Origin: a virus | Direction: 5' to 3' (one strand) | IMG/VR virus record: IMGVR_UViG_3300006880_000001 | Coordinates: 62,001 to 126,000 of that record | DNA: 64,000 bases | In this document: piece by piece, positions 1 through 64,000 of the stretch | How the letters are laid out: every line of letters starts with the position of its first letter | Numbering within the stretch: the stretch's first letter is position 1 | The notes under the pieces: model-generated | Seen by the model: only the letters and a program-made list of their open reading frames with translations | Databases searched by the model: none | What the model was told of the DNA's origin: nothing | Program-made: the position numbers and the translations under genes

Positions 1-144
1 CTCGACCTGCGCCTGCTGCGCGTTCGACAGCTGGACGGCCGAGAAGTAGCTGTCGTCGATCCAGTCACGGAGGGAGATCACGGTCCCGTCCGAGAGCTTG
101 ACCGTGGTCGTTCCTGGGGATACACCAACAGTTCCCTGCGACAT
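1..144 (-). CDS. Unknown small protein, 3' part outside window
   Basis: The gene runs off the left edge; 48 residues are visible. It starts at an ATG preceded by AGGAGA. The N-terminus contains VGVSPGTTT, which recurs near the start of the protein at 5429, and then a polar stretch (LSDGTVISLRDWIDD). No family recognised. It is the first visible member, reading leftwards, of the minus-strand block of presumed structural genes. Confidence 0.7.
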   Translation of the reverse strand, partial: MSQGTVGVSPGTTTVKLSDGTVISLRDWIDDSYFSAVQLSNAQQAQVE

Positions 145-233
145 TGTCTTTTCTCCTGAGAGGGTGAGGACTTGCAGCCCTATCGGGGAGGGCGGACCTC
201 CCTAGCGCAGGGCTTGGTGGACGTGGGTCGGGA

Positions 234-815
234 TCAGCCCCAGATCGTGCCGCCGTACGCGCCGGCGAGGTTCGACGTCTGGGGGCCGCCGAGCAGGTTG
301 ACCTGATCCGACTGCGCGGACTGGCCGAGCAGATCGACCGGCGGCGACTCCGACAGCGACGCACCGGCGATCGAGCCGCCGTTGATCATGCCGTAGGCCG
401 GCGACTGCGGAGTCGCGGCGGGCAGACCCATGGCGCCGTTCAGGTAGTCGACCTGGGGCAGGCCGAAGCCGTTCAGGTAGTCGACCTGGGGCAGGCCGAG
501 GGCCGCGGAGCCCATCAGGTGGCGCTCGACGAAACGCACGCCGGCCGAGACGAGGAGACCGAGACCGGCCATGACGCCGGCGCGGCGGGTCGAGGGCATC
601 GCCCACAGCCCCAGCGCAGCGGCCGCGCCGACGCCGAAGCCGACGTCGTCGCTCTTCATGTACCAGCTCGATCCCTTGTCCGTCGCCATGCGGACGAGGG
701 CGCTCACGATGGCGGGCGCGCCGGCGCCGATGAAGGCGCCGTACAGGGGAGGCAGGCCCTCGGGCTCGCCGAACTCGTTGAGGCCAAGCAGGTTGACCTC
801 GCTCAGGTGCTTCAT
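234..815 (-). CDS. Small multi-pass membrane protein with duplicated motif
   Basis: 193 aa. I start it at the ATG after GAGGAG rather than at the far-upstream ATG, which lies inside the preceding gene. Three hydrophobic stretches (about residues 23-42, 58-74 and 78-96) predict membrane insertion. They are followed by a tandem duplication of GLPQVDYLNG (residues about 107-128) and a Gly/Ser/Asn-rich tail. No homologue recognised. It is probably a virion or membrane component because it sits in a run of similar small membrane proteins. Confidence 0.8.
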   Translation of the reverse strand: MKHLSEVNLLGLNEFGEPEGLPPLYGAFIGAGAPAIVSALVRMATDKGSSWYMKSDDVGFGVGAAAALGLWAMPSTRRAGVMAGLGLLVSAGVRFVERHLMGSAALGLPQVDYLNGFGLPQVDYLNGAMGLPAATPQSPAYGMINGGSIAGASLSESPPVDLLGQSAQSDQVNLLGGPQTSNLAGAYGGTIWG

Positions 816-855
816 CTGTCGTCTCCTCTGGTGAAGGTCACGTGTGGCCTCGGGT

Positions 856-1065
856 TCAGCGGGCGCACTTGGCAGCGCCTCCCTTTTGGAAGGCCCATCC
901 GGTCTTGACGCGCTTGTCGGGGCAGAGTCGCCCCCAGCGCTTGGTTCGGCTGTTGTAGATGCAGCGGCAGCCGTCGGCATCGACGGCGGCACCGTCATCG
1001 CCCAGCCCCGCACCGCGGCGCTTCTTGCCGCGGCGGGGACCGTCGAGTGTGATCACGCTCGGCAT
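856..1065 (-). CDS. Basic Cys-containing mini-protein
   Basis: 69 aa, strongly basic, with a RRGKKRRG patch near the N-terminus and a Cys pair bracketing basic residues (CRCIYNSRTKRWGRLC), plus a C-terminal Cys. Its ATG overlaps the stop of the upstream gene (TGATG) and follows GAGGAG. It resembles in style the basic mini-proteins at 6987, 61579 and 61719. A nucleic-acid-binding or DNA-condensing virion role is an inference from composition only. Confidence 0.75.
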   Translation of the reverse strand: MPSVITLDGPRRGKKRRGAGLGDDGAAVDADGCRCIYNSRTKRWGRLCPDKRVKTGWAFQKGGAAKCAR

Positions 1066-1787
1066 CAGTGCTCCTCGCCCTCGTCGGGCAGCGGTGGCGG
1101 CGAAGGGGCTTGCGGCATGTTGGCCGCCGACTCGCGCATCGGGTTGACGAACTGGCGCCAGCCGCGCTGGTCGGCAGCCTCCTCGACGATCGCGGGGAGC
1201 CCGGCGGTCCACTGCTGGCCGACCGGGACTGCGTAGGCGCCGTGCTGCTCGGCGGTGATGATGGGCGTCGAGGTCGGCGGATGCATCGCCGCCGCGGTCG
1301 TCTTGCCGACGATGTTCATGGCGGCGGTCATGACCGGTTGCATCGGCGGTCGGCCCCAGGCGTAGCCGTGGACGTTGCGCAGCGTACCCGGCTGGAACGG
1401 CGCCGCGGCTTGAGGCGGGGTCGACGGCGAGGTGGCGACCGGCGTCGCCGCGGTCGTCGCGACGAGCGCCGCCGCGCGCTGGATGCGGCGCTTGAGGAAC
1501 CAGCCCCGGACGCGATCCACGAGGCGTGGCTTCCCGGCGCTGAAGCCGTAGTAGTACGGGAGCGGTGCGTAGCCGAGCCCGTTCACCGGCGGCGAAGTCG
1601 GCGGCGACACCACTGCAGTCGTGGCCGGCGCCGCGCTCGTGATCTCGATGCCGAACTGCGGCGCAGCGGTGAACTGCCAGGCGACGTTCATCGCCGCCTG
1701 GACCGGATGGTAGCCCGGAATCGGCTGGCGGACATTCGTCCACGACGTCACATCGGGGCGAACGTACGCGAACGGTGCCTTCTTCAT
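1065..1787 (-). CDS. Pro/Ala/Thr-rich unknown protein
   Basis: 240 aa. The start is the ATG lying 7 nt after a -10 hexamer (TACCGT on this strand), so the mRNA may be leaderless. The protein has an aromatic N-terminal part, a hydrophobic Ala/Val stretch after a basic WFLKRRIQR segment, and long proline-rich linkers. The acidic C-terminus overlaps the next gene's start. No family recognised. First gene of the leftward structural-type operon 1787-1. Confidence 0.75.
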   Translation of the reverse strand: MKKAPFAYVRPDVTSWTNVRQPIPGYHPVQAAMNVAWQFTAAPQFGIEITSAAPATTAVVSPPTSPPVNGLGYAPLPYYYGFSAGKPRLVDRVRGWFLKRRIQRAAALVATTAATPVATSPSTPPQAAAPFQPGTLRNVHGYAWGRPPMQPVMTAAMNIVGKTTAAAMHPPTSTPIITAEQHGAYAVPVGQQWTAGLPAIVEEAADQRGWRQFVNPMRESAANMPQAPSPPPLPDEGEEH

Positions 1788-1794
1788 AGTGTCG

Positions 1795-1821
1795 ACGGTA
1801 GCGTGGATCGAACCTGCGATC
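1795..1821 (-). promoter_or_regulatory. Class B promoter with GATCG-N6-CGATC operator
   Basis: On the minus strand GATCG-CAGGTT-CGATC is followed by an extended -10-like CGCTACCGT. The hexamer TACCGT ends 7 nt before the ATG at 1787. The same operator occurs at 4098, 10234 and 61517, and a degenerate one at 6380. Confidence 0.6.
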
Positions 1822-1913
1822 AACTGCCAAACATCGGAGATCCCACGCGTCGCGGGCGGTGCTCTCCGTTTTCGTGGGTGCGCATGGTCGACGAAGCGAG
1901 GTCGGGGCAGCGC

Positions 1914-2195
1914 TTATCGGCGCTTGCGCTTGTGCAGAAGGGCGTACGCGACCAGCGCGGCGATGCCGACACCACCGGCGATCTTGAGCGCGGGCCAGCG
2001 ATCGGTGATCGCGCCCAGGCCCGCTCGAACCGGATCGAGCATGTCGAACATCGGGAAGCCGAGGTTCGACCGTGCGCAGCCTGGGCAGCCGAGGTACTGC
2101 TGCTGCGTCGGAGGCCGCGTCGGAACGTTCGGGTTGAGCAGCGGGTTGATCCGCGGGTCCGCCGAGAACTGGTAGCTGGGGATGAGACCGAGCAT
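1914..2195 (-). CDS. Small C-terminally membrane-anchored protein
   Basis: 93 aa. The ATG follows GAGGAG. There is a short polar N-terminal region with CPGC, then one hydrophobic helix near the C-terminus (AGGVGIAALVAYALL) followed by a basic HKRKRR tail. This gives an N-out or tail-anchored topology with a basic cytoplasmic or interior end, as in several neighbours. Function unknown. Confidence 0.75.
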   Translation of the reverse strand: MLGLIPSYQFSADPRINPLLNPNVPTRPPTQQQYLGCPGCARSNLGFPMFDMLDPVRAGLGAITDRWPALKIAGGVGIAALVAYALLHKRKRR

Positions 2196-2197
2196 GA

Positions 2198-2965
2198 TCA
2201 ACTCCTCTGCTTTTTCTTCTTGGCGATGATGGCGAGAACGAGGACCCCGAAGACCGCGACGAAGCCGACGCCGGCGTACGGAGCCCACGGGGGGTAAGGC
2301 GAGGGCGGAGGCGGCGGGGGTAGTGGCGTCGACGCCGCGGCTGGCGCCGTCGTAGCGCACATGCCCTGTGCGACGGCGATGCCTTGCTGCGCCGACGCGG
2401 CTGCGCCGGCGCCTCCCTTGGCACCGGCCGCAACAGTTGCCGCGGTCGTGGCAGTCGAGTTGCCGACGAGCTTGCAGCCAGCGTCCTGAACGCCGTTGAC
2501 GGTCTTCCGTACCATGCGCGTCGTCCAGCTCGCGACGTCGCTGCCGGTCTGGCGGGCCTCACGGGAGACGACGCGGGCGACCGGTCGCGTGACCCTCTTG
2601 ACCTGGCGGCCGACGAAGTCGGTCCACCCGCCGAGCTCGCCTGGCGCGAAGTAGCTACCGAGCCCGCGCAGGAAGTAGCTACCGAGCGCGCCGCTGAGGC
2701 TGCGCTGGGCCTTCCCGAGACGGACGAGCTCCTTCACGATGCCGCTGGCGATCTCCGATCCAAGGGCCGCCTCGAGCGCGTCCTCGGCCGGAAGGCCCAT
2801 GCGCTGGAACCTCCGTGAGGTTGAGGCCGTCCGATCCGGGAGCGTGGGATCGATCGCGCTGAGGACGTTTTGCATGACCTCCGGGCGCAGCTGGACGGGA
2901 ACCTCCTTGAGGTCGTTCAGGATGCGCCGCGCGCTCTCGAGACCGGTTTGGAGGATCGGATCCAC
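2198..2965 (-). CDS. Membrane-anchored protein with proline hinge
   Basis: 255 aa. The N-terminal 130 residues are helical and polar. A repeated GSYFLRG/GSYFAPG motif follows, then basic residues, an Ala/Gly-rich low-complexity stretch and a PLPPPPPPSPYPP hinge. A single C-terminal membrane helix (about residues 228-247) ends in KKKKQRS. This tail-anchored architecture recurs through the 1-10 kb block. No homologue recognised. Confidence 0.8.
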   Translation of the reverse strand: MDPILQTGLESARRILNDLKEVPVQLRPEVMQNVLSAIDPTLPDRTASTSRRFQRMGLPAEDALEAALGSEIASGIVKELVRLGKAQRSLSGALGSYFLRGLGSYFAPGELGGWTDFVGRQVKRVTRPVARVVSREARQTGSDVASWTTRMVRKTVNGVQDAGCKLVGNSTATTAATVAAGAKGGAGAAASAQQGIAVAQGMCATTAPAAASTPLPPPPPPSPYPPWAPYAGVGFVAVFGVLVLAIIAKKKKQRS

Positions 2966-2969
2966 GAGA

Positions 2970-3284
2970 TCAGCGCCCCTTCATCGGCTTTCCGAAGCCC
3001 TGTGCGAGCATGAGCGCCGTCGGCAGAACGGGGATCGATCCGCCGAAGATCCACCAGCCGAGGCCCCAGAGCAGCGACTCGTGGTGGCGCTTGTATCCGT
3101 GGTAGGCTGCGAAGCCGCCCTGGAGGGTGTTCGCGAGCAGCAGCGCCACCTGGTAGGCCTTGGCCGCGGCGGGGTCGACCGCTGCAAGCTCACCCAACGC
3201 GCCGGCGATGGTGTGGTCGTCCATCTGTCGGTACTGGGCGAGCGCCGGATACATGCTCTGGCCGCGCATCTTGTAGCTGGGCAT
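2970..3284 (-). CDS. Small membrane protein
   Basis: 104 aa with two hydrophobic segments (AYQVALLLANTLQGGFAAY and LLWGLGWWIFGGSIPVLP) separated by a basic HGYKRHHES loop, and a basic GKPMKGR end. This is a two-helix hairpin topology like holins or virion membrane proteins, but nothing specific supports either. It lies a few bases upstream of the previous gene in the same operon. Confidence 0.75.
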   Translation of the reverse strand: MPSYKMRGQSMYPALAQYRQMDDHTIAGALGELAAVDPAAAKAYQVALLLANTLQGGFAAYHGYKRHHESLLWGLGWWIFGGSIPVLPTALMLAQGFGKPMKGR

Positions 3285-3295
3285 GGGGAGCTCCT

Positions 3296-4060
3296 TCAGG
3301 CGGGGACGTCGACCGGCTTGTCGAACGAGACGCCGGCGGTCTTGATCAGGAAGTCGAGGTGGCGCGCGTACGGCGCCTCATCGGCGAAGCGGCTGTTCGG
3401 CAGGGTGGTGTCCGCTGCGATCCACCGCTTCGGCGACAGCTTCGGCAGCCCCGCGACGACGTAGATGTGGCCCCAGTCCTGGCCGCGGACGCGCGTGACG
3501 CGTAGGCGGGGCTCGATCTGGTTCAAGGCCAGAAGGGTGGCGACGAGCGCGTTGTGATCGTCGCAGTCGCCGCCCTTGAACTCCCAGGTCCGCCACGGGC
3601 TCTGGTAGTAGTCGATCGCCTCGACCGAGCCGTCGGGGAACTTGATCGGCGCGACGTCGCCGGTGTAGCGGACGCGGCCCTTGACCGCGTCGTAGATGGA
3701 GCGCGCCTCGCAGTCACCGTCTCGCGCCGGGCACGAGTAGGTGAGCTGCAGCGCGAGCTTGCGCATCCGTGGGTCGTGGACGCCCTTCCACACACGATCC
3801 TGGATCAGGCGGACACGCTGGTCGATCGGCAGGAACGCCTGCCGGTAGTGCGCCAGCGTCATGTCACCGATCGTCTGCTGAAAGGCCATCCTGGGCCGAC
3901 GGGCGACGTGGGTCACGGTCTCGCCGCGACCGGCCAATCCCTTCCGCCCGCGGGCACCCGCGATCGGCCGCCGGCTGTACCAGCTGGCGGCGACGCCGAT
4001 GCCCAAGGCCGCGGCGGCAACCCCGGTTCCGAGGAGGAGGTACTTCTGCCAGTCCCGCAT
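3296..4060 (-). CDS. Membrane-anchored transglutaminase-like protein
   Basis: 254 aa. A membrane helix (residues 6-27) is followed by a transglutaminase-core cysteine-protease-like domain. The triad is visible: Cys166 in KGGDCDDHNA, His198 in DWGHIYVV and Asp217 in WIAADTT. Such domains cleave or cross-link proteins or peptidoglycan peptides. In a phage structural block a role in cell-wall entry or virion maturation is plausible but inferred. The start is 8 nt downstream of a -10-like TACCAT, and the gene diverges from 4132 across a shared operator. Family confident, substrate unknown. Confidence 0.85.
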   Translation of the reverse strand: MRDWQKYLLLGTGVAAAALGIGVAASWYSRRPIAGARGRKGLAGRGETVTHVARRPRMAFQQTIGDMTLAHYRQAFLPIDQRVRLIQDRVWKGVHDPRMRKLALQLTYSCPARDGDCEARSIYDAVKGRVRYTGDVAPIKFPDGSVEAIDYYQSPWRTWEFKGGDCDDHNALVATLLALNQIEPRLRVTRVRGQDWGHIYVVAGLPKLSPKRWIAADTTLPNSRFADEAPYARHLDFLIKTAGVSFDKPVDVPA

Positions 4061-4068
4061 CGTGGTCG

Positions 4069-4125
4069 ATGGTACACGGACCCCCCGAACTTCGCTAGAT
4101 CGCACCTTCGATCGACTGGTAGAGT
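4069..4125. promoter_or_regulatory. Bidirectional class B promoter region
   Basis: GATCG-CACCTT-CGATC at 4098-4113 lies between divergent genes. Plus strand: TGGTAGAGT (hexamer 4120-4125) is 6 nt before the ATG at 4132. Minus strand: TACCAT (4074-4069) is 8 nt before the ATG at 4060. Both would give leaderless or nearly leaderless mRNAs under one inverted-repeat operator. Confidence 0.6.
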
Positions 4126-4131
4126 GGGGCC

Positions 4132-4680
4132 ATGTCGCTCGGCATGATCACGGTTCCCGGTCTCGGCAACATCGCGTACACGGGGGCCTCGCGCCAGGAC
4201 ATGTCCCTCCTCGGCGCGTTCGGCGCGGACGTACCGGACCCCAACGTCAAGGCGTTGCAGGAGTCGCTGATCAAGCTCACCGTGTACGTTCCGACGGCGA
4301 ACCCCGGCGCCGCCACCGGCATCCTCGACGCCACCACCATCCAAGCGGTCGCCGCGGTCATCCCGACCCTGACCCGCTACCTGTCGAAGGACGTTGCGAC
4401 GGTCATCCAGTTCGCCTTGCTCGGTGCCGGTCTCTCCGAGACCGCCATGAACAAGGCGAAGCCCTACGTGAAGCAGTACGCTCGGGTCATCAAGACGGCC
4501 GTCGACGCCCTCTACATCGAGAAGTCGTCGAAACCCCCGGCGCCAGGGACCACCTCGACGCCGTACTACCAGCCGCAGACGTACGCGACCAAACCCTGGT
4601 ACACGACCGGCGTCGGTATCGCGGCACTGGCGGTCGGAAGCCTTCTTCTCCTCGGCGGCCTCTACGTCGCGGTGAAGTGA
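4132..4680 (+). CDS. C-terminally membrane-anchored protein
   Basis: 182 aa, first gene of a rightward structural-type operon. The N-terminal half (LQESLIKLTVY...TGILDATTIQAVAAVIP) is faintly like a peptidoglycan-binding helical repeat, where a small domain selects for 'G..d..T..Av', but the match is weak. A Pro/Thr/Tyr linker leads to a C-terminal membrane helix (about residues 157-178). Function unknown. Confidence 0.8.
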   Translation: MSLGMITVPGLGNIAYTGASRQDMSLLGAFGADVPDPNVKALQESLIKLTVYVPTANPGAATGILDATTIQAVAAVIPTLTRYLSKDVATVIQFALLGAGLSETAMNKAKPYVKQYARVIKTAVDALYIEKSSKPPAPGTTSTPYYQPQTYATKPWYTTGVGIAALAVGSLLLLGGLYVAVK

Positions 4681-4689
4681 GAGGTCCTC

Positions 4690-4854
4690 ATGCTCCCGAA
4701 CATGTTCTTCCCCGGAAGGGGCTTCCCGCCGACGCCGCCACCACCCAACCCCGAGCAGATCCAGCGGCGCTCCACCACGCTCACCATCGGCATCACCGCC
4801 GGGGTGGCAGTCCTTGCCGCGATCGGCGCGGCGTTCTTCCTCCGCCGTCGATGA
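4690..4854 (+). CDS. 54-aa single-pass membrane protein
   Basis: The short gene starts at an ATG after GAGG. The peptide has a proline-rich N-terminus (FPPTPPPPNP), then a membrane helix (TLTIGITAGVAVLAAIGAAF) and a FLRRR end. It lies directly between two membrane-protein genes in one operon. Tiny tail-anchored proteins of this type are common in membrane-containing virions and among holin or spanin accessories; no specific role can be assigned. Confidence 0.7.
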   Translation: MLPNMFFPGRGFPPTPPPPNPEQIQRRSTTLTIGITAGVAVLAAIGAAFFLRRR

Positions 4855-4863
4855 GGTGATGAA

Positions 4864-5385
4864 ATGGGTATTCGCGACGACCTGATGGCTCTCTTCAAGC
4901 TCATTCCGGGCGGCGGTACCGCAGCCCAGAAGATGACCGACTTCGAGGAGCTGATCAAAGCCAAGGCCCGCGAGGGCGCCGAGCAGGCGATCCCGACGAT
5001 CAAGGCACAGGTCGCCCAGCAGGTGACGCCGTACATCGCGGTGGCCCTCGCACTCGGTGCCATCGGCGCCGTCACCGGCGTCGCCGCCGTGGCGAAGACT
5101 CGCCGTCGCAGCCTCAGCGGCTTCGGGCACAGCGCTGGCGATCACCACGACCGCATGCACACCTCGCTACGGGCGGTGAGCCGCCACGCCAGCACCGCCG
5201 AGGAGGCCGCCTTCAGTCGCCAGTGCAAGCGATCGCTCGCCAACCTCCTGGCGGCGGAACGCGGGCACGGCGAGGCCGACGCCGAGAGCTCGGGGGCTGG
5301 GGAGACGCACAGCCCGGCGCTCCGCGCCCTCGACCGCGCGACCTCGTCCGCGCAGCGCCAGTTCGTCAAGCACTGCCTGAAGTAG
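4864..5385 (+). CDS. Unknown protein with one central membrane helix
   Basis: 173 aa. An amphipathic N-terminal half (EELIKAKAREGAEQ) is followed by a hydrophobic helix (about residues 58-79) and a His/Ser-rich polar C-terminal half. The start ATG follows GAGGTGATGAA. No family recognised; part of the 4132 operon. Confidence 0.75.
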   Translation: MGIRDDLMALFKLIPGGGTAAQKMTDFEELIKAKAREGAEQAIPTIKAQVAQQVTPYIAVALALGAIGAVTGVAAVAKTRRRSLSGFGHSAGDHHDRMHTSLRAVSRHASTAEEAAFSRQCKRSLANLLAAERGHGEADAESSGAGETHSPALRALDRATSSAQRQFVKHCLK

Positions 5386-5398
5386 GCGGCCGTCGACA

Positions 5399-5422
5399 GC
5401 CGGCGGCGCCTGATGGTACGCT
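5399..5422 (+). promoter_or_regulatory. Extended -10 promoter with GCCGGCGG element
   Basis: GCCGGCGG is followed by TGGTACGCT, and hexamer TACGCT ends 6 nt before the ATG at 5429. The same pair of elements (GCCGGCGG, then TGGTACGCT) precedes the gene at 15086, so these two form a third small promoter group. Confidence 0.45.
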
Positions 5423-5428
5423 GCCAGC

Positions 5429-5791
5429 ATGCCTGGCCACGTCGGCGTCTCGCCCGGTACGACCACGCTTCTCCTCGCCGGGCCGTGCTTCCCGATGGGC
5501 GAGGACAAGCCCGACGGTGGCGTCTGGCCGTGGCGCCACAACTGCCCTCAGTGCGCGAAGCCGGCAGCCCCGGCTGCGGCGGCACCGAAGGCGGCGCCGG
5601 CCGCGCCCCCTCCGATCGAGAACCGTCAGCTGTCGGTCTACTGGCCGTACGCACGGGACCAACAGCTCAGAGCCCCACAGCTCCTCGGCGCCGACGGATC
5701 GGCGCAGCACCAGGTCGGGATGGTCGTTGGGTTCCTCGCTGGCCTCGGGGGCGTCCTGCTGCTCGCGGCGAAGATGAAGAAGGGACGCTGA
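5429..5791 (+). CDS. C-terminally membrane-anchored protein sharing VGVSPGTTT
   Basis: 120 aa. The N-terminus carries VGVSPGTTT, identical to the start of the gene at 1-144(-). A CPQC pair, an Ala/Pro-rich linker and a C-terminal membrane helix (MVVGFLAGLGGVLLLAA) with a KMKKGR end follow. The start codon is 6 nt from a -10 hexamer. Its stop overlaps the next ATG (TGATG). Confidence 0.75.
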   Translation: MPGHVGVSPGTTTLLLAGPCFPMGEDKPDGGVWPWRHNCPQCAKPAAPAAAAPKAAPAAPPPIENRQLSVYWPYARDQQLRAPQLLGADGSAQHQVGMVVGFLAGLGGVLLLAAKMKKGR

Positions 5792-6378
5792 TGCGCGACA
5801 TCACCACCATCCTCGGCGCCGCCAACGGCCTGGGCCTTGTCCTCTCCCCCTGGGGCAACCTCCCGAACGGAGGGTCGCCGTGGGAGGTCGAGATGCTCTA
5901 CCCGGTCCCGGAGCCCCTCAAGCCCTACGACGCCATGTACAACACGCGCGGCGAGGCAGGCTTCTACCACGACTCGCCGATGGGTGGTGCGGGGCTCGGC
6001 TACATCCCGACCAACATCCAGGTCTCGAGCCAGGCCTGCTACGTCCCCTTCCAGAACGCGCCGATCACCACCGCCGAGGTCTTCTGGCCGACCTCGTGGG
6101 TGCCGCCGAACGGGTGGTCGCCGGCGGGTGGTTACGGCCCTCAGCCCACGTGGCGGAAGCGGGGTCTCGGCGAGACGGCGGCCGAAGCTGCGGTCGAAGA
6201 CGCCGCGCGCCACCAGCGCAAGGTGTTCATCCTCCAGGTCCTCACGACCACCGCCGTCGTCGCCGTGTCCGCGCTGAACTTCTACCGCGGCATCAAGGAG
6301 GAGGCGGTGAAGCGGCGGGTGGCGAGCGCGAGCGGAACCGCGGGGATCGGGCGCGCCCGGTCTCGGCGTCGGCGTTGA
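5791..6378 (+). CDS. Unknown protein with C-terminal membrane helix
   Basis: 195 aa. The first 130 residues are rich in Pro, Gly, Tyr and Trp (SPWGNLPNGGSPW, WVPPNGWSPAGGYGP), an extracellular or virion-surface style composition. A membrane helix (KVFILQVLTTTAVVAVSAL) and a very basic tail (RARSRRRR) follow. No homologue recognised. Confidence 0.75.
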   Translation: MRDITTILGAANGLGLVLSPWGNLPNGGSPWEVEMLYPVPEPLKPYDAMYNTRGEAGFYHDSPMGGAGLGYIPTNIQVSSQACYVPFQNAPITTAEVFWPTSWVPPNGWSPAGGYGPQPTWRKRGLGETAAEAAVEDAARHQRKVFILQVLTTTAVVAVSALNFYRGIKEEAVKRRVASASGTAGIGRARSRRRR

Positions 6379-6379
6379 G

Positions 6380-6404
6380 GATCCCAGGTTCGATCTGGTA
6401 GCCT
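6380..6404 (+). promoter_or_regulatory. Class B-like promoter
   Basis: GATCC-CAGGTT-CGATC, a degenerate copy of the operator, directly abuts TGGTAGCCT. Hexamer TAGCCT ends 7 nt before the ATG at 6412. The spacer also contains GGGAGG, which could serve as a ribosome binding site if transcription starts further upstream. Confidence 0.55.
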
Positions 6405-6411
6405 GGGAGGC

Positions 6412-6990
6412 ATGACAGCCTTCCTCGCGGCCTCCGACCGGGACAACCTCACGGTCGTTAAGAGGGGCCTCCTCGAGCCGCTGGATGCGCTGATCCGGAG
6501 CCAACTCGGCACCACGCGCGTCCGTACACCCACCTTCGGCTCGGGGCTGGCGACGACCTCGCTGCTCAACACCGGGGTCATCTACTGGCCGCAGAGCGCG
6601 CTCGCCGACGTCCGCCAGGCATGGCAAGGCCTGGCCCAGAGCCACGCGCTCTACGGGCCGGTGGCCGACTTCCCGCTCAAGCCCAGCCTCGACGCCGAGC
6701 CCAGCCTGGCCGAGGGCATCGCGAAGGGCGGCGTCACCGGCGTCGCGCAGGCCACCCAGGCCTTCGTCCTCTTGACGACGCCGCTCGCGGCCAAGGGCGC
6801 CGCGATGCGGTTCTTGACGCTGGCGAACATCGACGAGTCACCGCTCCTCGACACCGCCGCGCTCGTCGGCGGGTCCAAGACCGGCTTCCTGTGGGGCTTC
6901 CTCGCCGGCGTCGGCTACCTGGCGTGGCTCCACCGCGAGGGCATCGGGCACGTCGTCTCGAAGGTTCGAGGCGCGCTGAGGCAGCCATGA
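6412..6990 (+). CDS. Unknown membrane-associated protein
   Basis: 192 aa. A soluble N-terminal half is followed by hydrophobic segments (ATQAFVLLTTPLAAKGAAM and TGFLWGFLAGVGYLAWL) and a basic C-terminus. The stop overlaps the next ATG (ATGA). First gene of a three-gene run 6412-7667 together with a basic mini-protein and a membrane protein. Confidence 0.75.
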   Translation: MTAFLAASDRDNLTVVKRGLLEPLDALIRSQLGTTRVRTPTFGSGLATTSLLNTGVIYWPQSALADVRQAWQGLAQSHALYGPVADFPLKPSLDAEPSLAEGIAKGGVTGVAQATQAFVLLTTPLAAKGAAMRFLTLANIDESPLLDTAALVGGSKTGFLWGFLAGVGYLAWLHREGIGHVVSKVRGALRQP

Positions 6991-7238
6991 AGGGTCCGTA
7001 CTGCGAGAAGGTCGTCCACGCGAAGAGCTACTTCGACAAGCGCAGCTTCCGCACGAAGCGCCGCGGCAAGGTCGAGCTCCTCATCGGGTGCCCCCGTGGG
7101 AAGTGGATGCCCAAGGCGAAGTACAAGGGCAAGAAGGGCCGCTGTGCTGTCGGCACCCGAGCGCACGTGGTGAGGACTCCCCTCAAGGGCATGCGGTGTC
7201 CAGCCGGGGCCAAGCGTCGCACCAGACGAACGAGGTGA
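6987..7238 (+). CDS. Basic Cys-containing mini-protein
   Basis: 83 aa, about one third Lys/Arg, with Cys residues spaced through basic loops (CEKVVHAKSYF, CPRGKWMPKAKYKGKKGRC, RCPAGAKRRTRRTR). No acidic patches. Composition fits DNA condensation or packaging inside a virion, or RNA binding; this is inference. Overlaps the upstream stop by ATGA. Confidence 0.75.
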   Translation: MKGPYCEKVVHAKSYFDKRSFRTKRRGKVELLIGCPRGKWMPKAKYKGKKGRCAVGTRAHVVRTPLKGMRCPAGAKRRTRRTR

Positions 7239-7244
7239 TCTTCG

Positions 7245-7667
7245 ATGTCTCGCCCCAACCAACGCCGTTACGTTCGAACCCTGCCTCGTGCGCCGCGTCC
7301 ATACCGGCGGCGGAGCGCGGGAGCGATCTCCGAGTACGCCCTCGGCGCGCCAGCGCTGCCGACCTACCGGACCGTCGCCGGCGTCCTCGAGAAGAAGACC
7401 GGCTCCGGCGCTGCGCTCGCGGGCTGGACCTTCCTGCGGGGCGTCTTCCTGATCGGCCTGCCGTTCCTCATCGTCGGCACGCCGTGGCGGAAGGTCGTGG
7501 CCGGCGCAGCGCTCTCGTCGTCGCTGATGTCGCTCTTCACGCTCCTGCGCATCTTCAACGCGCGGGAAGAGATCCGACGTGAGATGATCCGTGCCGAGCT
7601 CCCCCGCGTCCCCAACTGGGCGCGGCGGCGGCTCCGCGGTGCTGGCTTCCGTCCGACCGAGGACTAG
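7245..7667 (+). CDS. Small two-helix membrane protein
   Basis: 140 aa. A basic N-terminus (RAPRPYRRRSAG) is followed by two hydrophobic helices (LRGVFLIGLPFLIVGTP and VVAGAALSSSLMSLFTLL) and an Arg-rich amphipathic C-terminus. Its end meets the convergent gene at 7664. Function unknown. Confidence 0.75.
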   Translation: MSRPNQRRYVRTLPRAPRPYRRRSAGAISEYALGAPALPTYRTVAGVLEKKTGSGAALAGWTFLRGVFLIGLPFLIVGTPWRKVVAGAALSSSLMSLFTLLRIFNAREEIRREMIRAELPRVPNWARRRLRGAGFRPTED

Positions 7668-7999
7668 GTCGTCGCCGGTGGTTCGGTGGGCGGCGTCGAC
7701 GACTCCTCGAACGTCGCCCGCAACCGCTCTTCGGTCAGGATCACCCGGGTTCCGTTCGGCAGCGTGACCTCTACGCAATGCGTGCCGTGGACCGCCTTGC
7801 GTACGTCGATGGCGCCGGTGAAGTTGTTGGCCGGGAGCTCCTCGGCGCCGCCGTGGGTGAGGGCAGCGTGGGTGACCACCTGTCCGAGCGCGATGAGCTC
7901 CTCGACGAACCGTCGCACGAGGAGGTCCACGTCCCCGGCGTGCGGGGGTTGGTTGTGGTGCGTTCCCACGCCGCTGATGCTGATGTGCCAATTGCCCAT
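7664..7999 (-). CDS. Conserved-looking small soluble protein
   Basis: 111 aa, starting MGNWHISISGVGTHHN, with a helical middle (DLLVRRFVEELIALGQVV) and a short beta-rich C-terminal part. The WHI.I.GVG.HHN style start recalls small proteins seen in several phages and plasmids, function unknown. It lies downstream of the large coiled-coil gene on the same strand. Confidence 0.65.
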   Translation of the reverse strand: MGNWHISISGVGTHHNQPPHAGDVDLLVRRFVEELIALGQVVTHAALTHGGAEELPANNFTGAIDVRKAVHGTHCVEVTLPNGTRVILTEERLRATFEESSTPPTEPPATT

Positions 8000-8011
8000 C
8001 GGACGTCCCTT

Positions 8012-10216
8012 TCAGCCCGCCGCGTCCTCGTCGCTGCCCTCGTCCTCGTCATCTCCCTCGTCCTCGTCTCCCTCTTCGTCTTCGGAGAGTTGGGGGGCTT
8101 CGACCTGCGACTCGGCGACCTTGGTCATGGCCTTCCACGCCTCGGCGAGGTTCTGGACCACGCCCGCGTGGTACTCGACCGGCACGTCGGGCAGGACGAC
8201 GTCGATCAGATCGGCGAACCGAGCCGTCATGAACAGCTCGTGGAACGCGGGGACGTTGATCTGGTTCCCGAGGATGTGGTTCGCGGCCTCGATGAGGTAG
8301 GCCGCGCACTCCTCCGGCGCCGCGCCCGGCGGCCGTCCGTTGACGAGCTTCGGCGGATCCTGCATCACCGCGTCGACGAACTCGCCGACAGCGCGACGCA
8401 GCTTCTGGATGTGGTCCATCGCCGGACCGAACCACTCCGCGTCGGTCTTGCCGTGCCGACGCAGTTGGATGACCTTGGCACCCTCGGGCTTCGCCGACTC
8501 GACCTTCGGGGCCTCCGCGGCGGCCCCCTCGACCGCGGCGGACGCTTCCTTCGGGCGCTTGGCCTTCTTGGCCTTCACGGCGGAGGGTTGGGTCTCCACG
8601 CTCGGCGGCGTCGGCGCACTGCGCGGACCCTGGGGGAGCTGCTGCGCCGCCCCGAGACCACCACCACGCTGAGCCGCGACGGCCGCGGCCTGCGCCTGAG
8701 CGATCTCGCCGCGGGCGCGGTTGGCGCTCACAGCCTCGTCGCGGCGTGCGGCGACCATCTTGCCGACGATCTCCTTCCCGTCGGAGATGGCGTCACGGAT
8801 GAGACCGGTCACGGAGTCACCGTTGCCTCCCATCGTCTGCATCATGTTCTCCATCGCCACCTTCTGGAGCTGGAGCATGTCGCCGGTGAGGTTGATGACG
8901 GTCTTGCGCAGGTCGGAGACGCCATCGCCGCTCTCCTTGAAGATGCCGATCACGTCCCGCGGCGTCATGATCTGGTTGGCCATGCGATCGGCGACGGCGC
9001 GCTGGTCTCGCAGGGCCTCCTTCACGAAGTCGAGCACCGGGTCGTGCTGTGGCTTCGCCGCGGCAGCGGCCGCGGCAGCCGCAGCGGCGGCGGCCTGCTG
9101 CGCCTTGAGCTCGTCGATCGAACGCCGGCTGTCCTCCTGTTGCTGACGGATGAGGTCCTTCAGCGCCTGCTCGCGATCGCGCGCCTCCAGCCGCTCGCGC
9201 TCGCGCAGACGCTCCGCCTCGAGCCGCTCGCGCTCGCGGCGGTTCTCCTCCTCTTGGCGGCGCATCTGCTCGTTCTGCGCCTTGATCTGCTCCTGGAGGG
9301 AGAGCAGCTGCGGGTCCGGCCCCTGCGGCTGCCCTGCCTTCTCCACGACCTTGACGATCAGGTCCTCGAGCCGCGCGAAGCGCTGGTCGATCGCCGCCTG
9401 CTGCCGCTCGCGGTCCATCCGCTCGCGCTCCGCGCGCATCTGCTCGGCCTCCGGGCTCGGACCGGTGGGGCGCCGGATCTCGGCCTGGATCGCGTCCAGC
9501 TGCTGACGACTCGCAGCCTGGATGGCCTCGAGCTGGGTCCGGTTCTGGGCGGCGATCCGCTCGATCTCCGCCTTGTGCTCGGCCTCGATCCGCTGGCGCT
9601 CGACGTCGCGCAGCTGCGTCTCCAGCTGGCGGTTGTGGGCCTCGAGCTCGCGGGTCTTGGAGTCGTCGCGGAAGGGGTTGTCGAACATGATCGTCTCCTG
9701 CCACGGGCGGCGGTAGCCCCCGTTCGGTGTCGCGTACGGAGCGGGGGCCTGGTACACGGTCCCGATCGGCGCCTGGGCGAAGCTGCCCGGCTGCGAGATC
9801 GGTGGCGTCGCCCAGATGGCCGCCGGCGGCGGGAATTGTCCGGTGGGGGTGGTCCCCCCTGGGGTTGGTGGACTGACGATGGTCTCCAGGGGCGGCCAGG
9901 CCTTCTCGACGTAGACTCGCGGGTCGTAGAAGCACTCCCAGGTGTGTGCGTCTCCGTCCCTATCGGTGACCGTGATGTTGTACAGACCCCCACCGACGGC
10001 GTCGCGAAGCCACGTCTCGAGCTGGAGGACGCTCGAGATATCCCACCCCTCCCCAGAAGCCAGCTCAGGACCGAGTGACGGGAGCGGTGTGATGGGGCTT
10101 CGGAGCGCGTTCGGCCCATTCCCCTTGATCCGCTCTACGCGGACAAACAGGGGCTCCTTCATGCCTCGGACCTTGTTGAGGTCGAAGACCACGGAGGGAC
10201 GCTTGGGCGGTGCCAT
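8012..10216 (-). CDS. Large coiled-coil protein with acidic tail
   Basis: 734 aa. Start chosen at the ATG 6 nt after hexamer TACCGT; a TTG two codons upstream is less likely. N-terminal about 110 residues: a compact domain (GDGDAHTWECFYDPRVYVEKAW). Then a Pro/Gly linker, a long coiled coil rich in Arg/Glu/Gln (about residues 180-370), an Ala run of about 15, helical regions, and a C-terminus ending in a Glu/Asp-rich stretch. The composition suggests a scaffold, tether or internal virion protein, but no family is recognised. Confidence 0.8.
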   Translation of the reverse strand: MAPPKRPSVVFDLNKVRGMKEPLFVRVERIKGNGPNALRSPITPLPSLGPELASGEGWDISSVLQLETWLRDAVGGGLYNITVTDRDGDAHTWECFYDPRVYVEKAWPPLETIVSPPTPGGTTPTGQFPPPAAIWATPPISQPGSFAQAPIGTVYQAPAPYATPNGGYRRPWQETIMFDNPFRDDSKTRELEAHNRQLETQLRDVERQRIEAEHKAEIERIAAQNRTQLEAIQAASRQQLDAIQAEIRRPTGPSPEAEQMRAERERMDRERQQAAIDQRFARLEDLIVKVVEKAGQPQGPDPQLLSLQEQIKAQNEQMRRQEEENRRERERLEAERLRERERLEARDREQALKDLIRQQQEDSRRSIDELKAQQAAAAAAAAAAAAAKPQHDPVLDFVKEALRDQRAVADRMANQIMTPRDVIGIFKESGDGVSDLRKTVINLTGDMLQLQKVAMENMMQTMGGNGDSVTGLIRDAISDGKEIVGKMVAARRDEAVSANRARGEIAQAQAAAVAAQRGGGLGAAQQLPQGPRSAPTPPSVETQPSAVKAKKAKRPKEASAAVEGAAAEAPKVESAKPEGAKVIQLRRHGKTDAEWFGPAMDHIQKLRRAVGEFVDAVMQDPPKLVNGRPPGAAPEECAAYLIEAANHILGNQINVPAFHELFMTARFADLIDVVLPDVPVEYHAGVVQNLAEAWKAMTKVAESQVEAPQLSEDEEGDEDEGDDEDEGSDEDAAG

Positions 10217-10222
10217 GCCCAA

Positions 10223-10249
10223 ACGGTACCCCGGATCGAAGGTGCGATC
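10223..10249 (-). promoter_or_regulatory. Class B promoter with GATCG-N6-CGATC operator
   Basis: Minus strand: GATCG-CACCTT-CGATC, then GGGGTACCGT. Hexamer TACCGT ends 6 nt before the ATG at 10216. Operator half-sites and core are identical to those at 4098. Confidence 0.6.
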
Positions 10250-10317
10250 ATCGAAATGGCGCGTCTTTCACCCCAGGATTTGCGGGCCCGCAACCGGACT
10301 CGAGGTAACGTCTGACC

Positions 10318-10857
10318 ATGCGCAAGCGTCGCCCGCTCGCCCCCAGTGACCCTCGTGCGCCCTCAGGGATGGCGCATAGGACGTTCGAACGCACCCAGGG
10401 TTGCTGGAACTGCGTGAACTTCCGGCAGGGTGAGCCAGCGGTCGCGTTCTGGTCGCGCAAGCGCGCCGGCGACCTGCAGACCGCCCATGGCTTGGCCCTT
10501 CTGAAGGAGAAGGGAGAGAAAGACCCCGTCATCGTGGGCATGCGCCAGATGATCAACACGATCGATCAGGGCGTGGCGGCCGGCCTCCTGGGCCTCTGCG
10601 GCGTCGGCGCAAGCGAAACGGACCTGGTTCAGAACACTTACCTGTGCGATCGCTGGACGGCCCAAGCCGGCGCCAGCGTGGCGCGCGCTGGGGAAGGCCT
10701 CGACGAGCTCCCGGAAGAGGTCCGGCACGAGGTCGATAGCGCCGTACCCGCCCACGGTCCCACGCAGGAGAGCACGCCACCGCAGTCCACGGAGGACCTG
10801 CCGCAGGTGGACATCTGCTCGATCGCACCTACGACCAAGGACACGGAGGAGAACTGA
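10318..10857 (+). CDS. Unknown protein with N-terminal CWNC
   Basis: 179 aa. RTQGCWNCVNFRQGE near the N-terminus could bind metal with later Cys residues (LCGVG, LCDRW). The C-terminal third is a disordered Pro/Thr/Ser region. Hexamer TAACGT lies 6 nt before the ATG, so the mRNA may be leaderless. First gene of the 10318-12976 operon that includes the amidase. Confidence 0.75.
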   Translation: MRKRRPLAPSDPRAPSGMAHRTFERTQGCWNCVNFRQGEPAVAFWSRKRAGDLQTAHGLALLKEKGEKDPVIVGMRQMINTIDQGVAAGLLGLCGVGASETDLVQNTYLCDRWTAQAGASVARAGEGLDELPEEVRHEVDSAVPAHGPTQESTPPQSTEDLPQVDICSIAPTTKDTEEN

Positions 10858-10859
10858 CC

Positions 10860-11186
10860 GTGCAGCTCCTGATCCTCGCGACCCTGACCACCGCCCTGTT
10901 CTACCTGGGGTCCCGCGCCCAGATCACGTCGTTCCTGTGGCGGCGATATCCCACCTGGTTGGCCCGCTTCGTCGACTGTCCAGCCTGCATCGGTTTCTGG
11001 CACGGTTTGTGGGTCGCCGCGACGCTGCGCGCCCTCGACCACCCACTCCCACCGTATCCCACCGAGGTCTGGAACCTACCCCTCCTCGCCCTGGCCAGCG
11101 TCGTGTGGACGCCCCTCGGCGCCGCGCTGCTCCAGCGGGCCCTGGAAGCGGTTGGTAGCGCCGTCAATGACCCGGAGGCCGGGTGA
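10860..11186 (+). CDS. Small membrane protein with DCPACIGFWHG motif
   Basis: 108 aa from a GTG just after the previous stop. There are hydrophobic helices at residues 2-18 and about 70-95. DCPACIGFWHG resembles the C-x2-C-x-G-F-W motif of DUF1360-type membrane proteins; that is a motif-level resemblance only. Position next to the amidase would suit a lysis accessory or holin-like role, not proven. Confidence 0.7.
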   Translation: MQLLILATLTTALFYLGSRAQITSFLWRRYPTWLARFVDCPACIGFWHGLWVAATLRALDHPLPPYPTEVWNLPLLALASVVWTPLGAALLQRALEAVGSAVNDPEAG

Positions 11187-11187
11187 C

Positions 11188-11703
11188 GTGGCACGGTCCC
11201 CGTCCAATCCGAACGCGCCCTACTACGTCCAGCTGCGGGACTTCAAGCGGCGCCTGATCGAAGGGGCGCTCGAGGTCAGCGATGGCAAGGCAGTCCTCGC
11301 CGCGCAACGGCTCGGGCTCCCCAAGGCGACCTGGAAGAAGCTCTGCCGCGAGCTCGACATCAAGGGCACCTACGCCCCCTACGCCGAACGCACCGCGGCC
11401 GGGATGCGGACCAAGGCCGCGAAGGCAGCCCTCGAACAGGCAGCCACCGTGGATGCCCCTGCCGCCACGGACGCGGACACCCCCGATCCAGGCATCGCCG
11501 AAGCTGTCGAGGGCTTCGAGGAAGATGGCCTGTTCCTCATGGCGGACGAGCCGGATGAGGAGGAAGAGGACACCGAGGAGCTCGACGAGGACGAGGATGA
11601 GGATGAAGACGACGAAGACGAGCTCGACGAGGACGACGGCGACGAGGACGAAGACGAGGACGACGCCGACGACGATGCCGAAGCAGACACCGACCCCAAC
11701 TGA
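11188..11703 (+). CDS. Fis-type HTH protein with very acidic tail
   Basis: 171 aa from a GTG overlapping the upstream operon context. Residues about 23-58 (ALEVSDGKAVLAAQRLGLPK then TWKKLCRELDI) match a Fis/NtrC C-terminal helix-turn-helix, in which a dimer binds an imperfect palindrome. Residues about 110-171 are almost all Asp/Glu. DNA binding is likely. The tail could mimic DNA or contact RNA polymerase. It is a candidate regulator of the palindromic operators in this window, which is inference. Confidence 0.75.
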   Translation: MARSPSNPNAPYYVQLRDFKRRLIEGALEVSDGKAVLAAQRLGLPKATWKKLCRELDIKGTYAPYAERTAAGMRTKAAKAALEQAATVDAPAATDADTPDPGIAEAVEGFEEDGLFLMADEPDEEEEDTEELDEDEDEDEDDEDELDEDDGDEDEDEDDADDDAEADTDPN

Positions 11704-11712
11704 GGAGCCGCC

Positions 11713-12519
11713 ATGTTCACGTTCCTGCGGAGCCTACTGACCGATCTGACCTCCCACGGCGATCACGAGGGGCCGACGTCCGACGACACCGACGAACCCG
11801 ACATCACGATCGACGAGGAGCCGCTCACTATCGACGGCGAGGGCTGGTTCGTCGGCCTCGGCGTCAAGCGCTTCTCGACGGCCCGGACCCAACCACTCCA
11901 GACGCCGTCGGGGCACGTCGAGGGGGTCACCTGGCACTGGACAGCGACCGGCGAAGGCACCGGCGAGCGGCTGTGCAAGAACATCAAGAAGCTGCCCGAG
12001 CCAGGGCAGCATGTTGGCTCCTGGCACGTCCTGATCCCACGCCAGGGCGGCATCCTGCAATGCGCGCCGACGACCGTCGGAACCTGGCATGCTGGTGGAC
12101 CGACTGCCGCGCGGTTCTTCGCCAAGAACCACGGCTGGGCCAAGGCCCCACCGGGCATGAGCCGCATCAGCGCCAACGCGCTCTTCCTCGGCGTCGAGCT
12201 CGAATGCGTGGGCGAGGTGCGATCGATCGCCGGGTCGTGGATGGGGTGGCCCTTCGGCAAGAACGGCCAGAAGGGCCCGATCGTCCCTGACCGTGACATC
12301 GCCACGGCGGGTGGAAGGACGTACCAGGCGTTCACCAACGCACAGGTCACCGAAGCCACGCGCATCGTGCGCGCGCTGGCCACCACCTACCGCCTCCCTG
12401 CGATGCAGTTCTCCTGGACCCATGCGGACATCGACCCGAACCGCAAGATCGATCCAGGGCCGATCTGGACCATGAAGATCCTCCCCGCGATCCTCGCATC
12501 CACCGTCCCCAACACCTGA
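11713..12519 (+). CDS. N-acetylmuramoyl-L-alanine amidase (endolysin)
   Basis: 268 aa. After an acidic N-terminal extension, an Amidase_2/PGRP-type zinc amidase domain: His75 in VTWHWTATG, the His-Ala-Gly motif in TWHAGGP, and the C-terminal H-A-x-I...K-I-D-P-G (WTHADIDPNRKIDPGPIW). It would cleave the amide between muramic acid and the stem peptide at lysis. No signal peptide, so release would need a holin. Only clear lysis gene in the window. Confidence 0.9.
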   Translation: MFTFLRSLLTDLTSHGDHEGPTSDDTDEPDITIDEEPLTIDGEGWFVGLGVKRFSTARTQPLQTPSGHVEGVTWHWTATGEGTGERLCKNIKKLPEPGQHVGSWHVLIPRQGGILQCAPTTVGTWHAGGPTAARFFAKNHGWAKAPPGMSRISANALFLGVELECVGEVRSIAGSWMGWPFGKNGQKGPIVPDRDIATAGGRTYQAFTNAQVTEATRIVRALATTYRLPAMQFSWTHADIDPNRKIDPGPIWTMKILPAILASTVPNT

Positions 12520-12532
12520 AGGATCTCCTCCC

Positions 12533-12976
12533 ATGGCCGTCACTGTCACCATGCCGCTCACGGAGCTCGACGAGCTTCGAAACTCGCTCCGCACTGCCAA
12601 CGAGGCCGTGGCCGCCCTCCAACAGCAGATCCGGACGCTCAAGGAAGACGGCATCCCCATCGAGGCCGCGATCCTCGTCGAGGGCCTCCGAGCCGCGCAC
12701 ATCGTGATCTGCTACGCGATCGCCAACCTCGACCCGGAGTTCGCGCGCCGCTGGCCCGAGGGCGCCCTGGCGACGTACATGCGCGCCTACGAGACGATGC
12801 CCGAGGCCGATCGGGAGTGGATCATCGACACCAAGAACTTCCTCGAGCGGATCACCGAGTACGAAGTACGGCGCCGCGCGACCGACCGATGGACGGCAGC
12901 GCCGGCACGGCACTCTGGTGGCTTCGGGATCGAAGGTGCTCCCGACGTGGACCCCGACGACCCGCAAGCCGCCTGA
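12533..12976 (+). CDS. Unknown helical protein
   Basis: 147 aa. N-terminal coiled coil (ELDELRNSLRTANEAVAALQ), then a compact helical region and a disordered acidic end. Last gene of the amidase operon, with GGATCTCC upstream as a weak ribosome site. No family recognised. Confidence 0.7.
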   Translation: MAVTVTMPLTELDELRNSLRTANEAVAALQQQIRTLKEDGIPIEAAILVEGLRAAHIVICYAIANLDPEFARRWPEGALATYMRAYETMPEADREWIIDTKNFLERITEYEVRRRATDRWTAAPARHSGGFGIEGAPDVDPDDPQAA

Positions 12977-12983
12977 CCCAAAC

Positions 12984-13005
12984 GGTCACCGCGGCGTGGT
13001 AGTGG
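12984..13005 (+). promoter_or_regulatory. Class A GTCAC promoter
   Basis: GGTCAC, 7-nt spacer, then TGGTAGTGG. The hexamer ends 6 nt before the GTG at 13012, giving a predicted leaderless mRNA with a GTG start. Confidence 0.65.
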
Positions 13006-13011
13006 TGTCCA

Positions 13012-14280
13012 GTGAACCTGGACGACCTGGACGACGTGGACGACGACCTCGGTGACGATCCTGCGATCGACGTCACCCTGACCCCTGATCAGCGCCAAGC
13101 ACTGGACCAGATCATGTCGTGGCTGGGGCGCGACGGGCAGCAGACGCTGGCGCTGACCGGCCCCGCCGGGTCGGGCAAGTCGACGCTCCTGAAGGCGCTA
13201 CAGCACCAGCTCCAACGCCGAGGCCGTGATGCCACCTGGTGCGCGACGACGGGCAAGGCGGCCGTGCGACTGGCGCGCGTCACCGGCCAGGCTGCGACAC
13301 TCCACAGCACCCTCTATGGCCCTCCCAAAGAGGTCAAGGGCAAGCTGCGGTTCGACGACCTCAAGCCAGAACCGGACACGGACGTCGTCGTCATCGACGA
13401 GGCTTCGATGCTGACGCCGACCCTCTTCCACGACGTCCAGACGTGGTCGCAGCACCTCCTCTTCGTCGGGGACGGCATGCAGTTGCCGCCAGTACTCGAC
13501 CCCGACGACGAATCGAAGCACGGCAAGACCTACAGCGTGTTCGATCACGTGACGGGCCCCGAGCTGACCACGATCGTCCGTTCGAACGACGAGGTCATCG
13601 ACATCGCCACCGAGCTCCGCACGAAGCACAAGATCCCTCGCAAGGCGGTCACGACCGTCCGGGACCCGATGACCGCGGCGGTCGAGGCCTACCTCGCCGA
13701 CCCCGACGACCACATGCTCATCACCTGGCGCAACGAAGCCCGGATGGCGGCCAACCGCCTCGTCCGTCAACGTCGCGGCATCGAGGATCCGATGCTCCAG
13801 GCGGACGAGCCTTTCCTGGTCCGCAAGAACAGCCGCACGGCCATGAACGGTGACATCTTCACCGCGGAGCGCGTCCGCTCCGGGCCTCAACTGGGCCCCA
13901 TCGCCACGCTCGAGGTGACCACAACCTGCGGGCGCCACCTGCTGGTCTACGCCGCCGGCTCCAAAGAGCCCATGGACGGCGCAATGCCGTTCCTCGGAGA
14001 GGAGGGCTTCCGCGACTACCTCTCCGGCAAGAAGCACGCGAAGGTCTACAACGACCCGGTCCCCGTCACGTACGGCTACTGCGGCACCTGCCATGTCTAC
14101 CAGGGCAGTGAAGCCCGCCGCGTGTCGATCTTCCTGACCGGGCGCGACGCCGGCAACCGCGCGTTCGTCGAGAAGGTCCCCCTCCCGCGTCGTGCCGGCA
14201 TGGTCGAGTTCTCGATCCGCTGGCTCTACACCGCCGTCACGCGCGCCAAGGAAAAGGCCACCCTCTTCTACGACGCCTGA
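13012..14280 (+). CDS. RecD/Dda-like SF1 helicase
   Basis: 422 aa. Walker A GPAGSGKST at residues 50-58, Walker B VVVIDEAS near 128, and the C-terminal RWLYTAVTRAKEKA motif (motif VI of RecD/TraA/Dda-type SF1B helicases). A motif-III-like LLFVGDGMQLPP lies between. Such enzymes unwind 5'-3' at replication origins or forks. The GTG start is 6 nt from a class A -10 hexamer. The family is confident; the exact role is not. Confidence 0.9.
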   Translation: MNLDDLDDVDDDLGDDPAIDVTLTPDQRQALDQIMSWLGRDGQQTLALTGPAGSGKSTLLKALQHQLQRRGRDATWCATTGKAAVRLARVTGQAATLHSTLYGPPKEVKGKLRFDDLKPEPDTDVVVIDEASMLTPTLFHDVQTWSQHLLFVGDGMQLPPVLDPDDESKHGKTYSVFDHVTGPELTTIVRSNDEVIDIATELRTKHKIPRKAVTTVRDPMTAAVEAYLADPDDHMLITWRNEARMAANRLVRQRRGIEDPMLQADEPFLVRKNSRTAMNGDIFTAERVRSGPQLGPIATLEVTTTCGRHLLVYAAGSKEPMDGAMPFLGEEGFRDYLSGKKHAKVYNDPVPVTYGYCGTCHVYQGSEARRVSIFLTGRDAGNRAFVEKVPLPRRAGMVEFSIRWLYTAVTRAKEKATLFYDA

Positions 14281-14281
14281 T

Positions 14282-14638
14282 ATGAACATCGAGGTCAGAC
14301 GCCACACGCCGCGTCCTACGCCCCCACCGTGGCGGTCCATCGCCATCCTGATCCGCACCACCCCCGTTGACAGCACCGAAGCCGTCAACGAGCGCAAGAA
14401 GGTGCTCGTCGCCATCCTTCGCGAAGAGCTTCGTCTCAAGCCCCACCAACTCCGCGTCGCCTTTCGCTTCCGGTACGGCTACGCCATTCACATCCACGTG
14501 TACCGCGGCGAGGGGTCGGACGCCGACCACCGGCTATACCAAGCGTGGGAGACGACCGTCCATCGCTGGGCATACGCGTCGGAGGCTCAGCTACTGGCCC
14601 GCTTCCGCCGCGTCAAGGACAAGATCGACCATGGCTAA
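14282..14638 (+). CDS. Unknown protein
   Basis: 118 aa, ATG two bases after the helicase stop. Alternating beta/helix pattern with a basic helix (TEAVNERKKVLVAILREE) and GYAIHIHVYRGE. The last 8 nt overlap the next gene. No family recognised. Confidence 0.7.
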   Translation: MNIEVRRHTPRPTPPPWRSIAILIRTTPVDSTEAVNERKKVLVAILREELRLKPHQLRVAFRFRYGYAIHIHVYRGEGSDADHRLYQAWETTVHRWAYASEAQLLARFRRVKDKIDHG

Positions 14639-15050
14639 CGACTTCAACACCTGGGTGCTGATCCACATCGACGAAGCCGAGAACGAGGCGCCGCTCATCG
14701 TCGCGCACGCCCTCGATTACGACATCGTCACGCAAGGTCCCTCCATCCCCGAAGCCATGATCGCGGTCTGCGAGGCCGTCCGCATGTTCGTCAGGGAGGC
14801 CGACGACGTACACGTCCGCGCCCCCCAAGACGACTGGGCCATCCTCCACCGGACCCTCGACGGTTCACCCGTAAGCCCAGACGTCATCGCGGCGATCGAT
14901 CCCTGGTCGATCGTCAGCGCCGCCTTCTACGTCTGGGGAGATCAGACGCTGTTCAACATCGCAGGCACGGCCTTCGTCCGTCTCCAGGACACGAACAACG
15001 AGGAGGTCGAGGAGACCGATGAGACCCCGGAGGGGACCCTCCTTTCTTAA
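14631..15050 (+). CDS. Possible HicB-like domain protein
   Basis: 139 aa. The start (LIVAHALDYDIVTQGPSIPE then AMIAVCEAV) resembles the HicB pattern, where a beta hairpin is followed by 'GdT.eEA..n..Ea'. No adjacent HicA-like toxin is visible, so a toxin-antitoxin role is not supported. The C-terminus is acidic. Confidence 0.65.
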   Translation: MANDFNTWVLIHIDEAENEAPLIVAHALDYDIVTQGPSIPEAMIAVCEAVRMFVREADDVHVRAPQDDWAILHRTLDGSPVSPDVIAAIDPWSIVSAAFYVWGDQTLFNIAGTAFVRLQDTNNEEVEETDETPEGTLLS

Positions 15051-15057
15051 CGCGTTC

Positions 15058-15079
15058 GCCGGCGGAGCTCTGGTACGCT
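15058..15079 (+). promoter_or_regulatory. Extended -10 promoter with GCCGGCGG element
   Basis: GCCGGCGG, then TGGTACGCT. Hexamer TACGCT ends 6 nt before the ATG at 15086. Nearly the same arrangement as 5399-5422. Confidence 0.45.
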
Positions 15080-15085
15080 GAGCGA

Positions 15086-15484
15086 ATGTCGACCAACCTT
15101 CCGCCGGAGCAGATCGTCATAGCGGCCCTGCACGACGTCATCTCGCGTGGATACGTTGTCGGCCCGAGCCAGACGTGGGGTGTTCGCCCCTCGTCCCATG
15201 GAACCTGGGCGCCTGACGGCGACCCGATCTGCGCGATCGGTGCGGTCCTCCTCGTGATGCAGCCCTGCACGGACATCGGGACCTGGGCCGAGACCGCGGC
15301 GGTCGCGCTGGGGACGTCGAAGGCGTGGACGAATGGGGTCTCCTGTGGATTCGAGGACATGCACCCCTCGGTCCTGGGCCCATGCTCGGATGACAACGTG
15401 GCCGGGTACGAGTTCGGCCAGCGCCTGCGCAAGATGGTCCCGAGCCTGCTCCTCCGGTATCGACAGACGGTCACCCCGGTCTGA
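15086..15484 (+). CDS. Unknown protein
   Basis: 132 aa, soluble, with scattered Cys and Trp. A helical N-terminus is followed by DPICAIGAVLLVMQPC and a DDNVAGYEFGQRLRKMV end that recalls small phage proteins annotated only as hypothetical. Predicted leaderless start. A class A promoter for the next gene lies inside its last codons. Confidence 0.7.
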   Translation: MSTNLPPEQIVIAALHDVISRGYVVGPSQTWGVRPSSHGTWAPDGDPICAIGAVLLVMQPCTDIGTWAETAAVALGTSKAWTNGVSCGFEDMHPSVLGPCSDDNVAGYEFGQRLRKMVPSLLLRYRQTVTPV

Positions 15485-15490
15485 TAGCTT
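15469..15490 (+). promoter_or_regulatory. Class A GTCAC promoter
   Basis: GGTCAC, 7-nt spacer, then TGATAGCTT. Hexamer TAGCTT ends 6 nt before the ATG at 15497. Confidence 0.65.
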
Positions 15491-15496
15491 CTGGGC

Positions 15497-16012
15497 ATGC
15501 CACGTGGGCGGTTCGCACCGGACGAGAGCGGGCACCTGTACGGTCGCCTTACCGTCATCGCCAGAGAGCCGAATCGCGGCAGCTACGCGACCTGGCGCTG
15601 TCGTTGCGTGTGCGGCAACGAGGTCGTCGTGACGGCGACCATGCTGCGTTCTGGCAATACGACTTCGTGCGGCTGCCTGCGGACCGAGAAGACTGTTGCG
15701 CGGAGCTTCCGCCACGGAGCCGCTCGCCGTAGGAGGATCTGGCCAGAGTACTACGTCTGGGCCGAGATGGTGCAGCGTTGTACGAACACCGCGCATCCCC
15801 AATACCGCGACTACGGTGGTCGAGGTGTAGCGGTGGAGTTCCGATCGTTCGACGAATTCATAGAAGAAGTTGGACGGCGCCCGTCGCCAGACCTGACGAT
15901 CGATCGGATTGACAACGATCGTGGCTACGCGCCAGGGAACGTCAGATGGGCCACGTACACGGAGCAACGCCTGAACCAACGGCGCATGAAGCCCTCCAAG
16001 GGAGGTATTTGA
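15497..16012 (+). CDS. HNH homing-type endonuclease
   Basis: 171 aa. A zinc-binding N-terminal part (CRCVCGNEV...SCGCLRTEK) is followed by YGGRGVAVEFRSFDEF, then LTIDRIDNDRGYAPGNVRW and ATYTEQRLNQRR, the signature of phage HNH/AP2-type endonucleases (IDRIDN.GY.PGN.RWA). Free-standing and with its own class A promoter. Related in layout to the gene at 53317. Expected to nick or cut DNA at a specific site and spread itself. Confidence 0.85.
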   Translation: MPRGRFAPDESGHLYGRLTVIAREPNRGSYATWRCRCVCGNEVVVTATMLRSGNTTSCGCLRTEKTVARSFRHGAARRRRIWPEYYVWAEMVQRCTNTAHPQYRDYGGRGVAVEFRSFDEFIEEVGRRPSPDLTIDRIDNDRGYAPGNVRWATYTEQRLNQRRMKPSKGGI

Positions 16013-16014
16013 CG

Positions 16015-16323
16015 GTGGCTAACGAGTTGAAATTATATAACATTGTGGTAGGATACGAATGTTGGGTCCTGGCCGCGTCGCAAGATGCCGCCTTCGAGGT
16101 GGCGGATGCCGTCTTGCAGGACGGGCAGGCGTCGATCGTCGACCGTGTCTGCTACGACGTCCGCAACGCCAAGGACATCCGTCCCAGTCTCGACGGTCAG
16201 CTTCCGTGGTATGACGAGGGGGAGGCAGAGCAGCTGGCGCAGCTGGGTGTCGACCTCGACCACGACGACATCAAGACGGCCTTCGCGAAGGTCGCCAAAC
16301 CGAATCGGGAGAAGCAGAGATGA
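16015..16323 (+). CDS. Unknown small protein
   Basis: 102 aa from a GTG preceded by GGAGG. The first codons are unusually AT-rich (gttgaaattatataacatt), unlike the neighbours, possibly to keep the start region unstructured. A short beta N-terminus (KLYNIVVGYECWVLAAS) and a helical acidic middle follow. No family recognised. The ATG of the next gene overlaps its stop. Confidence 0.7.
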   Translation: MANELKLYNIVVGYECWVLAASQDAAFEVADAVLQDGQASIVDRVCYDVRNAKDIRPSLDGQLPWYDEGEAEQLAQLGVDLDHDDIKTAFAKVAKPNREKQR

Positions 16324-17084
16324 GCAGGAAGAAGCACCCGCGTTCCGACGACCGGCTGCCCGCCCGCGAGCAGCTCGACCTGATGTCCGCGCCGGCGCAG
16401 CTACCATCGCCGGGCGAGGTCCTGGACGCTGCCTTCCCTCACCTCACCGCAGCGGGGCCGGCGGTCGAGGTCGAAGTCGAGGACGTCGTCTACGCTGATC
16501 CAGTGCAGCCGCACGCCCCAGCGACGATGATGATCCTCGGCCCCGACGGCAACCCACAGGAGATCGCCTACACCAACATCGACCCAGCCACGGCGGCCGT
16601 GGCGAACTTCACGGCGGCGGGGGTGGGCTACACCCCGACCGAGGTCAAGCCACAAACCTTCGAGGCGGTGCTCGCGTTCGGAGACATCCCCGACGCGCCG
16701 CGCACCGAGGCGGACGAGCTCCGTCTGCAGATCGCGCGGCTCGAGGCCAAGATCGCCGGCCACGAGCTCCTCGAGCAAGAGTCGCGCCGCCTTCGCGACA
16801 TGATCCGCGAACTTCAAGAACGCGACATCGCCACGACCAAGGCCAGCTTCGATCGCGAGAAGCGCCTCCTCGACCTCGAGATGCATCGAGCGACCCTCGA
16901 AGACGCCCGTATCTGGCAGATCATGCCGAGCCGAAGCGCGACCCAGAACGGTTGTCCGCCGAAGATCTACGTCGTGGCGCGCCACCCCGGCGAGGCGGTC
17001 CAGAAGGCACTCGACGCCAAGCACGTCTTCAACGCCGCGGACGTCGAGAACGTCACCGTCCTGGGCGGGCCCGCAGTCGTCTGA
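16320..17084 (+). CDS. Unknown coiled-coil protein
   Basis: 254 aa. A disordered Pro-rich N-terminus, a central region around residues 55-110, then a coiled coil (about residues 135-195, ELRLQIARLEAKIAGHELLE) and a C-terminal beta-rich stretch (KIYVVARHPGEAVQKALDAK) that looks like a small compact domain. No family recognised. Confidence 0.75.
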   Translation: MSRKKHPRSDDRLPAREQLDLMSAPAQLPSPGEVLDAAFPHLTAAGPAVEVEVEDVVYADPVQPHAPATMMILGPDGNPQEIAYTNIDPATAAVANFTAAGVGYTPTEVKPQTFEAVLAFGDIPDAPRTEADELRLQIARLEAKIAGHELLEQESRRLRDMIRELQERDIATTKASFDREKRLLDLEMHRATLEDARIWQIMPSRSATQNGCPPKIYVVARHPGEAVQKALDAKHVFNAADVENVTVLGGPAVV

Positions 17085-17231
17085 CCCCCTTCACGGGGAG
17101 GTAGCTCAGAGAGCCGTCATCGTGGCCGTGCGTACGACGCGCAAACACACGGCGTCCTGGAGCACCAGCTTGCTAAGCTGACCGACGGCGGGTCCCAACA
17201 GGCCGCCCCTCCCCTCCTTTCGAGGTCGCTA

Positions 17232-17570
17232 ATGGACAAGGTGAAGCAAGCCCTCGCGGGCTTCGAGTGGTCCCGTCCTGGCCGTCGCGCAGCGGCGCTC
17301 TCGGCGCTGTGGATCGCAGCCACGGGTCGATCGGCGGACGCCAAGGGCATCGGCTGCAGCGAGGAGGCCCTGGCCGTCTACCGGTTGGTGCCTTCGGAGC
17401 AACGCGCGGCGACCCGAACTGCCATCGATCGCGCGATCGACTGTGAACCCCACCGCGAGACCCGCGAGACGATGATCCGCATGCGGGACGCCCTCCTCCT
17501 ACTCGAGGAGCGTGCGGTCGCGCCGGTCCGTCGGCGCCTACCGGATCGCCGCCGTCGCGAGCTCCGCTGA
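17232..17570 (+). CDS. Unknown small basic helical protein
   Basis: 112 aa, helical throughout, Ala/Arg-rich, ending in a strongly basic segment (VRRRLPDRRRRELR). It starts at an ATG downstream of a 147-nt noncoding stretch with inverted repeats, and overlaps the convergent gene by about 30 nt. No family recognised. Confidence 0.65.
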   Translation: MDKVKQALAGFEWSRPGRRAAALSALWIAATGRSADAKGIGCSEEALAVYRLVPSEQRAATRTAIDRAIDCEPHRETRETMIRMRDALLLLEERAVAPVRRRLPDRRRRELR

Positions 17571-18650
17571 GCGGAGCCGGTCCGCGATCGGGCGGAGGAC
17601 CGCGTCGTCCTCACTGAACGGGAGGGCGTCGAGGGGTACGTACCGCGGTGGGCCGATCCGCGTCAGGAAGTCGAAGAAGTCGTTGGTCGCCGCTGCCTGC
17701 TCCTCGTGTGGATGCGGCGTCGCGTGCTTCGGCCCCTGGAAGGTGTACGAGTATGGCGGCTGGCCGGCGAAGAACATGTCGATCGGCACACAGAGGTCGT
17801 TTTCCTCCGCGACCGTCACGTTGTTCGTGTTGCCGAACTCGACGGCGACCGGCAGCCCCAGATGATACCCCCACCAATAGATGTACAGACTGCACTGCGC
17901 CGCGCAGACCTGGATGAACGACGGGTTCACGGCCGGACCCCAGCGCCGTGAGGGTAGGGTCCGTGCGGCCTGGCGTGCCCGCTCGACGGCATCCACCATC
18001 TGCTGCGGAACGAGACGGATGTCGCGGTAGATCTCGAGGTGGCGGCGCTCGCTCTTGACCGCGTGCTGCTCCTGCACGCGCTCCATCCGACGCTCCTTCG
18101 CCGCCTGCGCCCGCTCCGCCGCGGCGCGGAGCTTGATCTCCGCCTCGATCTGCACGCGTTCCAGCCGGCGCTCGTGGGCCGCCTGAGCCCTCTCGGTTGC
18201 GGTCCGCAACCTGAGCTCCGCCTCCGCCTCCATGCGCTTGATGCGGAGCTCCTCGCGGAGGAGGATGACCGCTTTCTGCGCCTCGACCTTGTCGATCGGA
18301 GGCGCCGCCACCGCTGCTTTCCTCCCCGCGCGTTGCTTCGCGAGGTGCGGGTTGGGGGCCGGCGGCACGATCCCGTTGTCGCGGTACCAGACGACCCGCG
18401 TGATGGCTGCGGCCTCCGCTGTGGTCTGGTCGGGGAGCCACTTCCGCACACCCGGAGATGGGCGCACGCACGCGCGGAAGCCCTGGCGGCGTTGGTACAC
18501 GTCTCGGTACCCGGTCGGGGACCCCGGGTCCCGTTCTGGGACCGGGATCTGGTCCCACGCGAGTAGCCCTCCGGTGCGTGTTCCTCGGGTCTGATCCAGC
18601 ATAGGATCAGCGTTGTGGTCGGATCCGTGATCACGGTCCTTGGTCGACAT
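17538..18650 (-). CDS. AP2-like domain protein with coiled coil
   Basis: 370 aa. N-terminal region (GYRDVYQRRQGFRACVR, then VRKWLPD and AAAITRVVWYRDNG) has the beta-beta-beta-helix pattern of AP2/integrase-like DNA-binding domains and is clearly related to the 73-aa protein upstream. Then two near-repeats of a charged coiled coil (ERAQAAHERRLERVQ / ERAQAAKERRMERVQ) and a C-terminal folded domain of about 170 residues with CAAQCSLYIYWWGYHLG. I use the second ATG of ATGATG for Shine-Dalgarno spacing. Function unknown; DNA binding inferred. Confidence 0.75.
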   Translation of the reverse strand: MSTKDRDHGSDHNADPMLDQTRGTRTGGLLAWDQIPVPERDPGSPTGYRDVYQRRQGFRACVRPSPGVRKWLPDQTTAEAAAITRVVWYRDNGIVPPAPNPHLAKQRAGRKAAVAAPPIDKVEAQKAVILLREELRIKRMEAEAELRLRTATERAQAAHERRLERVQIEAEIKLRAAAERAQAAKERRMERVQEQHAVKSERRHLEIYRDIRLVPQQMVDAVERARQAARTLPSRRWGPAVNPSFIQVCAAQCSLYIYWWGYHLGLPVAVEFGNTNNVTVAEENDLCVPIDMFFAGQPPYSYTFQGPKHATPHPHEEQAAATNDFFDFLTRIGPPRYVPLDALPFSEDDAVLRPIADRLRSAELATAAIR

Positions 18651-18852
18651 CATCTCCCCTCTGTTGGTAGTACCACGCGGCGCGTGCAATGGCCGCGAGG
18701 TCCGCGTCATCCTCGTCGGGGAGCCACATGCGGCGCCCCTCCGGCGTGCGGACGCTCGCCCGGAACTTGGCTCCGTGTCGGTGGACGTCCCGGTACCCGG
18801 ACGGCATCTCCGGGTCATGTTCCAGATCCCATGGCGGCAGCGGCCGTAGCAT
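18631..18852 (-). CDS. Stand-alone AP2-like DNA-binding protein
   Basis: 73 aa. SGYRDVHRHGAKFRASVR, RRMWLPDEDDADLAAIARA and AWYYQQRG parallel the N-terminus of the next gene, indicating paralogues of one small AP2-like domain. Start is 7 nt after a class A hexamer on the minus strand, so predicted leaderless. Possibly a small regulator of its longer neighbour. Confidence 0.75.
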   Translation of the reverse strand: MLRPLPPWDLEHDPEMPSGYRDVHRHGAKFRASVRTPEGRRMWLPDEDDADLAAIARAAWYYQQRGDDVDQGP

Positions 18853-18859
18853 CTGGATC

Positions 18860-18881
18860 AACCTACCACAGGGGGGTGACC
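18860..18881 (-). promoter_or_regulatory. Class A GTCAC promoter
   Basis: Minus strand GGTCAC, 7-nt spacer, TGGTAGGTT. Hexamer TAGGTT ends 7 nt before the ATG at 18852. Confidence 0.65.
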
Positions 18882-19061
18882 GTCCGGCGGAGCAGCCTCC
18901 GGCCTCCAACGACCCTCTTCCTCTCCGTCTTTCTACTGTATCTACTATTACTTCTACTAGTAGGTAATGTAAGATCACTACAGAGACAAGTAGACGAAGG
19001 ATCCGGCAAGAGTCCTACGGCCCCAAAACCAAAAACCAGCAGAACCGGAGACGGAACCTGA
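18876..19061 (+). CDS. Possible 61-aa membrane protein in AT-rich, rare-codon segment
   Basis: GTG start after a G-rich stretch. The peptide has a basic start, a strongly hydrophobic helix of mostly Leu (LFLSVFLLYLLLLLLV) and a polar Lys/Thr/Ser tail. Codons are CTA, TTA, GTA, AGA, CAA and GGA, very unlike the surrounding genes. An intrinsic terminator lies 42 nt after the stop on the same strand. It could equally be a noncoding AT-rich element (multiple CTACT/AGTAG inverted repeats at about 18938-18970). The interval 18882-19207 otherwise holds no gene. Confidence 0.3.
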   Translation: MTVRRSSLRPPTTLFLSVFLLYLLLLLLVGNVRSLQRQVDEGSGKSPTAPKPKTSRTGDGT

Positions 19062-19102
19062 GGCCGATCCCAAGAACGAGAATGGGATCCCCCAAAGAAT
19101 CA

Positions 19103-19122
19103 GGCCGGCTCCCGGCCGTTTT
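19103..19122 (+). terminator. Intrinsic terminator
   Basis: GGCCGG-CTC-CCGGCC hairpin followed by GTTTT on the plus strand. It would end a plus-strand transcript from the 18.9 kb region. Confidence 0.55.
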
Positions 19123-19207
19123 GCGGTTTCACCCTGCGGGCTACAATGGGAGGTGACCGCGTCGTCTACCAGATGGGACTGGCGTCACAGCGACGCCGCC
19201 TAACCCA

Positions 19208-20068
19208 TCATCGCCTCGTGCGACGTCCTGGGATCGACCTCCGCCGCCACCAGACAGCGGCGGCTGGCAGCCCCAGCGCCGCAACCGCGGCCCAGATGAC
19301 CCCCTCCGCGCGCCACCACGGCGCCGAGGGAGGCGCCGGCGCGCCTGCGCGCTGCGCGGCGGCGGCTGCCGCCTGCGCGGCCTGGGTGGCCGTCAGGAGC
19401 TCGGCGGCGACCTGCGCCGACGCGACCCCGCCTCCGAGGCTTGCCACCGCCGCCTTCGCGGACGCCAGCGCCACCACCGCGCGCTGGCGCTCCAGCGTCG
19501 TGGGCGCGACGCCGTACCAGGCCACCTGAGGGAGCCACTCCTCGAAGACGCGCAACGCCTCGAGCAGGTAGTCCCGGTCGAGCAGCAACCACGGGGCTGC
19601 CTTCGGCTTGTCGGCGAACGAGGCGATTGCGTTCAGCGCGTCCACGACCTCCACCGGAGCCGGTCCCTTGGTCGGCCGGGCGGTGCGACCGGCGTACGAC
19701 TCGGCCACCACGACGCGGTAGACGCGGCCGGCGATGACGTCGGCGAGAGCGCGGGTGATGCTGAGGTAGTGGTTGCCGGGAAAGGTGAGGTCTGGAGATC
19801 CGCGGCGGACGACGAGGGCGACCCAGGCGCGGCGCTCTTCGCTGAACCGGATGCCGAGGGGGACCGCACCGGAGCTGAGGACGCCTCCGTACCAGAGTGG
19901 GTCGTTGGCGGTCGGGCCGCCTGCGGCGACCACACGGCTGACGATAGCACGGTCGTCGTTCGAGGTGTTGTAATAGCGGTCGCGGTACTTCGACCAACTC
20001 GGGTCCCGACCCTGATAGAGCCGCTGCAGCCACGTGAGGTCGGCGTAGAAGCCGCTGTAGATCGCCAT
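19208..20068 (-). CDS. Unknown protein with C-terminal membrane anchor
   Basis: 286 aa. An N-terminal soluble domain of about 130 residues (ADLTWLQRLYQGRDPSWSKY, then VSRVVAAGGPTANDPLWYGG), an Ala-rich helical region, a Pro hinge, a membrane helix (VIWAAVAALGLPAAAVWW) and a basic tail. The layout matches the tail-anchored proteins of the first 10 kb. Divergent from the TROVE operon. Confidence 0.75.
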   Translation of the reverse strand: MAIYSGFYADLTWLQRLYQGRDPSWSKYRDRYYNTSNDDRAIVSRVVAAGGPTANDPLWYGGVLSSGAVPLGIRFSEERRAWVALVVRRGSPDLTFPGNHYLSITRALADVIAGRVYRVVVAESYAGRTARPTKGPAPVEVVDALNAIASFADKPKAAPWLLLDRDYLLEALRVFEEWLPQVAWYGVAPTTLERQRAVVALASAKAAVASLGGGVASAQVAAELLTATQAAQAAAAAAQRAGAPAPPSAPWWRAEGVIWAAVAALGLPAAAVWWRRRSIPGRRTRR

Positions 20069-20078
20069 GCCCCGATTC

Positions 20079-20100
20079 TGTCACCCCGTGGTGCTAGAAG
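20079..20100 (+). promoter_or_regulatory. Class A GTCAC promoter of the TROVE operon
   Basis: TGTCAC, 7-nt spacer, TGCTAGAAG. The predicted start site is near 20107, about 67 nt upstream of the TROVE ATG and immediately upstream of a six-codon open frame. Confidence 0.65.
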
Positions 20101-20109
20101 GGAACGCTG

Positions 20110-20156
20110 ATGATCGACGACGCCAAGTAGACCTTGCCCACGAGTAGGAACTCGTG
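20110..20156 (+). promoter_or_regulatory. TROVE leader: six-codon frame and hairpin
   Basis: ATG ATC GAC GAC GCC AAG TAG (20110-20130) begins almost at the predicted transcript start. It is followed by CACGAG-TAGGAA-CTCGTG (20139-20156), a 6-bp hairpin 17 nt before the TROVE ATG. This is one of the few class A transcripts here with a real 5' leader. Confidence 0.4.
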
Positions 20157-20173
20157 ATAGCCATGAGGCCGAT

Positions 20174-22054
20174 ATGACCACTGCCCGCGAGAACCTCGGT
20201 CCCGCCGAGACCATCATTCAGGCACTACTCGCGTACACGGACCACCTGGTGCACAACCGCCCCGGCATCGTCACGCCGGATCGGACGGTGACCATTGGCC
20301 TTCGCTGGGAACCCGTGACCCACAAGGTGGAGCAGGACCAGAAGGTCGTCTACCGGCTGACCAAGGTCGGCAAGAAGACGCAGCGGGTCCGCGTTGGGGC
20401 CCTGCGGCCCGACAAGAAGGTGGTCGAGGCCGGGCGGGAGGTTGCCGAGTACCGTGACAGCGGCCTCTTCCCCGAGGTGGCGACCTGGTTCTACCAGCAG
20501 GTCGCCAATGTCTGGCGCCTCGACAACGAGTTCGCCGCGCGGTGGGCGTCGTACGCCTACGGCCAGGAGCACCGTGACCTGAAGTGCGTCCTCGCGGCTT
20601 TCATGCTCGTCCAGACCCGCAAGGGCGACCCGATCGTCGAAGGTGGAGAGGTCCTCTTCCACGACGAAGACTTCCGCGACGTCGGCGAGGCCATGATGCT
20701 CCTCCACAAGAAGGGGGACGACAAGGGCCTGAACCCGAAGCTGCTACTCCGGATCTACGACATCCTGACGCTGCCGGCGGTCGCGGCCATCAACCACGAC
20801 CTCGGCTTCGGGCAGTCGACGCGTCATCCATTCCTCGGCCGCTGGCCGCGGGTGGTGGAGAAGTGGCTCCGCCACCGCGAGGAGAACCCGAAGTTGCTCG
20901 AGGGTCTCATCAAGGCCGGGTTCCGCACGGCGGTCATGGAGCTCGCGCGGCGCGTCGGCTACAAGCCGACCTCCACCCGCTTCTTCGAAGTCCTGCGCTG
21001 GAAGCAGGTCCAGGCCGACGACGGTCGGCGGGAGCTCGCCATCGGGCAGGCTACCGCGGCCGCGGAGAGCTGGGCAGGCCTCTCCGAGGAGCAGATCTGC
21101 CAGGCGATCGTCGCCGCCCGCTACGACTGGAAGCGGATCGTCAGCCTCCTGCCGAAGACCGTCGGCGTCACGCGTGCGGTGATCGCCGCGGCGATGGAGT
21201 CCGGCGGCCTCTCGAACAAGGATCTCGTCATCCTGACGCCCACGCTCGAAGAGCTCGGCCTGCTCGACGTCGGATCGATCAAGGATCGCTGGTCCGCTGC
21301 GCTCAAGGCGGCTGACGACATGCGCGCCAGCAACGTCGCCCGCAACGTTCGCAACAAGGAGACCAAGGAGAAGCTCGAGGAGGCCGCCGACGGCGCGCTG
21401 CAGAAGCAGGTCGAGGCGGTGACCCGCCAGCTGCGGGTCTACTTCATGGTCGACATCTCGGGATCCATGGAGAGCAGCATCGCCACGGCCAAGGAGTACC
21501 TCGCCAAGTTCATCCAGGGATTCCCGTCGGACCAGGTCCACGTCGCGGTCTTCAACACCCAGGGCAAGGAGGTCGCCATCAAGCACCGTTCGGCCGCGGG
21601 GGTCGAGAATGCCTTCCGTGGCTACGTCGCCGGCGGTGGCACCGACTACGGCGCCGGCGTCCGCGCGCTACGTGACCGCAAGCCCAAGGCGGACGAGGAC
21701 GTCCTCTTCATCTTCGTCGGCGACGAGGAGGCTGAGCCCTTCGCCTCGTCCGTGACGCTGTCGGGTCTCAACCCCATGGCCTTCGGCCTGCTCAAGGTTC
21801 GCCCGACGGGGGCCGGGTTCCGGGGGGTCCAGGATCACAACGCCGCCGTGCGCGAGACGGCGCGGCAGCTCAAGATTCCGTGTTTCCCGATCGAGGAGGC
21901 GATCTTCGCCGACCCCTACGCGATTCCGCGCACCATCCGCGCGCTGATCGCGGCGACGCCGATCACGCAGACGACGACGACGGTCACGCCGCGCAAGACC
22001 CTGATCGACCAGATCCTCAAGACCGAGCTCCTGACGAAGCCGACCTGGGCCTGA
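20174..22054 (+). CDS. Ro60-like TROVE/vWA RNA-binding protein
   Basis: 626 aa, near the usual size of bacterial Ro60 (about 540). An N-terminal helical-repeat TROVE-like region (about residues 20-400: WFYQQVANVWRLDNEFAARW, LPAVAAINHDLGFGQ) is followed by a von Willebrand A domain with an intact MIDAS: D427-I-S-G-S in MVDISGSMESS, T490 in GGGTDYG, D517 in FVGDEE. Ro60 family proteins form a ring that holds single-stranded ends of misfolded RNAs and Y RNAs. First gene of an operon that continues to the E1-like gene, with tRNA-like genes beyond it. Assignment strong for vWA, good for TROVE. Confidence 0.85.
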   Translation: MTTARENLGPAETIIQALLAYTDHLVHNRPGIVTPDRTVTIGLRWEPVTHKVEQDQKVVYRLTKVGKKTQRVRVGALRPDKKVVEAGREVAEYRDSGLFPEVATWFYQQVANVWRLDNEFAARWASYAYGQEHRDLKCVLAAFMLVQTRKGDPIVEGGEVLFHDEDFRDVGEAMMLLHKKGDDKGLNPKLLLRIYDILTLPAVAAINHDLGFGQSTRHPFLGRWPRVVEKWLRHREENPKLLEGLIKAGFRTAVMELARRVGYKPTSTRFFEVLRWKQVQADDGRRELAIGQATAAAESWAGLSEEQICQAIVAARYDWKRIVSLLPKTVGVTRAVIAAAMESGGLSNKDLVILTPTLEELGLLDVGSIKDRWSAALKAADDMRASNVARNVRNKETKEKLEEAADGALQKQVEAVTRQLRVYFMVDISGSMESSIATAKEYLAKFIQGFPSDQVHVAVFNTQGKEVAIKHRSAAGVENAFRGYVAGGGTDYGAGVRALRDRKPKADEDVLFIFVGDEEAEPFASSVTLSGLNPMAFGLLKVRPTGAGFRGVQDHNAAVRETARQLKIPCFPIEEAIFADPYAIPRTIRALIAATPITQTTTTVTPRKTLIDQILKTELLTKPTWA

Positions 22055-22063
22055 GGGGGCATC

Positions 22064-22435
22064 ATGGCGAACCCCGTCGAGATCCCCGTCCTCGAGATGC
22101 TCGAGGCCTACCGCAAGCTGGAAGATGCCCTCGCAGCCGTCTTCGGCTTCGATCCCTGTGCGTACGCCGGATTCGGCGACTGCACAGACATGTGGTGGGT
22201 GTCGGATGGCCGGAAGGTGTGGTCGAGCGATCAACAGCTCACCGAGGAGGTGATCACGGCTGGGCGCCACCTCTATTCCCACGTGATCAAGGAGACGCGA
22301 CGCTGCGGTTCCTACGTCGCGTTCCAATTCGAGACGGACACCGACTCGGAGATCGTAGATCTCGTTCACGTGTTCACCACCGATCTCCAGATCCATGACG
22401 AGGGACTCCTCGAGATCGCCCAGGAGACCTGGTGA
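22064..22435 (+). CDS. Unknown protein in TROVE/E1 operon
   Basis: 123 aa, soluble, with CAYAGFGDCTDMWWVSDGR and an alternating beta C-terminal half. The start follows GAGGGGG; the stop overlaps the next GTG (GTGA). No family recognised, but the tight coupling indicates it belongs to the cassette. Confidence 0.7.
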   Translation: MANPVEIPVLEMLEAYRKLEDALAAVFGFDPCAYAGFGDCTDMWWVSDGRKVWSSDQQLTEEVITAGRHLYSHVIKETRRCGSYVAFQFETDTDSEIVDLVHVFTTDLQIHDEGLLEIAQETW

Positions 22436-23382
22436 GCTGGCGAGATCTCCTCGGATCGTCTGACCAGACGATCACGTTGCCGTGGGTGGGTGGAGCGACC
22501 CTGCACGGACCGCGGTCTTGGTGGACCATCACCTACGAGGCGATGCGGTTCCTACGAGGCCACGATCACGGCTGGTACACCTTCCGCATCGATCGCCGCT
22601 GCGTCACCGATCCGCAGCCGGCGGAGCCCGATCCGACGGCCCTCCACTTCGACGCCCACGGGTACCTCGTCGGGGACCGCCTCGCGCGCTGGGACATCCG
22701 GCCTCGCGCAACTGAGCCTGCCGCCATCATCAGCTACACGGAGCCCGTCTTCCTCATCGACCCGGGCCTCGACCGGTTCGTACGCGTCAGCGCGGGCCGC
22801 GTCTACGAGCGCGGTCCCCTCATCTACCGCCAGCAAGAGATGCCGGTCGGGCCGGAGCAGGAGGTCCTCACGGCCTTCCTCGATCGGGCAGAGAACGTCG
22901 ACGCGGTCAGCGGTGTGTCGCCGGCGCTCGAGGCGGCCTTCCGAATGGAGACCCACCAGCGCGCGGAGGCGGAGCGACGTCGAGAGGAGCTCCGCCAAGA
23001 AGCGGCCCGCCTCGAGACGGAGCGTCAGGAGGCGGAACGTCGCCAGCAGATCGTCCAGCAGCTCGGCGACGGAGCGGGCCGACGCGCGGTCGCCCGGACC
23101 GACTTCGGCGACGCCGCGCGAGCGGCCCTCGCCATCGTGGACGCCGAGCTCATCGACCACCGTCGAGGACAGCGCGGAGAGTACGTCGTCCGCTACCGGA
23201 TCGAGAACCGACGCTTCGAATGCGTCTGTGACGAACAGCTCCGGATCATCGACAGTGGTATCTGCCTCGCTGACCACGCGACCGGCGAGAAGGGCGATAC
23301 ACGCTTCACGCTCGAGTCCCTCCCGACGGTCATTCGCCAAGCCATCCGCGAGAACCGCCTCGTCGTCTACCGACACGTCTGA
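22432..23382 (+). CDS. Two-domain unknown protein in TROVE/E1 operon
   Basis: 316 aa from a GTG overlapping the upstream stop. An N-terminal beta-rich domain (GGATLHGPRSWWTITYEAM) spans about residues 1-130. A charged coiled coil (about 175-220, RREELRQEAARLETERQEAE) follows. The C-terminal domain (about 235-316) has RRFECVCDEQLRIIDSG and a short helix. Cys residues in this domain could be catalytic or metal-binding. It occupies the place where an E2-like or adaptor protein might be expected, but I see no E2 signature. Confidence 0.7.
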   Translation: MSWRDLLGSSDQTITLPWVGGATLHGPRSWWTITYEAMRFLRGHDHGWYTFRIDRRCVTDPQPAEPDPTALHFDAHGYLVGDRLARWDIRPRATEPAAIISYTEPVFLIDPGLDRFVRVSAGRVYERGPLIYRQQEMPVGPEQEVLTAFLDRAENVDAVSGVSPALEAAFRMETHQRAEAERRREELRQEAARLETERQEAERRQQIVQQLGDGAGRRAVARTDFGDAARAALAIVDAELIDHRRGQRGEYVVRYRIENRRFECVCDEQLRIIDSGICLADHATGEKGDTRFTLESLPTVIRQAIRENRLVVYRHV

Positions 23383-23396
23383 AGAGGAGCAGGGAC

Positions 23397-23750
23397 ATGG
23401 ACATGAAGCTACCCCTCGTATCGCCAACGAACTCCGATCAGGATGTGGTGTTCGTATCCAACCTCGTCATCGGCCCCGGTGTGGTCCTGGAGGTGCAACG
23501 GACGGCTCCTGCCAAGGCAGGCAGAGTTGTCCAGGTGTGCATCCACGGTTGCATCGTCGACGGACGTCCGTCGCAGCACAGCGATGCCCCGCTCATCACA
23601 CTCGTCGATGCTGACGATCGGATGGTCCTCGTCATCAAGGACGCGATCATCACACGCCAAGGACCTGATCTGGCGTCCCCGATCCCCGCCGAAGTGCCGG
23701 TGGTCGAGTGGACCTCGCTGCCGCCCGAACCGCCCGAGCCCAAGGAGTGA
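23397..23750 (+). CDS. Small beta-rich unknown protein in cassette
   Basis: 117 aa. The predicted fold is a string of beta strands (VVFVSNLVIGPGVVLEVQR, GRVVQVCIHGCIVDG, MVLVIKDAIIT) with a disordered Pro/Glu tail, reminiscent of small beta-barrels. The start follows GAGGAG. Unknown function; lies just upstream of the JAB gene. Confidence 0.65.
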   Translation: MDMKLPLVSPTNSDQDVVFVSNLVIGPGVVLEVQRTAPAKAGRVVQVCIHGCIVDGRPSQHSDAPLITLVDADDRMVLVIKDAIITRQGPDLASPIPAEVPVVEWTSLPPEPPEPKE

Positions 23751-23755
23751 CCGTG

Positions 23756-24190
23756 ATGGAAACCGGCGTCCTCATCGCCAGGGGCATGGCCCCCCTCTAC
23801 TGGCACTTGCCGGAAGGGCGAACCTCCGGTAGCTTGCCCGACTCGCGCGTGCTGTGGGACACCATCTGGCTCCACCGCCACGACCTGGAGGGCTTCGCGC
23901 ATACCCACCCCGGCGGCGGCCAGCCGTGGCCGTCGACCGAAGACATCACCACCTTCTTCGCCATCGAGCTCGCGCTCGGGCGCAAGCTGACCTGGTGGAT
24001 CAGCAACCAGGAGCGGACCGTCGTCGTCGTCACCACCGACGACTACGAATTCGACCACGGCGACACGCGGGTCACGAAGTCCGGCGAGGTCATCGAAGGT
24101 CAGAAGTCCCGCCGTCAATCGTATCGCGTCTTCCCGATCCCCGACGAACCGTCCTGGGTCGCCGAACTTCGCCATCAATCCAACCTCTGA
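23756..24190 (+). CDS. JAMM/JAB-family metallopeptidase (deubiquitinase-like)
   Basis: 144 aa, a minimal JAB domain. The zinc-site signature H-x-H-P-x(n)-S-x2-D is intact: H49, H51, S60, D63 in GFAHTHPGGGQPWPSTEDI. A possible upstream Glu (E2 or E20) would complete the site. JAB enzymes cleave isopeptide or peptide bonds after ubiquitin-like C-terminal Gly. It is followed 9 nt later by a ubiquitin-like gene whose product ends Gly-Arg, which would need exactly such trimming. Start: ATG after AAGGAG; an in-frame GTG precedes it. Confidence 0.85.
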   Translation: METGVLIARGMAPLYWHLPEGRTSGSLPDSRVLWDTIWLHRHDLEGFAHTHPGGGQPWPSTEDITTFFAIELALGRKLTWWISNQERTVVVVTTDDYEFDHGDTRVTKSGEVIEGQKSRRQSYRVFPIPDEPSWVAELRHQSNL

Positions 24191-24199
24191 AGGAGCACC

Positions 24200-24496
24200 A
24201 TGAACGAACTGATCCATGTCGAGGGCCGCCGCGAGCTGGTGCGCGACGACGAAGCCCGCGTCAACATCACCTACAAGGGCGAGAACGGGGACCTACCGGA
24301 CACCATCACCTTCGATGCCACCGACGCTGACGTCAAGACGTGGGTCACGGAGGCAGTCCGGGGCGGGCACGTTCCGGGCATCGCCGCCGACCCCGGCGCG
24401 AACTTCCGCGACTTCGTCGTCGATCGCTTCACGCCCACCGACGCGCGGCCGTTCAACCTCATCTCGATCCGCCCGAAGACGCCGTTCGGCCGATGA
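24200..24496 (+). CDS. Candidate ubiquitin-like (beta-grasp) modifier
   Basis: 98 aa. Predicted order beta (ARVNITYKG), beta (DTITFDAT), helix (DADVKTWVTEAVRGG), beta (FRDFVVDRF), beta (FNLISIRPKT), which is the beta-grasp pattern. It ends TPFG-R, so removal of one residue would expose a C-terminal Gly as in ubiquitin precursors. Size and position between a JAB peptidase and an E1-like gene recall the ubiquitin-like protein C of the PRTRC plasmid cassette. No sequence-level match to ubiquitin is claimed. Confidence 0.7.
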   Translation: MNELIHVEGRRELVRDDEARVNITYKGENGDLPDTITFDATDADVKTWVTEAVRGGHVPGIAADPGANFRDFVVDRFTPTDARPFNLISIRPKTPFGR

Positions 24497-24849
24497 TGAA
24501 CGTCGTCAAGCGATGCCCGGGGTGTGGCGCTACGTGGGTTACGCCCCCGGGATCGATCATCAAATGCCGGAACTGTGGGACGACCTGCGCCGGCACGACG
24601 TCCGTCGCGTTTACCACTGACGCCCCCACGGTACAGACGGCGGACGGTGATGAGACCGCAACAGCGCTCCAACTGGCCGACGCCAAGGTCACGGAGGCCA
24701 GGGATGCGCTGCAGGCTCTCGTCAAGGCGAACCCTGCCCTCGTCCATCCTCAGTGCCGCACGTGGCAATGTCGTCGGTGTCGGCTACGCAACACGATCGA
24801 GATGCTCGAGTGCTGGGAGCCACTTTCACAGGAGGCGAAGAAGTCATGA
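24493..24849 (+). CDS. Double zinc-finger protein with NZF-like half
   Basis: 118 aa, overlapping the ubiquitin-like stop (ATGA). N-terminal zinc ribbon C8-x2-C11...C25-x2-C28. C-terminal finger W91-x-C93-x2-C96-x3-N100-x6-C107 follows the RanBP2/NZF consensus except that the last Cys is Pro110; C88 could substitute. NZF fingers in eukaryotes bind ubiquitin. A helical linker joins the two. The role as reader or ligase-like adaptor for the adjacent ubiquitin-like protein is inference. Confidence 0.75.
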   Translation: MMNVVKRCPGCGATWVTPPGSIIKCRNCGTTCAGTTSVAFTTDAPTVQTADGDETATALQLADAKVTEARDALQALVKANPALVHPQCRTWQCRRCRLRNTIEMLECWEPLSQEAKKS

Positions 24850-25439
24850 CCACCGTAGCGGGTGAGCAGCGGATCGTCATTGCGGGCATCGGAGCGTTGG
24901 GGTCGCATCTCGTGCCCCTGCTGAGGAATCTCCCCGCCGACCTTGTCGTGGTCGACTTCGACCGCGTCGAGAAGAAGAACGTGGCCTCGCAGTTCTACGG
25001 CACCTCCACCGTGGGCCAAACGAAGGTGGAGGCCCTGAAGCGCCTCATGCTGTTCCTCTACGCCGCGCCCGTGCAGGCGAAGGGGTATCGGATCTCCGAG
25101 GCGAACGTCGATGTGCTTCTGGCCGGCGCGACGCTGGTCGTGGATTGCCTCGACAACGGTGATGCGCGTCGACTCGTCCAAGGCTTCGTGCGCCGGCACA
25201 AGGTACCGTGCGTGCACGGCGCCCTCGCCGCCGATGGCAGCTTCGCCCGCGTGATGTGGGACGAGGCGTTTGTCATCGACAACGAGGACGTCGTCGGTCA
25301 GCCGACCTGCGACGGCGGCGAGCACCTGCCGTTCATCGCCGCCACGGCGGCGTGGCTCGCGCAGGCGGTGCAGACGTTCTGCCGGAGCGGAAAACAGTTC
25401 AACTACTATGTTTCTCCGGCGAACGTCATCTTGCTCTGA
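24846..25439 (+). CDS. ThiF/MoeB/E1-like adenylating enzyme
   Basis: 197 aa, overlapping the zinc-finger stop. Rossmann-type G14-x-G-x2-G (IVIAGIGALGSHL), VVDFDRVEKKNVASQFY with the conserved Asp/Asn/Gln of ThiF-E1 enzymes, K60, D100 in VVDCLDN, and candidate catalytic C155 in GQPTCDGGEH. The CxxC zinc pairs of MoeB are absent and the protein is short, as in minimal bacterial E1s. It would adenylate the C-terminal Gly of the ubiquitin-like partner. Last protein gene of the cassette. Confidence 0.85.
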   Translation: MTTVAGEQRIVIAGIGALGSHLVPLLRNLPADLVVVDFDRVEKKNVASQFYGTSTVGQTKVEALKRLMLFLYAAPVQAKGYRISEANVDVLLAGATLVVDCLDNGDARRLVQGFVRRHKVPCVHGALAADGSFARVMWDEAFVIDNEDVVGQPTCDGGEHLPFIAATAAWLAQAVQTFCRSGKQFNYYVSPANVILL

Positions 25440-25447
25440 TCTCGTCC

Positions 25448-25476
25448 TTGACAGGACGGCCACGAGTAGCTAGGTT
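25448..25476 (+). promoter_or_regulatory. Consensus sigma-70 promoter of the tRNA-like cluster
   Basis: TTGACA, 17-nt spacer, TAGGTT. A short hairpin TTCTCG-GACGCGA-CGAGAA follows the expected start. Unlike most protein-gene promoters here it has a normal -35 and no GTCAC box. Confidence 0.65.
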
Positions 25477-25510
25477 GCTTCTCGGACGCGACGAGAAACG
25501 GCCCATCACG

Positions 25511-25640
25511 GAAGGGTAAGGGGACCGGGTCCCCGCCAACTGCTAAATTGGTCCACCCCGACAACGCCTCTCGCTGGCCTCGGCTAGCACACGGCAGCTG
25601 TCTACAAGAACGGTCGGTTCGACTCCGACACCCTTCCCCA
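25511..25640 (+). tRNA. tRNA-like gene, anticodon GCT, with 52-nt insertion
   Basis: Acceptor GAAGGGT pairs fully with ACCCTTC, discriminator C, encoded CCA (25638-25640). D-arm GGGG-ACCGGGT-CCCC; anticodon arm GCCAA/TTGGT with an 8-nt loop containing GCT (25542-25544), nominally Ser. T-arm GTCGG-TTCGACT-CCGAC. Between anticodon and T arms lie 60 nt, of which 25557-25608 is nearly identical to the insertion in the next tRNA-like gene. Total length 130 nt. It may be a tRNA with a giant variable region, a tRNA carrying an intron-like element, or a tRNA-mimicking noncoding RNA. Confidence 0.65.
25557..25608 (+). repeat. 52-nt insertion, copy 1
   Basis: 48 of 52 positions match the copy at 25718-25769. 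The core can fold as GCTGG-CCTCGG-CTAGC, flanked by GCC...GGC. It ends CTGTCTACAAG. It sits in the variable region of the first tRNA-like gene. Confidence 0.8.
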
Positions 25641-25670
25641 CTTCGCTGACAACTGAATAATGACCATTTC

Positions 25671-25803
25671 CGGGGGGACGTCGCCTGGTGGCGACACTTT
25701 CATATGACGAAAGCAATCCCGACAACGCCTCTCGCTGGCCTTGGCTAGCACATGGCGCCTGTCTACAAGGAAGCCGTGACAGGTTCGATTCCTGTACCCC
25801 CGA
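25671..25803 (+). tRNA. tRNA-like gene, anticodon ATG, with 52-nt insertion
   Basis: Acceptor CGGGGGG pairs with ACCCCCG at six of seven positions; D-arm GTCG-CCTGGTGG-CGAC; perfect anticodon arm CTTTC-ATATGAC-GAAAG (anticodon ATG at 25704-25706, nominally His); perfect T-arm ACAGG-TTCGATT-CCTGT. The CCA is not encoded (CTG follows). The variable region is 65 nt and includes the second copy of the insertion. A34 in a His anticodon is unusual, which adds to the doubt that this is an ordinary tRNA. Confidence 0.6.
25718..25769 (+). repeat. 52-nt insertion, copy 2
   Basis: Differs from copy 1 by two C/T changes, both in predicted loops, and an AG/GC dinucleotide. The flanking tRNA sequences are unrelated, so the block moved or was conserved as a unit. 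Confidence 0.8.
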
Positions 25804-25832
25804 CTGAGCGCAGTCATTTCGAGGTGCTTACA

Positions 25833-25907
25833 CGCGAAGATGCTCATTGGTCGAGCATCGGCCTTAAGAGCCGACAGGAGTCGGTTCAAATCCGACCTAC
25901 GCACCCA
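25833..25907 (+). tRNA. tRNA-like gene, anticodon TAA (Leu)
   Basis: D-arm GCTC-ATTGGTC-GAGC, anticodon arm TCGGC-CTTAAGA-GCCGA (anticodon TAA, 25865-25867), 5-nt variable loop, T-arm GTCGG-TTCAAAT-CCGAC, encoded CCA. The acceptor CGCGAAG/CTACGCA has two mismatches. A short variable loop is atypical for bacterial tRNA-Leu, so identity is uncertain. No 52-nt insertion. Confidence 0.6.
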
Positions 25908-25992
25908 ACTCAGCCCCTCTCCTCGACCGCGCTCGTTATTTGACCGAAGGGTTGTGGGTCGCCCGCCAGATCGGTGCGGTGAACTACACCTC

Positions 25993-26042
25993 GGCCGCCA
26001 TCCTCGCCAACCAGCTGCAATTGGTTGGTGAGGGTGGCGGCC
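25993..26042 (+). ncRNA. 21-bp stem-loop after the tRNA-like genes
   Basis: Arms 25993-26013 and 26022-26042 pair at all 21 positions, two as G-U, with an 8-nt loop (GCTGCAAT); CTCAGCCTTTT follows. It may be a terminator, a processing site or a small structured RNA. The same bases are also open in one frame (TTG at 25940 to TGA at 26057, 39 residues), so a short coding function is not excluded. Confidence 0.6.
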
Positions 26043-26066
26043 TCAGCCTTTTGGGGTGAGCGGAAT

Positions 26067-26088
26067 GGTCACTGCGCCGATGTACTAT
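26067..26088 (+). promoter_or_regulatory. Class A-like GTCAC promoter
   Basis: GGTCAC, 7-nt spacer, ATGTACTAT. The T-A positions align with the class A consensus although TGn is replaced by ATG. The ATG of the next gene is at 26098. Confidence 0.45.
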
Positions 26089-26097
26089 GGTTTGACC

Positions 26098-26550
26098 ATG
26101 AGAACCATCGTCGCTCTGACAGCCCTCCTCGCAGCCGTCTTCTCCGTCGGCGCCGCCCTGGCCGACACCGCCCCTCTCGATCCCGATGAGGGAGTCTCCC
26201 CGGCCGCGCCGGGGATGATGACCCTGGTCGTCTACGTGCGCGGCGAGCGCCTCGACACCATCGCGGTCAGGACCTGCGACTACGACATCCGGATCCAGGA
26301 GCCGCGGGTCGGGTGGATGCGCCGGTACTGGTGCGGCAACCTGCCGGGGACGGATGGCGCCGAGATCACCAGCGGCTACACCGTCGACGTGCCGGCGCGG
26401 GTCGGCTGGTACCAAGTCTGGGGGTGGCGGGTCGTCGGCGCCGACTGGTGGACGCTCATGCCCCACGCGACGGCCTACCGGATCACCGCCGAGGACGTCC
26501 GTCGCGGGTACCTGATGACCTGGGCGAGCTACACGTTGCCGAAGACCTGA
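26098..26550 (+). CDS. Secreted protein of unknown function
   Basis: 150 aa. A clear signal peptide (MRTIVALTALLAAVFSVGAA then LADTA) is followed by a beta-rich domain (MTLVVYVRGERLDTIAVRTC) with one likely disulphide (Cys pair about 40 residues apart) and many Trp/Tyr. I start it at the ATG that gives the signal peptide. Exported, probably periplasmic or extracellular; target unknown. Confidence 0.75.
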   Translation: MRTIVALTALLAAVFSVGAALADTAPLDPDEGVSPAAPGMMTLVVYVRGERLDTIAVRTCDYDIRIQEPRVGWMRRYWCGNLPGTDGAEITSGYTVDVPARVGWYQVWGWRVVGADWWTLMPHATAYRITAEDVRRGYLMTWASYTLPKT

Positions 26551-26553
26551 CGT

Positions 26554-27210
26554 TCACGGCCGGCGGCGTCGAGTCCGCCGCAGCCGCGTCCTCGTCGCAA
26601 GGCGCCGGAGCGCGCGGCCGAGGAGATCCGCCGCCGGCTGTGCCGGGTACCGGGTGCCGACGTCGAGGATGGTCACGCGGCCGTTGTCGTCGATGCCGAC
26701 GTTGTCACTGTGGAGGTCGTCGAGGGCGGGGATGCCACGCTCGTCGAGCTCCGTGACCGTCTCGTGGAGGTGCTCCATGACGTACCGGCACTCGTCCATC
26801 TCCGACCGGCGCGCCGAGACGGTGCACACCTCCTTGGCGATCTGGCTTCGTGGCGTCTTCGCGCGGAACGCGTCGACGAAGTTGATGAACCAGTCGCTCC
26901 AGTAGCCGGGGGAGGGCCGAAGCCGGTCAACCACCACCGCGTAGGCGTACGGCTGTCCGTTCTGGCGCAGGAGGTAGGTCTGGTGGACCTTGACGACGCC
27001 GCGGATGCCTTGCCCTCGTTGGAGGCCATCGACGTCGCTGGCGTCGGTGGTGACCTTCACCAGCTTGCCGTCGTCGCGCTCGTAGACACAGGCCTGAGAC
27101 CCGCACGCGATCGGCTTCGTACCCTTCAGACGAAGGGCCTCCTCCTGCTTCGAGCTCAAGCAGAGGAGGGTCCTCTTCGCCGCGCGGACGCAGCTCGGTG
27201 GCTTCGCCAC
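26554..27210 (-). CDS. Protein kinase-like fold protein
   Basis: 218 aa from a GTG just after the upstream stop. Kinase-type elements: a Gly-containing ACGSQACVYERDDGKLVKV lobe with a candidate ATP-binding Lys, a catalytic-loop-like LDDLHSDNVGI (H-x-D-N), and a metal-binding ILDVG. This resembles RIO/aminoglycoside-phosphotransferase-like folds more than Hanks kinases. The C-terminus is very basic. Substrate unknown. Start uncertain by a few codons. Confidence 0.7.
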   Translation of the reverse strand: MAKPPSCVRAAKRTLLCLSSKQEEALRLKGTKPIACGSQACVYERDDGKLVKVTTDASDVDGLQRGQGIRGVVKVHQTYLLRQNGQPYAYAVVVDRLRPSPGYWSDWFINFVDAFRAKTPRSQIAKEVCTVSARRSEMDECRYVMEHLHETVTELDERGIPALDDLHSDNVGIDDNGRVTILDVGTRYPAQPAADLLGRALRRLATRTRLRRTRRRRP

Positions 27211-27218
27211 GGGCCGCC

Positions 27219-28046
27219 TCAGCGGCGCGAGCGCGACACGCCGTAGGCGACTCCGCCCACGACGGCCAGCGCCAGGCCGACCTTGAGCCACTTCGGGAGT
27301 CCGAAGTGGATGGCGCCCTCTGCCGAGGTGGTCATCGACGTCTCATCCGGGGGAGGGATCGGGAGGCCGGCCTGCACCGGCGGCTGCGTCGGGATCTGCG
27401 AGCCCGGCACCGGTGAGGAGGGGGGCTTGATGGGCGGGGACGGCAGCTGCGAGCCCGGGATCGGCTGGCCGGGGATCGGCAACGACGGGGGCTTCACCGG
27501 CGTCGAGCCGGTCGGCATGCAGACACCCGGACCGATGATGGGGACGACGTAGTTGGTCCCGGCGGGGCACTGGGTGTTGTACGTCTGGGGCAGCGTGGTC
27601 GGCTTGGCACAGAGCCACGCTCCGCTGGCCTGGAGGACGGGCGTCGTCCCGACGGGGCAGGATGGCTTCGGCGCCGGCGTCGGCGTGGTGCAGACCCACC
27701 TGCTGTTCGCGGCGCTCCAGACCATGGTCTGGCCCGGCTGGCAGCGCGGGATGGGGGCTTTGAGGCAGGACCAGCCCGTCACGATGGTCTTGAGCGTGGA
27801 TCCGATGGAGCCCGGTACCGCGGCGGTTCGGGTCGGCGTCGCCACGTAGCCCACCTTGCACGTCGGCTTCGGCGCCGGCTTCGGTGCCGTCGTCGTGGGT
27901 GTGGTCGACGTCGGAATCCCGCCGCCGCCACCGTAGTCGGTGGGGCTGGGGGTCATCGTGGCGTTCAACGCCGGGCCAGCGAGGCGCGCGCCGAGCAGAA
28001 CCGTACGCCCGTCGGGGCCCGTGATCTCACCGCTGATCCAGGACAT
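27219..28046 (-). CDS. Cys-repeat, proline-rich membrane-anchored protein
   Basis: 275 aa. After a short N-terminal region, four Cys-pair units (CKVGYV...WSC, CQPGQTMVWSAANSRWVC, CPVGTTP...GAWLC, CPAGTNY...GPGVC) are separated by Thr/Pro linkers. Then repeated PIPGSQLP / PVPGSQIP segments, a membrane helix (KVGLALAVVGGVAYGV) and an SRSRR end. This looks like an extracellular or virion-surface stalk with small disulphide modules. No homologue recognised. Confidence 0.75.
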   Translation of the reverse strand: MSWISGEITGPDGRTVLLGARLAGPALNATMTPSPTDYGGGGGIPTSTTPTTTAPKPAPKPTCKVGYVATPTRTAAVPGSIGSTLKTIVTGWSCLKAPIPRCQPGQTMVWSAANSRWVCTTPTPAPKPSCPVGTTPVLQASGAWLCAKPTTLPQTYNTQCPAGTNYVVPIIGPGVCMPTGSTPVKPPSLPIPGQPIPGSQLPSPPIKPPSSPVPGSQIPTQPPVQAGLPIPPPDETSMTTSAEGAIHFGLPKWLKVGLALAVVGGVAYGVSRSRR

Positions 28047-28099
28047 GTCTGGAGCATCGCACGAGGACCGTCCCAGATCCACGGCCAACCACGTCGAGC

Positions 28100-28121
28100 T
28101 GTCACCGCGCCGTGGTAGACG
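28100..28121 (+). promoter_or_regulatory. Class A GTCAC promoter
   Basis: TGTCAC, 7-nt spacer, TGGTAGACG. The hexamer ends 7 nt before the ATG at 28129. Confidence 0.65.
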
Positions 28122-28128
28122 TGGGTGC

Positions 28129-28761
28129 ATGCCGAAGCGCAACCGCGCCAAGCTGACCAGGCGGTTGGTCGACGTCATCCCCAACGACGTCGACCTGCAG
28201 GAGCTCTTGGAGGTCCTGATCGAGGGGAGTGCGACCCACAAGGCGTCGGAGACGCCATGGCGATCCTGGGTGTTCGCTACCCGGTTCTGCATCGATGTCT
28301 ACTGCCGCGCGGTGATGGACTCCAAGGACATTGACGCCGACGCGCAGGACATCTTCCGGTTCCTGGTTCGGTTGGTGAACGAGGCCAACCAGCCGCTCGC
28401 CGAGACCTTCCGCGCCAACAACTACGACCGCGCCATCGAGCTCGAGTACGTCGCCGACAAGCTGAACGCACCGTTCGCAGCGGTCGCCGCGCTCCGGGAT
28501 GGGTTGGCCATCGTCCGCCTCGGGCTCGCACGATCCGATGGAGGTGGGGCCGCGTTCCTCGGGCGCCTTGATCGGTTCGTTGCGCAGTGCGAGGTCCATG
28601 GCGTGGACGTCGATGACCTTGTTGAGAAGTGGCGAATGGAGGACGCCCTCTACGGTTGTCCAGCTGAGGATCGGGCGAAGCTCGAGAGAGCCTTCCGTAC
28701 GGCCTGGCGCCGCGGCTTGATAGGATTGGCGTATGCCATCCACCCCCACCCCCACGGTTGA
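28129..28761 (+). CDS. Unknown helical protein
   Basis: 210 aa, basic N-terminus (PKRNRAKLTRRL), then helical throughout (DLQELLEVLIEGSATHKASE). The region LQELLEVLIEGSATHK recalls small effector-associated helical domains, but not enough to name. Predicted leaderless. The next gene starts inside its last codons. Confidence 0.7.
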   Translation: MPKRNRAKLTRRLVDVIPNDVDLQELLEVLIEGSATHKASETPWRSWVFATRFCIDVYCRAVMDSKDIDADAQDIFRFLVRLVNEANQPLAETFRANNYDRAIELEYVADKLNAPFAAVAALRDGLAIVRLGLARSDGGGAAFLGRLDRFVAQCEVHGVDVDDLVEKWRMEDALYGCPAEDRAKLERAFRTAWRRGLIGLAYAIHPHPHG

Positions 28762-29047
28762 TGTCCCGCCCCTCCACCTACTCGTCGAGGTGTCGAAGAA
28801 TGGCTACAAGCTCCCGCCCGAGAAGTCGCAGTACAAGGTCGCCAGCTGGGACGCGCTACCCGCGGTCATCGCTGGCGTCATCGGCCGAACGTTCGTCGAC
28901 GCCATCCACGTCTCCGCGACCACCGCGGAGCTCCTCCGCACCCTCGCCACCACCGCTATCACCGACGACGATCGCAAGGCCCACGTGGCGCTGAGCGCAG
29001 GTGGGACCGGACGCCCGATCTACAAGCTTCGGATCCTCATCGATTGA
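28733..29047 (+). CDS. Unknown small protein
   Basis: 104 aa, overlapping the previous gene by 29 nt. A TGATAGGAT extended -10 ends 6 nt before the ATG, giving a second internal leaderless start. Mixed alpha/beta. No family recognised. Confidence 0.65.
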   Translation: MPSTPTPTVDVPPLHLLVEVSKNGYKLPPEKSQYKVASWDALPAVIAGVIGRTFVDAIHVSATTAELLRTLATTAITDDDRKAHVALSAGGTGRPIYKLRILID

Positions 29048-29214
29048 ATGTCGGCGACCTCTATAAGGCCCCGTGGGGGACGTACCGCCTCCACCGCTTC
29101 GGCTACGACCCGATCGGATCGTTCGTGGTCGTCCTCCAGGATGTTCTGAATCATTCGGCTTTCGTGCAACCCAAGATCCAACGTCTCTTCGGTGTCTACC
29201 TTCGCATCACGTGA
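29044..29214 (+). CDS. Short beta-rich protein with TTG start
   Basis: 56 aa. TTG overlaps the upstream stop (TTGA). Sequence VGDLYKAPWGTYRLHRFGYD then SFVVVLQDVLN looks like a genuine small beta fold, and the frame ends just before the next gene's Shine-Dalgarno. Too short for certainty. Confidence 0.5.
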   Translation: MNVGDLYKAPWGTYRLHRFGYDPIGSFVVVLQDVLNHSAFVQPKIQRLFGVYLRIT

Positions 29215-29221
29215 GAGGCCC

Positions 29222-29611
29222 ATGTCCGTCTACGTCATCCACAACGACTCTCTCGAGGAAACCCTCCACAGCGTCGTCGGCGAGGCGAAGATCCACCGCT
29301 GGAACTGCCCCTGTGGATGCTCCGATTGCCGGGGCTACGTGCTCTACGCGTGGAACGCGCACCGCCCCTCGGTGTGCATCGTGGCGTCAACGGTCTACGC
29401 CTACGACGACCACGTTCACCTCTTCGGTGCTGAGACCCTCGAAGAGATCGACACCTTCCCAGACTTCGCGACGCGTTTGTTGAGCGCGGACGACGGCCTC
29501 CAGTTGGAGGTCTGGCTGATCGCCGGACTGCGGGAGGTCCTTCGCGACTTCTTCACAACCTCTGTGCAGGAGAGCGTGTCCTGCAACCTTCAGAATCAGC
29601 CCAACAACTGA
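29222..29611 (+). CDS. Unknown protein with Cys-rich knuckle
   Basis: 129 aa. WNCPCGCSDCRGYVLYAW near residue 30 may bind zinc. The remainder is mixed helix and strand. ATG follows GAGAGGCC. No family recognised. Confidence 0.7.
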   Translation: MSVYVIHNDSLEETLHSVVGEAKIHRWNCPCGCSDCRGYVLYAWNAHRPSVCIVASTVYAYDDHVHLFGAETLEEIDTFPDFATRLLSADDGLQLEVWLIAGLREVLRDFFTTSVQESVSCNLQNQPNN

Positions 29612-29623
29612 GAGGACCCGTCC

Positions 29624-30157
29624 ATGAGCAAAGCGCCCCACAAGTACTGGACCGACCAAGACGACCCCGACAAGCTCACCGTCAGCTTCGGCTGGCGCCT
29701 CTTCGTCGGCATCGCCGTCGCCTGCCTGTTCCTGTTCACCCTCGGGGGCATCCTGTGGATGCTCAAGGTCGGCAGCTCCGACATCCGCGGCCGTGGCGAC
29801 GCCTACACACAGAAGACAAGTGGCGCCAATCGGGTCTTCGCCCAGGAGCAGTTCGAGCGCCTCTTCGCCGAGGTCCGCGCCTCCGATCAGAAGATCACGA
29901 TCGCCCGGCTGGCCCTCGCCGAATGGCAGGCGCGACACCCCGAAGGCTGTCGGCCGCCACTGCCATGCGAAGGCGATCGCCTCTCGACCGACATGCGCGG
30001 CATGCAGAACTATTGTCTCTCGATTCGGGCCCAGTACGAGGCCGAGGCGCGCTCCTACACGAAAGAGCAATTCCGCGCCGGGGATCTGCCGGCTCGTCTG
30101 TCCGAAGCAGACCCCGCCTTCAGTCGTTGGGGCTTCGGCGACTACGACTGTCAATGA
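29624..30157 (+). CDS. Single-pass membrane protein with periplasmic domain
   Basis: 177 aa. A cytoplasmic start, one membrane helix (LFVGIAVACLFLFTLGGILW) and a C-terminal domain with three Cys and a central helix rich in Gln/Glu/Arg. Topology suggests an inner-membrane protein facing the periplasm or virion exterior. Function unknown. ATGA overlap with the next gene. Confidence 0.75.
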   Translation: MSKAPHKYWTDQDDPDKLTVSFGWRLFVGIAVACLFLFTLGGILWMLKVGSSDIRGRGDAYTQKTSGANRVFAQEQFERLFAEVRASDQKITIARLALAEWQARHPEGCRPPLPCEGDRLSTDMRGMQNYCLSIRAQYEAEARSYTKEQFRAGDLPARLSEADPAFSRWGFGDYDCQ

Positions 30158-30372
30158 CCATGCCGCGGCGGGGACCCCAGGGGCCGTTCCGTGGCCGCAT
30201 CGTCGCCTTCGACGCCGCCTCCTACGCGGGTCGAGTGGCCATCGACCTGGAGGTTTGGCCGTTCCGTGCTACGTGCTGCAACCACGACCTTGTGGTCGAT
30301 TCTGTCGTCAGCGTGTACCTCGACCACCGCGATCGCGTCTTCGCCATCCGTCGCCCAAAGGAAGAAAAATGA
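30154..30372 (+). CDS. Small beta-rich protein
   Basis: 72 aa, basic start then alternating strands (GRIVAFDAASYAGRVAIDLE) like an OB or SH3-type barrel, with a CC pair. Coupled on both sides by ATGA-type overlaps. Unknown. Confidence 0.65.
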   Translation: MTMPRRGPQGPFRGRIVAFDAASYAGRVAIDLEVWPFRATCCNHDLVVDSVVSVYLDHRDRVFAIRRPKEEK

Positions 30373-30947
30373 AGCTCGTCATGGCCGTCGTCCTCATCTG
30401 GCTGTCCTTCGGCTGCCAGGAGATGAAGAACACCAACAAGGAAGCCCAGCGCGAACAGCAGATCACCGAGGCCTACCAAAGCCGCCTCAACCAAGCGGTC
30501 CCGTACCCGTTGGCGCAGATGCACGACAGCCTCGAGCGTCGCAACATTCGCGAGCGCCTCCTGCGGTTCAACAACCCAGCCAAGATCGGGTACGTCTACC
30601 TCTTCACGCCGATGGGTCAGATGATCGGCTACTACACGATCAAGGGCAAGGTGACATCCACCCAGAGCCAAATGACGGTGCCGCAGACGGTCGTTTGCCC
30701 CGACGTCTACGACAAAGGCGGTACGCTCGATCCGTGCTTCACGATCGATGCGATGGGCGACGACGGTAGCTATGGACCCAACGAAGGTGGTGACGATGGG
30801 ATCTTCTTCTTCACCACCGAGGGGGTGATGCTCTCCTGGAACGGCCTCTGGCTGTACAGCGACGCTCCCCTCAGCGTCGACGTCAAGCCGCTCACCATCT
30901 ACGACGCCACGACCGCGAAGCCGTCGAGCACGGCCGAGTTGCCATGA
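30369..30947 (+). CDS. Predicted lipoprotein
   Basis: 192 aa. A short signal peptide ends in SFGC with the lipid-modified Cys at 16 (MKLVMAVVLIWLSFGC). A beta-rich mature domain (KIGYVYLFTPMGQMIGYYTI, VVCPDVYDKGGTLDPCFTID) carries one Cys pair. Such proteins occur in phages and plasmids without assigned function. Exposed on the host envelope; a superinfection or envelope role is conjecture. Confidence 0.75.
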   Translation: MKLVMAVVLIWLSFGCQEMKNTNKEAQREQQITEAYQSRLNQAVPYPLAQMHDSLERRNIRERLLRFNNPAKIGYVYLFTPMGQMIGYYTIKGKVTSTQSQMTVPQTVVCPDVYDKGGTLDPCFTIDAMGDDGSYGPNEGGDDGIFFFTTEGVMLSWNGLWLYSDAPLSVDVKPLTIYDATTAKPSSTAELP

Positions 30948-31231
30948 GCCGACCATCCGAGATGGCCCCAAACTGGCCGATGATCGTCATCGTGGCCATT
31001 GCGCTCGCGGCCCTCGCCGGCGCGGTCGTCCAGAGCTGTACGACCCGAGGAGCGGACGAGGCAGCCTACGATGCTGCGGCCATCTTGGGCGAGCAGGTCG
31101 AATGCTTTGGGATGGGACACCTCAGCGACAACGTATGCATCGGCAAGACGTCCAAACGCGGTGTCCGTTGTCCACTCAGTCCGAGTCGTCCTTGCTTCCT
31201 CATCACCCCAGCCCAAGCGGAGAGACCGTGA
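30944..31231 (+). CDS. Small membrane protein with Cys tail
   Basis: 95 aa. One membrane helix (WPMIVIVAIALAALAGAVVQ) ends near a Cys (SCTTR), and the tail contains four more Cys. GTGA overlap with the next gene. Unknown; third member of an envelope-protein run 29624-31395. Confidence 0.65.
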   Translation: MSRPSEMAPNWPMIVIVAIALAALAGAVVQSCTTRGADEAAYDAAAILGEQVECFGMGHLSDNVCIGKTSKRGVRCPLSPSRPCFLITPAQAERP

Positions 31232-31395
31232 TCCTGAATGTGTTCATTTTCATCCTGGTTGTTGTCATCTACTGCGTTCCGGTCCTCGTTGGCTACCTCG
31301 TCGGGGGTGACGTCGATACGGCGATCGCCACCGGACTGGCTAGCGCCAGCATCCCCGCTGTCTTGTGGATCGTCGGCCTCGGCCGCGGCAAATGA
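31228..31395 (+). CDS. 55-aa two-helix membrane protein
   Basis: GTG start overlapping the upstream stop. Two hydrophobic helices (FIFILVVVIYCVPVLVGYLV and ATGLASASIPAVLWIVGL) joined by a short acidic loop, GRGK end. Holin-like size and topology, but far from the amidase gene, so no lysis role is claimed. Confidence 0.65.
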   Translation: MILNVFIFILVVVIYCVPVLVGYLVGGDVDTAIATGLASASIPAVLWIVGLGRGK

Positions 31396-32012
31396 AGAAG
31401 CCGTACCCATTGCAGTGGCCGGAAGGCTGGCCGCGGACCAAGACGTCTCGGCGTCGGCGGGCTCGCTTCGACACCGGCCTCCACGACGCCGCACGGGGCA
31501 TCGTGGACAACCTGCGCATGATGCAGGCCCGCCAGGTGGTCATCACCACCGACATGCCGGCGCGCAGCGACGGCCTGCCCTACGCGACCGCACGTGAGCC
31601 GGAGGACGTCGGCGTCGCGGTCTGGTGGGTCGACGAGCACGGCAACGAGCGGGTCATCGCGTGTGATGTCTGGGAGAAAGTCGGAGACAACCTGCACGCC
31701 ATCGAGCTCAGCCTGGCTGCGCTCCGAGGCCTCGATCGCTGGGGGGCGAGCGAGGTAGTCAAGCGTGCCTTCGCGGGCTTCGCGGCGTTGCCACCGGGTG
31801 GGGATAGCCCACCTCGACGATCGTGGCGTGAGGTGCTCGGCGCCGAGGGACTCGAGAGCTTCCCACCCGAGGATCAGTGGGTCATGGTCAAGGCACTCCA
31901 TCGGTCTCGGATGGAGGCGGCGCACCCGGACGCAGGTGGGACCACCGAGCAGGCGCTGGAGCTGAACGCGGCCCTCGACGAGGCCAAGCTCGAGCTGCAG
32001 CCCAGTCGGTAG
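31392..32012 (+). CDS. Protein with C-terminal J-domain-like HPD motif
   Basis: 206 aa. The C-terminal about 45 residues contain AHPDAGGTTEQALELNAALD, the HPD-x-GG...lN.A pattern of a partial J domain (DnaK partner). The rest is a basic N-terminus and a compact middle (ITTDMPARSDGLPYATAREP). This architecture is common in phages and plasmids. Possible chaperone recruitment, inferred. Confidence 0.75.
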   Translation: MKKPYPLQWPEGWPRTKTSRRRRARFDTGLHDAARGIVDNLRMMQARQVVITTDMPARSDGLPYATAREPEDVGVAVWWVDEHGNERVIACDVWEKVGDNLHAIELSLAALRGLDRWGASEVVKRAFAGFAALPPGGDSPPRRSWREVLGAEGLESFPPEDQWVMVKALHRSRMEAAHPDAGGTTEQALELNAALDEAKLELQPSR

Positions 32013-32040
32013 CACGTGGGATCGTCTGGTCCAGCCAGTC

Positions 32041-32063
32041 GGTCACCCCTACCGGGCTAATGT
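32041..32063 (+). promoter_or_regulatory. Degenerate class A promoter
   Basis: GGTCAC followed by an 8-nt rather than 7-nt interval to GGCTAATGT. It would start the structured leader of the gene at 32155. Confidence 0.4.
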
Positions 32064-32073
32064 CTTAGGATTC

Positions 32074-32139
32074 CACATCAATTAGGATTGGATGTGCCGT
32101 TCGTTGTGAACGGGAGTACGATTTGAACGTTGTTACTCC
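32074..32139 (+). promoter_or_regulatory. Structured 5' leader with three hairpins
   Basis: CACATC/GATGTG (32074-32096), CCGTTC-GTTGT-GAACGG (32097-32113) and GGAGTA/TACTCC (32113-32139) stand in tandem, followed by GCGGAGGCCTCTCC, a self-complementary segment holding the Shine-Dalgarno. Could be a regulatory leader, as most genes here have no leader at all. Confidence 0.5.
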
Positions 32140-32154
32140 GCGGAGGCCTCTCCA

Positions 32155-32487
32155 ATGCGCATCGCTTGGCAAAGCGGTTCCTGGCGAGATGAAGACGGAA
32201 TCCTCGTGGACCTGACAGACGCCAAGCTCGGTGATCGCCGGATCACCTGCTACTGCAAGGCGGAGGTTCAGACCGACGGTGCGCCATTGGCGGCTGTCGC
32301 CGGTCTCGTCGCGGGTGCCGTGCGCGCGTTCCGAGAGGTCAGCTGGACAGTCATGCTCTGCGATCGGACGTGGGCACTCCCAACGTACGCGGACCTTCTC
32401 AACTTCTGGTACGGGCTCGACCTCGCGCTCACTAACTTCGACTGTATGTTGCTTCCCCTGGCCGCGATTGCATCGAGGACCAACTGA
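32155..32487 (+). CDS. Unknown protein behind structured leader
   Basis: 110 aa, soluble, several Cys. The pattern DRRITCYCKAEV then SWTVMLCDRTWALPTYADLL suggests an alpha/beta fold. GGAGG is 8 nt before the ATG. Stop overlaps the next ATG. No family recognised. Confidence 0.7.
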   Translation: MRIAWQSGSWRDEDGILVDLTDAKLGDRRITCYCKAEVQTDGAPLAAVAGLVAGAVRAFREVSWTVMLCDRTWALPTYADLLNFWYGLDLALTNFDCMLLPLAAIASRTN

Positions 32488-32771
32488 TGCTCCGTCGACA
32501 CGTCAAACCGGGACAGCGTTTCTACTACCTCTACTGCGGCGCCCCAGGACACTTCTCGTGGACGGCGATCGACGGGGAGACCGACGACGGCCCAGGTCAC
32601 GTCGGCGTCCACCCAGCGCGCGTGACGTGGGACGTGGCGCTTGTCGACGCGGACTACCAGGCGGAGCTCGAACGTAGGATCCACGACGTCTGCACCGATC
32701 CGACGCTCGAGACGATGCGCGCCGAGGACTTCGGCCGCTGGCTAGCGGACCTGCAGTTCGGATCGGGCTGA
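32487..32771 (+). CDS. Unknown small protein
   Basis: 94 aa, coupled by TGATG. Beta-rich start (GQRFYYLYCGAPGHFSWTAI) and a helical acidic end. No family recognised. Confidence 0.7.
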   Translation: MLRRHVKPGQRFYYLYCGAPGHFSWTAIDGETDDGPGHVGVHPARVTWDVALVDADYQAELERRIHDVCTDPTLETMRAEDFGRWLADLQFGSG

Positions 32772-32773
32772 TC

Positions 32774-32795
32774 GGTCACCGCGCGGTGGTAGCGT
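32774..32795 (+). promoter_or_regulatory. Class A GTCAC promoter
   Basis: GGTCAC, 7-nt spacer, TGGTAGCGT. Hexamer TAGCGT ends 7 nt before the ATG at 32803. Confidence 0.65.
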
Positions 32796-32802
32796 CGCGG
32801 TG

Positions 32803-33219
32803 ATGAATCTGACCTTCCCCCGCCTGACCTACATCGCGCATCCGATCGGGCGCCCGCCCGATCGCGACAAGAACCTGCAGCGCGTCCTGCGCTGGTTCGC
32901 CTGGGCGATCGTCCAGGATCCCAACTCGGCCTTCGTCATCCCCTACAAGCCGTACTGCGACGTGCTCGAGGAGACCGACGAGAACCGGGCGCGTGGCATC
33001 CGCGACGATCTCGTGGCGCTTAGCCGCTGCGACAACATCTGGCTCGTCGGCGGACTGATCTCGCCGGGCATGCAGGGCGAATTCGACTACATGGTGGAGC
33101 TTGGCCGTCCGGTCCACGACTTCACCGCGCTCGGCCCTGAGCCGCCGGTCGGTCCTGTCCGCATGACCGGCGAGCAGACACCCTACGGCTTCCTCTGTAC
33201 GGGGTGGGCGCCGTGCTAG
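32803..33219 (+). CDS. DUF4406/deoxyribosyltransferase-like protein
   Basis: 138 aa. YIAHPIGRPPDRDKNLQRV at the start and RCDNIWLVGGLISPGMQGE with FDYMVELGRPVHDF at the end match the DUF4406-type nucleoside 2-deoxyribosyltransferase-like fold common in phages (substrate pocket at GG.S.GM..E...A). Whether it cleaves nucleosides is unknown. Start at the ATG 7 nt from the hexamer; a GTG one codon upstream is the alternative. Confidence 0.8.
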   Translation: MNLTFPRLTYIAHPIGRPPDRDKNLQRVLRWFAWAIVQDPNSAFVIPYKPYCDVLEETDENRARGIRDDLVALSRCDNIWLVGGLISPGMQGEFDYMVELGRPVHDFTALGPEPPVGPVRMTGEQTPYGFLCTGWAPC

Positions 33220-33515
33220 GCCGGCTGCCGGGGGTTGGGACGATCCGCCAAGGCTTCCCGATCCTCGCCTTCTACCACCCGCGCGACGTCCGCAAGGCCG
33301 CATTCGAGGGCCGCAAGGTCTTCGTCTTCGATCCGAAGACTGACCCCAAGGCGTACCGCCGCGCGCGGCGCTTCGTCGACCGCGAGGAGAACCGACGCCG
33401 CGCCATACAGCGTAGCGGCCGCCGCCATGGTGAGCACGTGCCGCCCACACTCGGGCGACGCCTCGACGCCCACGGACGCCACCGCATCCTGGCCATCATG
33501 GAGCACCGGGCGTGA
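33213..33515 (+). CDS. Unknown basic protein
   Basis: 100 aa. GTG overlaps the upstream TAG. Phe/Tyr-rich centre (RKVFVFDPKTDPKAYRRARR) then an Arg/His-rich C-terminal half. Possibly nucleic-acid-binding by composition. No family recognised. Confidence 0.6.
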   Translation: MLGRLPGVGTIRQGFPILAFYHPRDVRKAAFEGRKVFVFDPKTDPKAYRRARRFVDREENRRRAIQRSGRRHGEHVPPTLGRRLDAHGRHRILAIMEHRA

Positions 33516-34003
33516 CCTGCCAGACCTGCCAGACCTGCGGGCGCACGAGGATGACGGACGAGGAGTGGCAACGTCTTCGCGACACCATCGACGCCCTCGG
33601 GCTCCGGCACGAATGGTGGCGACGCGTTCGCGAGATGGCCCCGCACCTCTTCCCAGGGAAGTGCTACGGGAGCACGGACTGCGTTCCCATCGACTGGAAG
33701 TCTCGTGCGGTCGCCGCCGAAGCCGACCTGGTGAAGCTCGCGACCTGCGTGCACGGCGACCGCGCCGACATCGTCGTCTGGCCGCTATGGTTCGACGGCA
33801 AGACCCGCGTCGACATCGTCTGGTGTCGCCGTTGCGGCGCCGCGCGTGTGGACAAGGACGGCCGTCAGGGAGAATGGATGCGGCCCTACCAAGTTCGCGT
33901 CCAAGCCGCGGAAGGGAATGGTCACCCCGGCGTGGTAGATTCTTCGGATGAACCTCCCGACACCGCCGAACGGCGCGACGATCGAGGCGGCCTTCAAGGC
34001 TGA
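33512..34003 (+). CDS. Unknown protein with N-terminal Cys repeats
   Basis: 163 aa. Starts TCQTCQTCGRT and later has WCRRCGAAR, which together could coordinate zinc. The last 56 nt overlap the next gene and its promoter, so the true C-terminus is constrained by dual use. GTGA overlap at the start. Confidence 0.65.
   Translation: MTCQTCQTCGRTRMTDEEWQRLRDTIDALGLRHEWWRRVREMAPHLFPGKCYGSTDCVPIDWKSRAVAAEADLVKLATCVHGDRADIVVWPLWFDGKTRVDIVWCRRCGAARVDKDGRQGEWMRPYQVRVQAAEGNGHPGVVDSSDEPPDTAERRDDRGGLQG
33920..33941 (+). promoter_or_regulatory. Class A GTCAC promoter
   Basis: GGTCAC, 7-nt spacer, TGGTAGATT. Hexamer TAGATT ends 6 nt before the ATG at 33948. Lies inside the upstream coding region. Confidence 0.65.
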
Positions 34004-34280
34004 CCCCGGCCACACCGCCGTCTACCTGCGGAGCCGGACCGCCACGGGCTCCCCCGAGTACAGCCTCTACCCGGTGATCCTCTGGGTCGTCGTCCGCGAC
34101 GACCAGGGCCAGATCATCCGTCCCTACACCCACCGCTTGGACGGCGCCGTCGTCGATGTCGAAGACATCGGCATGCCACTCGTCTGCGTCGTGACCCCCA
34201 ACGAGGACGCCATCAAGACGGCCGACGCCGTCATCGCCGTCACGGAGGGCCTCCCGGAGTCGGTGGGGCTCCCCTCCTGA
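33948..34280 (+). CDS. Unknown small beta-rich protein
   Basis: 110 aa. Strand-rich (PVILWVVVRDDQGQIIRPYT) with a helical end. Predicted leaderless. No family recognised. Confidence 0.7.
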   Translation: MNLPTPPNGATIEAAFKADPGHTAVYLRSRTATGSPEYSLYPVILWVVVRDDQGQIIRPYTHRLDGAVVDVEDIGMPLVCVVTPNEDAIKTADAVIAVTEGLPESVGLPS

Positions 34281-34321
34281 ACCTGCTGGTGCCGTCACCC
34301 AACTTGGGCGATGCTCGTCGA

Positions 34322-34561
34322 ATGGTAACGCTCGAAGCCACACAGACGTTCCTCGGTCATGCCCGTCCGCAGGTGGGGCTCCTTGGCCGCGCGGCCGCGC
34401 TTCTCGGCCTGCCCCTACCGGAACGGACGGTGACCTACTCCTCGCTCAGCGGAGCGTCGACGGGTTCCCTCGGGGCCGTCATCGGCCTCGGCCTCGGCGC
34501 CGCGCTGGGGGCGCACCTGCTGCGCCGCCACCGGCCGCATCGCCGTCGGCGCCGGCGATGA
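34322..34561 (+). CDS. Membrane mini-protein with His/Arg tail
   Basis: 79 aa. An amphipathic N-terminal half is followed by a Gly-rich membrane helix (SLGAVIGLGLGAALGAHLL) and a tail of Arg/His (RRHRPHRRRRRR). Same architecture as the presumed virion membrane proteins at 1-10 kb. Overlaps the next ATG. Confidence 0.65.
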   Translation: MVTLEATQTFLGHARPQVGLLGRAAALLGLPLPERTVTYSSLSGASTGSLGAVIGLGLGAALGAHLLRRHRPHRRRRRR

Positions 34562-34749
34562 GGTGGCGCGCGTTCTGGCGTGGGTTCCTCTCCGGCCTCG
34601 ACCTCACCGGAGCCTTCCCGTCCACCCCGCGACGACTGCTGCGCAGGCCGGTGGCGGAGGCGTTCGCCGACGACTGGCGCGCGGTCGGCAACGACCTCCG
34701 CAAGGCCCTGCACCAACTGAAGCATGGACGAGACGACGATCCTGCGTGA
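34558..34749 (+). CDS. Small basic protein
   Basis: 63 aa. Aromatic, amphipathic start (MRWRAFWRGFLSGLDLTGAF) then basic helices. May associate with membranes peripherally. Overlaps both neighbours. Confidence 0.6.
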   Translation: MRWRAFWRGFLSGLDLTGAFPSTPRRLLRRPVAEAFADDWRAVGNDLRKALHQLKHGRDDDPA

Positions 34750-34891
34750 GCTGACGGCCAAGAAGAAGCCGATCGTGGATCCGTTCTACTGCCCACTGTG
34801 CGGGTACCACATCGTGCTCGACCTTGATGGTCATTTCCTGCCGTGCCTGCTCCGACACGCGATCACCGTCCAGTTCGATCCCCGCGCTTGA
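34724..34891 (+). CDS. 55-aa zinc-finger-like protein
   Basis: YCPLCGYHIVLDLDGHFLPC followed by LLRH gives a C-x2-C...C-x3-H metal site in a tiny protein. Overlaps the previous gene by 26 nt. Its stop codon overlaps the -35 box of the next promoter. No family recognised. Confidence 0.6.
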   Translation: MDETTILRELTAKKKPIVDPFYCPLCGYHIVLDLDGHFLPCLLRHAITVQFDPRA

Positions 34892-34916
34892 CACGCTTCC
34901 TACCCGTGGGTAGGGT
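34888..34916 (+). promoter_or_regulatory. Consensus sigma-70 promoter
   Basis: TTGACA, 17-nt spacer, TAGGGT. The hexamer ends 8 nt before the ATG at 34925. With the tRNA promoter at 25448 it is one of two clear full sigma-70 promoters seen. Confidence 0.65.
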
Positions 34917-34924
34917 GGAAGGCC

Positions 34925-35284
34925 ATGAGCCATCGCCACCCCAAGACGACGAAGCCTCCGAAGCACCTCTCCGAGCCCGAGCGGATGGCGTTCGTGGGTA
35001 AGGGGCCGACGACCCGGTACGTGGGGGGTGACAAGACACCACCGACGCCGTCGCCTCCCCCCATCCAGGCACGCGTTCCTCCCGAGGTCGTCCGCCTGGC
35101 GAGGGAGGTGGCAGTGGGGTCCATGCGCCACGGTCGACCGCGCACGGCTACCGAGCAGCTATTCGCCAAGGTCATCATCGCCATGGACGAAGCCATCCAG
35201 GTGGCTCCGATCTGCCAGGGTGACTGCATGCACGGAACCTGCGCTGTCATCCGCGGCTTCAAGGCTGCGCTCGATCCGAGGTGA
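34925..35284 (+). CDS. Unknown protein
   Basis: 119 aa. A disordered Pro/Thr N-terminus, a helical middle (EVVRLAREVAVGSMRHG) and CQGDCMHGTCAVIRG near the end. Possibly expressed early, given the host-type promoter; that is inference. GTGA overlap with the next gene. Confidence 0.7.
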   Translation: MSHRHPKTTKPPKHLSEPERMAFVGKGPTTRYVGGDKTPPTPSPPPIQARVPPEVVRLAREVAVGSMRHGRPRTATEQLFAKVIIAMDEAIQVAPICQGDCMHGTCAVIRGFKAALDPR

Positions 35285-35691
35285 CCGTGACGAAGGCCAA
35301 GACAAAGGAGCGCCCGTTCAAGAACGGCGACGTCGTCGTCTGGCGCTCCCCCACATCATGGAGTGGCAGTCGATGGATCTGGGGGCGGGTTCGTCGTGTC
35401 ACGTTGGCGGGGACGGTCATCTGCAACGCGGTCGGGTCAGCGGAGACCGTTCAGTTCCGTCGCGGCAAGCACGGGGAGATGTCGCGGGGGATGCGTCACG
35501 CGACGACCGAGGAGATCGCCCAGCGCACCTGGCGCGCCCGTCGTCCGTCCTCCATCCTCATCTCGTTCCGGTCGGGGTTCGATGGCGGCGACCGTTTCAC
35601 AGTCGCCGACGTCGACCTCACCGAGTTCAACCTCACCAGGGTCATCGACGATCTTACGGCGCTCCAGAAGTGGTTGCGGGAGAAGCCATGA
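35281..35691 (+). CDS. Unknown beta-rich protein
   Basis: 136 aa. KNGDVVVWRSP then WIWGRVRRVTLAGTVICNAV suggests a small beta-barrel at the N-terminus followed by a helical C-terminus. GTG start overlaps the upstream stop; ends in ATGA with the next gene. No family recognised. Confidence 0.7.
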   Translation: MTVTKAKTKERPFKNGDVVVWRSPTSWSGSRWIWGRVRRVTLAGTVICNAVGSAETVQFRRGKHGEMSRGMRHATTEEIAQRTWRARRPSSILISFRSGFDGGDRFTVADVDLTEFNLTRVIDDLTALQKWLREKP

Positions 35692-36128
35692 CGTCGGAAT
35701 ACGAGAAGATGCTCGAGGACGCCAGGGCCGCAGCCGAAGCGACCTGGGCACGCCTGACGGCTGCGACCGAGTACCACGTCGAGGCCGACGAGTTCGCCAC
35801 CGGCGAGCTGTGGCTGACCTGGTGTTACCACGGCGGGCTCCCGTGGGAGGCTCAGAGTCCTGGGATGTGGACCGAGATCGGCAAGTTCCATGGCGAACCG
35901 GTCTGTGTCAGCGTCAGCTGGATCAAGGTCGACGCGTACACCATCGCGTTGTGGAACCCGACCAGCCGCGTCGTCAGCTACGACCTCGTCGAGGCGTGGT
36001 TGCGCGAGACGTTTCCCAACGTGAAGCGGAGATCCAACGCCCTCAACTTCCACAACATCGTACTCGACATTGGGCATCGCCGTGGCAGCCGGTTCCAGCT
36101 CGACATGGATCGGCTGAGGAAGCGATGA
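35688..36128 (+). CDS. Unknown protein
   Basis: 146 aa. Helical N-terminus, then Trp/Tyr-rich strands (ELWLTWCYHGGLPWEAQSPG) and SVSWIKVDAYTIALWNPTS. Coupled by ATGA overlaps. No family recognised. Confidence 0.7.
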   Translation: MTSEYEKMLEDARAAAEATWARLTAATEYHVEADEFATGELWLTWCYHGGLPWEAQSPGMWTEIGKFHGEPVCVSVSWIKVDAYTIALWNPTSRVVSYDLVEAWLRETFPNVKRRSNALNFHNIVLDIGHRRGSRFQLDMDRLRKR

Positions 36129-36355
36129 AGAATCCCCATAACCTACTCGTCGCGTTGGACCCGCCTCGGGACGCCCCGCCACGACGGTGGCGGTGCCGTT
36201 ACTGCGGCGTGGAGGGGTTGTGGGAGGAGGTCGACGCCGCGGCCTGCACGTACGTCTATCCGCCCTGCGATCACTGCGGTCAGACGCCGACCTGCGCCAA
36301 GGACTGCGCCGGGATCGCCATGGCCCTCGCGAGCCTCGATCCCAACGTAAACTAG
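36125..36355 (+). CDS. Cys-rich small protein
   Basis: 76 aa. WRCRYCGVEG and CDHCGQTPTCAKDC give seven Cys, enough for one or two zinc sites. Stop lies immediately upstream of a class A promoter. No family recognised. Confidence 0.65.
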   Translation: MKNPHNLLVALDPPRDAPPRRWRCRYCGVEGLWEEVDAAACTYVYPPCDHCGQTPTCAKDCAGIAMALASLDPNVN

Positions 36356-36356
36356 G

Positions 36357-36378
36357 TGTCACCCCGCTCTGGTACGGT
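36357..36378 (+). promoter_or_regulatory. Class A GTCAC promoter
   Basis: TGTCAC, 7-nt spacer, TGGTACGGT. Hexamer TACGGT ends 7 nt before the GTG at 36386. Confidence 0.65.
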
Positions 36379-36385
36379 CTCGCCC

Positions 36386-38698
36386 GTGAAGACCTACCGT
36401 ATCGACAAGAACCTCTTCCTCGTCCTCCAGCCCGTGCCGAAGACGCGCGCGGCCATCCCGGTCCCGCAGCCGACCAACCACATCGTGGTCGTCGACTGCA
36501 GCGGGAGCATGACGGGCGACCTGCCCAAGCTGCGGACGCACCTGAAGTCGAAGCTGGTGACGCTCCTGCGCACCGACGACACGCTGACCGTCATCTGGTT
36601 CTCGGGCAAGGGCGAGTTCGGGGTCTTGGTCGAGGGCCAAAAGGCTGCCACCGCCAAGGACCTGAAGGGGTTCCACGACGCCATCGATCGGTGGTTGCGT
36701 CCGATCGGCCTCACCGGCTTCAAGGAGCCGCTCGAGGAGGTCGCCAAGGTCATCAAGCGCGTCAAGAACGGCAACCCGTTCTCGCTCTTCTTCATGAGCG
36801 ACGGCTGCGACAACCAATGGCCGCGCGCCGACATCCTGAAGACGGTCGAGCAGGCGACGGGAGGACTCGCCGCCGCGGCCTTCGTCGAGTACGGCTTCTA
36901 CGCCGACCGAGCTCTCCTCGCCGCCATGGCCGAGCGGGCCGGCGGCCGGCACCTCTTCGCCCGTGACTTCGCCGAGTACGAGCCGGTCCTGAACAACACC
37001 ATCGAGACGCGTGCCCTGAACGCCGTGCGCGTGCCGGTGACGATCCGGCAGTCGGTCATCGACGGCGTGGCCTTTACCTTCGGAACCGATCATCGGGAGC
37101 TCTTCACCTTCACCGTCGAGGGCACTGCCGACGCCGGTGCGGATCAGGTCGTGGTCCCCGAGAACCTCGACGTGATCGCCTACCTGTCGGAGGAGCATCG
37201 CGGTGACGTCGACGACCTCCCGATGATCGCCGCGAACGTGAACGCGCGGAAGAAGGGGTCGCCGATGACCGAGGCCTACGCTGCCCTCGCCCTCTTCGCT
37301 ATCCGCATGCGGCCCAACGTCGTCTACCCGATCCTGAAGGCGCTCGCCGACGCCGCGCTGATCGAGCAGTTCTCCGGGTGCTTCGGCAAGCAGCGCTACT
37401 CGGACTTCGTCGACAAGGCGCTCCACTTCGCCACCTCGCCGACCAGTCGGTACCCGCAGGGCTGGGACCCGACCAAGGTCCCCGACGACAACGCCTTCAC
37501 GGTCCTCGAGCTCCTCCAGTACCTGTCCTGGGACCACAACAACCGGCTCCTCCTCGACTCACCCGAGTTCAAGTACAGCCGCATCAGCCGCGGTCGGGTC
37601 GACGCCACCGAGGTCATGACCGACGTCGAGCAGACCCGCATCGCCGAGATCACGGCCGAGATGGCCAAGACCAAGGCGGCCAAGAAGGTCAAGGAGCTGC
37701 AGGCCGAGCTCGATCGGCTGATGCAGGCCAAGGGTACCGCCTTCACGTTCACGCCCGAGCCGAACCCGGACGGCTACCCGATCGAGAACCTGACCTACAA
37801 CGAGGACCGCCCGAACATCTCGGTCCTCGTGAAGAAGTCCGGCACCGTCGATCTCACGGGCCGCATCCCGGCGGGGCTGAAGCTGCCCGCGCAGCTCCCG
37901 ACCCACATCTGGCGCAACTACGCCATCATCCGCGACGGCCTCGTCAACGTCGACATCCTGCCGGCGCAGGTGGTGCCGACCACGGCGAAGGACCTCCGCA
38001 CCCGCGGCTGCGACATGACGCCGGTGAACGGGGTCGAGGCCATCCGCGTCCACCTCCTGCCGATCCTGAACCGGACGATGGTCAAGGAGGCCAGCGCCGA
38101 GGACCTGATCCGCATGCAGTGGAACCTGACCCGACTGCGGGCCGCCCAGAAGGTCCTCAACCACTTCAAGAAGAAGGTGGCTGCCCTCGATCCGAAGCCG
38201 CCGGCGACGCTCGCCTCGACGTACGGCGAGGCCGAAGCGACCTGGCTCAAGGATGTCGTCGGAGTCACCGACGGCGGCTTCGCACCCAAGCACACCGTCC
38301 AGGCCGAGTCGAAGGACTTCTACCTGGGCAAGGAGCTCACGGTCAAGCTCAAGGGCTACTCGAGCCTACCGACCGTCGACGAGGTCGCTGCCAAGCTGAA
38401 GGGGGGCAAGCTCAACGGACCCGGCGCGCTCATGGTGACCACCCTCGAAGAGTGCCTCAACCGAGGCCTCTCAGGCCCGACGGGTGACGTCGCCTGGCTC
38501 GAGAAGCAAGCCCGGCTCGCGACGGTGTCGACCCGCCAGCTCATCCAACAGATCGCCGAGATCAAGTTCGCCATCATCGTCGGCCAGGTCTGGTTCAAGG
38601 AGTGGGCGTCCCTCGCCGAGAACACGATGCGCCTCGCATGCGACGGCGTCGACATCCTCGGCACCATCGAGATGAAGGACGTGGAGATCCGGGTATGA
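36386..38698 (+). CDS. Large vWA-domain protein
   Basis: 770 aa. GTG start 7 nt after a class A hexamer. N-terminal vWA with MIDAS (VVVDCSGSMTGD, TGFKEPLEEV, FMSDGCDNQ). Then a beta-rich region (about 210-270), a helical region, a charged coiled coil (about 410-450, TAEMAKTKAAKKVKELQAEL) and long alpha/beta C-terminal regions without known motifs. vWA proteins act as metal-dependent scaffolds, often with MoxR-type ATPases, but no MoxR gene is visible. Second vWA protein after the TROVE protein. Confidence 0.85.
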   Translation: MKTYRIDKNLFLVLQPVPKTRAAIPVPQPTNHIVVVDCSGSMTGDLPKLRTHLKSKLVTLLRTDDTLTVIWFSGKGEFGVLVEGQKAATAKDLKGFHDAIDRWLRPIGLTGFKEPLEEVAKVIKRVKNGNPFSLFFMSDGCDNQWPRADILKTVEQATGGLAAAAFVEYGFYADRALLAAMAERAGGRHLFARDFAEYEPVLNNTIETRALNAVRVPVTIRQSVIDGVAFTFGTDHRELFTFTVEGTADAGADQVVVPENLDVIAYLSEEHRGDVDDLPMIAANVNARKKGSPMTEAYAALALFAIRMRPNVVYPILKALADAALIEQFSGCFGKQRYSDFVDKALHFATSPTSRYPQGWDPTKVPDDNAFTVLELLQYLSWDHNNRLLLDSPEFKYSRISRGRVDATEVMTDVEQTRIAEITAEMAKTKAAKKVKELQAELDRLMQAKGTAFTFTPEPNPDGYPIENLTYNEDRPNISVLVKKSGTVDLTGRIPAGLKLPAQLPTHIWRNYAIIRDGLVNVDILPAQVVPTTAKDLRTRGCDMTPVNGVEAIRVHLLPILNRTMVKEASAEDLIRMQWNLTRLRAAQKVLNHFKKKVAALDPKPPATLASTYGEAEATWLKDVVGVTDGGFAPKHTVQAESKDFYLGKELTVKLKGYSSLPTVDEVAAKLKGGKLNGPGALMVTTLEECLNRGLSGPTGDVAWLEKQARLATVSTRQLIQQIAEIKFAIIVGQVWFKEWASLAENTMRLACDGVDILGTIEMKDVEIRV

Positions 38699-38718
38699 CC
38701 GCACCCGAAGGAGGAGAC

Positions 38719-38916
38719 ATGAGCAGCGACTGGGACGGCTACGAACGGAGCGAGGCCACGGAACGCGCCCAGGACCGTCACGAGGAGGAACTGCGGAAGC
38801 GGGACGAAAGGCTCCTGCGCATCACCGAGATCTATAACGCCTGGGCTGACGGCGACCGATCCAGTCCGACCGCCACCCTGCTCTTGATCGGGAAGGCGCT
38901 CGGTGAGCCTTTCTGA
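38719..38916 (+). CDS. Small charged helical protein
   Basis: 65 aa. AAGGAGGAG is well placed before this ATG, which I prefer over an upstream ATG overlapping the vWA stop. Acidic/basic helix (EATERAQDRHEEELRKRDER). Unknown. Confidence 0.65.
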   Translation: MSSDWDGYERSEATERAQDRHEEELRKRDERLLRITEIYNAWADGDRSSPTATLLLIGKALGEPF

Positions 38917-38956
38917 CCGCACCTCCGTCAACTACTAACGCCCGACGAAATGATCC

Positions 38957-39778
38957 GTGAGTCATCACCAAATGAAACCCATCGCGCTTGTGGACATGGA
39001 CGGGACTGTCGCCGACTTCGACGGCGCCATGCGACGGGAGCTCGCGCTACTCCGTGCTCCGGGGGAGCCGGAGACGCATGACGAGACCATCTACGAAGAT
39101 GTCCCGCACATCAAGGTTCGTCGGCGGCTCATCAAGGGCCGCCCCGGCTTCTGGCGGAACCTCGAACCCATCCAACGCGGGATGGATCTCGTGACCGCGC
39201 TCCAGTGGCTCGGCTTCGGGATCCACGCCCTCACCAAGGGACCGCGGTCCACGCCGGTGGCGTGGAAGGAGAAGGTCGAGTGGTGCGTCGAGCATCTGCC
39301 GGACGCGATGATCACCCTGACGGAGGACAAGTCCCTCGTCTACGGCAAGGTCCTCGCAGACGACTGGCCCGCGTACTATCGGCCGTGGCTGGCGCACCGT
39401 CCTCGTGGAATGGTCATCGTTCCCCGCCAGCCGTGGAACGTGGAGGACCTGCTGCGCCCCGAAGACCAGGATCGGATCATCGCCTACGACGGCACCGGGG
39501 ACATCGTGACCCGACAGCAAGAGATGGCGGCGATCTGCGCGCGGCTCGCGCTGCAGCTCTCTGATCCAGCGCCACCAGCCACCGCACCACCGCCCACGCC
39601 GTGGCCTGGCCATGCGGTGGTTCTGCCGCCCGGCAGCGTGACCCGCGAGCTCCACGACTTCGCTGACGCCCTCGACGCGCAGTACGCGAGAGGTCCGATC
39701 TCGAAGTCGAGCGGCCGCACGACGACGCGCGCTGGGGGGACGCTGCGCTGGGCCTACGACGCGAAGGACGCGAAGTGA
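38957..39778 (+). CDS. HAD-superfamily 5'-nucleotidase-like protein
   Basis: 273 aa. ALVDMDGTVADFDGAM is the HAD motif I (DxDGT/V) typical of 5'(3')-deoxyribonucleotidases. FGIHALTKGP fits motif II, and DDWPAYYRPWL with IIAYDG sits where motif IV is expected. A disordered Pro-rich C-terminal tail of about 75 residues follows. Likely dephosphorylates nucleotides or a related substrate. GTG at 38957 or ATG at 38972. Confidence 0.8.
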   Translation: MSHHQMKPIALVDMDGTVADFDGAMRRELALLRAPGEPETHDETIYEDVPHIKVRRRLIKGRPGFWRNLEPIQRGMDLVTALQWLGFGIHALTKGPRSTPVAWKEKVEWCVEHLPDAMITLTEDKSLVYGKVLADDWPAYYRPWLAHRPRGMVIVPRQPWNVEDLLRPEDQDRIIAYDGTGDIVTRQQEMAAICARLALQLSDPAPPATAPPPTPWPGHAVVLPPGSVTRELHDFADALDAQYARGPISKSSGRTTTRAGGTLRWAYDAKDAK

Positions 39779-40188
39779 TGCCTCGGCCGCGCATCGAGAC
39801 CCCCGACGAGCTCCTCGACGCCCTCCTGAAGGAGCAGTACGGCGTCTCCGCCCGGCTGCACTGCTTCGGTGACCACGATTCGCACCCGGCTGTGTGCGTC
39901 CATCGCGACGTCGGTTGTCACGTGGACATAACCGCCATCGACGTGGCACCCGAGGTCGCGCAGTGGGGGATCGCCAGCCGGTTCCTCATCAACGCCCCGG
40001 TGTGGGGACGACGATCGGCCTCCGTATGGCGCCTGACCGAGGAGGGCGAGGCGGAGGCCAGGCAAGCCCGGGTCCGGCTACGAAGCCGACCCAAGCCCCT
40101 CCCCCCGGTGTACATCGTCGACCGCGACCCGGGAGACGAGGACGATCATGGGAAGTCGAAGATGATCTCCTGCGTCGATGTTCCGTAG
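39778..40188 (+). CDS. Unknown protein
   Basis: 136 aa. Alpha/beta N-terminal half with CFGDHDSHPAVCVHRDVGCH, where Cys/His could bind metal, and a basic helix later (EEGEAEARQARVRLRSR). The end overlaps the convergent gene by 43 nt. No family recognised. Confidence 0.7.
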   Translation: MPRPRIETPDELLDALLKEQYGVSARLHCFGDHDSHPAVCVHRDVGCHVDITAIDVAPEVAQWGIASRFLINAPVWGRRSASVWRLTEEGEAEARQARVRLRSRPKPLPPVYIVDRDPGDEDDHGKSKMISCVDVP

Positions 40189-40619
40189 ACGCGGACGAAG
40201 TACGCGGCGACGGTCTCCGACGTGGAGCTTCGGTTCAGTTCGACCACGATGTAGTAGTAGTAGTTGATGAAGTCGTAGGTGTGCGTGAAGTCCTCGATGA
40301 GTCGGCGCGTGCCCGGCGCCGACCCGTTGTCCGAGCGGACGGACGCGATCTGGGCCGCCACGCCGGTGTTCTTGTGGGCGCGGAACAGGTAGGCGTTGAC
40401 GTGCGCTGAGGTCCCGGTACCGGTGCTGTCCGTGTAGAGCAGCTCGAGGTACTTGTACTGCTCGTTCGTCAGCCAGTCCTGGATGTCGCCGACGAGCTGG
40501 ATCGTCCCGACTTGGCCGGAGGCGAAGCTGATGCCGCCACCGGGGATGGTGGCGTACTTACCAGCGCTCTGGGTACTGGGAACGCACGCGTTCGCAACGC
40601 TCTGCCATTGCATGATCAT
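40146..40619 (-). CDS. Unknown beta-rich protein
   Basis: 157 aa. Gly-rich strands (KYATIPGGGISFASGQVGTI), VNAYLFRAHKNTGV and YDFINYYYYIVVELNRSS suggest a beta-sandwich such as phage fibre or decoration domains, but this is fold-level guesswork. It lies between plus-strand gene runs. GAGGTGACC precedes the start. Confidence 0.7.
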   Translation of the reverse strand: MIMQWQSVANACVPSTQSAGKYATIPGGGISFASGQVGTIQLVGDIQDWLTNEQYKYLELLYTDSTGTGTSAHVNAYLFRAHKNTGVAAQIASVRSDNGSAPGTRRLIEDFTHTYDFINYYYYIVVELNRSSTSETVAAYFVRVYGTSTQEIIFDFP

Positions 40620-40714
40620 CGACGGTCACCTCAGGTTGGTTTCCCCGAGTTTGTTGACCGCCCCAAAATCCGTCAAGAAGGCTCACGATGGCTGCGACGG
40701 CTTCCTACACGAGT

Positions 40715-41029
40715 TCATCGGAGTCCAAGAGCCATCTCGTCGGCGAGCATCACCAGGACATGACCGTGGCACGGCTCGCCGGCGACACAGTAGCAGCCCA
40801 GTCGCTTGCCGTGGAGTTCGAGGATCTGCTCCCGCGACGGCTTCTGCCAGTCCGCGATCTCGAAGTCGGTCGTGAGCCATCGCGCGTACGCCGAGACCGC
40901 GGAGGCCTGGTCGCGAACCACGAACACGGCCTTCGTGCCCTCCTTGTGGCTATACGGGTTACCGAACGGCGACCCGCGACCGATGAAAACGTCGTACGTC
41001 TCGAGGTGGATGTTGACGACGCGGGTCAC
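40715..41029 (-). CDS. DUF4326-family protein
   Basis: 104 aa. IGRGSPFGNPYSHKEG near the N-terminus and LHGKRLGCYCVAGEPCHGHV near the C-terminus are the DUF4326 signature (GNP...LGCWC.P..CHG.vL). Small phage proteins of this family have no established function. I choose the GTG at 41029 because it lies exactly 7 nt from the class A hexamer; the ATG two codons upstream would leave only one base. Confidence 0.85.
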   Translation of the reverse strand: MTRVVNIHLETYDVFIGRGSPFGNPYSHKEGTKAVFVVRDQASAVSAYARWLTTDFEIADWQKPSREQILELHGKRLGCYCVAGEPCHGHVLVMLADEMALGLR

Positions 41030-41036
41030 CGCCATT

Positions 41037-41058
41037 CCCGTATCATGGCGCGGTGACC
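41037..41058 (-). promoter_or_regulatory. Class A GTCAC promoter
   Basis: Minus strand GGTCAC, 7-nt spacer, TGATACGGG. Hexamer TACGGG ends 7 nt before the GTG at 41029. A second GGTCAC box lies about 30 bp further upstream. Confidence 0.6.
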
Positions 41059-41237
41059 GTCCATCTCCAACCACCGCGGTGACCGACGGCGCGGCGTGCG
41101 TCGAGTAGCCGCCGCCGGGTGGGATCGGTGGGATGGCATGCGACCAGTCGCCTCAACTCCGCGTCGATCGCGCGCCAGATGTTGTAGACCAGGTCGATCT
41201 TCGCGAACCACGCCGCGGCCCGCGTTCGCCTACCCAC
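41043..41237 (-). CDS. Unknown basic small protein
   Basis: 64 aa from a GTG overlapping the upstream stop. Helical centre (KIDLVYNIWRAIDAELRRLV) and an Arg-rich end whose codons overlap the promoter of the next gene. Moderately supported. Confidence 0.5.
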   Translation of the reverse strand: MGRRTRAAAWFAKIDLVYNIWRAIDAELRRLVACHPTDPTRRRLLDARRAVGHRGGWRWTVTAP

Positions 41238-41454
41238 ACCGGATCCGCGTCGCGCTCTCCCACCAGTCCGTGCAGTAGTTCTGCGGTGGGCAGGGGATGA
41301 GGTTCGTCCCCGCCCACGCCTGGTAGTAGCGGTTGTAGCAAGAGCCATAGCGACCCCCGGTGGGGCGGTAGAACTTGCAGGAGGCGCAGTTGGCGCCGCC
41401 GTCCGGGACGACAACCCCTGGTTGGTGGCTTCGCGGGAGGAAGAAGCGACCCAT
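41230..41454 (-). CDS. Small Cys-rich protein
   Basis: 74 aa. GGANCASCKFYRPTGGRYGS, then CYNRYYQAW and PCPPQNYCTDWWE give at least six Cys in a pattern used by small metal-binding or Fe-S-like proteins (C-x2-C...C...C). GGAGG precedes the ATG. Function unknown. Confidence 0.7.
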   Translation of the reverse strand: MGRFFLPRSHQPGVVVPDGGANCASCKFYRPTGGRYGSCYNRYYQAWAGTNLIPCPPQNYCTDWWESATRIRCG

Positions 41455-41469
41455 CTGAGGTACCTCCGG

Positions 41470-42297
41470 TCAGGGTTTGATGAAGCGCAGGCCCAGGTAC
41501 CGGACCACGTAGTCGTAGATCGACGTCGCCTCGGGGATGGCCGGATTCTTGGTGTAGCCCATGGGCTCGAAGCGGGCGCCGGCGAAGCGTGCGACGAGAT
41601 CCTCCACCGTGGTCCCGGTCTGAAGCCCGATGGACACCATCTTCGCCCATCCGTCGACGAGCGCGCCCAGGGTCGAGCCCTCCTTGGCGATCCGGAGGAA
41701 GATCTCACCTGGGGTCATGTCCTCGTAGAGCCCCACGATCAGATAGCCCTCGCAGTTGGCGATCGTGAACTTGTGGGTGATGCTGAAGCGCTCGGGTGGC
41801 ATGTGGCGCCGTGCGCGCGGCGCGGGCGTCGGGGTCTGTGGTGCCACCTCCAGCGTCGGCTCCTGGGTCTCGGCCTCGGTCTCGTCGGCCAGGGGAACGA
41901 TCTTGAGGAGGGCTGCGTCGGCAGGAGCCATGGGCGTGTCCTTTGGGTAGAGGTGCTGGAACAGGTTGCAGAGATCGTCCAAGAGTTGGACGTCGCGTTC
42001 GATGTGGTACTCGACCTTCTGCACGGCGATCACGACCGTCGTGTGGTGCCGGTTCCCGAAGGCGCGGCCGAGCTCGGGGTAGCTGAGCCGCGTGAAGCGC
42101 CGTGCGAGGTACATCGCGACGGCGCGGACGTACGTGATGTTGTGAGCCCGTGACGGACCGACGATGGGACCGACCGTCGTTCCGTAGAAGGCGGCGACCG
42201 TCTTCAGGATGGTCGGCACGGTGAGAACCGGACGTGGCGTGTGGTTCTCTTGCACCTTCCGGTTCCCAAAGCTGCGAAGACGGTGGAGAGACGTCAT
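41470..42297 (-). CDS. DnaA domain IV fused to NrdJ C-terminal domain
   Basis: 275 aa. Residues about 28-105 match the DnaA C-terminal DNA-binding domain, including SRAHNITYVRAVAMYLARR and the GNRHHTTV signature (usually G.RDHSTV). After a Pro/Thr linker, residues about 175-275 match the C-terminal domain of adenosylcobalamin-dependent ribonucleotide reductase: LYEDMTPGEIFLRIAKEGST and ARFEPMGYTKNPAIPEATSI. No DnaA AAA+ domain and no RNR catalytic barrel. Possibly a DnaA-box binder carrying a regulatory or nucleotide-related domain. Stop/start overlap with the replicative ATPase gene upstream supports a replication role. Confidence 0.8.
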   Translation of the reverse strand: MTSLHRLRSFGNRKVQENHTPRPVLTVPTILKTVAAFYGTTVGPIVGPSRAHNITYVRAVAMYLARRFTRLSYPELGRAFGNRHHTTVVIAVQKVEYHIERDVQLLDDLCNLFQHLYPKDTPMAPADAALLKIVPLADETEAETQEPTLEVAPQTPTPAPRARRHMPPERFSITHKFTIANCEGYLIVGLYEDMTPGEIFLRIAKEGSTLGALVDGWAKMVSIGLQTGTTVEDLVARFAGARFEPMGYTKNPAIPEATSIYDYVVRYLGLRFIKP

Positions 42298-43961
42298 AGG
42301 TCCCCGATCTCGATGTAGAGCCCCTCGCGCTTGGCCTGCTCCTTCTTCTCCTCGGCCGCCCTGTCGACGGTCTTGCCGCCTGGCAGAGCGGTCAGCCCCT
42401 TCGGGGACTTGGGCCAGAGCGCGAAGGTCTTGTGGCCATCGGCAGCGCCTTCCTGGACGATGAAGTGCGTCTTGAGATGCTCCGATCGCAGCTTCTGCGA
42501 GAGCATGCGCGCCGAGCGGTAGAAGGTCTTTTGGTTTTCCTGCGCCAGCTGGTTCAGATCCGCGTAGAGGTCGGTCACCGACTTCGGGCGGCCGACGCGG
42601 TGTGGCCAGCGCAGGTAGATGGTGAGGAGGTCGATCAGCGGATCGTTCTCGTTGGCGAGCGCTTCGGACTCGGCCTTGAGCGCCTGGAGCATGTCCTCGA
42701 TCTCGGTGCGGTCCCAGTCGAGGACGCGCCCGACGAGGAAGGCCATCTGCGCGTAGTCGCCCATCCGGTTCCAGTCCGCGGCGGTCTCCGCCTCCTCCTC
42801 CCAGGCGCCTGCGCGGATCAGATCGACGATCTTGTTGCAGTAGAAGAGGTACTCGCCGAAGAGCCGCGGGCGGAGCGCGGCGAGGCGCTCGTGAAGTACG
42901 TTGTCCGGGAGCGAGGTACCGACCTCACGCTTGGCGAGGCGAAGGACGATGAGGCGTTCGGCCGTGTCCTCGCGTCGGAACGAGGCCGGGTCCTTCGAGG
43001 CGACCGCGATGAAGCTCTGCGGCCTCATCTTCACGACGGCCTTGTCGCTGTAGAGCTTGCGGCGGTCCCAACCACCGCCAGTGACGTAGCTGCACACCGC
43101 GTCGGGGATCCACTCGATATAGTTGTCGGTGTTGTCGAGGACCGTGATCGGGTTGGCCAGGAGCTGGACCGGGAAGTCCCGTTCGCCGTCCTTCGAGATC
43201 ATGATGGGGTTGATGTTCCCGTGGACGACCTGTTGGATCTTGCGCGCGGCGGTCGACTTGCCGGACCCCGGAGCGCCTTCGAGTAGAAGGAGGGGCTTCG
43301 AGGCGATCAGGTCGGGGAACGCCAAGCAGAAGAGCCACGTCGTGAGGGCCATCTGCTGCTGCTCGGGCAGGATGCCACCGATCGAGTTGTCGGCGTAGCA
43401 GAGGTCGACCAGTGCGGGCAGTAGCTCGCCGTGAGGGCCGATCTCCGGCTCAGCGACGTCGCTGCCGCTGTCGTCGTCGAGGAAGAGCGCGCTGTAGCCG
43501 TTGGGCTCGCTCACGACCGTCGTGCCGTCGAGGACGCGGATCGATCCGTTCCAGCGCGACATGTAGAGCGTGCACGACGTCCGATCGAACATGGCGAAGC
43601 GCCGCGCTTGACGCGGGACGCCGGTCAGGCAGGACGTGCGGATGGCGTTGAATGCGAGACGGGCCCACTTCTCGGCGGGGTTGAGGCCGTAGCTGTAGTG
43701 GAGGTAGGTCGCGATCGCGATGCCTTGACCATCGAAGGAGAGGAGCTGGCCGTCGCACGTGAGCAACAGCGCTTCGTCCTCGGGCTTGGCCAGGACGAAC
43801 TGCGATCCCAGCTCCAGCTCACGCGTGCGGATGTAGGCCTCGAGCTCTTGCTGCCGGTCGCGCTCGCGTTTGTCGGTGTTGCCGACGATGGCATTGATCT
43901 GAAGGCTGTCGCTACTCGCGGTGGACGAGGACGCAAAGGTACCGTATTGACCACGTGGCAT
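42294..43961 (-). CDS. P-loop replicative ATPase (SF3/D5-like)
   Basis: 555 aa. Walker A EGAPGSGKSTAARK, Walker B ITVLDNTDNY, a sensor-like SFIAVASKDPASFRREDTAE and RLIVLRL follow the order in D5/VirE-type phage helicase ATPases. About 220 residues of unassigned N-terminus (possible primase or loader domain) and a helical C-terminus with a winged-helix-like region. Likely replicative helicase or loader. Start taken as ATG 43961; a GTG slightly upstream is possible. Transcribed divergently from the SNF2-like helicase. Confidence 0.8.
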   Translation of the reverse strand: MPRGQYGTFASSSTASSDSLQINAIVGNTDKRERDRQQELEAYIRTRELELGSQFVLAKPEDEALLLTCDGQLLSFDGQGIAIATYLHYSYGLNPAEKWARLAFNAIRTSCLTGVPRQARRFAMFDRTSCTLYMSRWNGSIRVLDGTTVVSEPNGYSALFLDDDSGSDVAEPEIGPHGELLPALVDLCYADNSIGGILPEQQQMALTTWLFCLAFPDLIASKPLLLLEGAPGSGKSTAARKIQQVVHGNINPIMISKDGERDFPVQLLANPITVLDNTDNYIEWIPDAVCSYVTGGGWDRRKLYSDKAVVKMRPQSFIAVASKDPASFRREDTAERLIVLRLAKREVGTSLPDNVLHERLAALRPRLFGEYLFYCNKIVDLIRAGAWEEEAETAADWNRMGDYAQMAFLVGRVLDWDRTEIEDMLQALKAESEALANENDPLIDLLTIYLRWPHRVGRPKSVTDLYADLNQLAQENQKTFYRSARMLSQKLRSEHLKTHFIVQEGAADGHKTFALWPKSPKGLTALPGGKTVDRAAEEKKEQAKREGLYIEIGDL

Positions 43962-44011
43962 CGGTGGGCTCGTCACCTGGCGGAGGTCGATCCTTCCCGG
44001 CGAGGGGATCG

Positions 44012-44076
44012 AACCTAGCACGGCGGGGTGACCGCAGCGGAGGTACCTCACGGTGGTCACCCCGCCGTGCTAGGGC
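44012..44076. promoter_or_regulatory. Divergent pair of class A GTCAC promoters
   Basis: Plus: GGTCAC (44055), 7 nt, TGCTAGGGC, 7 nt before ATG 44084. Minus: GGTCAC (44033), 7 nt, TGCTAGGTT, leading to the ATPase gene with a leader of about 45 nt. The boxes share GGTCACCCCGCCGTGCTAGG almost exactly and face away from each other. Confidence 0.65.
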
Positions 44077-44083
44077 TCGGTGG

Positions 44084-45661
44084 ATGCCGGATCGTACCTT
44101 CGAGCCGCCGCGCGTTTGGCCCAGCGACAAGGGTTCCGACTGGTTCGTCGTGGAAGGTGCGATCGAGCCTACCAAACAGCTCCTCGGGGGCTCGCCGGGC
44201 TACCGGGAGCGTCGCGGGAGGATCGAGATCCACCGGAGCCAGTTTCCTGTCGTAGGCCTTGACGCCGACCGCTTGCTCACACACCAGGTCCGCGATCCCT
44301 CGCGCGCCGCGCGGGATCGTCGGCTCGGCGTCGCGCTCTACCCGCATCAACACGTCGGCGTGGACTTCTGTGACCGGCGCCGGGGCATCCTCGTCGCCGA
44401 CGAGCCCCGCACCGGCAAGACCCTCCAGGCCCTCGCCAGCCACGACCCCGCCCGCGGACCGCTCGCCATCGTCTGCCCCCTGCACGTCCGCAGCGTCTGG
44501 CTCGGCTGGTTGGCGAAGGTGTTCCCCGGGATCGAACCGTCGATCGTCACCGGGGCCACGTTCCGCGCCGAGGCGCTGCGGCGCCCCCTCGTCGTCGCCC
44601 ACTACGACATCCTGCGGCACCACAAGGACCTCGGGGCCCACTTCGGGACGTTGATCCTGGACGAGGCCCACGCGTTGTCGCGCTTCCGGTCCGAGCGAAC
44701 CCGTGCGGTCGCGCTGTGGGCGTCGCTCTCGGACCAGGTCCTGGCGTTGACCGGGACCCCGCTCTGGAACGAGGTCGCCGCACTCTGGTCGCTCCTCTCC
44801 CTCGTCGTCCCCGGCGCCTTCGGTTCGGTGCGGGACTTCGGGATGCGGTACGGGGACCCCGAGCTCACCGCGTGGGGGTGGCGCTTCGAGGGGAGCTCCA
44901 ACCGTGAGGAACTGAAGGAGCGGCTCGCCGAAGTGATGCTGTACCGACGCCTCGCCGACGTCGCGCCGACGCTGCCCCAGATCACCCAGGAGGCGATCCT
45001 GGTGCCGATCTCGCCGGACATGGCCCTCGAGATCGATCTCGCCGCCGAGGCCATGCGCACCGGCGTGACCAACACGATCGGCGGCATGGCTCGGACGCGC
45101 CACGCGGTCGCTGCGGTCAAGGTCCCCGCAGCCGTCGATCTCGCCATGGCCGATCTCGACCGCGGCGAACCGATCGTCATTTGGACCTGGCACCGGGACA
45201 CGGCACAGGCGATCGCCAAGAAGCTCGGCAAGAAGCACCCAGCCTTCGTGGTCACCGGCGACGATTCCATCGCCAAGCGGGACGCCGCGCTGAACGCCTG
45301 GCGAGCCGTCCCCGGCGCGCTCTGCATCACCATCACGGTCGGCAACAGCGGCATCGACCTCTCCCACGCACGGCTCGCGTGCTTCGCCGAATTCGACTTC
45401 ACCCCGGCGCTCGTTGGCCAGGCCAGCTACCGCACCTACCACGCGTCGCGACCGATGCACGTCCGCTACCTCGTCGCCGACCATCCGATCGAGCAACGAA
45501 TCGTCGACGTTCTCCTCAAGAAGGTGGGCCATTCGCAGGCGGTCGGCGTCCCGGCGTCCGAAGCTGCGATCGACACCCTGTCGAAGGCCTTCCTGGGAGG
45601 GGGTCAAGACGGCGAGGGCGACCTCGACCGGCTGCTCCTCGACATCCTGGCCGGCTGCTGA
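44084..45661 (+). CDS. SNF2/DEAD-like SF2 helicase
   Basis: 525 aa. LYPHQHVGVDF, motif I ADEPRTGKT (residues 106-113), motif II LILDEAHAL, motif III LALTGTPLWNEV, and a C-terminal helicase half ending with GIDLSHARLACFAEFDFTPA. This is the layout of phage SNF2-type SF2 helicases used in replication or repair. The predicted mRNA is leaderless. Good family confidence. Confidence 0.9.
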   Translation: MPDRTFEPPRVWPSDKGSDWFVVEGAIEPTKQLLGGSPGYRERRGRIEIHRSQFPVVGLDADRLLTHQVRDPSRAARDRRLGVALYPHQHVGVDFCDRRRGILVADEPRTGKTLQALASHDPARGPLAIVCPLHVRSVWLGWLAKVFPGIEPSIVTGATFRAEALRRPLVVAHYDILRHHKDLGAHFGTLILDEAHALSRFRSERTRAVALWASLSDQVLALTGTPLWNEVAALWSLLSLVVPGAFGSVRDFGMRYGDPELTAWGWRFEGSSNREELKERLAEVMLYRRLADVAPTLPQITQEAILVPISPDMALEIDLAAEAMRTGVTNTIGGMARTRHAVAAVKVPAAVDLAMADLDRGEPIVIWTWHRDTAQAIAKKLGKKHPAFVVTGDDSIAKRDAALNAWRAVPGALCITITVGNSGIDLSHARLACFAEFDFTPALVGQASYRTYHASRPMHVRYLVADHPIEQRIVDVLLKKVGHSQAVGVPASEAAIDTLSKAFLGGGQDGEGDLDRLLLDILAGC

Positions 45662-45714
45662 TTCTTGAGTCGTTGCTCGCACCTACGATCTAGTCGATCC
45701 GGACCGCGTGGAAG

Positions 45715-45736
45715 TGTCACCCCGCGGTGGTAAGCA
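45715..45736 (+). promoter_or_regulatory. Class A GTCAC promoter
   Basis: TGTCAC, 7-nt spacer, TGGTA with hexamer TAAGCA. Expected transcript start is near 45743, about 40 nt before the ATG at 45783. Confidence 0.6.
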
Positions 45737-45782
45737 TGGACCCTCGTCGAATTGTCCTGTCCGTCCCGTCCGCGCGACATCC

Positions 45783-46979
45783 ATGAAGACGCCTGATCCG
45801 ACGTGCCTCCTCTGTGGCGCTGCGCTCGAAGCCTATGGCGAAGGGCTGCACCTGCATCCAGACAGCGCCCTCTGCGCGGTCGTCGTGACCGATCGCTTCG
45901 GACGCTGCGTCGATGATCGATTCGAGTTTGTCGACGGGGAGATCTATGAGCGCGACGGTGCCCCGCTGATCGTCCCTTCGACCTTGATCCAGCCCATCGA
46001 CGTCCTGCCCAAGCAGAAGGCGGCGACCAAGGAGTTCTCGATCGACATCGCCGAGGACCGCTTCATGCGCGTCGAGCCGGCGGTCGAGCTCTGCTTCCGC
46101 GAGGTCGGTCTCGAGAAGCTCGGCGGCGCGTCGGGCGACTACGGCTGGTCGAGCTACTCCCTGTACCAGCGCTGCCCGTACGCCTGGTTCCGCCAGCATG
46201 TTCTGGCTCGGCAGCTCGCCTCCAAGGACGCCATCGCCCTCTACGGCGACGAGCCCAAGGCGCTCTCCCTCGGCATCCTCGTCCACGTCTTCCTCGCCTG
46301 CCACTACGAGGCGATGCGCGACGACAACTTTCCGCTGCCGCCGGACCTGATGGCGCAGCAGCTCCGAGGACGCATCAACCCGGAGTTCTTCGACGAGGCG
46401 TGGCGTCTCTTCGAGGGTTACCGCAACTTCTACACCGAGGTCTCCGCCGATCCCTTCATCCCTCTCGCGGTCGAGCATCATGTCGTCGACCCCGAGACCA
46501 AAGACTCCTGCCGCTACGACCTCGTCGCCAAGCTCGATGAGCCCTGGCAGTTCTGGCCGGAGGGGACCTACATCATCGAGCACAAGACAGCGCCACGCCG
46601 CGACCAGACCTCCCTGAACTCCTGGTTCAACGACGGCGAGATCCTCGGCCAGATGCGGCTGTGGCGGAAGCTCAAGCTCGATCGTAGGTTCGGTCCACTC
46701 CGCGGCGTCATCGTCAACCTGATCTTCAAGACGAAGGAGCTCGGCTTCGAGCGCATCTTCGTCTCACCCGATCGCTGGCAGCTGAAGTCGCACGAGTCCG
46801 ATCTGAAGATGTGGCGCGCGATCCGCAGCCTGGCGATCGCGTCCGGGCACTTCCCGCGGTCGCGCGCGAACTGCGTCAACCGGTTCGGCTTCTGCCAGTT
46901 CTGGACCCACTGCGCCACCAACGACAACCCATCCGACGAGACCACGCCAGAGGGGGGTGATGAAGCCAAAGTTGGATGA
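45783..46979 (+). CDS. Cas4/RecB-like PD-(D/E)XK nuclease
   Basis: 398 aa. RCPYAWFRQH at the start of the nuclease region, the GTYIIEHKTAPRRDQ motif (E-x-K) and CVNRFGFCQFWTHC near the end, i.e. one Cys before and three after the core, as in Cas4/AddB Fe-S nucleases. An extra N-terminal Cys-containing segment (CLLCGAAL...LCAVV) precedes. Likely a 5'-3' exonuclease in recombination together with Sak4-like and DUF669-like neighbours. Confidence 0.85.
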   Translation: MKTPDPTCLLCGAALEAYGEGLHLHPDSALCAVVVTDRFGRCVDDRFEFVDGEIYERDGAPLIVPSTLIQPIDVLPKQKAATKEFSIDIAEDRFMRVEPAVELCFREVGLEKLGGASGDYGWSSYSLYQRCPYAWFRQHVLARQLASKDAIALYGDEPKALSLGILVHVFLACHYEAMRDDNFPLPPDLMAQQLRGRINPEFFDEAWRLFEGYRNFYTEVSADPFIPLAVEHHVVDPETKDSCRYDLVAKLDEPWQFWPEGTYIIEHKTAPRRDQTSLNSWFNDGEILGQMRLWRKLKLDRRFGPLRGVIVNLIFKTKELGFERIFVSPDRWQLKSHESDLKMWRAIRSLAIASGHFPRSRANCVNRFGFCQFWTHCATNDNPSDETTPEGGDEAKVG

Positions 46980-47196
46980 AGGCTACGACATTGCCGACGG
47001 GTTCGAGTGGTGCACCCACTCCGAGTGCCGTCTGATCGGCCTCCATCCGGCGCACGTCGTTGTTCCCCGCGGTCGCCCACCATCGAAGTGCCCTGAGTGC
47101 GGCGCCATGATCATAACGAAGGGCAAGATCCGCCGCTGTGTCGCCTGTCCATGGCAGCGCGAGTACGGCAAGAAGAAACGGAGCTCCGACCGATGA
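46960..47196 (+). CDS. Zinc-ribbon protein
   Basis: 78 aa. CPECGAMIITKGKIRRCVAC is a clear C-x2-C/C-x2-C zinc ribbon, preceded by WCTHSEC and a basic end. GAGGGGGG before the start. Sits between the nuclease and Sak4-like genes with overlaps on both sides. Confidence 0.75.
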   Translation: MKPKLDEGYDIADGFEWCTHSECRLIGLHPAHVVVPRGRPPSKCPECGAMIITKGKIRRCVACPWQREYGKKKRSSDR

Positions 47197-48134
47197 GGGT
47201 GATCGACATCTCGAAGCCGCAGGAACGCTGGATCATCATGGCCTATGGTGATCTTCGTTCTGGTAAGACGCATTTCGCAGCGACTTGGGAACGTCCTCTC
47301 TTCTTCTCCGACCCTACGGAGAATGGGTTCACGACCATCGGTTCGATGGACCCGAGCTGGTTCTACGACCCCAAGGTGAAGCCCCAGGTTTGGGCCTGGG
47401 ACCAGTTCTCGGACCTTCCGGGCATGATCCAGAAGGCGCTGCCGCTCGTGCAGAAGGGGGAGGTCAAGACCATCGTCATCGACAGCGCGACCTACCTCTC
47501 CGAGATGCTCCTCGCGGAGCTGAGCACGCGATACAACGACACGCGCAAGCTGTACGCCGACATGGGCAACAAGTTGCGCGAGCTCCGTCTCGCCGTGCAT
47601 CGCCTGCCCTGCAACGTAGTCTGGCTCTGCCACGACCAACCGCCGGATGAACAGAACCCGACCGGTCGCCCGCAGATTCCCGGCAAGCAGGCCAAGGGCT
47701 TCGCCGGCGCCTGCGACTTCATCCTCTACCTGCGCTCGGAGGTCGTCACCAAGGGCAAGGACAGCCGCGTCACCTACGAGATGCGGACCCTGCGCTACGG
47801 CGCCTTCATCGCGGGCGGTCGCTACCGATTACCGAACCCGCTGCCGACGACGACCGCGCGTGACTTCCTGGCGCACGTCGCTGCAGCGCCGCGGGTCGCC
47901 TTCAACGTCGACGAGGTCTTCGACGAGAGCGAACCGGAGCAGACCGAGGAGGGAGCCGCCGACGCCGACGCCTCACCGCCGGGCGACGATGCCGGTCGTG
48001 AGCTGCCGATGTCGAGGAAGGCCGCCCCCGCCGCAACCCCGTCGAGACCCACAGCCCCGGCACGACCCGCGCCCGGTCCCACCGCTGCCCGTCCCATCGC
48101 CTCCACCGCCCGCCCAGCGCCAACCAAGCGCTGA
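47193..48134 (+). CDS. Sak4-like RecA-fold ATPase
   Basis: 313 aa. Walker A YGDLRSGKTHF (residues 18-27), Walker B TIVIDSATYL, and VVWLCHDQ resemble Sak4/AAA_24 phage single-strand annealing ATPases. A Pro/Ala/Thr-rich disordered tail of about 70 residues ends the protein. Neighbours (Cas4-like nuclease, DUF669-like protein) are typical Sak4 partners. Confidence 0.85.
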   Translation: MRVIDISKPQERWIIMAYGDLRSGKTHFAATWERPLFFSDPTENGFTTIGSMDPSWFYDPKVKPQVWAWDQFSDLPGMIQKALPLVQKGEVKTIVIDSATYLSEMLLAELSTRYNDTRKLYADMGNKLRELRLAVHRLPCNVVWLCHDQPPDEQNPTGRPQIPGKQAKGFAGACDFILYLRSEVVTKGKDSRVTYEMRTLRYGAFIAGGRYRLPNPLPTTTARDFLAHVAAAPRVAFNVDEVFDESEPEQTEEGAADADASPPGDDAGRELPMSRKAAPAATPSRPTAPARPAPGPTAARPIASTARPAPTKR

Positions 48135-48178
48135 TCTGACCGTTCAACGTAAATGGAACACAGCACAGGAGCACAGAC

Positions 48179-48715
48179 ATGTCTTTCGTCGATCTGAACA
48201 TTCAGCTGCCCGATCTGTCCGATGTCGATGCTTGGGGTGGTGGCAACCGCCCGCTCGTGCCGCCCGGTCTCTACCTCCTCGAGCTCATCGAGGCCGAGTC
48301 CAGCAGCTCGAAGAGCACGAACCAGCCGACCCTGAAGACCACCTTCCGTGTGCTCTCCGACGGCGACGCGCACGGCATGGAGCTCCAGAAGTCCTACTCC
48401 CTGCAGGGTGACAAGTGGGTTCGGGCGCGCCTGAAGAGCTTTCTTCAGGCGATCCAGCACCCGCTCGATCAGCCGATCACCGGCGCGATCGTCGGCAGTC
48501 GCATGTTCGCGGAAGTGACGCAGAAGCCGCTGCCGAAGCGCGACACGGATCCGCCCGACGCCGAGGTCAAGTACATCAACGAGATCAGCAACGAGCAGGC
48601 CGAGGAGGCGATGGAGGCGGCACCGCCGCCCCCTCCGCAGCAGGCGGCCGCGCCCGCGCCGAGTCGCCGTGCGGTCAGCCGCACCAACGGCGCGGCGGCC
48701 CAGAAGACGCGCTGA
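48179..48715 (+). CDS. DUF669-like single-strand-binding partner
   Basis: 178 aa. The beta-rich core (PPGLYLLELIEAESSSSKST, KTTFRVLSDGDAHGMELQKS) and helical insert fit DUF669 proteins that accompany Sak4-like recombinases, with a Pro/Ala-rich tail. Likely binds ssDNA. A strong terminator hairpin follows 16 nt after the stop. Confidence 0.75.
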   Translation: MSFVDLNIQLPDLSDVDAWGGGNRPLVPPGLYLLELIEAESSSSKSTNQPTLKTTFRVLSDGDAHGMELQKSYSLQGDKWVRARLKSFLQAIQHPLDQPITGAIVGSRMFAEVTQKPLPKRDTDPPDAEVKYINEISNEQAEEAMEAAPPPPPQQAAAPAPSRRAVSRTNGAAAQKTR

Positions 48716-48731
48716 CCCGGTCGGCGTTCGC

Positions 48732-48765
48732 CTGGGGTGATCTCTCACCAGGGGGATCACCCCAG
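48732..48765 (+). terminator. Hairpin terminator of recombination operon
   Basis: CTGGGGTGATC (48732-48742) pairs with GATCACCCCAG (48755-48765), 11 bp with a 12-nt loop. No U-tract follows (TACTCCC), so it may be bidirectional or Rho-assisted. Confidence 0.5.
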
Positions 48766-48844
48766 TACTCCCATTCCTCACGCTAACGAAAGCCATAATG
48801 ATTTGGTCATCTTGTCAGCGTGACGTGTGTTCCGCGGGGACAAC

Positions 48845-48933
48845 GCCCCCACAAGGGGCTTGCCGATGAAGTTCATTTGTCCTACAACGAGTAGGACGGA
48901 AGGAACCCACGAGTCGTAGACGCCACGTCTACG
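48845..48933 (+). promoter_or_regulatory. Structured leader upstream of 49034
   Basis: Three hairpins: GCCCC-CACAA-GGGGC (48845-48859), GTCCTAC-AACGA-GTAGGAC (48879-48897) and CGTAGACG-CCA-CGTCTACG (48915-48933). The 318-nt gap 48716-49033 otherwise contains only the terminator and a relatively AT-rich stretch near 48785-48815; no gene is seen in it. Confidence 0.45.
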
Positions 48934-49033
48934 CCTTCCCGGGCATCGGGGGACCAGTCTGCTCGCAAGGCCGGCGCACGGCCACACCGTGCCCTGAGCC
49001 AGAACCGTCTTCACAACCACATTGGGGGGCCAC

Positions 49034-49528
49034 GTGGCGCTGCAACAGCGTCGGGCGATTGCTACGCCCGAATCCGATCTCCTTGTTGCCGATCTCTGCC
49101 GTGAAGAGCACTGTCGCCGGATCGGGACACACCGGAAGGGTGAGTGTCGAATCGGGTCTGACGTCGTATCGAAGCGGGAGTTGATGGAGATCAACGAGGA
49201 GGCCCACACTACCGACGGTCGTACGTGCCGCTTCCGGTACAAGGCCATCGACTGTTGCATCATCGCCTCGATCGGGCGGCACCGCGGCCTCATCCTCCGC
49301 GAGATCGTGGACCGGGTTCGCAATGACTACGGCCATATCGAACGCCGGAGCATCCTGCGCCGGATCCAGAAGCTCGCCGCCATCGACCGGATCTTCATCT
49401 ACAAGAGCCCCCGCTACCCGCAGCGGCTCTACTTGAGCCACCTGTCGCCGCTCAAGAGCGATCCGGAGATGCCGCTCATCCTCGACGAGCAGATCGGCGA
49501 CGCCCTGTCCGGCCTGGACCACCACTGA
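49034..49528 (+). CDS. Winged-helix-like DNA-binding protein
   Basis: 164 aa. The region ILREIVDRVRNDYGHIERRS to QKLAAIDRIFIYKSP has helix-helix-wing spacing of winged-helix regulators; four Cys near the N-terminus (LCREEHCRRI, RKGEC) may bind zinc. GTG follows GGGGGG. Located directly upstream of the DNA polymerase and behind a structured leader, so it may regulate replication genes. Confidence 0.65.
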   Translation: MALQQRRAIATPESDLLVADLCREEHCRRIGTHRKGECRIGSDVVSKRELMEINEEAHTTDGRTCRFRYKAIDCCIIASIGRHRGLILREIVDRVRNDYGHIERRSILRRIQKLAAIDRIFIYKSPRYPQRLYLSHLSPLKSDPEMPLILDEQIGDALSGLDHH

Positions 49529-49538
49529 GGGATCCCCG

Positions 49539-52500
49539 GTGAACGGGGACGACACGGAAGCCCTCCCGGCCCGACCTGCGATCCGCGGGACCACGGAGGG
49601 TGCCGAGTGCTGGCGCTGCCCGTTTGCGGCGGCCGGGCGCCCAGCCCGTGCGGTAACGGCGGAAGGTCCTGAGGATCCCACCTGGATCCTGCTCTCCGAC
49701 TACCCCGGACGTACCGAAGTCATCTTCGGTCGTCCGCTTTGTTTGGTGCCGGAGACCCTTGTCCTGATGGCTGATTTGACTTGGCGTCCGTTGGGAGATC
49801 TCCTCGTCGGCGACAAGATCTTGACGATCGAAGACGAACCACAGCCTGATCCAAGGTCCCGCTTCGGACGAGCCGCCAGACGCTGGGTCGTCGCGGAGGT
49901 GACCGCCGCCGTCCGGCATAGATCACCAACGGTCCGTGTTGCAACATCTGAGGGTTCTCTAGTTGGATCAGGGGACCACCGCGTCCTCACGTCCATCGAC
50001 ATCAAGGACCCCGACGGTCGGCGGCGAAAGGGCAGGAAACAGTGGACACGGATGGATCGGCTAGTCTGCGGTCCAACGCGCCGATCACAGATTGTATTCG
50101 TCGAAAAGCCGTGGGGTACGCTGACCAGCTACGACGCTGGTTGGTTGGCGGGTGCGTTGGATGGCGAAGGGTACGTCGCCGGTTCAAAGCGCATGGGGAA
50201 ACGGACCGGGAAGTACGGAACGATCGGGTTCTCGCAAAACGTTGGAGATGTCTACGACCGATTCGTAACAATCGCGGAGACGTTGGGCTTCGCGCTCCGA
50301 GCCAGAGAAGACGTCGCTGAGGGCACCCAAACCAACCGTGGCCGCCACAGCACCACGCACGTGAAGAGCCACGTACGCGGTGGCACGGTAGCGTGGATGC
50401 GGTTGATTGGATCCGTGCGTCCGGTACGGCTCCTCCCGCAATTCGTCGACGCTATCCAGGGGAAGCAGTCCCACCATTCTTGGCGGAGGGCGGTCGTCCA
50501 TACCCGTGCAGACGCCGGCGTTCAGGACGTCGTAGACATTACCACGACGGCTGGAACCTTCATTGCTAACGGTTTCGTAGTCCACAACTGCGGCCAGACC
50601 GGCAAAGTCGTGGATCGGATGCTCGCCGCCGTCGGCCGCCCGCGGAAGGAGATCTGGATCACCAACACCACGCTCTGCATCAAGGACGGCGCCACCGACG
50701 ACGACAAAGCGGCCGCCGTCCGCGCCTGTCGGCCGCGCCTCCTGCACGAGCTCCGGCGCTTCCCGGGCAAGCCCATCCTCGCCCTGGGCGGCTACGCAGC
50801 CCGTGCCGTCATCCCCCACGTCCTCCAGCTCAGCAAGGCCGAGCAGATCGCCGCCGCGGCCGCGATGGCTACGGAGGCTGTGGAGCCGCCGCTCCCGCCC
50901 GAGCTCGTCGCCAAGGACGATCCCGAGTACCGCCGGCTCATCGAACGCGGCCAACGCTTCGCGGACGAGGTCGACGCCGGAACCCGCCTCCTGCCCAAGG
51001 ATCGGGCCAAGAAGAAGCGGACGCCGGAGGAGCGCGAGGAGGAGATCCGCCGGCGGCACGAGACGCGAGAGGCCAAACAGTTGGCCAAGGAGCGGCAGAA
51101 GGAGGAGCGGAAGCGGTTAGCGAAGGGGCTCCAGCTGACCGACGTCCTGTCGACGCTCCACACCGCGGACGTCGACGGGTCGGGGCCGCGGGAGATCGTC
51201 GTCAACGTCAACCCGGCTGCGCTGCTGAAGGCGGGGGGCCGGGCCATCGCCGGGTCGCACACCCCGGACCTGGGCTACTACAACATCCTCTACGACATCG
51301 GTAAGATCGACGCCCTCGCCCGCGGTGTCGACATCCGGCTCCACGCCGAGACCGACGTCGAGTACGTCGACGACGCCCGCGCCACCTTCATCTTCCTCGA
51401 GATGCTCCGGGAGATCCGCAACGGGTGCAAGCGGGCCACCATCGACCTCGAGACCTACGTCGAGGACGACGTCCGCCACACGGCCCTCATGCCGTACGTG
51501 GCCCGGATCCGCGCCATCGGGATCGGGACCCCGGACCGGGCGGTCTGCGTCCTCTGGGATCTCTTGTCGCCATACGCCAAGGAAGTTTTGAAGGCGTTCC
51601 TGGTCGACATGACCGTCACCAAGGGCGGCCACAACTTCCTCCTGTACGACTGCGCGGTCTTCGAGGCGAACGGCTTTCGCATCGACGGACCCACCTTCGA
51701 CACGATGTTCCTCCACCACGCCGCGTTCCCCGGTGTGGCGCACCGCCTGCAGCTCGTAACGGCGCAGTTCTACGGCGTCCCGCCCTGGAAGTCGGAGTTC
51801 CGCGACGGCGACGAGTCCATCCCCGAGCTCGTCGACTACTGCGCCAAGGACGTGGCTGGAACCGCCAAGATCGAGATCCCGCTCGCAGCCTGGGTGCGGA
51901 AGACCGACACCGAGCGGGTCTACGAGATCGACAAGGTCCAGGGCGACATCGCGCGTGCCATGCACCTGGTTGGCGTCCCCATCGACCGGGACGTCAACGA
52001 GCACCTGCTCCAGACCTTCCGCAAGAACGTCGCCGACGCCGAGGAGAAGATCCTCGCCATCGCGCACGAGCCGTCCATCCAGGAGCGGATCCGGAGCTTC
52101 ATTTCCTACGAGCAGGCCAAGACCCGACGGAAGAGCGACCCCGTCGAGTTCATGCCGCGGTACCACACCCGGCTCGCGGATCTCGGCAAGAAGGAGGCCA
52201 AGGGTAAATGGGCATGGTCCGTGACCAAGAACGCGGACATCATCGGCCTCCTGCGCGCGCTGGGCATCAACCTCTACAAGCTGACGCCGACCGGCAAGAT
52301 CTCGACCTCGAAGGCGGTCTTCGAGGACCTGATCCACCACGACATCGTCCGCGAGATCGTCCTCTACCGCGAGAACGACAAGCTGCTCTCGACCTTCCTC
52401 TTCCGCATGTTCGATCGGGAGACGAAGAAGGGTCTGGTCCCCGGCTACACCGACCGCAACAGCCGCTGCCATCCGGTCTGGCGGACCATCCTGATCTCCG

Positions 52501-53324
52501 GTCGATGGGCGTCGACGACGCCGGTCATGTCGAACGTGCCCAAGGCGGACAAGAAGAAGAACCGCCCCAACCTACGCGCCCAGGTGGTGGCTCCAAAGGG
52601 GCGAATCTTCTGCGGGTTCGATTTTTCGCAGATCGAAGCTAGGCTCATCGCGCTCCGCTCCGGCGACCCTTGGCTGACCAACGTCTTCGCCACCGGCCAG
52701 GACATCCATACCGTTTGCACTCGCGAGTGGTACCCCGGCTTCGACGAGCTCAAGAAGGCGGATCCCGAGCGCGCCAAGAACGTCCGTGACGCCACCAAGC
52801 GCTTCGAGTACGGCGCCTTCTACAAGGGCTCGATCGAGACCTTGTGGAAGACTCTCATGAAGGACGGCTACCAGGTCAAGATCGCGGACGTCGAGAAGGC
52901 GGTTCGTATCCTCATGACCAAGATGGCGCGGGTCCCCATCTGGCAGGATGACTGCCTCCGCAAGGCCACGACGCCGCCGTACACCATCTACTCGGCCATC
53001 CTCAAGCGCCGCCGGGTGTTCCCCCTCAACGTGGACCCGGGTGAAGCTGTGAACTCGGAGATCCAACCTTCGGCCGCCGACATCATGAACATCGGCATGT
53101 GGCGGATGTGGCAACGACTTCCGAAGTACAACGGCTACCAGACGATCCAGGTCGGTAAGGGCTGCTACCCCTTGCTCCAGATACACGACGCCTGCGTCTA
53201 CGAATGCGACGAAGACGACGCCGACGAAGTGGCAAAGGACATTAAGGAATGTTTCGAACAGGAATATGGAGGCGTTCCATTCCCCGTCGAAATCGACATC
53301 GGAAAGAGTTGGGCTGATGTCTAG
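49539..53324 (+). CDS. UDG-like/DNA polymerase A fusion, interrupted by intein
   Basis: 1261 aa precursor, 978 aa after splicing. The N-terminal extein begins a UDG-like domain (CWRCPFAAAGR, TWILLSDYPGR, GRPL, then CGQTGKVVDRML, IWITNTTLC). A charged linker, a 3'-5' exonuclease (TIDLETYVEDD near 633, HNFLLYDCAVFEANG) and the family A polymerase core follow: motif A GFDFSQIEARL near 1027, motif B KRFEYGAFYKG, motif C LLQIHDACVYE near 1215. UDG-polymerase fusions are known in SPO1-type phages. GTG start. Replicative polymerase of the element. Confidence 0.9.
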   Translation: MNGDDTEALPARPAIRGTTEGAECWRCPFAAAGRPARAVTAEGPEDPTWILLSDYPGRTEVIFGRPLCLVPETLVLMADLTWRPLGDLLVGDKILTIEDEPQPDPRSRFGRAARRWVVAEVTAAVRHRSPTVRVATSEGSLVGSGDHRVLTSIDIKDPDGRRRKGRKQWTRMDRLVCGPTRRSQIVFVEKPWGTLTSYDAGWLAGALDGEGYVAGSKRMGKRTGKYGTIGFSQNVGDVYDRFVTIAETLGFALRAREDVAEGTQTNRGRHSTTHVKSHVRGGTVAWMRLIGSVRPVRLLPQFVDAIQGKQSHHSWRRAVVHTRADAGVQDVVDITTTAGTFIANGFVVHNCGQTGKVVDRMLAAVGRPRKEIWITNTTLCIKDGATDDDKAAAVRACRPRLLHELRRFPGKPILALGGYAARAVIPHVLQLSKAEQIAAAAAMATEAVEPPLPPELVAKDDPEYRRLIERGQRFADEVDAGTRLLPKDRAKKKRTPEEREEEIRRRHETREAKQLAKERQKEERKRLAKGLQLTDVLSTLHTADVDGSGPREIVVNVNPAALLKAGGRAIAGSHTPDLGYYNILYDIGKIDALARGVDIRLHAETDVEYVDDARATFIFLEMLREIRNGCKRATIDLETYVEDDVRHTALMPYVARIRAIGIGTPDRAVCVLWDLLSPYAKEVLKAFLVDMTVTKGGHNFLLYDCAVFEANGFRIDGPTFDTMFLHHAAFPGVAHRLQLVTAQFYGVPPWKSEFRDGDESIPELVDYCAKDVAGTAKIEIPLAAWVRKTDTERVYEIDKVQGDIARAMHLVGVPIDRDVNEHLLQTFRKNVADAEEKILAIAHEPSIQERIRSFISYEQAKTRRKSDPVEFMPRYHTRLADLGKKEAKGKWAWSVTKNADIIGLLRALGINLYKLTPTGKISTSKAVFEDLIHHDIVREIVLYRENDKLLSTFLFRMFDRETKKGLVPGYTDRNSRCHPVWRTILISGRWASTTPVMSNVPKADKKKNRPNLRAQVVAPKGRIFCGFDFSQIEARLIALRSGDPWLTNVFATGQDIHTVCTREWYPGFDELKKADPERAKNVRDATKRFEYGAFYKGSIETLWKTLMKDGYQVKIADVEKAVRILMTKMARVPIWQDDCLRKATTPPYTIYSAILKRRRVFPLNVDPGEAVNSEIQPSAADIMNIGMWRMWQRLPKYNGYQTIQVGKGCYPLLQIHDACVYECDEDDADEVAKDIKECFEQEYGGVPFPVEIDIGKSWADV
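49740..50588 (+). mobile_element. Intein with LAGLIDADG endonuclease in the polymerase gene
   Basis: 283 aa between GRPL and CGQTG. It begins CLVPETLVLM (block A), has SLVGSGDHRVLT (block B), a LAGLIDADG motif WLAGALDGEGYVAG, and ends FIANGFVVHN before Cys+1 (blocks F, G). All splicing residues (Cys1, penultimate His, terminal Asn, Cys+1) are present, so it should be active. Its DNA has visibly fewer G/C-ending codons than the exteins. Confidence 0.9.
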
Positions 53325-53838
53325 GGCCACGGACCTTACCAGCCGCAGATTCGAGCGCCTGGTCGTGCAGCACGAAGCCGGCCGAGACAAGGGAGGCCGC
53401 GCCATTTGGTGGGCAAAATGTGATTGTGGCAGTGTGGTTCGCGTAATGGCGACGAACCTCATGCGCGGTCAGGTACGGTCTTGCGGATGCCTACGGCGAG
53501 AACGGTCGGCGGCCGTACACCACAGACACGGGCACAACAAGCGAGGGGATGCAGGTCCGAGTCGCGAGTATCTGACCTGGTTGAGGATGAAGGCGCGGTG
53601 CTGTAACGCTAACAACCCAGATTATCCGGCCTATGGCGGCCGAGGCGTCCGTCTACATCCTGCATGGCAACAAGACTTTGTTGCGTTCTTGGCGTACCTG
53701 CACAATACCATCGGGCCTCATCCCGGGAAGGGATACAGCGTCGATCGCATCGACAATGAGAGCGGCTACGTCCCAGGCAACATCCGATGGGCAACGGCCA
53801 AGGTCCAAGCTAACAACCGTCGCCAACGCCACCGATGA
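53317..53838 (+). CDS. HNH homing-type endonuclease
   Basis: 173 aa. Overlaps the polymerase stop by 8 nt. Zinc-binding CDCGSVVRV...SCGCLRRE, then YGGRGVRLHPAWQQDFVAF and YSVDRIDNESGYVPGNIRWA, same family as 15497. Position next to an intein-bearing polymerase suggests homing into the replication locus. Composition is less GC-biased than its neighbours. Confidence 0.85.
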   Translation: MSRATDLTSRRFERLVVQHEAGRDKGGRAIWWAKCDCGSVVRVMATNLMRGQVRSCGCLRRERSAAVHHRHGHNKRGDAGPSREYLTWLRMKARCCNANNPDYPAYGGRGVRLHPAWQQDFVAFLAYLHNTIGPHPGKGYSVDRIDNESGYVPGNIRWATAKVQANNRRQRHR

Positions 53839-53872
53839 CCGGCTGCGCCAAGAGCTGGGACCTCGTCTGAAC

Positions 53873-53894
53873 GGTCACCGGGAGCTGCTACGCT
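53873..53894 (+). promoter_or_regulatory. Class A GTCAC promoter
   Basis: GGTCAC, 7-nt spacer, TGCTACGCT. Hexamer TACGCT ends 6 nt before the GTG at 53901. Confidence 0.65.
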
Positions 53895-53900
53895 CCCGCC

Positions 53901-54431
53901 GTGCACTACAAGCTGGATCTGGCGCGCATCACTGGGATCACCGTCACCGGGGGCAGCACCGGGACCATCACCGTCGTCGCCACGCCACCCGGCTACGTCG
54001 TCGCGGAGCTCCCTGCCATCGTCATCCCCTACGAAGTCGTCGACGACGACGACTGCGAAGGACACCCCATGTCGATCGTGAACAACCTCGAGCACCACAC
54101 CGGAGAGAACTCCATGACCGCGCGAACCATCCCCATCGTCGAGAAGACCCCACCCGCGACCGTCAAGATCCACAAGGGGACGCTCATCCTCCACGGCCAG
54201 CGCAGCAAGAGGGCGATCGCACGCACGTCGATCACCGCGATCGAGATCTGGCGGCCTGGTCCAGGTAACTCGCTCCAGGAGGGTTGTGTGGTGGCGTCCA
54301 TCGGCGGGATCGGTCCGTCATCAACGCCGTTCGAGATCGTCATGACGGAGGCCGACGCCGAGAGCGTCTTCGCCTGGTTCTGCGAGGGTGCGGAGAACGG
54401 TCACCGGGAGGTGTTAGGTTCGGGTCGATGA
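53901..54431 (+). CDS. Unknown protein
   Basis: 176 aa from a leaderless-type GTG. N-terminal half is beta-rich (GTITVVATPPGYVVAELPAI); an internal ATG (54069) could start a shorter form. The C-terminal half (KIHKGTLILHGQRSKRAIAR, TSITAIEIWRPG) looks like a PH-type or small beta domain. The next promoter lies inside its last codons. Confidence 0.65.
   Translation: MHYKLDLARITGITVTGGSTGTITVVATPPGYVVAELPAIVIPYEVVDDDDCEGHPMSIVNNLEHHTGENSMTARTIPIVEKTPPATVKIHKGTLILHGQRSKRAIARTSITAIEIWRPGPGNSLQEGCVVASIGGIGPSSTPFEIVMTEADAESVFAWFCEGAENGHREVLGSGR
54399..54420 (+). promoter_or_regulatory. Class A GTCAC promoter
   Basis: GGTCAC, 7-nt spacer, TGTTAGGTT. Hexamer TAGGTT ends 7 nt before the ATG at 54428. 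Confidence 0.65.
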
Positions 54432-54652
54432 GCACCAAAGTGGTCTACCGAACTGAGAGCATCGAGGTGGAAATCCCGGTCGGAGACGGGATGCGTACCA
54501 TGCGCCTGGTGAATTATGGGCATGGCTGGGATGCCTACATCACCCTGGGCACGCCGGCGGACCACCGCAGCAACACCCCAGACGACGCGGCACGACTCCT
54601 CAAGGAGGAGATCATCGTGCTCGCCGAGGCCCTCTCCAAGGTCCAGTTCTGA
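54428..54652 (+). CDS. Unknown small protein
   Basis: 74 aa. Beta hairpin start (SIEVEIPVGDGMRTMRLVNY) and a helical end. Predicted leaderless; overlaps the previous stop by 4 nt and the next start by 1 nt. No family recognised. Confidence 0.65.
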   Translation: MSTKVVYRTESIEVEIPVGDGMRTMRLVNYGHGWDAYITLGTPADHRSNTPDDAARLLKEEIIVLAEALSKVQF

Positions 54653-54942
54653 TGTTCTTCGGGAAGCTCCTGGGTAGGATTAGCAACAAGCGCTGCGTCG
54701 AGATCCGAACGGACGCGAAGGAGGCGACTGTCGGCGAGGCGAAGCTCATGGCCGAGGAGCTGTTGTACTGGCGCGCCAGGGCGATGCTCATCACCAACGG
54801 GCAAATCCTGGCGCTCAAATGCGACTACTGCGGACATGAGCAAGATGTCCGCCTCGACCCAAATACGAGACCCATCTTCAATGGCGTCCCCTGCGACCGC
54901 TGTGGGCTGTTCATGCCCGCGAAGGACTACGAAGGCCCATGA
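54652..54942 (+). CDS. Zinc-ribbon protein
   Basis: 96 aa. Helical N-terminus then KCDYCGHEQDVRL...PCDRCGLFMP, a four-Cys zinc ribbon. Coupled by ATGA to the thymidylate synthase gene. Unknown role. Confidence 0.7.
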   Translation: MFFGKLLGRISNKRCVEIRTDAKEATVGEAKLMAEELLYWRARAMLITNGQILALKCDYCGHEQDVRLDPNTRPIFNGVPCDRCGLFMPAKDYEGP

Positions 54943-56063
54943 CCGCCATCACCGCCCACATCCTCGCCGACTCCATCTCCTACCGCGGCCACCGGCTCAC
55001 GACCTGGGAGCTCACCTACCCGCGCTTCATCCACTCCGAGCTCCTGACCCACGGCCTCTTCCGTCGGAACGCGGCGTCGTCCCGTGCGATCCCGACTGCG
55101 AAGCTGCGTGAGCGAGTTCTGACCGGACCGGCGATCCCGGTTCACTGGGGGCAGAACCAGAAGGGGATGCAGGCGGACCACGAGGTCTCCGATCCGGAGA
55201 TCGCCCGCGAGTGGTGGCTGCGTGGCCGCGACCTCATGGCGGCCCACCACGAGGAGGGCGAGCGGCTGGGCCTCCACAAGCAGATCGTCAACCGGGTGAT
55301 CGAGCCCTGGATGATGATCACGGTCATCCTGTCGGCCACCGACTGGGCCAACTACTTCCACCAACGCGCACACAAGGACGCCGAGCCCAACTTCCAGAAG
55401 CTCGCCCACCTCATGCGCGAGATGTACTTCGACACCCTTCCGGTCGAGGTCGCCACCGGCGATTGGCATATGCCGTTCGTCCAAGACGAGGACTGGAAGT
55501 TGACCGCTGGCATGGCGAGCCAACTCATCACCTTGTTGAGGGTCTCGGCCGGACGCTGTGCTCGTGTCTCATACCTCACCCACGACGGGCGACGCGACCT
55601 TCAGGAGGACGTCGACCTCTGCGGGCGGCTCATCCAGGTCGACAATCCAGAGGCACCGATGCATGCCTCGCCACTCGACCACCCGGCGCAAGCCACCGGC
55701 GACGATGTCCGTCACGGAACCTTCCTCGGATGGAAGGGCTTCCGCAAGACGTTCACCGGCGAAGACGGACCAGACACGACCATCAAATGCCCACGCTGCG
55801 GCATCTGGGGAGGCCAGCATTCTTCGAAATGCCGCTGGAGGGCGTACAGCCTGCGCCAGCAGATCGTCAACATCGCCGTGGGCGAAGGCCTCGACATCAT
55901 GTACGGCACCGACAACCTGGCTACGCTGCTCGACGCGTTGGCGATGAAGGCGTTCCGCGCAGGTTGGGCGTTGGAGAGCCCGGAGACGCGGGCGATCCGG
56001 CGAGGGCTACAACTCGTGGAGAGGGGATGGATCCCTGAGGACGAGCCGGCGGTGTTGCGATGA
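54939..56063 (+). CDS. thyX: ThyX-like flavin-dependent thymidylate synthase
   Basis: 374 aa, longer than typical ThyX (about 230). The ThyX signature region is LTHGLFRRNAASSRAIPTAK (cf. RHR...S....SxR), and EPWMMITVILSATDWANYFH fits the family. RRAGRCAR-type basic residues follow near VSAGRCARVSYLTHDG. A CPRCGIWGGQHSSKC insert looks like a zinc knuckle. It would methylate dUMP with folate and FAD, matching the kinase and deaminase genes nearby. Confidence 0.8.
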   Translation: MTAITAHILADSISYRGHRLTTWELTYPRFIHSELLTHGLFRRNAASSRAIPTAKLRERVLTGPAIPVHWGQNQKGMQADHEVSDPEIAREWWLRGRDLMAAHHEEGERLGLHKQIVNRVIEPWMMITVILSATDWANYFHQRAHKDAEPNFQKLAHLMREMYFDTLPVEVATGDWHMPFVQDEDWKLTAGMASQLITLLRVSAGRCARVSYLTHDGRRDLQEDVDLCGRLIQVDNPEAPMHASPLDHPAQATGDDVRHGTFLGWKGFRKTFTGEDGPDTTIKCPRCGIWGGQHSSKCRWRAYSLRQQIVNIAVGEGLDIMYGTDNLATLLDALAMKAFRAGWALESPETRAIRRGLQLVERGWIPEDEPAVLR

Positions 56064-56452
56064 AGGGGACCGGCCACGCGGAGGATTGTCAATTCGTCAG
56101 CTACGGCGGCCCGACCTGCAACTGCGACTCCACGCAAGGCGACCACGCGGTCGCGTGCGAAGCCCGGCGTCGGATCGTTCAGTCCATGCAGGTGCAAGGC
56201 TGGCAGCTGGAGGCACGTAACGACCCGCCAAGCTCCCTCCACTTCGCCCGTCGGATGGGCGACCACGTCGTGCTGGTGACTCGGCTCATCGACGGTTGGC
56301 AGTTCCATTGGTTCAAGCGACAGCTCGTGATCGCGGAGTCCCGTGGCTTCGCGACCGTCGAGGAGTGCCTCGAAGGCTTCTGGAAGGCCATCGGCGACAC
56401 TTGGGATGCGCTGCGCGAGGCCCTCGTCGCCGCACTCAAGGAGGCGAAGTGA
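56060..56452 (+). CDS. Unknown protein with N-terminal Cys/His
   Basis: 130 aa. GTGHAEDCQFVSYGGPTCNC at the start could bind metal; then a helix-strand domain (VVLVTRLIDGWQFHWFKRQL) with a helical end. ATGA and GTGA overlaps. No family recognised. Confidence 0.7.
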   Translation: MKGTGHAEDCQFVSYGGPTCNCDSTQGDHAVACEARRRIVQSMQVQGWQLEARNDPPSSLHFARRMGDHVVLVTRLIDGWQFHWFKRQLVIAESRGFATVEECLEGFWKAIGDTWDALREALVAALKEAK

Positions 56453-56769
56453 AGGTCGGCATCATCGCCAAGGAGCCTCGTAAGGGCCGCCCGACCATCG
56501 CGGAGCGCAAGGCGGCCGAGAAGCTGATCTCCGACCTCCAGGAGCTCCTGGACAACGAGATGGAGCCGTACCGCGTCAAGGGTGCAGGTGCGTCCGGTCG
56601 CATGAAGGAAGTCGTGGCTGGCATCGAAGCCTACTGGCAGACCCGCGGCGTCTCCGCGAGAGAGGCCAGCGGTTGGCGGCTCAAGCAAAGCCTGAAGGCC
56701 GCTGCCAAGGAGGCGGCTGCGCTGCCGGACTGGATGCGCGCCGGAGCCCAACGCCGAGAGGAGACGTGA
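56449..56769 (+). CDS. Unknown small basic protein
   Basis: 106 aa. Begins with a beta strand and basic KEPRKGRPTIAERKAAEKLI, otherwise helical. GTG start overlaps the upstream stop. Possibly nucleic-acid-binding. No family recognised. Confidence 0.65.
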   Translation: MKVGIIAKEPRKGRPTIAERKAAEKLISDLQELLDNEMEPYRVKGAGASGRMKEVVAGIEAYWQTRGVSAREASGWRLKQSLKAAAKEAAALPDWMRAGAQRREET

Positions 56770-56966
56770 TGGGGAGGTCGAACGGCAAAACGTTTGTCAT
56801 CCTCCTCGTCACCGTGATCGCTCTTGGGACGATGGTTTTGGTCGGCCTGTTCCTGGAGGGCGGCGACAAGGAAACGGCGAAGGCGGTCGCTGCGATCGGT
56901 GGTGCCATGGCAGCCTTCGTCGTGGTCGTCAGCGTCGTATGCCTCCTCGGGGAAGACGAGACGTAG
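56769..56966 (+). CDS. 65-aa two-helix membrane protein
   Basis: TGATG overlap. Two hydrophobic helices (FVILLVTVIALGTMVLVGLF and AAIGGAMAAFVVVVSVVCLL) with an acidic loop. Unknown. Confidence 0.7.
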   Translation: MGRSNGKTFVILLVTVIALGTMVLVGLFLEGGDKETAKAVAAIGGAMAAFVVVVSVVCLLGEDET

Positions 56967-57012
56967 TTCAAGCGCCGTGACGTCGCGGTAGCAAGCCGGG
57001 GAAGCGGGGGCG

Positions 57013-57064
57013 CGGGCCCTTCTGGATAGCCGGTCATGAACTGATGACGAAGGGTCCGCACTTT
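57013..57064 (+). promoter_or_regulatory. Attenuator-like hairpin before dNMP kinase
   Basis: GCGGGCCCTTC (57013-57023) pairs with GAAGGGTCCGC (57050-57060) with one G-U. Inside, GTCAT-GAACTG-ATGAC forms a second stem. ACTTTT follows, so the element resembles an intrinsic terminator located 26 nt upstream of the kinase ATG. Confidence 0.5.
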
Positions 57065-57089
57065 TGTAGCTCGCAGAGGAGACGAACCG

Positions 57090-57857
57090 ATGATCGTATG
57101 TTTCGAGGGAATCGACGCGTCGGGCAAGAACACCCAATCGAAGGCGTTGGCTACTCACCCCGACATCCTGGCCGCCTTCACCGAGGTGCGGCTGTTCGAC
57201 TTCCCCCACTACCAGGGCCTCGCCGGTGGTGTCGTCGGCCGCATCCTGAAGGGCGAGGTCATCATCGCGACGCCGGATCAGATCGACGCGAACTACGACG
57301 ACCTGCCCGACTACAACGGCCTGAAAAAGCTGTGGAGCCACGACAAGGCGGTCATCATTCAGTCGGTGATGCTCGCCGACCGCGGTGAGTTCTCGGCGAT
57401 GCTGCGCGACTTCGAGGACGACCCGACGCGTCTCCTCATCCTCGATCGCTACTACCTGTCGGGCAACGTCTACGGCCAAGCCGACGGCCTTCCGCTCGAG
57501 TGGCTTGACGCCATCCACAGCGTCCTGCCGCGGCCGGACATCGCGTTCCTCCTGGACATCACCGTCGAGGAGTCGTTCCGCCGACGGCCGGAGCGGCGGG
57601 ACTACTACGAGAAGAACACGGACAAGCTCCTTGCCGTTCGCGAGCTCTACCACACCGAGTTCAAGCGCGTGACGAACCTCGACGAGTTCGACTGTCACAT
57701 CCTCGCCGCCGATCGCCCCGACGGGGACATCACACGCGAGGTCGTCGGCATCGTCGTCTCCCTAGCCAGCATGGACTGCCCCAACTGCCAATGGCTGTCG
57801 TCGGACCCGGACGACTTCTGCAGCCGCCACAAGCCCCCGCACCACCAGGAGCCATGA
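57090..57857 (+). CDS. Thymidylate/dNMP kinase
   Basis: 255 aa. P-loop FEGIDASGKNTQS (residues 5-17) with the TMPK-specific D-x-S-G-K, DRYYLSGNVYG near residue 118, and a LID-like RRRPERRDYYEKN. Extra C-terminal CPNCQW...FCSRH gives a zinc-like tail. Phosphorylates dTMP or other dNMPs, with ThyX upstream. The gene has a leader with a hairpin, and GAGGAG before the ATG. Confidence 0.9.
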   Translation: MIVCFEGIDASGKNTQSKALATHPDILAAFTEVRLFDFPHYQGLAGGVVGRILKGEVIIATPDQIDANYDDLPDYNGLKKLWSHDKAVIIQSVMLADRGEFSAMLRDFEDDPTRLLILDRYYLSGNVYGQADGLPLEWLDAIHSVLPRPDIAFLLDITVEESFRRRPERRDYYEKNTDKLLAVRELYHTEFKRVTNLDEFDCHILAADRPDGDITREVVGIVVSLASMDCPNCQWLSSDPDDFCSRHKPPHHQEP

Positions 57858-58357
57858 CGATGAACCAGAGCGAGGAAGGTTGGAAGAAGGCCTGGCAGCC
57901 CCGCATCCAGTGGAGCTGGCTGCGATGGGACGCGCCGGAGGCGCAGCGACTCGGCATCAAGGATCGCCCCGCCTACATGCGCTGGGAGCCGACCACGGGC
58001 GGCGCATCCTACGTCGCCGTGCTGGACCTCCTGTGGGTCTGGGTTAGCCCCGTCGAGGCCCTGCACATCGTCCTGCGCGACTGCCCGAGCAACATGGAGC
58101 CGCGCCTCGCCGAGTGGCGCTACCTCGGCGGCGTGCTCTGTCGCCGACTCGCCACGACCGAGACGTTCACAGACATCGTCCTCTCGCTCTCGTCGCCGGT
58201 CCGCGCCCACTCCGGCTGCCGCCTGCCGCCGACGTCCCTCTGCGCTGCCGCTTCCGGTGCCCTTCGCTCCGACGCGGGGATGGAGCCGCTGGTCCAGCGG
58301 TGGCGCAACTACAACGACGCTCAGAACTTCCGGGTCAACCCACCGCAAGGAGTCTAG
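57854..58357 (+). CDS. Unknown protein
   Basis: 167 aa, Trp/Arg-rich (WQPRIQWSWLRWDAPEAQR) with a helical centre and a disordered end. Starts at an ATG overlapping the kinase stop. No family recognised. Confidence 0.7.
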   Translation: MTMNQSEEGWKKAWQPRIQWSWLRWDAPEAQRLGIKDRPAYMRWEPTTGGASYVAVLDLLWVWVSPVEALHIVLRDCPSNMEPRLAEWRYLGGVLCRRLATTETFTDIVLSLSSPVRAHSGCRLPPTSLCAAASGALRSDAGMEPLVQRWRNYNDAQNFRVNPPQGV

Positions 58358-58360
58358 GTC

Positions 58361-58621
58361 ATGAACAAGCACGAACGGGAGTGGCGCCGCCGCCAGGCGC
58401 AGGAGAAGCGCGAGGCGGAGCAGCGCGAGGAGCTGAAGAAGGCCTTCAAGGCCGAGCTCGAAGGCGTCGAGAAGGCCGTCATGGCTCTCAGCGATGCCAT
58501 GCTGAACGAGAAGAAGTACGCCCCGTTCGTCGGACGCCAGGCGAGGAGGTCGGTCCTGGGGGCGGTCTTAGCGCTCCGCACCGCGCGCAACGACATGACC
58601 AAGCCAAGCGGGGCCCGATGA
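58361..58621 (+). CDS. Small coiled-coil protein
   Basis: 86 aa, basic then charged coiled coil (WRRRQAQEKREAEQREELKK) and a helical C-terminus. GGAGTC before the ATG is weak. ATGA overlap with the next gene. Unknown. Confidence 0.65.
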   Translation: MNKHEREWRRRQAQEKREAEQREELKKAFKAELEGVEKAVMALSDAMLNEKKYAPFVGRQARRSVLGAVLALRTARNDMTKPSGAR

Positions 58622-58827
58622 GCAATCAGGTCGCCAAGGAAGGGCACGTCTTCGTCTGCCAGGCCTGCGGCAAGATGAGCAGGGACCGCTACGGCAACCA
58701 GCCGATCAGTGGGGGCTGGGACGAGTCGTGCATGCTGAACTGCACCGAGGTGGCCGAAGATCGGCTCACCATCCGCCATGGCCGTGTCGTCGAGGTCGCC
58801 GATCCGAAGGAGGTTGTGTCGCCATGA
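58618..58827 (+). CDS. Zinc-finger-like small protein
   Basis: 69 aa. VFVCQACGKMSRDRYG and SCMLNCTEV make a C-x2-C...C-x3-C pattern. Short beta tail. Coupled by ATGA on both sides. Confidence 0.7.
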   Translation: MSNQVAKEGHVFVCQACGKMSRDRYGNQPISGGWDESCMLNCTEVAEDRLTIRHGRVVEVADPKEVVSP

Positions 58828-59432
58828 AGAAGTGGCCGATCGGCGGCGAGGAGGTCCACCTCATGCGGTCCACCGTCGCGCACCTCGTGGAGCGCAGCAC
58901 GAAGGAAGACTGGACCGTCCAAGGGTTGGGCATGGCGCGCCTACGCATCGGCGACAGCATGCGGATCCATGTCTGGAGCCCCGACTTCGGATGGGAGTCC
59001 GACCGGATCCACACCCACCCATGGTCCTTCACCTCGTTCGTCCTCGCCGGTTCGCTGCGCCAGGATCGCCTCGTCCAGCGCTACGACGGACCTGCGGAGG
59101 CGTGGTTCACGACCTGGAACCGGTCCCTGATCCGATGCGGGGAGGGGGGAGGCATCGAGTCCGCTCCTACGCAGGTGCACCTGGCGCCGGAGGCGGAGGG
59201 GGAGCTGATCCGATCCGGTGAGGCATATCGCATGGAGTACTCCGAGATCCACGCCACCTACCCCGACGAGGTTGCGATCACCCTCGTCCACAAGCATATC
59301 CTGGCGCATGTCTCGCCCGAGCACGCCAACGTCTACTGGCGCGGCGAACGCTGGAAGTCCGCCGAGCCGCAGCCAGCCACCACCGCCGAGTGGGCCAAAG
59401 TCGTCGACATCGTCAGCGCTCGCCTGGGCTGA
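58824..59432 (+). CDS. Cupin-like protein
   Basis: 202 aa. RIHTHPWSFTSFVLAGSLRQ and later EYSEIHATYP match the two cupin motifs (H-x-H...G and H near the end), with a beta-rich core. Likely a metal-binding cupin fold such as a small-molecule or sugar-nucleotide enzyme or binding protein. Substrate unknown. Confidence 0.75.
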   Translation: MKKWPIGGEEVHLMRSTVAHLVERSTKEDWTVQGLGMARLRIGDSMRIHVWSPDFGWESDRIHTHPWSFTSFVLAGSLRQDRLVQRYDGPAEAWFTTWNRSLIRCGEGGGIESAPTQVHLAPEAEGELIRSGEAYRMEYSEIHATYPDEVAITLVHKHILAHVSPEHANVYWRGERWKSAEPQPATTAEWAKVVDIVSARLG

Positions 59433-59433
59433 C

Positions 59434-59529
59434 ATGCTCCTCATCCACTGCCTCGTGATCGTCCCCGCCGCCTGCGTGGCCTTCTGGTTGAACGTGGGCG
59501 CGGTGGTGGTCGGAATCGGAGAACCATGA
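59434..59529 (+). CDS. 31-aa membrane peptide
   Basis: ATG two bases after the cupin stop. Almost entirely hydrophobic (HCLVIVPAACVAFWLNVGAV). Its stop overlaps the next ATG (ATGA). Very short but tightly fitted in the operon. Confidence 0.5.
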   Translation: MLLIHCLVIVPAACVAFWLNVGAVVVGIGEP

Positions 59530-59867
59530 GCACGCTGCACCTTCCCTCCGTTGCGGGTTTCCTCGCCGAGGTCCGCCAGATCGTCCACACGTTCGCCGAC
59601 TACGACGTGACACCGCAGCGCGCCGACCACACGCGTACGGGGGTGGACCTCCCTGACCAGTGCGCGCACCTCCTCTGGATGCTGGACGAGATCCGTCCCA
59701 TGGCCGAATCGAAGCCGGACAAGGCCATGCGCTGGATCTGTTTCCTCCAGGGGGTGCTCTGGGCCTGGAACCTCATGAACGTCCAGGTGGGAGGAACCTG
59801 GAACTACCGCATGCTCAACGGGGGCGCGGATCCGGAAGGTGCGATCCCGGCACCGAGGACCCCATGA
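59526..59867 (+). CDS. Unknown helical protein
   Basis: 113 aa, helical, Trp-rich C-terminal half (MRWICFLQGVLWAWNLMNVQ). Shares size and layout with small phage proteins of unknown function. ATGA overlaps on both sides. Confidence 0.7.
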   Translation: MSTLHLPSVAGFLAEVRQIVHTFADYDVTPQRADHTRTGVDLPDQCAHLLWMLDEIRPMAESKPDKAMRWICFLQGVLWAWNLMNVQVGGTWNYRMLNGGADPEGAIPAPRTP

Positions 59868-60160
59868 TTCGCTACCTGCTCCTCATGGTCCTCATCGTCT
59901 GCGTCACCATCTCCTTCGGTTGGCGCGAGGCGTTGCCGGCCTGGGACGTCGCCATCATCCTCGGCCTCGGGGTCTGCTACGGCGCTGCTGCAGCGCGAGT
60001 CATCGCCGAGCCCTCACTGCGTCGTTACCGGAAGCTGACGCAGATCGGTGCGGCGGCGATCCACGCCCGCGAACAGGGTCCGGCGTGGACCCCAGAGCTC
60101 GAGGCTGCCGTCGTGGACGCCGCCACCTACTACGAGAAGATCGTCATCAAGAAAGGTTGA
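59864..60160 (+). CDS. Small membrane protein
   Basis: 98 aa. Two N-terminal membrane helices (YLLLMVLIVCVTISFGW and WDVAIILGLGVCYGAAAARV) and a soluble C-terminal helix. Unknown. Confidence 0.7.
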   Translation: MIRYLLLMVLIVCVTISFGWREALPAWDVAIILGLGVCYGAAAARVIAEPSLRRYRKLTQIGAAAIHAREQGPAWTPELEAAVVDAATYYEKIVIKKG

Positions 60161-60165
60161 GGGCG

Positions 60166-60627
60166 ATGGCCAGCGACTACGACGAGGAGTTGCGCGAGCT
60201 CCACAAACAGATCTGGAAGGAGGAGCAGCGCCACAGCACCCGGCGCGGGCTGCCCCACAACTACACCGCCCTGGTGCGCGCCCGGACCCTCACGAAGCCC
60301 GAGCTGGAGCGCGTGTTGTTCGTGTGGCGAGACGCCGTCCGACGAGACCTTGGCTACGCCTTCGCGATGGGGAATGAGGAGTTCGGGTTCTCACTCGCGA
60401 TCGACGTCTACGCGCCTGGCCAGCACATCTTCCCCGGCGCGGACGTTCCGCCCTCCCACCTGATCACGGTGGGTGCGAACCATCTGCCCTGGTACAAGGG
60501 CTACAAGGAGTCGTGGCAGAAGGCGTGGGAGCTCTTCTCGGAGTTCACGCACTCGGAGAAGAACCGGAAAGCGCTCCGCGAGTGGGGCATGCCCCATCCG
60601 CGCGATGAGAGCTACTACGACTACTAG
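60166..60627 (+). CDS. Unknown soluble protein
   Basis: 153 aa. Helical N-terminus, central strands (GFSLAIDVYAPGQHIFPGAD) and an aromatic end. GAGGGCG before the ATG. No family recognised. Immediately upstream of Dam. Confidence 0.7.
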   Translation: MASDYDEELRELHKQIWKEEQRHSTRRGLPHNYTALVRARTLTKPELERVLFVWRDAVRRDLGYAFAMGNEEFGFSLAIDVYAPGQHIFPGADVPPSHLITVGANHLPWYKGYKESWQKAWELFSEFTHSEKNRKALREWGMPHPRDESYYDY

Positions 60628-60639
60628 GAGAGCCCGAAC

Positions 60640-61509
60640 ATGAGCCGGAGGTCACCGCTGCGTTGGGTGGGTGGGAAGGCGTGGCTCGCAGAGGAGGCCA
60701 CCTTCGAGATCGGGCACCTGCTCGCGCGGGCGCCGCGCGCGCGCTTCTTCGAGCCGTTCCTGGGCTCGGCCGCGGTGGCCCTCGAGCTCCTCGCCCACCG
60801 CCCGCAACTGAAGAGCGTCCTCTCCGACGTCAACGAGAGCCTGATCGGATTCTGGCAGGCCGTCCAGCTCTACCCGGGGCCGCTGTCCCACGCCGTCGCG
60901 TCCGCGATCACCCACTACGGCATCGACGAGGACGGCTACTACGCGATGCGTGACGCGTACAACGCGCTGCGGCCGCGCATCGGCATCAAGTCGTCGGCCC
61001 TCTTCTTCTGCCTGAACAAGCTCGGCTTCAACGGCATCTACCGCGAGAACGCCGACGGGGCCTACAACGTCCCCTGCGGCAAGAAGAAGGCCTTCGGCTG
61101 GGGCGGCCTCGACGAGTTCAAGGCGCTGTCGCGAACGTTGGCCGGCGCCAAGCTCCACGCCAGCGACTGGCGTCCGCGCGTCGCCGAAGCGGGCCGAGGG
61201 GACGTCCTCTACTGCGACCCGCCCTACGACGGCACCTTCGACGACTATGCCGCCGGCGGCTTCGCGCTCACGGATCAGATCGAGCTCGCCGCGCAGCTGC
61301 GCGGAGCCGCGGATCGCGGTGTCCACGTCCTCGCCAACAACGCGGACACCCCGCGCGTGCGCGAGCTCTACACCTGGGCGGACATCGAAGACGTCGACGA
61401 GAGACGATCCGTCGCCGCCGACGGTAAGCGGCGCGGATCTGCATCCTGTCTCGTGATCCGATCCCCCGACGCGGCCGCGCTTCGGGCTGTGGCGTCAACA
61501 GGTAGTTGA
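60640..61509 (+). CDS. dam: Dam-type adenine DNA methyltransferase
   Basis: 289 aa. SPLRWVGGKAWLAEE (AdoMet motif I of the D12 class), FFEPFLGSAAVALEL, and motif IV YCDPPYDGTFDDY near residue 193 identify a D12/Dam-class N6-adenine methyltransferase, usually acting on GATC. The GATCG-N6-CGATC operators in this window contain GATC sites, so methylation could affect those promoters. Last gene before the second basic-protein cluster. Confidence 0.9.
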   Translation: MSRRSPLRWVGGKAWLAEEATFEIGHLLARAPRARFFEPFLGSAAVALELLAHRPQLKSVLSDVNESLIGFWQAVQLYPGPLSHAVASAITHYGIDEDGYYAMRDAYNALRPRIGIKSSALFFCLNKLGFNGIYRENADGAYNVPCGKKKAFGWGGLDEFKALSRTLAGAKLHASDWRPRVAEAGRGDVLYCDPPYDGTFDDYAAGGFALTDQIELAAQLRGAADRGVHVLANNADTPRVRELYTWADIEDVDERRSVAADGKRRGSASCLVIRSPDAAALRAVASTGS

Positions 61510-61516
61510 CTACCCG

Positions 61517-61532
61517 GATCGAAGGTGCGATC
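61517..61532 (+). promoter_or_regulatory. GATCG-N6-CGATC operator
   Basis: GATCG-AAGGTG-CGATC, the reverse complement of the core at 4098, upstream of the genes 61579-62142. No convincing -10 is seen on the plus strand; on the minus strand CGGGTAGTC lies next to it. Confidence 0.5.
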
Positions 61533-61578
61533 CTCGTGCCAGAGCCTCGCGCTCCCACCCATCGAAAGGATCGTCACC

Positions 61579-61716
61579 ATGGCCAAGCACAAGCGCAAGC
61601 GCAAGCACAGCCGGAAGGCCTGCCTCGTCACCTCCGGGCGCAAGAAGGGCAAGCCGAAGAAGGGCTGGCGCCTCGGCAAGGGCGGCCGATGCATCAAGGC
61701 CAAGGGCAAGCGCTGA
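61579..61716 (+). CDS. Basic Cys-containing mini-protein
   Basis: 45 aa, about half Lys/Arg/His (HKRKRKHSRK), with a Cys pair around a basic loop (ACLVTSGRKKGKPKK...RCIKAKGKR). AGGATCGTCACC precedes the ATG. Same type as 856-1065(-), 6987 and 61719. Probable nucleic-acid-condensing virion protein by composition. Confidence 0.7.
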   Translation: MAKHKRKRKHSRKACLVTSGRKKGKPKKGWRLGKGGRCIKAKGKR

Positions 61717-61718
61717 CC

Positions 61719-61844
61719 ATGGCCAAACGAAAGCACAAGAAGGTGGGCGGCAAGGGGACGTGCTTCGACAAGAACAACAAGTTCGTGAAGTGCTCGTCCC
61801 CGAAGGCGGTCCGCAAGGTCCCCCGGCGCCGGAAGCGCAAGTAA
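61719..61844 (+). CDS. Basic Cys-containing mini-protein
   Basis: 41 aa: AKRKHKKVGGKGTCFDKNNK then FVKCSSPKAVRKVPRRRKRK. One Cys pair, 11 basic residues in the last 16. Two bases after the previous stop; coordinately expressed with it. Confidence 0.7.
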   Translation: MAKRKHKKVGGKGTCFDKNNKFVKCSSPKAVRKVPRRRKRK

Positions 61845-61863
61845 CACCACGACGGGAGGTCCT

Positions 61864-62142
61864 ATGGTGACTCTTGGCCTGGCGCAGCTGGAGCGTTGGG
61901 AGCAGGTTCCCGACTTCGAGCCGAGCAACGTCAACCAGCTGGTCATCCAGGACCACACGGGCATCCCCGGGGCGTACACCTCCGGGGGCTACTCGTCGTT
62001 CTTCTTCAACCGGATCGAGCCGGGAGGGACCAGCTTGTACGGTGCAACCGACGATCGGCGGCCCCTCCGGGCCTTCCTGGCTGGCGCGGCGGTGGCCGGG
62101 TTCTTCACCTGGCTGTTCGCTGGCTCCTGCAAGCGACGCTGA
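61864..62142 (+). CDS. C-terminally membrane-anchored protein
   Basis: 92 aa. Polar aromatic N-terminal region (SGGYSSFFFNRIEPGGTSL), one membrane helix (FLAGAAVAGFFTWLFAGSC) and a KRR end. GGGAGGTCCT before the ATG. The tail-anchored layout matches the proteins of the 1-10 kb block, supporting a common structural role. Confidence 0.7.
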   Translation: MVTLGLAQLERWEQVPDFEPSNVNQLVIQDHTGIPGAYTSGGYSSFFFNRIEPGGTSLYGATDDRRPLRAFLAGAAVAGFFTWLFAGSCKRR

Positions 62143-62175
62143 CGCTGACGCAGAGGTTCCGATCCCGGAGCTGAG

Positions 62176-62736
62176 CTACGGGATCGGGCCCTGCGAGGGC
62201 GCGCAGCTGTCCACGCACGACTGCCACCGGATCCGGTTCGACGCATCGCAGACCTCACGCGACGCGTCGCAGATCTCGTGCTCCGCTGCGGTCTCGACCG
62301 ACACGGAGCAGAACTGAAAGTCCGAGCGGCAGCGTGTCGCGCGCTGCCGGAACTGCCTGTCGCACGCCTGGGTGCAGGTCGGCGGAGGTGTCGGGGACCC
62401 GGGTCCCTCGGCGCCGAGCGGCCCGTCTCCGTCTGGAAGATCGAGCGGCGGCGCCAGATCGTCGTCATCGCCACCGTCGTCGTCGGTCGCGCACGCGTCC
62501 CCCGGCCGGCAGATGATGATCACGGTGTTCGCGACGCCGGCGTCGACGTCGGGGGCGTCGGTGGGGCGGGGGCTCGTGGCGATGCCAGATGCGACGGGGC
62601 CGGGGTCCTCGACGTCATCCGACGAGGGGTTGCCGGCCAGCTCCTCGTCGTCCGACTGGCCCAGTCCGTTAGTGGGTACCACACAGGCGGTCGCGACGAC
62701 GAGGGAGAGGGCGATGCCGTAGGTGACGATCTTCAT
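62176..62736 (-). CDS. Predicted Cys-rich lipoprotein
   Basis: 186 aa. Signal peptide with lipobox VATAC (MKIVTYGIALSLVVATAC). A long acidic, Pro-rich linker with DDDGGDDDD precedes a C-terminal domain with eight or more regularly spaced Cys (CTQACDRQF, CRSDFQFC, CDASREVCDAS, CVDSC). A disulphide-rich surface protein; function unknown. Confidence 0.75.
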   Translation of the reverse strand: MKIVTYGIALSLVVATACVVPTNGLGQSDDEELAGNPSSDDVEDPGPVASGIATSPRPTDAPDVDAGVANTVIIICRPGDACATDDDGGDDDDLAPPLDLPDGDGPLGAEGPGSPTPPPTCTQACDRQFRQRATRCRSDFQFCSVSVETAAEHEICDASREVCDASNRIRWQSCVDSCAPSQGPIP

Positions 62737-62842
62737 GATGGCTCCGAACCGATCGCGGTCGATTCAGCGCGTAAATTCCCGCTCCCCGCGACATAGGAGC
62801 AGACGCGCTGTACAACCATACGTCGGCGCGAGCTCGAGGGCT

Positions 62843-63205
62843 CTACCCCCCGGGGGGTGAGGGGGGAACGTGGGTGCGAGGAGCATGGAGCTCCAGGGTG
62901 ACGCCGTCGACCTCCACCACGACGACGCTGGACCGCATCCCGCCGACGCAACCGTCGCGGCCGACCACCGCGAGCGCCTCGGCGAAGGCTTCCTCGGTGA
63001 GGAAGCGGACGGCGATCGACGTGACGACGCACTCCGTGCTCTCGATCAGGCGCTTGGTGAAGATACCGGTGGTGCGACGTTGCGCGAGGAACGACCCGGG
63101 CGGTGGACTCTCCGGCGGACCATCCTGCGCCTGCTTCAACATCCAGTCGGGCTGGACCTGGCCCCACAGCTCGGCCATGCGCAGGACCTTCAGGATCGTC
63201 GTCAT
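62843..63205 (-). CDS. Unknown small protein
   Basis: 120 aa. Helical start (TTILKVLRMAELWGQVQPDW), a strand-rich region (ECVVTSIAVRFLTEEAFAEA) and a Pro-rich end. ATGA overlap with the deaminase gene upstream. The 106 nt between it and 62736 hold no gene. Confidence 0.65.
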   Translation of the reverse strand: MTTILKVLRMAELWGQVQPDWMLKQAQDGPPESPPPGSFLAQRRTTGIFTKRLIESTECVVTSIAVRFLTEEAFAEALAVVGRDGCVGGMRSSVVVVEVDGVTLELHAPRTHVPPSPPGG

Positions 63206-63741
63206 CGGCCCGGCTCCGGATCGCTGGCGTAGGTTCTGACGAGGTCGGCGTAGGTTCCGACCGCTGCCTCGGGGTCGGCGTAGGTTCCGATGACCACCGC
63301 ATTGGGGTACCCGAGTTGTTGGAGGACCACACCACCCTGAAGCATGAGCTCGAGGCTCGAGTCGGTCCCCTGGCTGCGGTAGTACTCGTGGTAGTACACG
63401 ACGAGGATGCCGGCCTGGATGATGCGCAGCGCGCAGAGCCGGCACGGGACGACGGTCGTGTACAGGGTGCAGCCCTCGGCGTCACGGCCGGCGAAGTCGA
63501 TGGCGTTCGACTCAGCGTGCAGCGTGCGCACACACGACGGCTTGCCCTCGATCTCGCGCAGATCGCAGCCGACCTCGAAGCAGTCGGGCTGGCGCCTAGG
63601 CGCGCCGTTGTAGCCACTGGCGACGACGCGGTGCGCTTGGTTGACGATGAGGGCACCCACCCGCTTGCGGGGGCACGAGCCGCGCTGCGCCACCACGTAG
63701 GCCTGGCGCATGAACCATAGATCCCAGTTCGGTCGGGTCAT
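63202..63741 (-). CDS. Deoxycytidylate deaminase
   Basis: 179 aa. Zinc site HAESNA (H75, E77) with PCRLC (C100, C103), plus GYNGAPRR and a further Cys/His set typical of dCMP deaminases. Supplies dUMP for the ThyX-like enzyme. The C-terminal extension carries a short GTYAD repeat generated by a DNA repeat. Predicted leaderless from a class A promoter. Confidence 0.9.
   Translation of the reverse strand: MTRPNWDLWFMRQAYVVAQRGSCPRKRVGALIVNQAHRVVASGYNGAPRRQPDCFEVGCDLREIEGKPSCVRTLHAESNAIDFAGRDAEGCTLYTTVVPCRLCALRIIQAGILVVYYHEYYRSQGTDSSLELMLQGGVVLQQLGYPNAVVIGTYADPEAAVGTYADLVRTYASDPEPGR
63228..63292 (-). repeat. Triple GGCGTAGGTTC repeat in deaminase 3' end
   Basis: GGCGTAGGTTC[C/T]GA occurs three times (plus-strand reading) and encodes the repeated TYA(D/S) residues at the C-terminus of the deaminase. 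It lies beyond the catalytic domain. Confidence 0.6.
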
Positions 63742-63748
63742 CGATCGG

Positions 63749-63802
63749 GATCTATCACGACGGGGTGACCATCCCGGAACGGTCACCGGGCCGTGGTAGC
63801 GA
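63749..63802. promoter_or_regulatory. Divergent pair of class A GTCAC promoters
   Basis: Minus: GGTCAC (63770), 7-nt spacer, TGATAGATC, 7 nt before ATG 63741. Plus: GGTCAC (63781), 7-nt spacer, TGGTAGCGA, upstream of the gene at 63814. The two boxes are back to back with about 10 bp between them. Confidence 0.65.
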
Positions 63803-63813
63803 TGACGAGAACC

Positions 63814-64000
63814 ATGAGCAACCCACGCGCTCCCCGCGCCCCTCAGCCCGCCTTCCACCACCAGCTCACCGAACTCCTCGAAGCCATTTACTGCTACGAC
63901 CGCGCCCTCCGCCGCGCGGGCGGCCCCGCGGGACCCCGCAAGGGCAAAGAGGCCGTCGACGCCGCCGTGGACAAGATCCGCCCTGCTGTGCGCAGTCTGT
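63814..64000 (+). CDS. Unknown protein, 3' end outside window
   Basis: 62 residues visible. Proline-rich start (SNPRAPRAPQPAF) then helical (TELLEAIYCYDRALRRAGGP). ATG chosen for its distance from the class A hexamer; an in-frame ATG at 63802 overlaps the hexamer. No family recognised. Confidence 0.65.
   Translation, partial: MSNPRAPRAPQPAFHHQLTELLEAIYCYDRALRRAGGPAGPRKGKEAVDAAVDKIRPAVRSL

What the first reader, a model, noticed from the sequence alone, without database searches (positions are those of the whole stretch)
25511..25803. Two tRNA-like genes sharing a 52-nt insertion in the variable region
Both genes have good acceptor, D, anticodon and T arms but 60-65 nt between the anticodon and T arms. 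Within this, 52 nt are 92% identical although the tRNA parts differ completely. Normal long variable arms reach only about 24 nt. They lie directly behind the TROVE/E1 operon; bacterial Y RNAs bound by Ro60 are known to mimic tRNA. The insertion could be a Ro60-binding or regulatory module, a minimal intron-like element, or a mobile sequence.
Basis: partly seen in the sequence, partly recalled or inferred. Interest (0 to 1): 0.85.

Follow-up and report, generated by a model that had tools for sequence, protein, structure and literature searches.

The report
Phage tRNA-shaped RNAs with Ro60-binding stem
This virus, like dozens of related giant phages, encodes RNAs built like a transfer RNA, with a normal free acceptor end, that carry in their variable arm the stem by which 'Y RNAs' are thought to dock on the ring protein Ro60, and it encodes a distant Ro60-like protein next to them.

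Summary
Two RNA genes (25511-25640 and 25671-25806) have full tRNA arms and a 60-65-nt insert between anticodon and T arms; 52 nt of it are 92% identical, against 53% for the tRNA bodies. The insert folds into one stem. In related phages the same two strands (one with CTCG, one ending ACA[AC]G) form the terminal stem of YrlA-type Y RNAs, which are circularly permuted tRNA mimics. The window RNAs (type C) are the same RNA in the unpermuted order: stem closed by a tetraloop, tRNA acceptor ends free. A covariance model finds type C in 38 of 44 TROVE-bearing virus records and in none of 4 control phages. Pairs covary strongly. The bases after the acceptor match those of ordinary tRNAs in the same phages, which suggests tRNA-like 3' maturation. 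The 'tRNA-Leu' at 25833 is the core of a third Y RNA (type B). The neighbouring protein is a divergent Ro60 fold: Pfam TROVE fails, but the seven best PDB matches are Ro60/TROVE. Most likely these are phage Y RNAs of a Ro60 particle with a tRNA body as effector module. Binding is inferred. This is a new variant of a known kind; key Y RNA papers could not be read, so priority is unsettled.

The parts
25511..25640 (+). Type C Y RNA 1: tRNA body (acceptor 25511-25517/25630-25636, D arm, anticodon arm with 8-nt loop CTGCTAAA, T arm TTCGACT) with Y stem in the variable region; CCA after the acceptor
   Evidence: Geometry scan score 64, CM R1 82.5 bits, fold, 3' end CCCA
25557..25608 (+). Ro60-type stem insert of RNA 1: strand CCCGACAACGCCTCTCG, apical hairpin GCTGGC-CTCG-GCTAGC, strand ACACGGCAGCTGTCTACAAG
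   Evidence: 92% identical to copy 2; CTC and ACA[AC]G motifs shared by 30 aligned type C RNAs
25671..25806 (+). Type C Y RNA 2: acceptor CGGGGGG/ACCCCCG, D arm GTCGC-CTGGTG-GCGAC, anticodon arm loop ATATGAC, T arm TTCGATT; ACTG after the acceptor
   Evidence: Scan score 62, CM R1 62.3 bits, fold z -3.4
25718..25769 (+). Ro60-type stem insert of RNA 2
25806..25934 (+). Type B Y RNA 3: strand GAGCGCAGTCATTTCGAGGTGCTTACACG - tRNA-like D/anticodon/T core (called tRNA-Leu(taa) at 25833-25907) - strand CAACTCAGCCCCTCTCCTCGACCGCGCTC
   Evidence: ARAGORN and Rfam see only the core; flanking strands carry ACACG and CTCGAC and pair with each other; 33 loci give hits of this arrangement, near-duplicates and a few likely ordinary tRNAs included, 0 in shuffles
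20174..22054 (+). Divergent Ro60/TROVE-fold protein: N-terminal beta region, helical repeats, C-terminal VWA domain
   Evidence: Foldseek top 7 PDB hits all Ro60/TROVE, E 1.7e-7 to 5.5e-6; Pfam sees only VWA
23708..24190 (+). JAB-like protein, weak match (neighbour; role unknown)
   Evidence: Prok-JAB E 0.002, below cut-off
24753..25439 (+). ThiF/E1-like adenylating enzyme directly upstream of the RNA cluster
   Evidence: ThiF E 3e-21

Best explanation
The two genes are phage-encoded Y RNAs of an unpermuted, tRNA-ended kind (type C). The insert is the Ro60-docking stem: a lower helix, a conserved internal loop with CTCG on one strand, and an apical helix closed by a tetraloop. It sits between the anticodon and T arms of a tRNA body. 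The divergent Ro60 protein encoded upstream would bind this stem and hold the tRNA body on its surface as an effector or decoy module. The body keeps a free acceptor end and tRNA-type 3' sequence, so the RNA is probably cut out of the tRNA-array transcript by the tRNA maturation enzymes. YrlA (type A) is the same RNA in the other register: its acceptor is closed by a loop and its ends lie at the Ro60 stem. Types A and C alternate in tandem arrays, so tandem duplication plus a register shift is the likely source of the permutation. Shown: structure, covariation, motif sharing, co-occurrence with the Ro60-like gene, tRNA-like 3' sequence. Inferred: Ro60 binding, maturation, effector role.
For: Types A and B carry the same strands (CTCG; ACA[AC]G) at the outer ends of tRNA-like cores, 0 in shuffles. 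The Rfam YrlA consensus has the order Y-stem / T arm / closed acceptor / D arm / Y-stem with AcUuG next to the terminal helix; 6CU1 superposes on tRNA with a circular permutation (PMC11472068), and the basal stem of YrlA is the one attributed to Ro60/Rsr binding (PMC8394870). Covariation: 85.7% of cells paired against 58.6% shuffled, score 0.677 against 0.199, 0/500; 22 of 23 pairs have double changes. Whole-record scans: type C in 38 of 44 TROVE virus records; best score 34.9 bits in 4 control phages. A TROVE-blind pattern search found one new record that passes the model, and it also carries the protein. Fold of the protein: Ro60. Bases after the acceptor: C74 in 54/55 and CCA in 15/55, as in ordinary tRNAs of the same loci (616/645, 233/645).
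Against: No binding or expression data. The 5' strand of the phage stem is only loosely like the known Ro60 site. The protein is not recognised by Pfam TROVE, and profile comparison with cellular TROVE is weak (probability 12%). Six TROVE records lack a hit above threshold (four under 17 kb, one 43 kb, one 161 kb with a weak hit), as does Rctr197k. The records were mostly chosen because they carry TROVE, so co-occurrence is only partly independent.
Confidence: 0.8

Rival explanations
1. They are working tRNAs that decode in translation, with the Ro60 stem added so that Ro60 protects, sorts or repairs them.
For: Complete acceptor, T and anticodon arms; tRNA-like 3' sequence. The five RNAs with anticodon UCC all have U73, as glycine tRNAs do (post hoc; permutation p 0.023 overall).
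Against: Anticodons vary widely, even at the same array position in related phages; they include A34 forms (AUG, AUC, AAU) and 15 of 55 have 8-nt loops. The D arm and the linker to it are often non-canonical.
Confidence: 0.12
2. The insert is an intron-like or self-removing element.
For: An insert in a tRNA gene that standard tRNA finders do not tolerate.
Against: It lies outside the anticodon loop, is about 60 nt, and matches no intron family in Rfam. The same strands form the outer stem of types A and B, where excision makes no sense. It is kept as a covarying stem in type C RNAs of dozens of phages.
Confidence: 0.03
3. The insert is a mobile or repeat sequence that landed twice in tRNA genes.
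For: The two window copies are 92% alike in otherwise different tRNA bodies.
Against: Only two copies in the record, no exact match of a 21-nt probe in other viral contigs. Elsewhere it is conserved as structure at one fixed place in tRNA-like RNAs. The likeness of the two copies fits gene conversion or recent duplication.
Confidence: 0.03
4. The stem binds another phage or host protein rather than the Ro60 homologue.
For: No binding data; the adjacent operon also encodes E1-like and JAB-like proteins.
Against: Type C occurs with the Ro60-fold protein; the stem and motif sit where YrlA binds Ro60.
Confidence: 0.1

Closest known systems
YrlA (bacterial Y RNA-like A; Rfam RF02553; PDB 6CU1)
   Same: Same parts in the same spatial connection: Ro60 stem joined next to the T arm, tRNA-like D and T arms, acceptor-like helix; ACUYG-type motif next to the terminal helix; genes near Ro60
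   Different: YrlA is circularly permuted: its acceptor helix is closed by a loop and its ends lie at the Ro60 stem. The window RNAs keep tRNA order, a free acceptor end and a full anticodon arm, and the Ro60 stem is closed by a tetraloop. They do not score as YrlA.
Vertebrate and Deinococcus Y RNAs
   Same: Ro60 stem with a conserved internal loop
   Different: No tRNA body with acceptor, D and T arms in tRNA order
Class II tRNAs (Ser, Leu, Tyr, Sec)
   Same: Extended variable arm between anticodon and T arms
   Different: Insert is 60-65 nt with its own conserved motifs; anticodons not tied to those amino acids; tRNA-Sec scores below its cut-off
Phage and cellular Ro60 proteins (Thermus phage phiLo Ro60 9l5y, Xenopus Ro60 1yvp, 9kop)
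   Same: Predicted fold of the 20174 protein, helical repeats plus VWA, over the full length
   Different: Sequence too divergent for Pfam TROVE; extra N-terminal beta region

Membership tests
Y RNA (Ro60-bound RNA), in the broad sense | Gene near a Ro60/TROVE gene | tested here: met
   Ro60-fold gene about 3.5 kb upstream in the window; type C in 38 of 44 TROVE virus records, often in the same cluster
Y RNA (Ro60-bound RNA), in the broad sense | Stem with conserved internal loop matching the Ro60 site | tested here: inconclusive
   CTCG strand at the place of AcUuG in the Rfam YrlA consensus; the other strand is only loosely alike
Y RNA (Ro60-bound RNA), in the broad sense | Physical binding to Ro60 | not testable with these tools
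   needs a binding assay
YrlA (RF02553) | Match to the Rfam model at gathering score | tested here: not met
   No YrlA hit in the window; a type A RNA of L006 reaches 30.1 bits against 69
YrlA (RF02553) | Permuted order with closed acceptor and ends at the Ro60 stem | tested here: not met
   Window RNAs have tRNA order and free acceptor ends
tRNA | Acceptor, D, anticodon and T arms in order | tested here: met
tRNA | tRNA-type sequence after the acceptor (N-C-Y-R/CCA) | tested here: met
   RNA 1 CCCA, RNA 2 ACTG; family 54/55 with C74
tRNA | Decoding anticodon and aminoacylation | tested here: inconclusive
   RNA 1 has an 8-nt loop and RNA 2 an A34 anticodon; charging not testable here
Ro60/TROVE protein (20174-22054) | Pfam TROVE (PF05731) match | tested here: not met
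   0 of 51 homologues; none in the record
Ro60/TROVE protein (20174-22054) | Fold: helical repeat ring plus VWA | tested here: met
   Top 7 PDB hits are Ro60/TROVE structures; global TM is low (0.19-0.39), so the relative placement of domains is uncertain

The most novel reading that the evidence does not exclude
Type C RNAs are true hybrids: charged tRNAs (or CCA-ended tRNA look-alikes that engage synthetases, EF-Tu or CCA enzymes) docked on a phage Ro60 ring, so that the particle presents an aminoacylatable acceptor end; and YrlA arose from such RNAs by a register shift in tandem arrays.
Probability: 0.15. Interest if true: 0.9.

Novelty: new variant of a known kind. Interest (0 to 1): 0.77.

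Why it matters
The function of the tRNA-like part of bacterial Y RNAs is open, and YrlA is described as lacking a free CCA end (from memory of Wang et al. 2018). A family that keeps the free acceptor end makes the question testable: is the Y RNA tRNA body matured, modified, charged or cut like a tRNA? The family also gives a concrete route from tRNA to the permuted YrlA, because both registers occur side by side in the same arrays. It suggests that jumbo phages carry a whole Ro60 particle with several Y RNAs, and that tRNA annotation misses or misnames them.

Tried and rejected
Selenocysteine tRNA: Rfam matches 30.9 and 27.8 bits against a cut-off of 47, no UCA anticodon. Intron options of ARAGORN: no gene found. 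Exact DNA probe of the block in viral contigs: none. BLAST of the cluster against phages and plasmids: only short tRNA matches or none. Sequence searches of the protein against Pfam, NCBIfam, PHROGs and PDB: VWA only or nothing useful; a first structure model from 10 sequences was weaker. VIA-align on that first model listed only VWA matches. Three of the four new records from the TROVE-blind pattern (G264, G265, G267) fail the model and have no TROVE gene; taken as chance or tRNA-array matches. Ro60 carrier phage pir03 has no type C RNA, so the type is not general to phage Ro60. The papers by Chen 2014, Wang 2018 and Sim 2018 and 2020 are not held, so it could not be checked whether they describe such RNAs.

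Full report
What is there. The window is bases 62001-126000 of a 129-kb virus record. At 25511-25636 and 25671-25802 lie two tRNA-like genes with complete acceptor, D, anticodon and T arms and 60 and 65 nt between the anticodon and T arms. A 52-nt block (25557-25608, 25718-25769) is 92% identical between them while the tRNA bodies are 53% identical. Both fold as cloverleaf plus one insert stem: lower helix (GACA/TGTC, GCC/GGC), internal loop TCTC/ACAC or ACAT, apical helix GCTGGC/GCTAGC with loop CTCG or CTTG. ARAGORN and Rfam at gathering score find neither; they see only a third gene, tRNA-Leu at 25833.

What the insert is. Relatives of the 20174 protein in viral contigs led to other phage loci. 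There, RNAs occur in three orders with the same two strands, one with CTCG next to the distal helix, the other ending in ACA[AC]G. Type A: strand - T arm - acceptor helix closed by a loop - D arm - anticodon arm - strand. Type B: strand - D, anticodon and T arms - strand. Type C, as in the window: acceptor - D - anticodon arm - strand - apical loop - strand - T arm - acceptor. Types A and B gave no hit in one set of shuffled loci each; a few hits of either scan in the real loci look like neighbouring ordinary tRNAs. Type A has the order of YrlA as printed in the Rfam consensus, and one type A RNA matches that model at 30 bits, below its cut-off. [quoted passage not shown] Type C is therefore YrlA-like RNA with the opening point moved from the Ro60 stem to the acceptor stem.

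The third RNA. The 'tRNA-Leu' core is flanked by GAGCGCAGTCATTTCGAGGTGCTTACACG and CAACTCAGCCCCTCTCCTCGACCGCGCTC, which carry both motifs and pair with each other. It is a type B RNA (25806-25934), so the cluster holds three Y-type RNAs.

How solid. Thirty type C RNAs aligned by MAFFT give a consensus with acceptor, D, insert and T helices; 22 of 23 pairs have changes on both sides. Paired cells are 85.7% against 58.6% in shuffles; covariation score 0.677 against 0.199, 0 of 500. The model R1 built from them gives 87 hits at 42 bits or more in 53 loci searched; hits below that at full length are mostly ordinary tRNAs. A geometry scan with the ACA[AC]G motif gave 0 hits in five shuffles. Whole records: 24 of 24 IMG/VR records in one set and 14 of 20 TROVE records in another have type C; the six without are four fragments under 17 kb, one of 43 kb and one of 161 kb with a weak hit. 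A few of these records are close relatives of each other. Rctr197k has none. Control phages G, Sixama, LR756500 and pir03 reach at most 34.9 bits, ordinary tRNA lengths. A pattern search blind to TROVE gave four records not seen before; the one that passes the model also has the protein.

The protein. Pfam sees only the VWA domain, in all 51 homologues, and PF05731 finds nothing in the record. A model from 51 sequences (mean pLDDT 84) has as its seven best PDB matches the TROVE domain 9kop, Ro60 of Thermus phage phiLo 9l5y and Xenopus Ro60 1yvp, 1yvr, 2i91, E 1.7e-7 to 5.5e-6, over the full length, ahead of all plain VWA proteins. TM scores are low, so domain placement is uncertain, and profile comparison with cellular TROVE is weak but colinear. 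I take it as a divergent Ro60. 'TROVE record' in this report means a record with a homologue of this protein.

tRNA or mimic. Ends: after the acceptor, 54 of 55 parsed type C RNAs have C74 and 15 have CCA; ordinary tRNAs in the same loci have C74 in 616 of 645 and CCA in 233, with the same next-commonest triplets CTA, CTG, CCG. This fits shared 3' maturation. Anticodons are scattered, include A34 forms and 15 eight-base loops, and differ between related phages at the same place. T loops are TTCGANT in 53 of 55. So the body looks like a tRNA to processing and modifying enzymes but not like a dedicated decoder. All five RNAs with anticodon UCC have U73, a glycine-type discriminator; this was seen post hoc.

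Permutation. Types A and C alternate in tandem in several phages (for example L035 14472 C, about 14620 A, 14750 C; L026; L050; L030). In a tandem array of type C, the second half of one unit plus the first half of the next is a type A unit, so a register shift is enough to interchange them. This is inference from order.

Wider. In chromosomal TROVE loci of myxobacteria, Rfam calls 'tRNAs' of 122-136 nt next to TROVE; they have free acceptor ends, and most have a Y-like stem with CYTYG and GGCCGA-type strands at the anticodon position. Free-acceptor Y-type RNAs may thus also exist in bacteria, in a different layout. These were not studied further.

Limits. No binding, expression or charging data. 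The main Y RNA papers could not be read, so I cannot exclude that unpermuted Y RNAs have been described. The statement that YrlA lacks a free CCA end is from memory of Wang et al. 2018.

Noticed in passing
L066 396-521, L067 3267-3391/3523-3647/3778-3902, L069 2302-2423, L071 1015-1150, L077 516-645, L068 3211-3341: 122-136-nt 'tRNAs' beside chromosomal TROVE genes of myxobacteria, free acceptor stem (CCA after it in one L067 copy), Y-like stem in place of the anticodon arm
   Followed up: partly
L011 11265-11395 (also L009 about 21510-21620): A reduced Y-type RNA: the two Ro60-type strands flank two small hairpins and no T arm
   Followed up: no
window 22064-25439: Operon between the Ro60 gene and the RNAs with a weak JAB match and a ThiF/E1 gene; ThiF matches include the PRTRC ThiF and E1-E2 defence models at low score, and a ThiF-like gene also lies downstream of TROVE in Rctr197k
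   Followed up: partly
window 25993-26044: Long near-perfect hairpin (GGCCGCCATCCTCGCCAACCA / TGGTTGGTGAGGGTGGCGGCC) directly behind the RNA cluster; perhaps a terminator-like or processing element
   Followed up: no
type C RNAs L035 15164, L026 15999, L048 15712, L031 17161, L015 20982: All five with anticodon UCC have U73, as glycine tRNAs do; possible hint of charging
   Followed up: partly
L003 4070-7899 (virus Rctr197k): Thirty tRNA genes directly upstream of TROVE but no type C RNA
   Followed up: no
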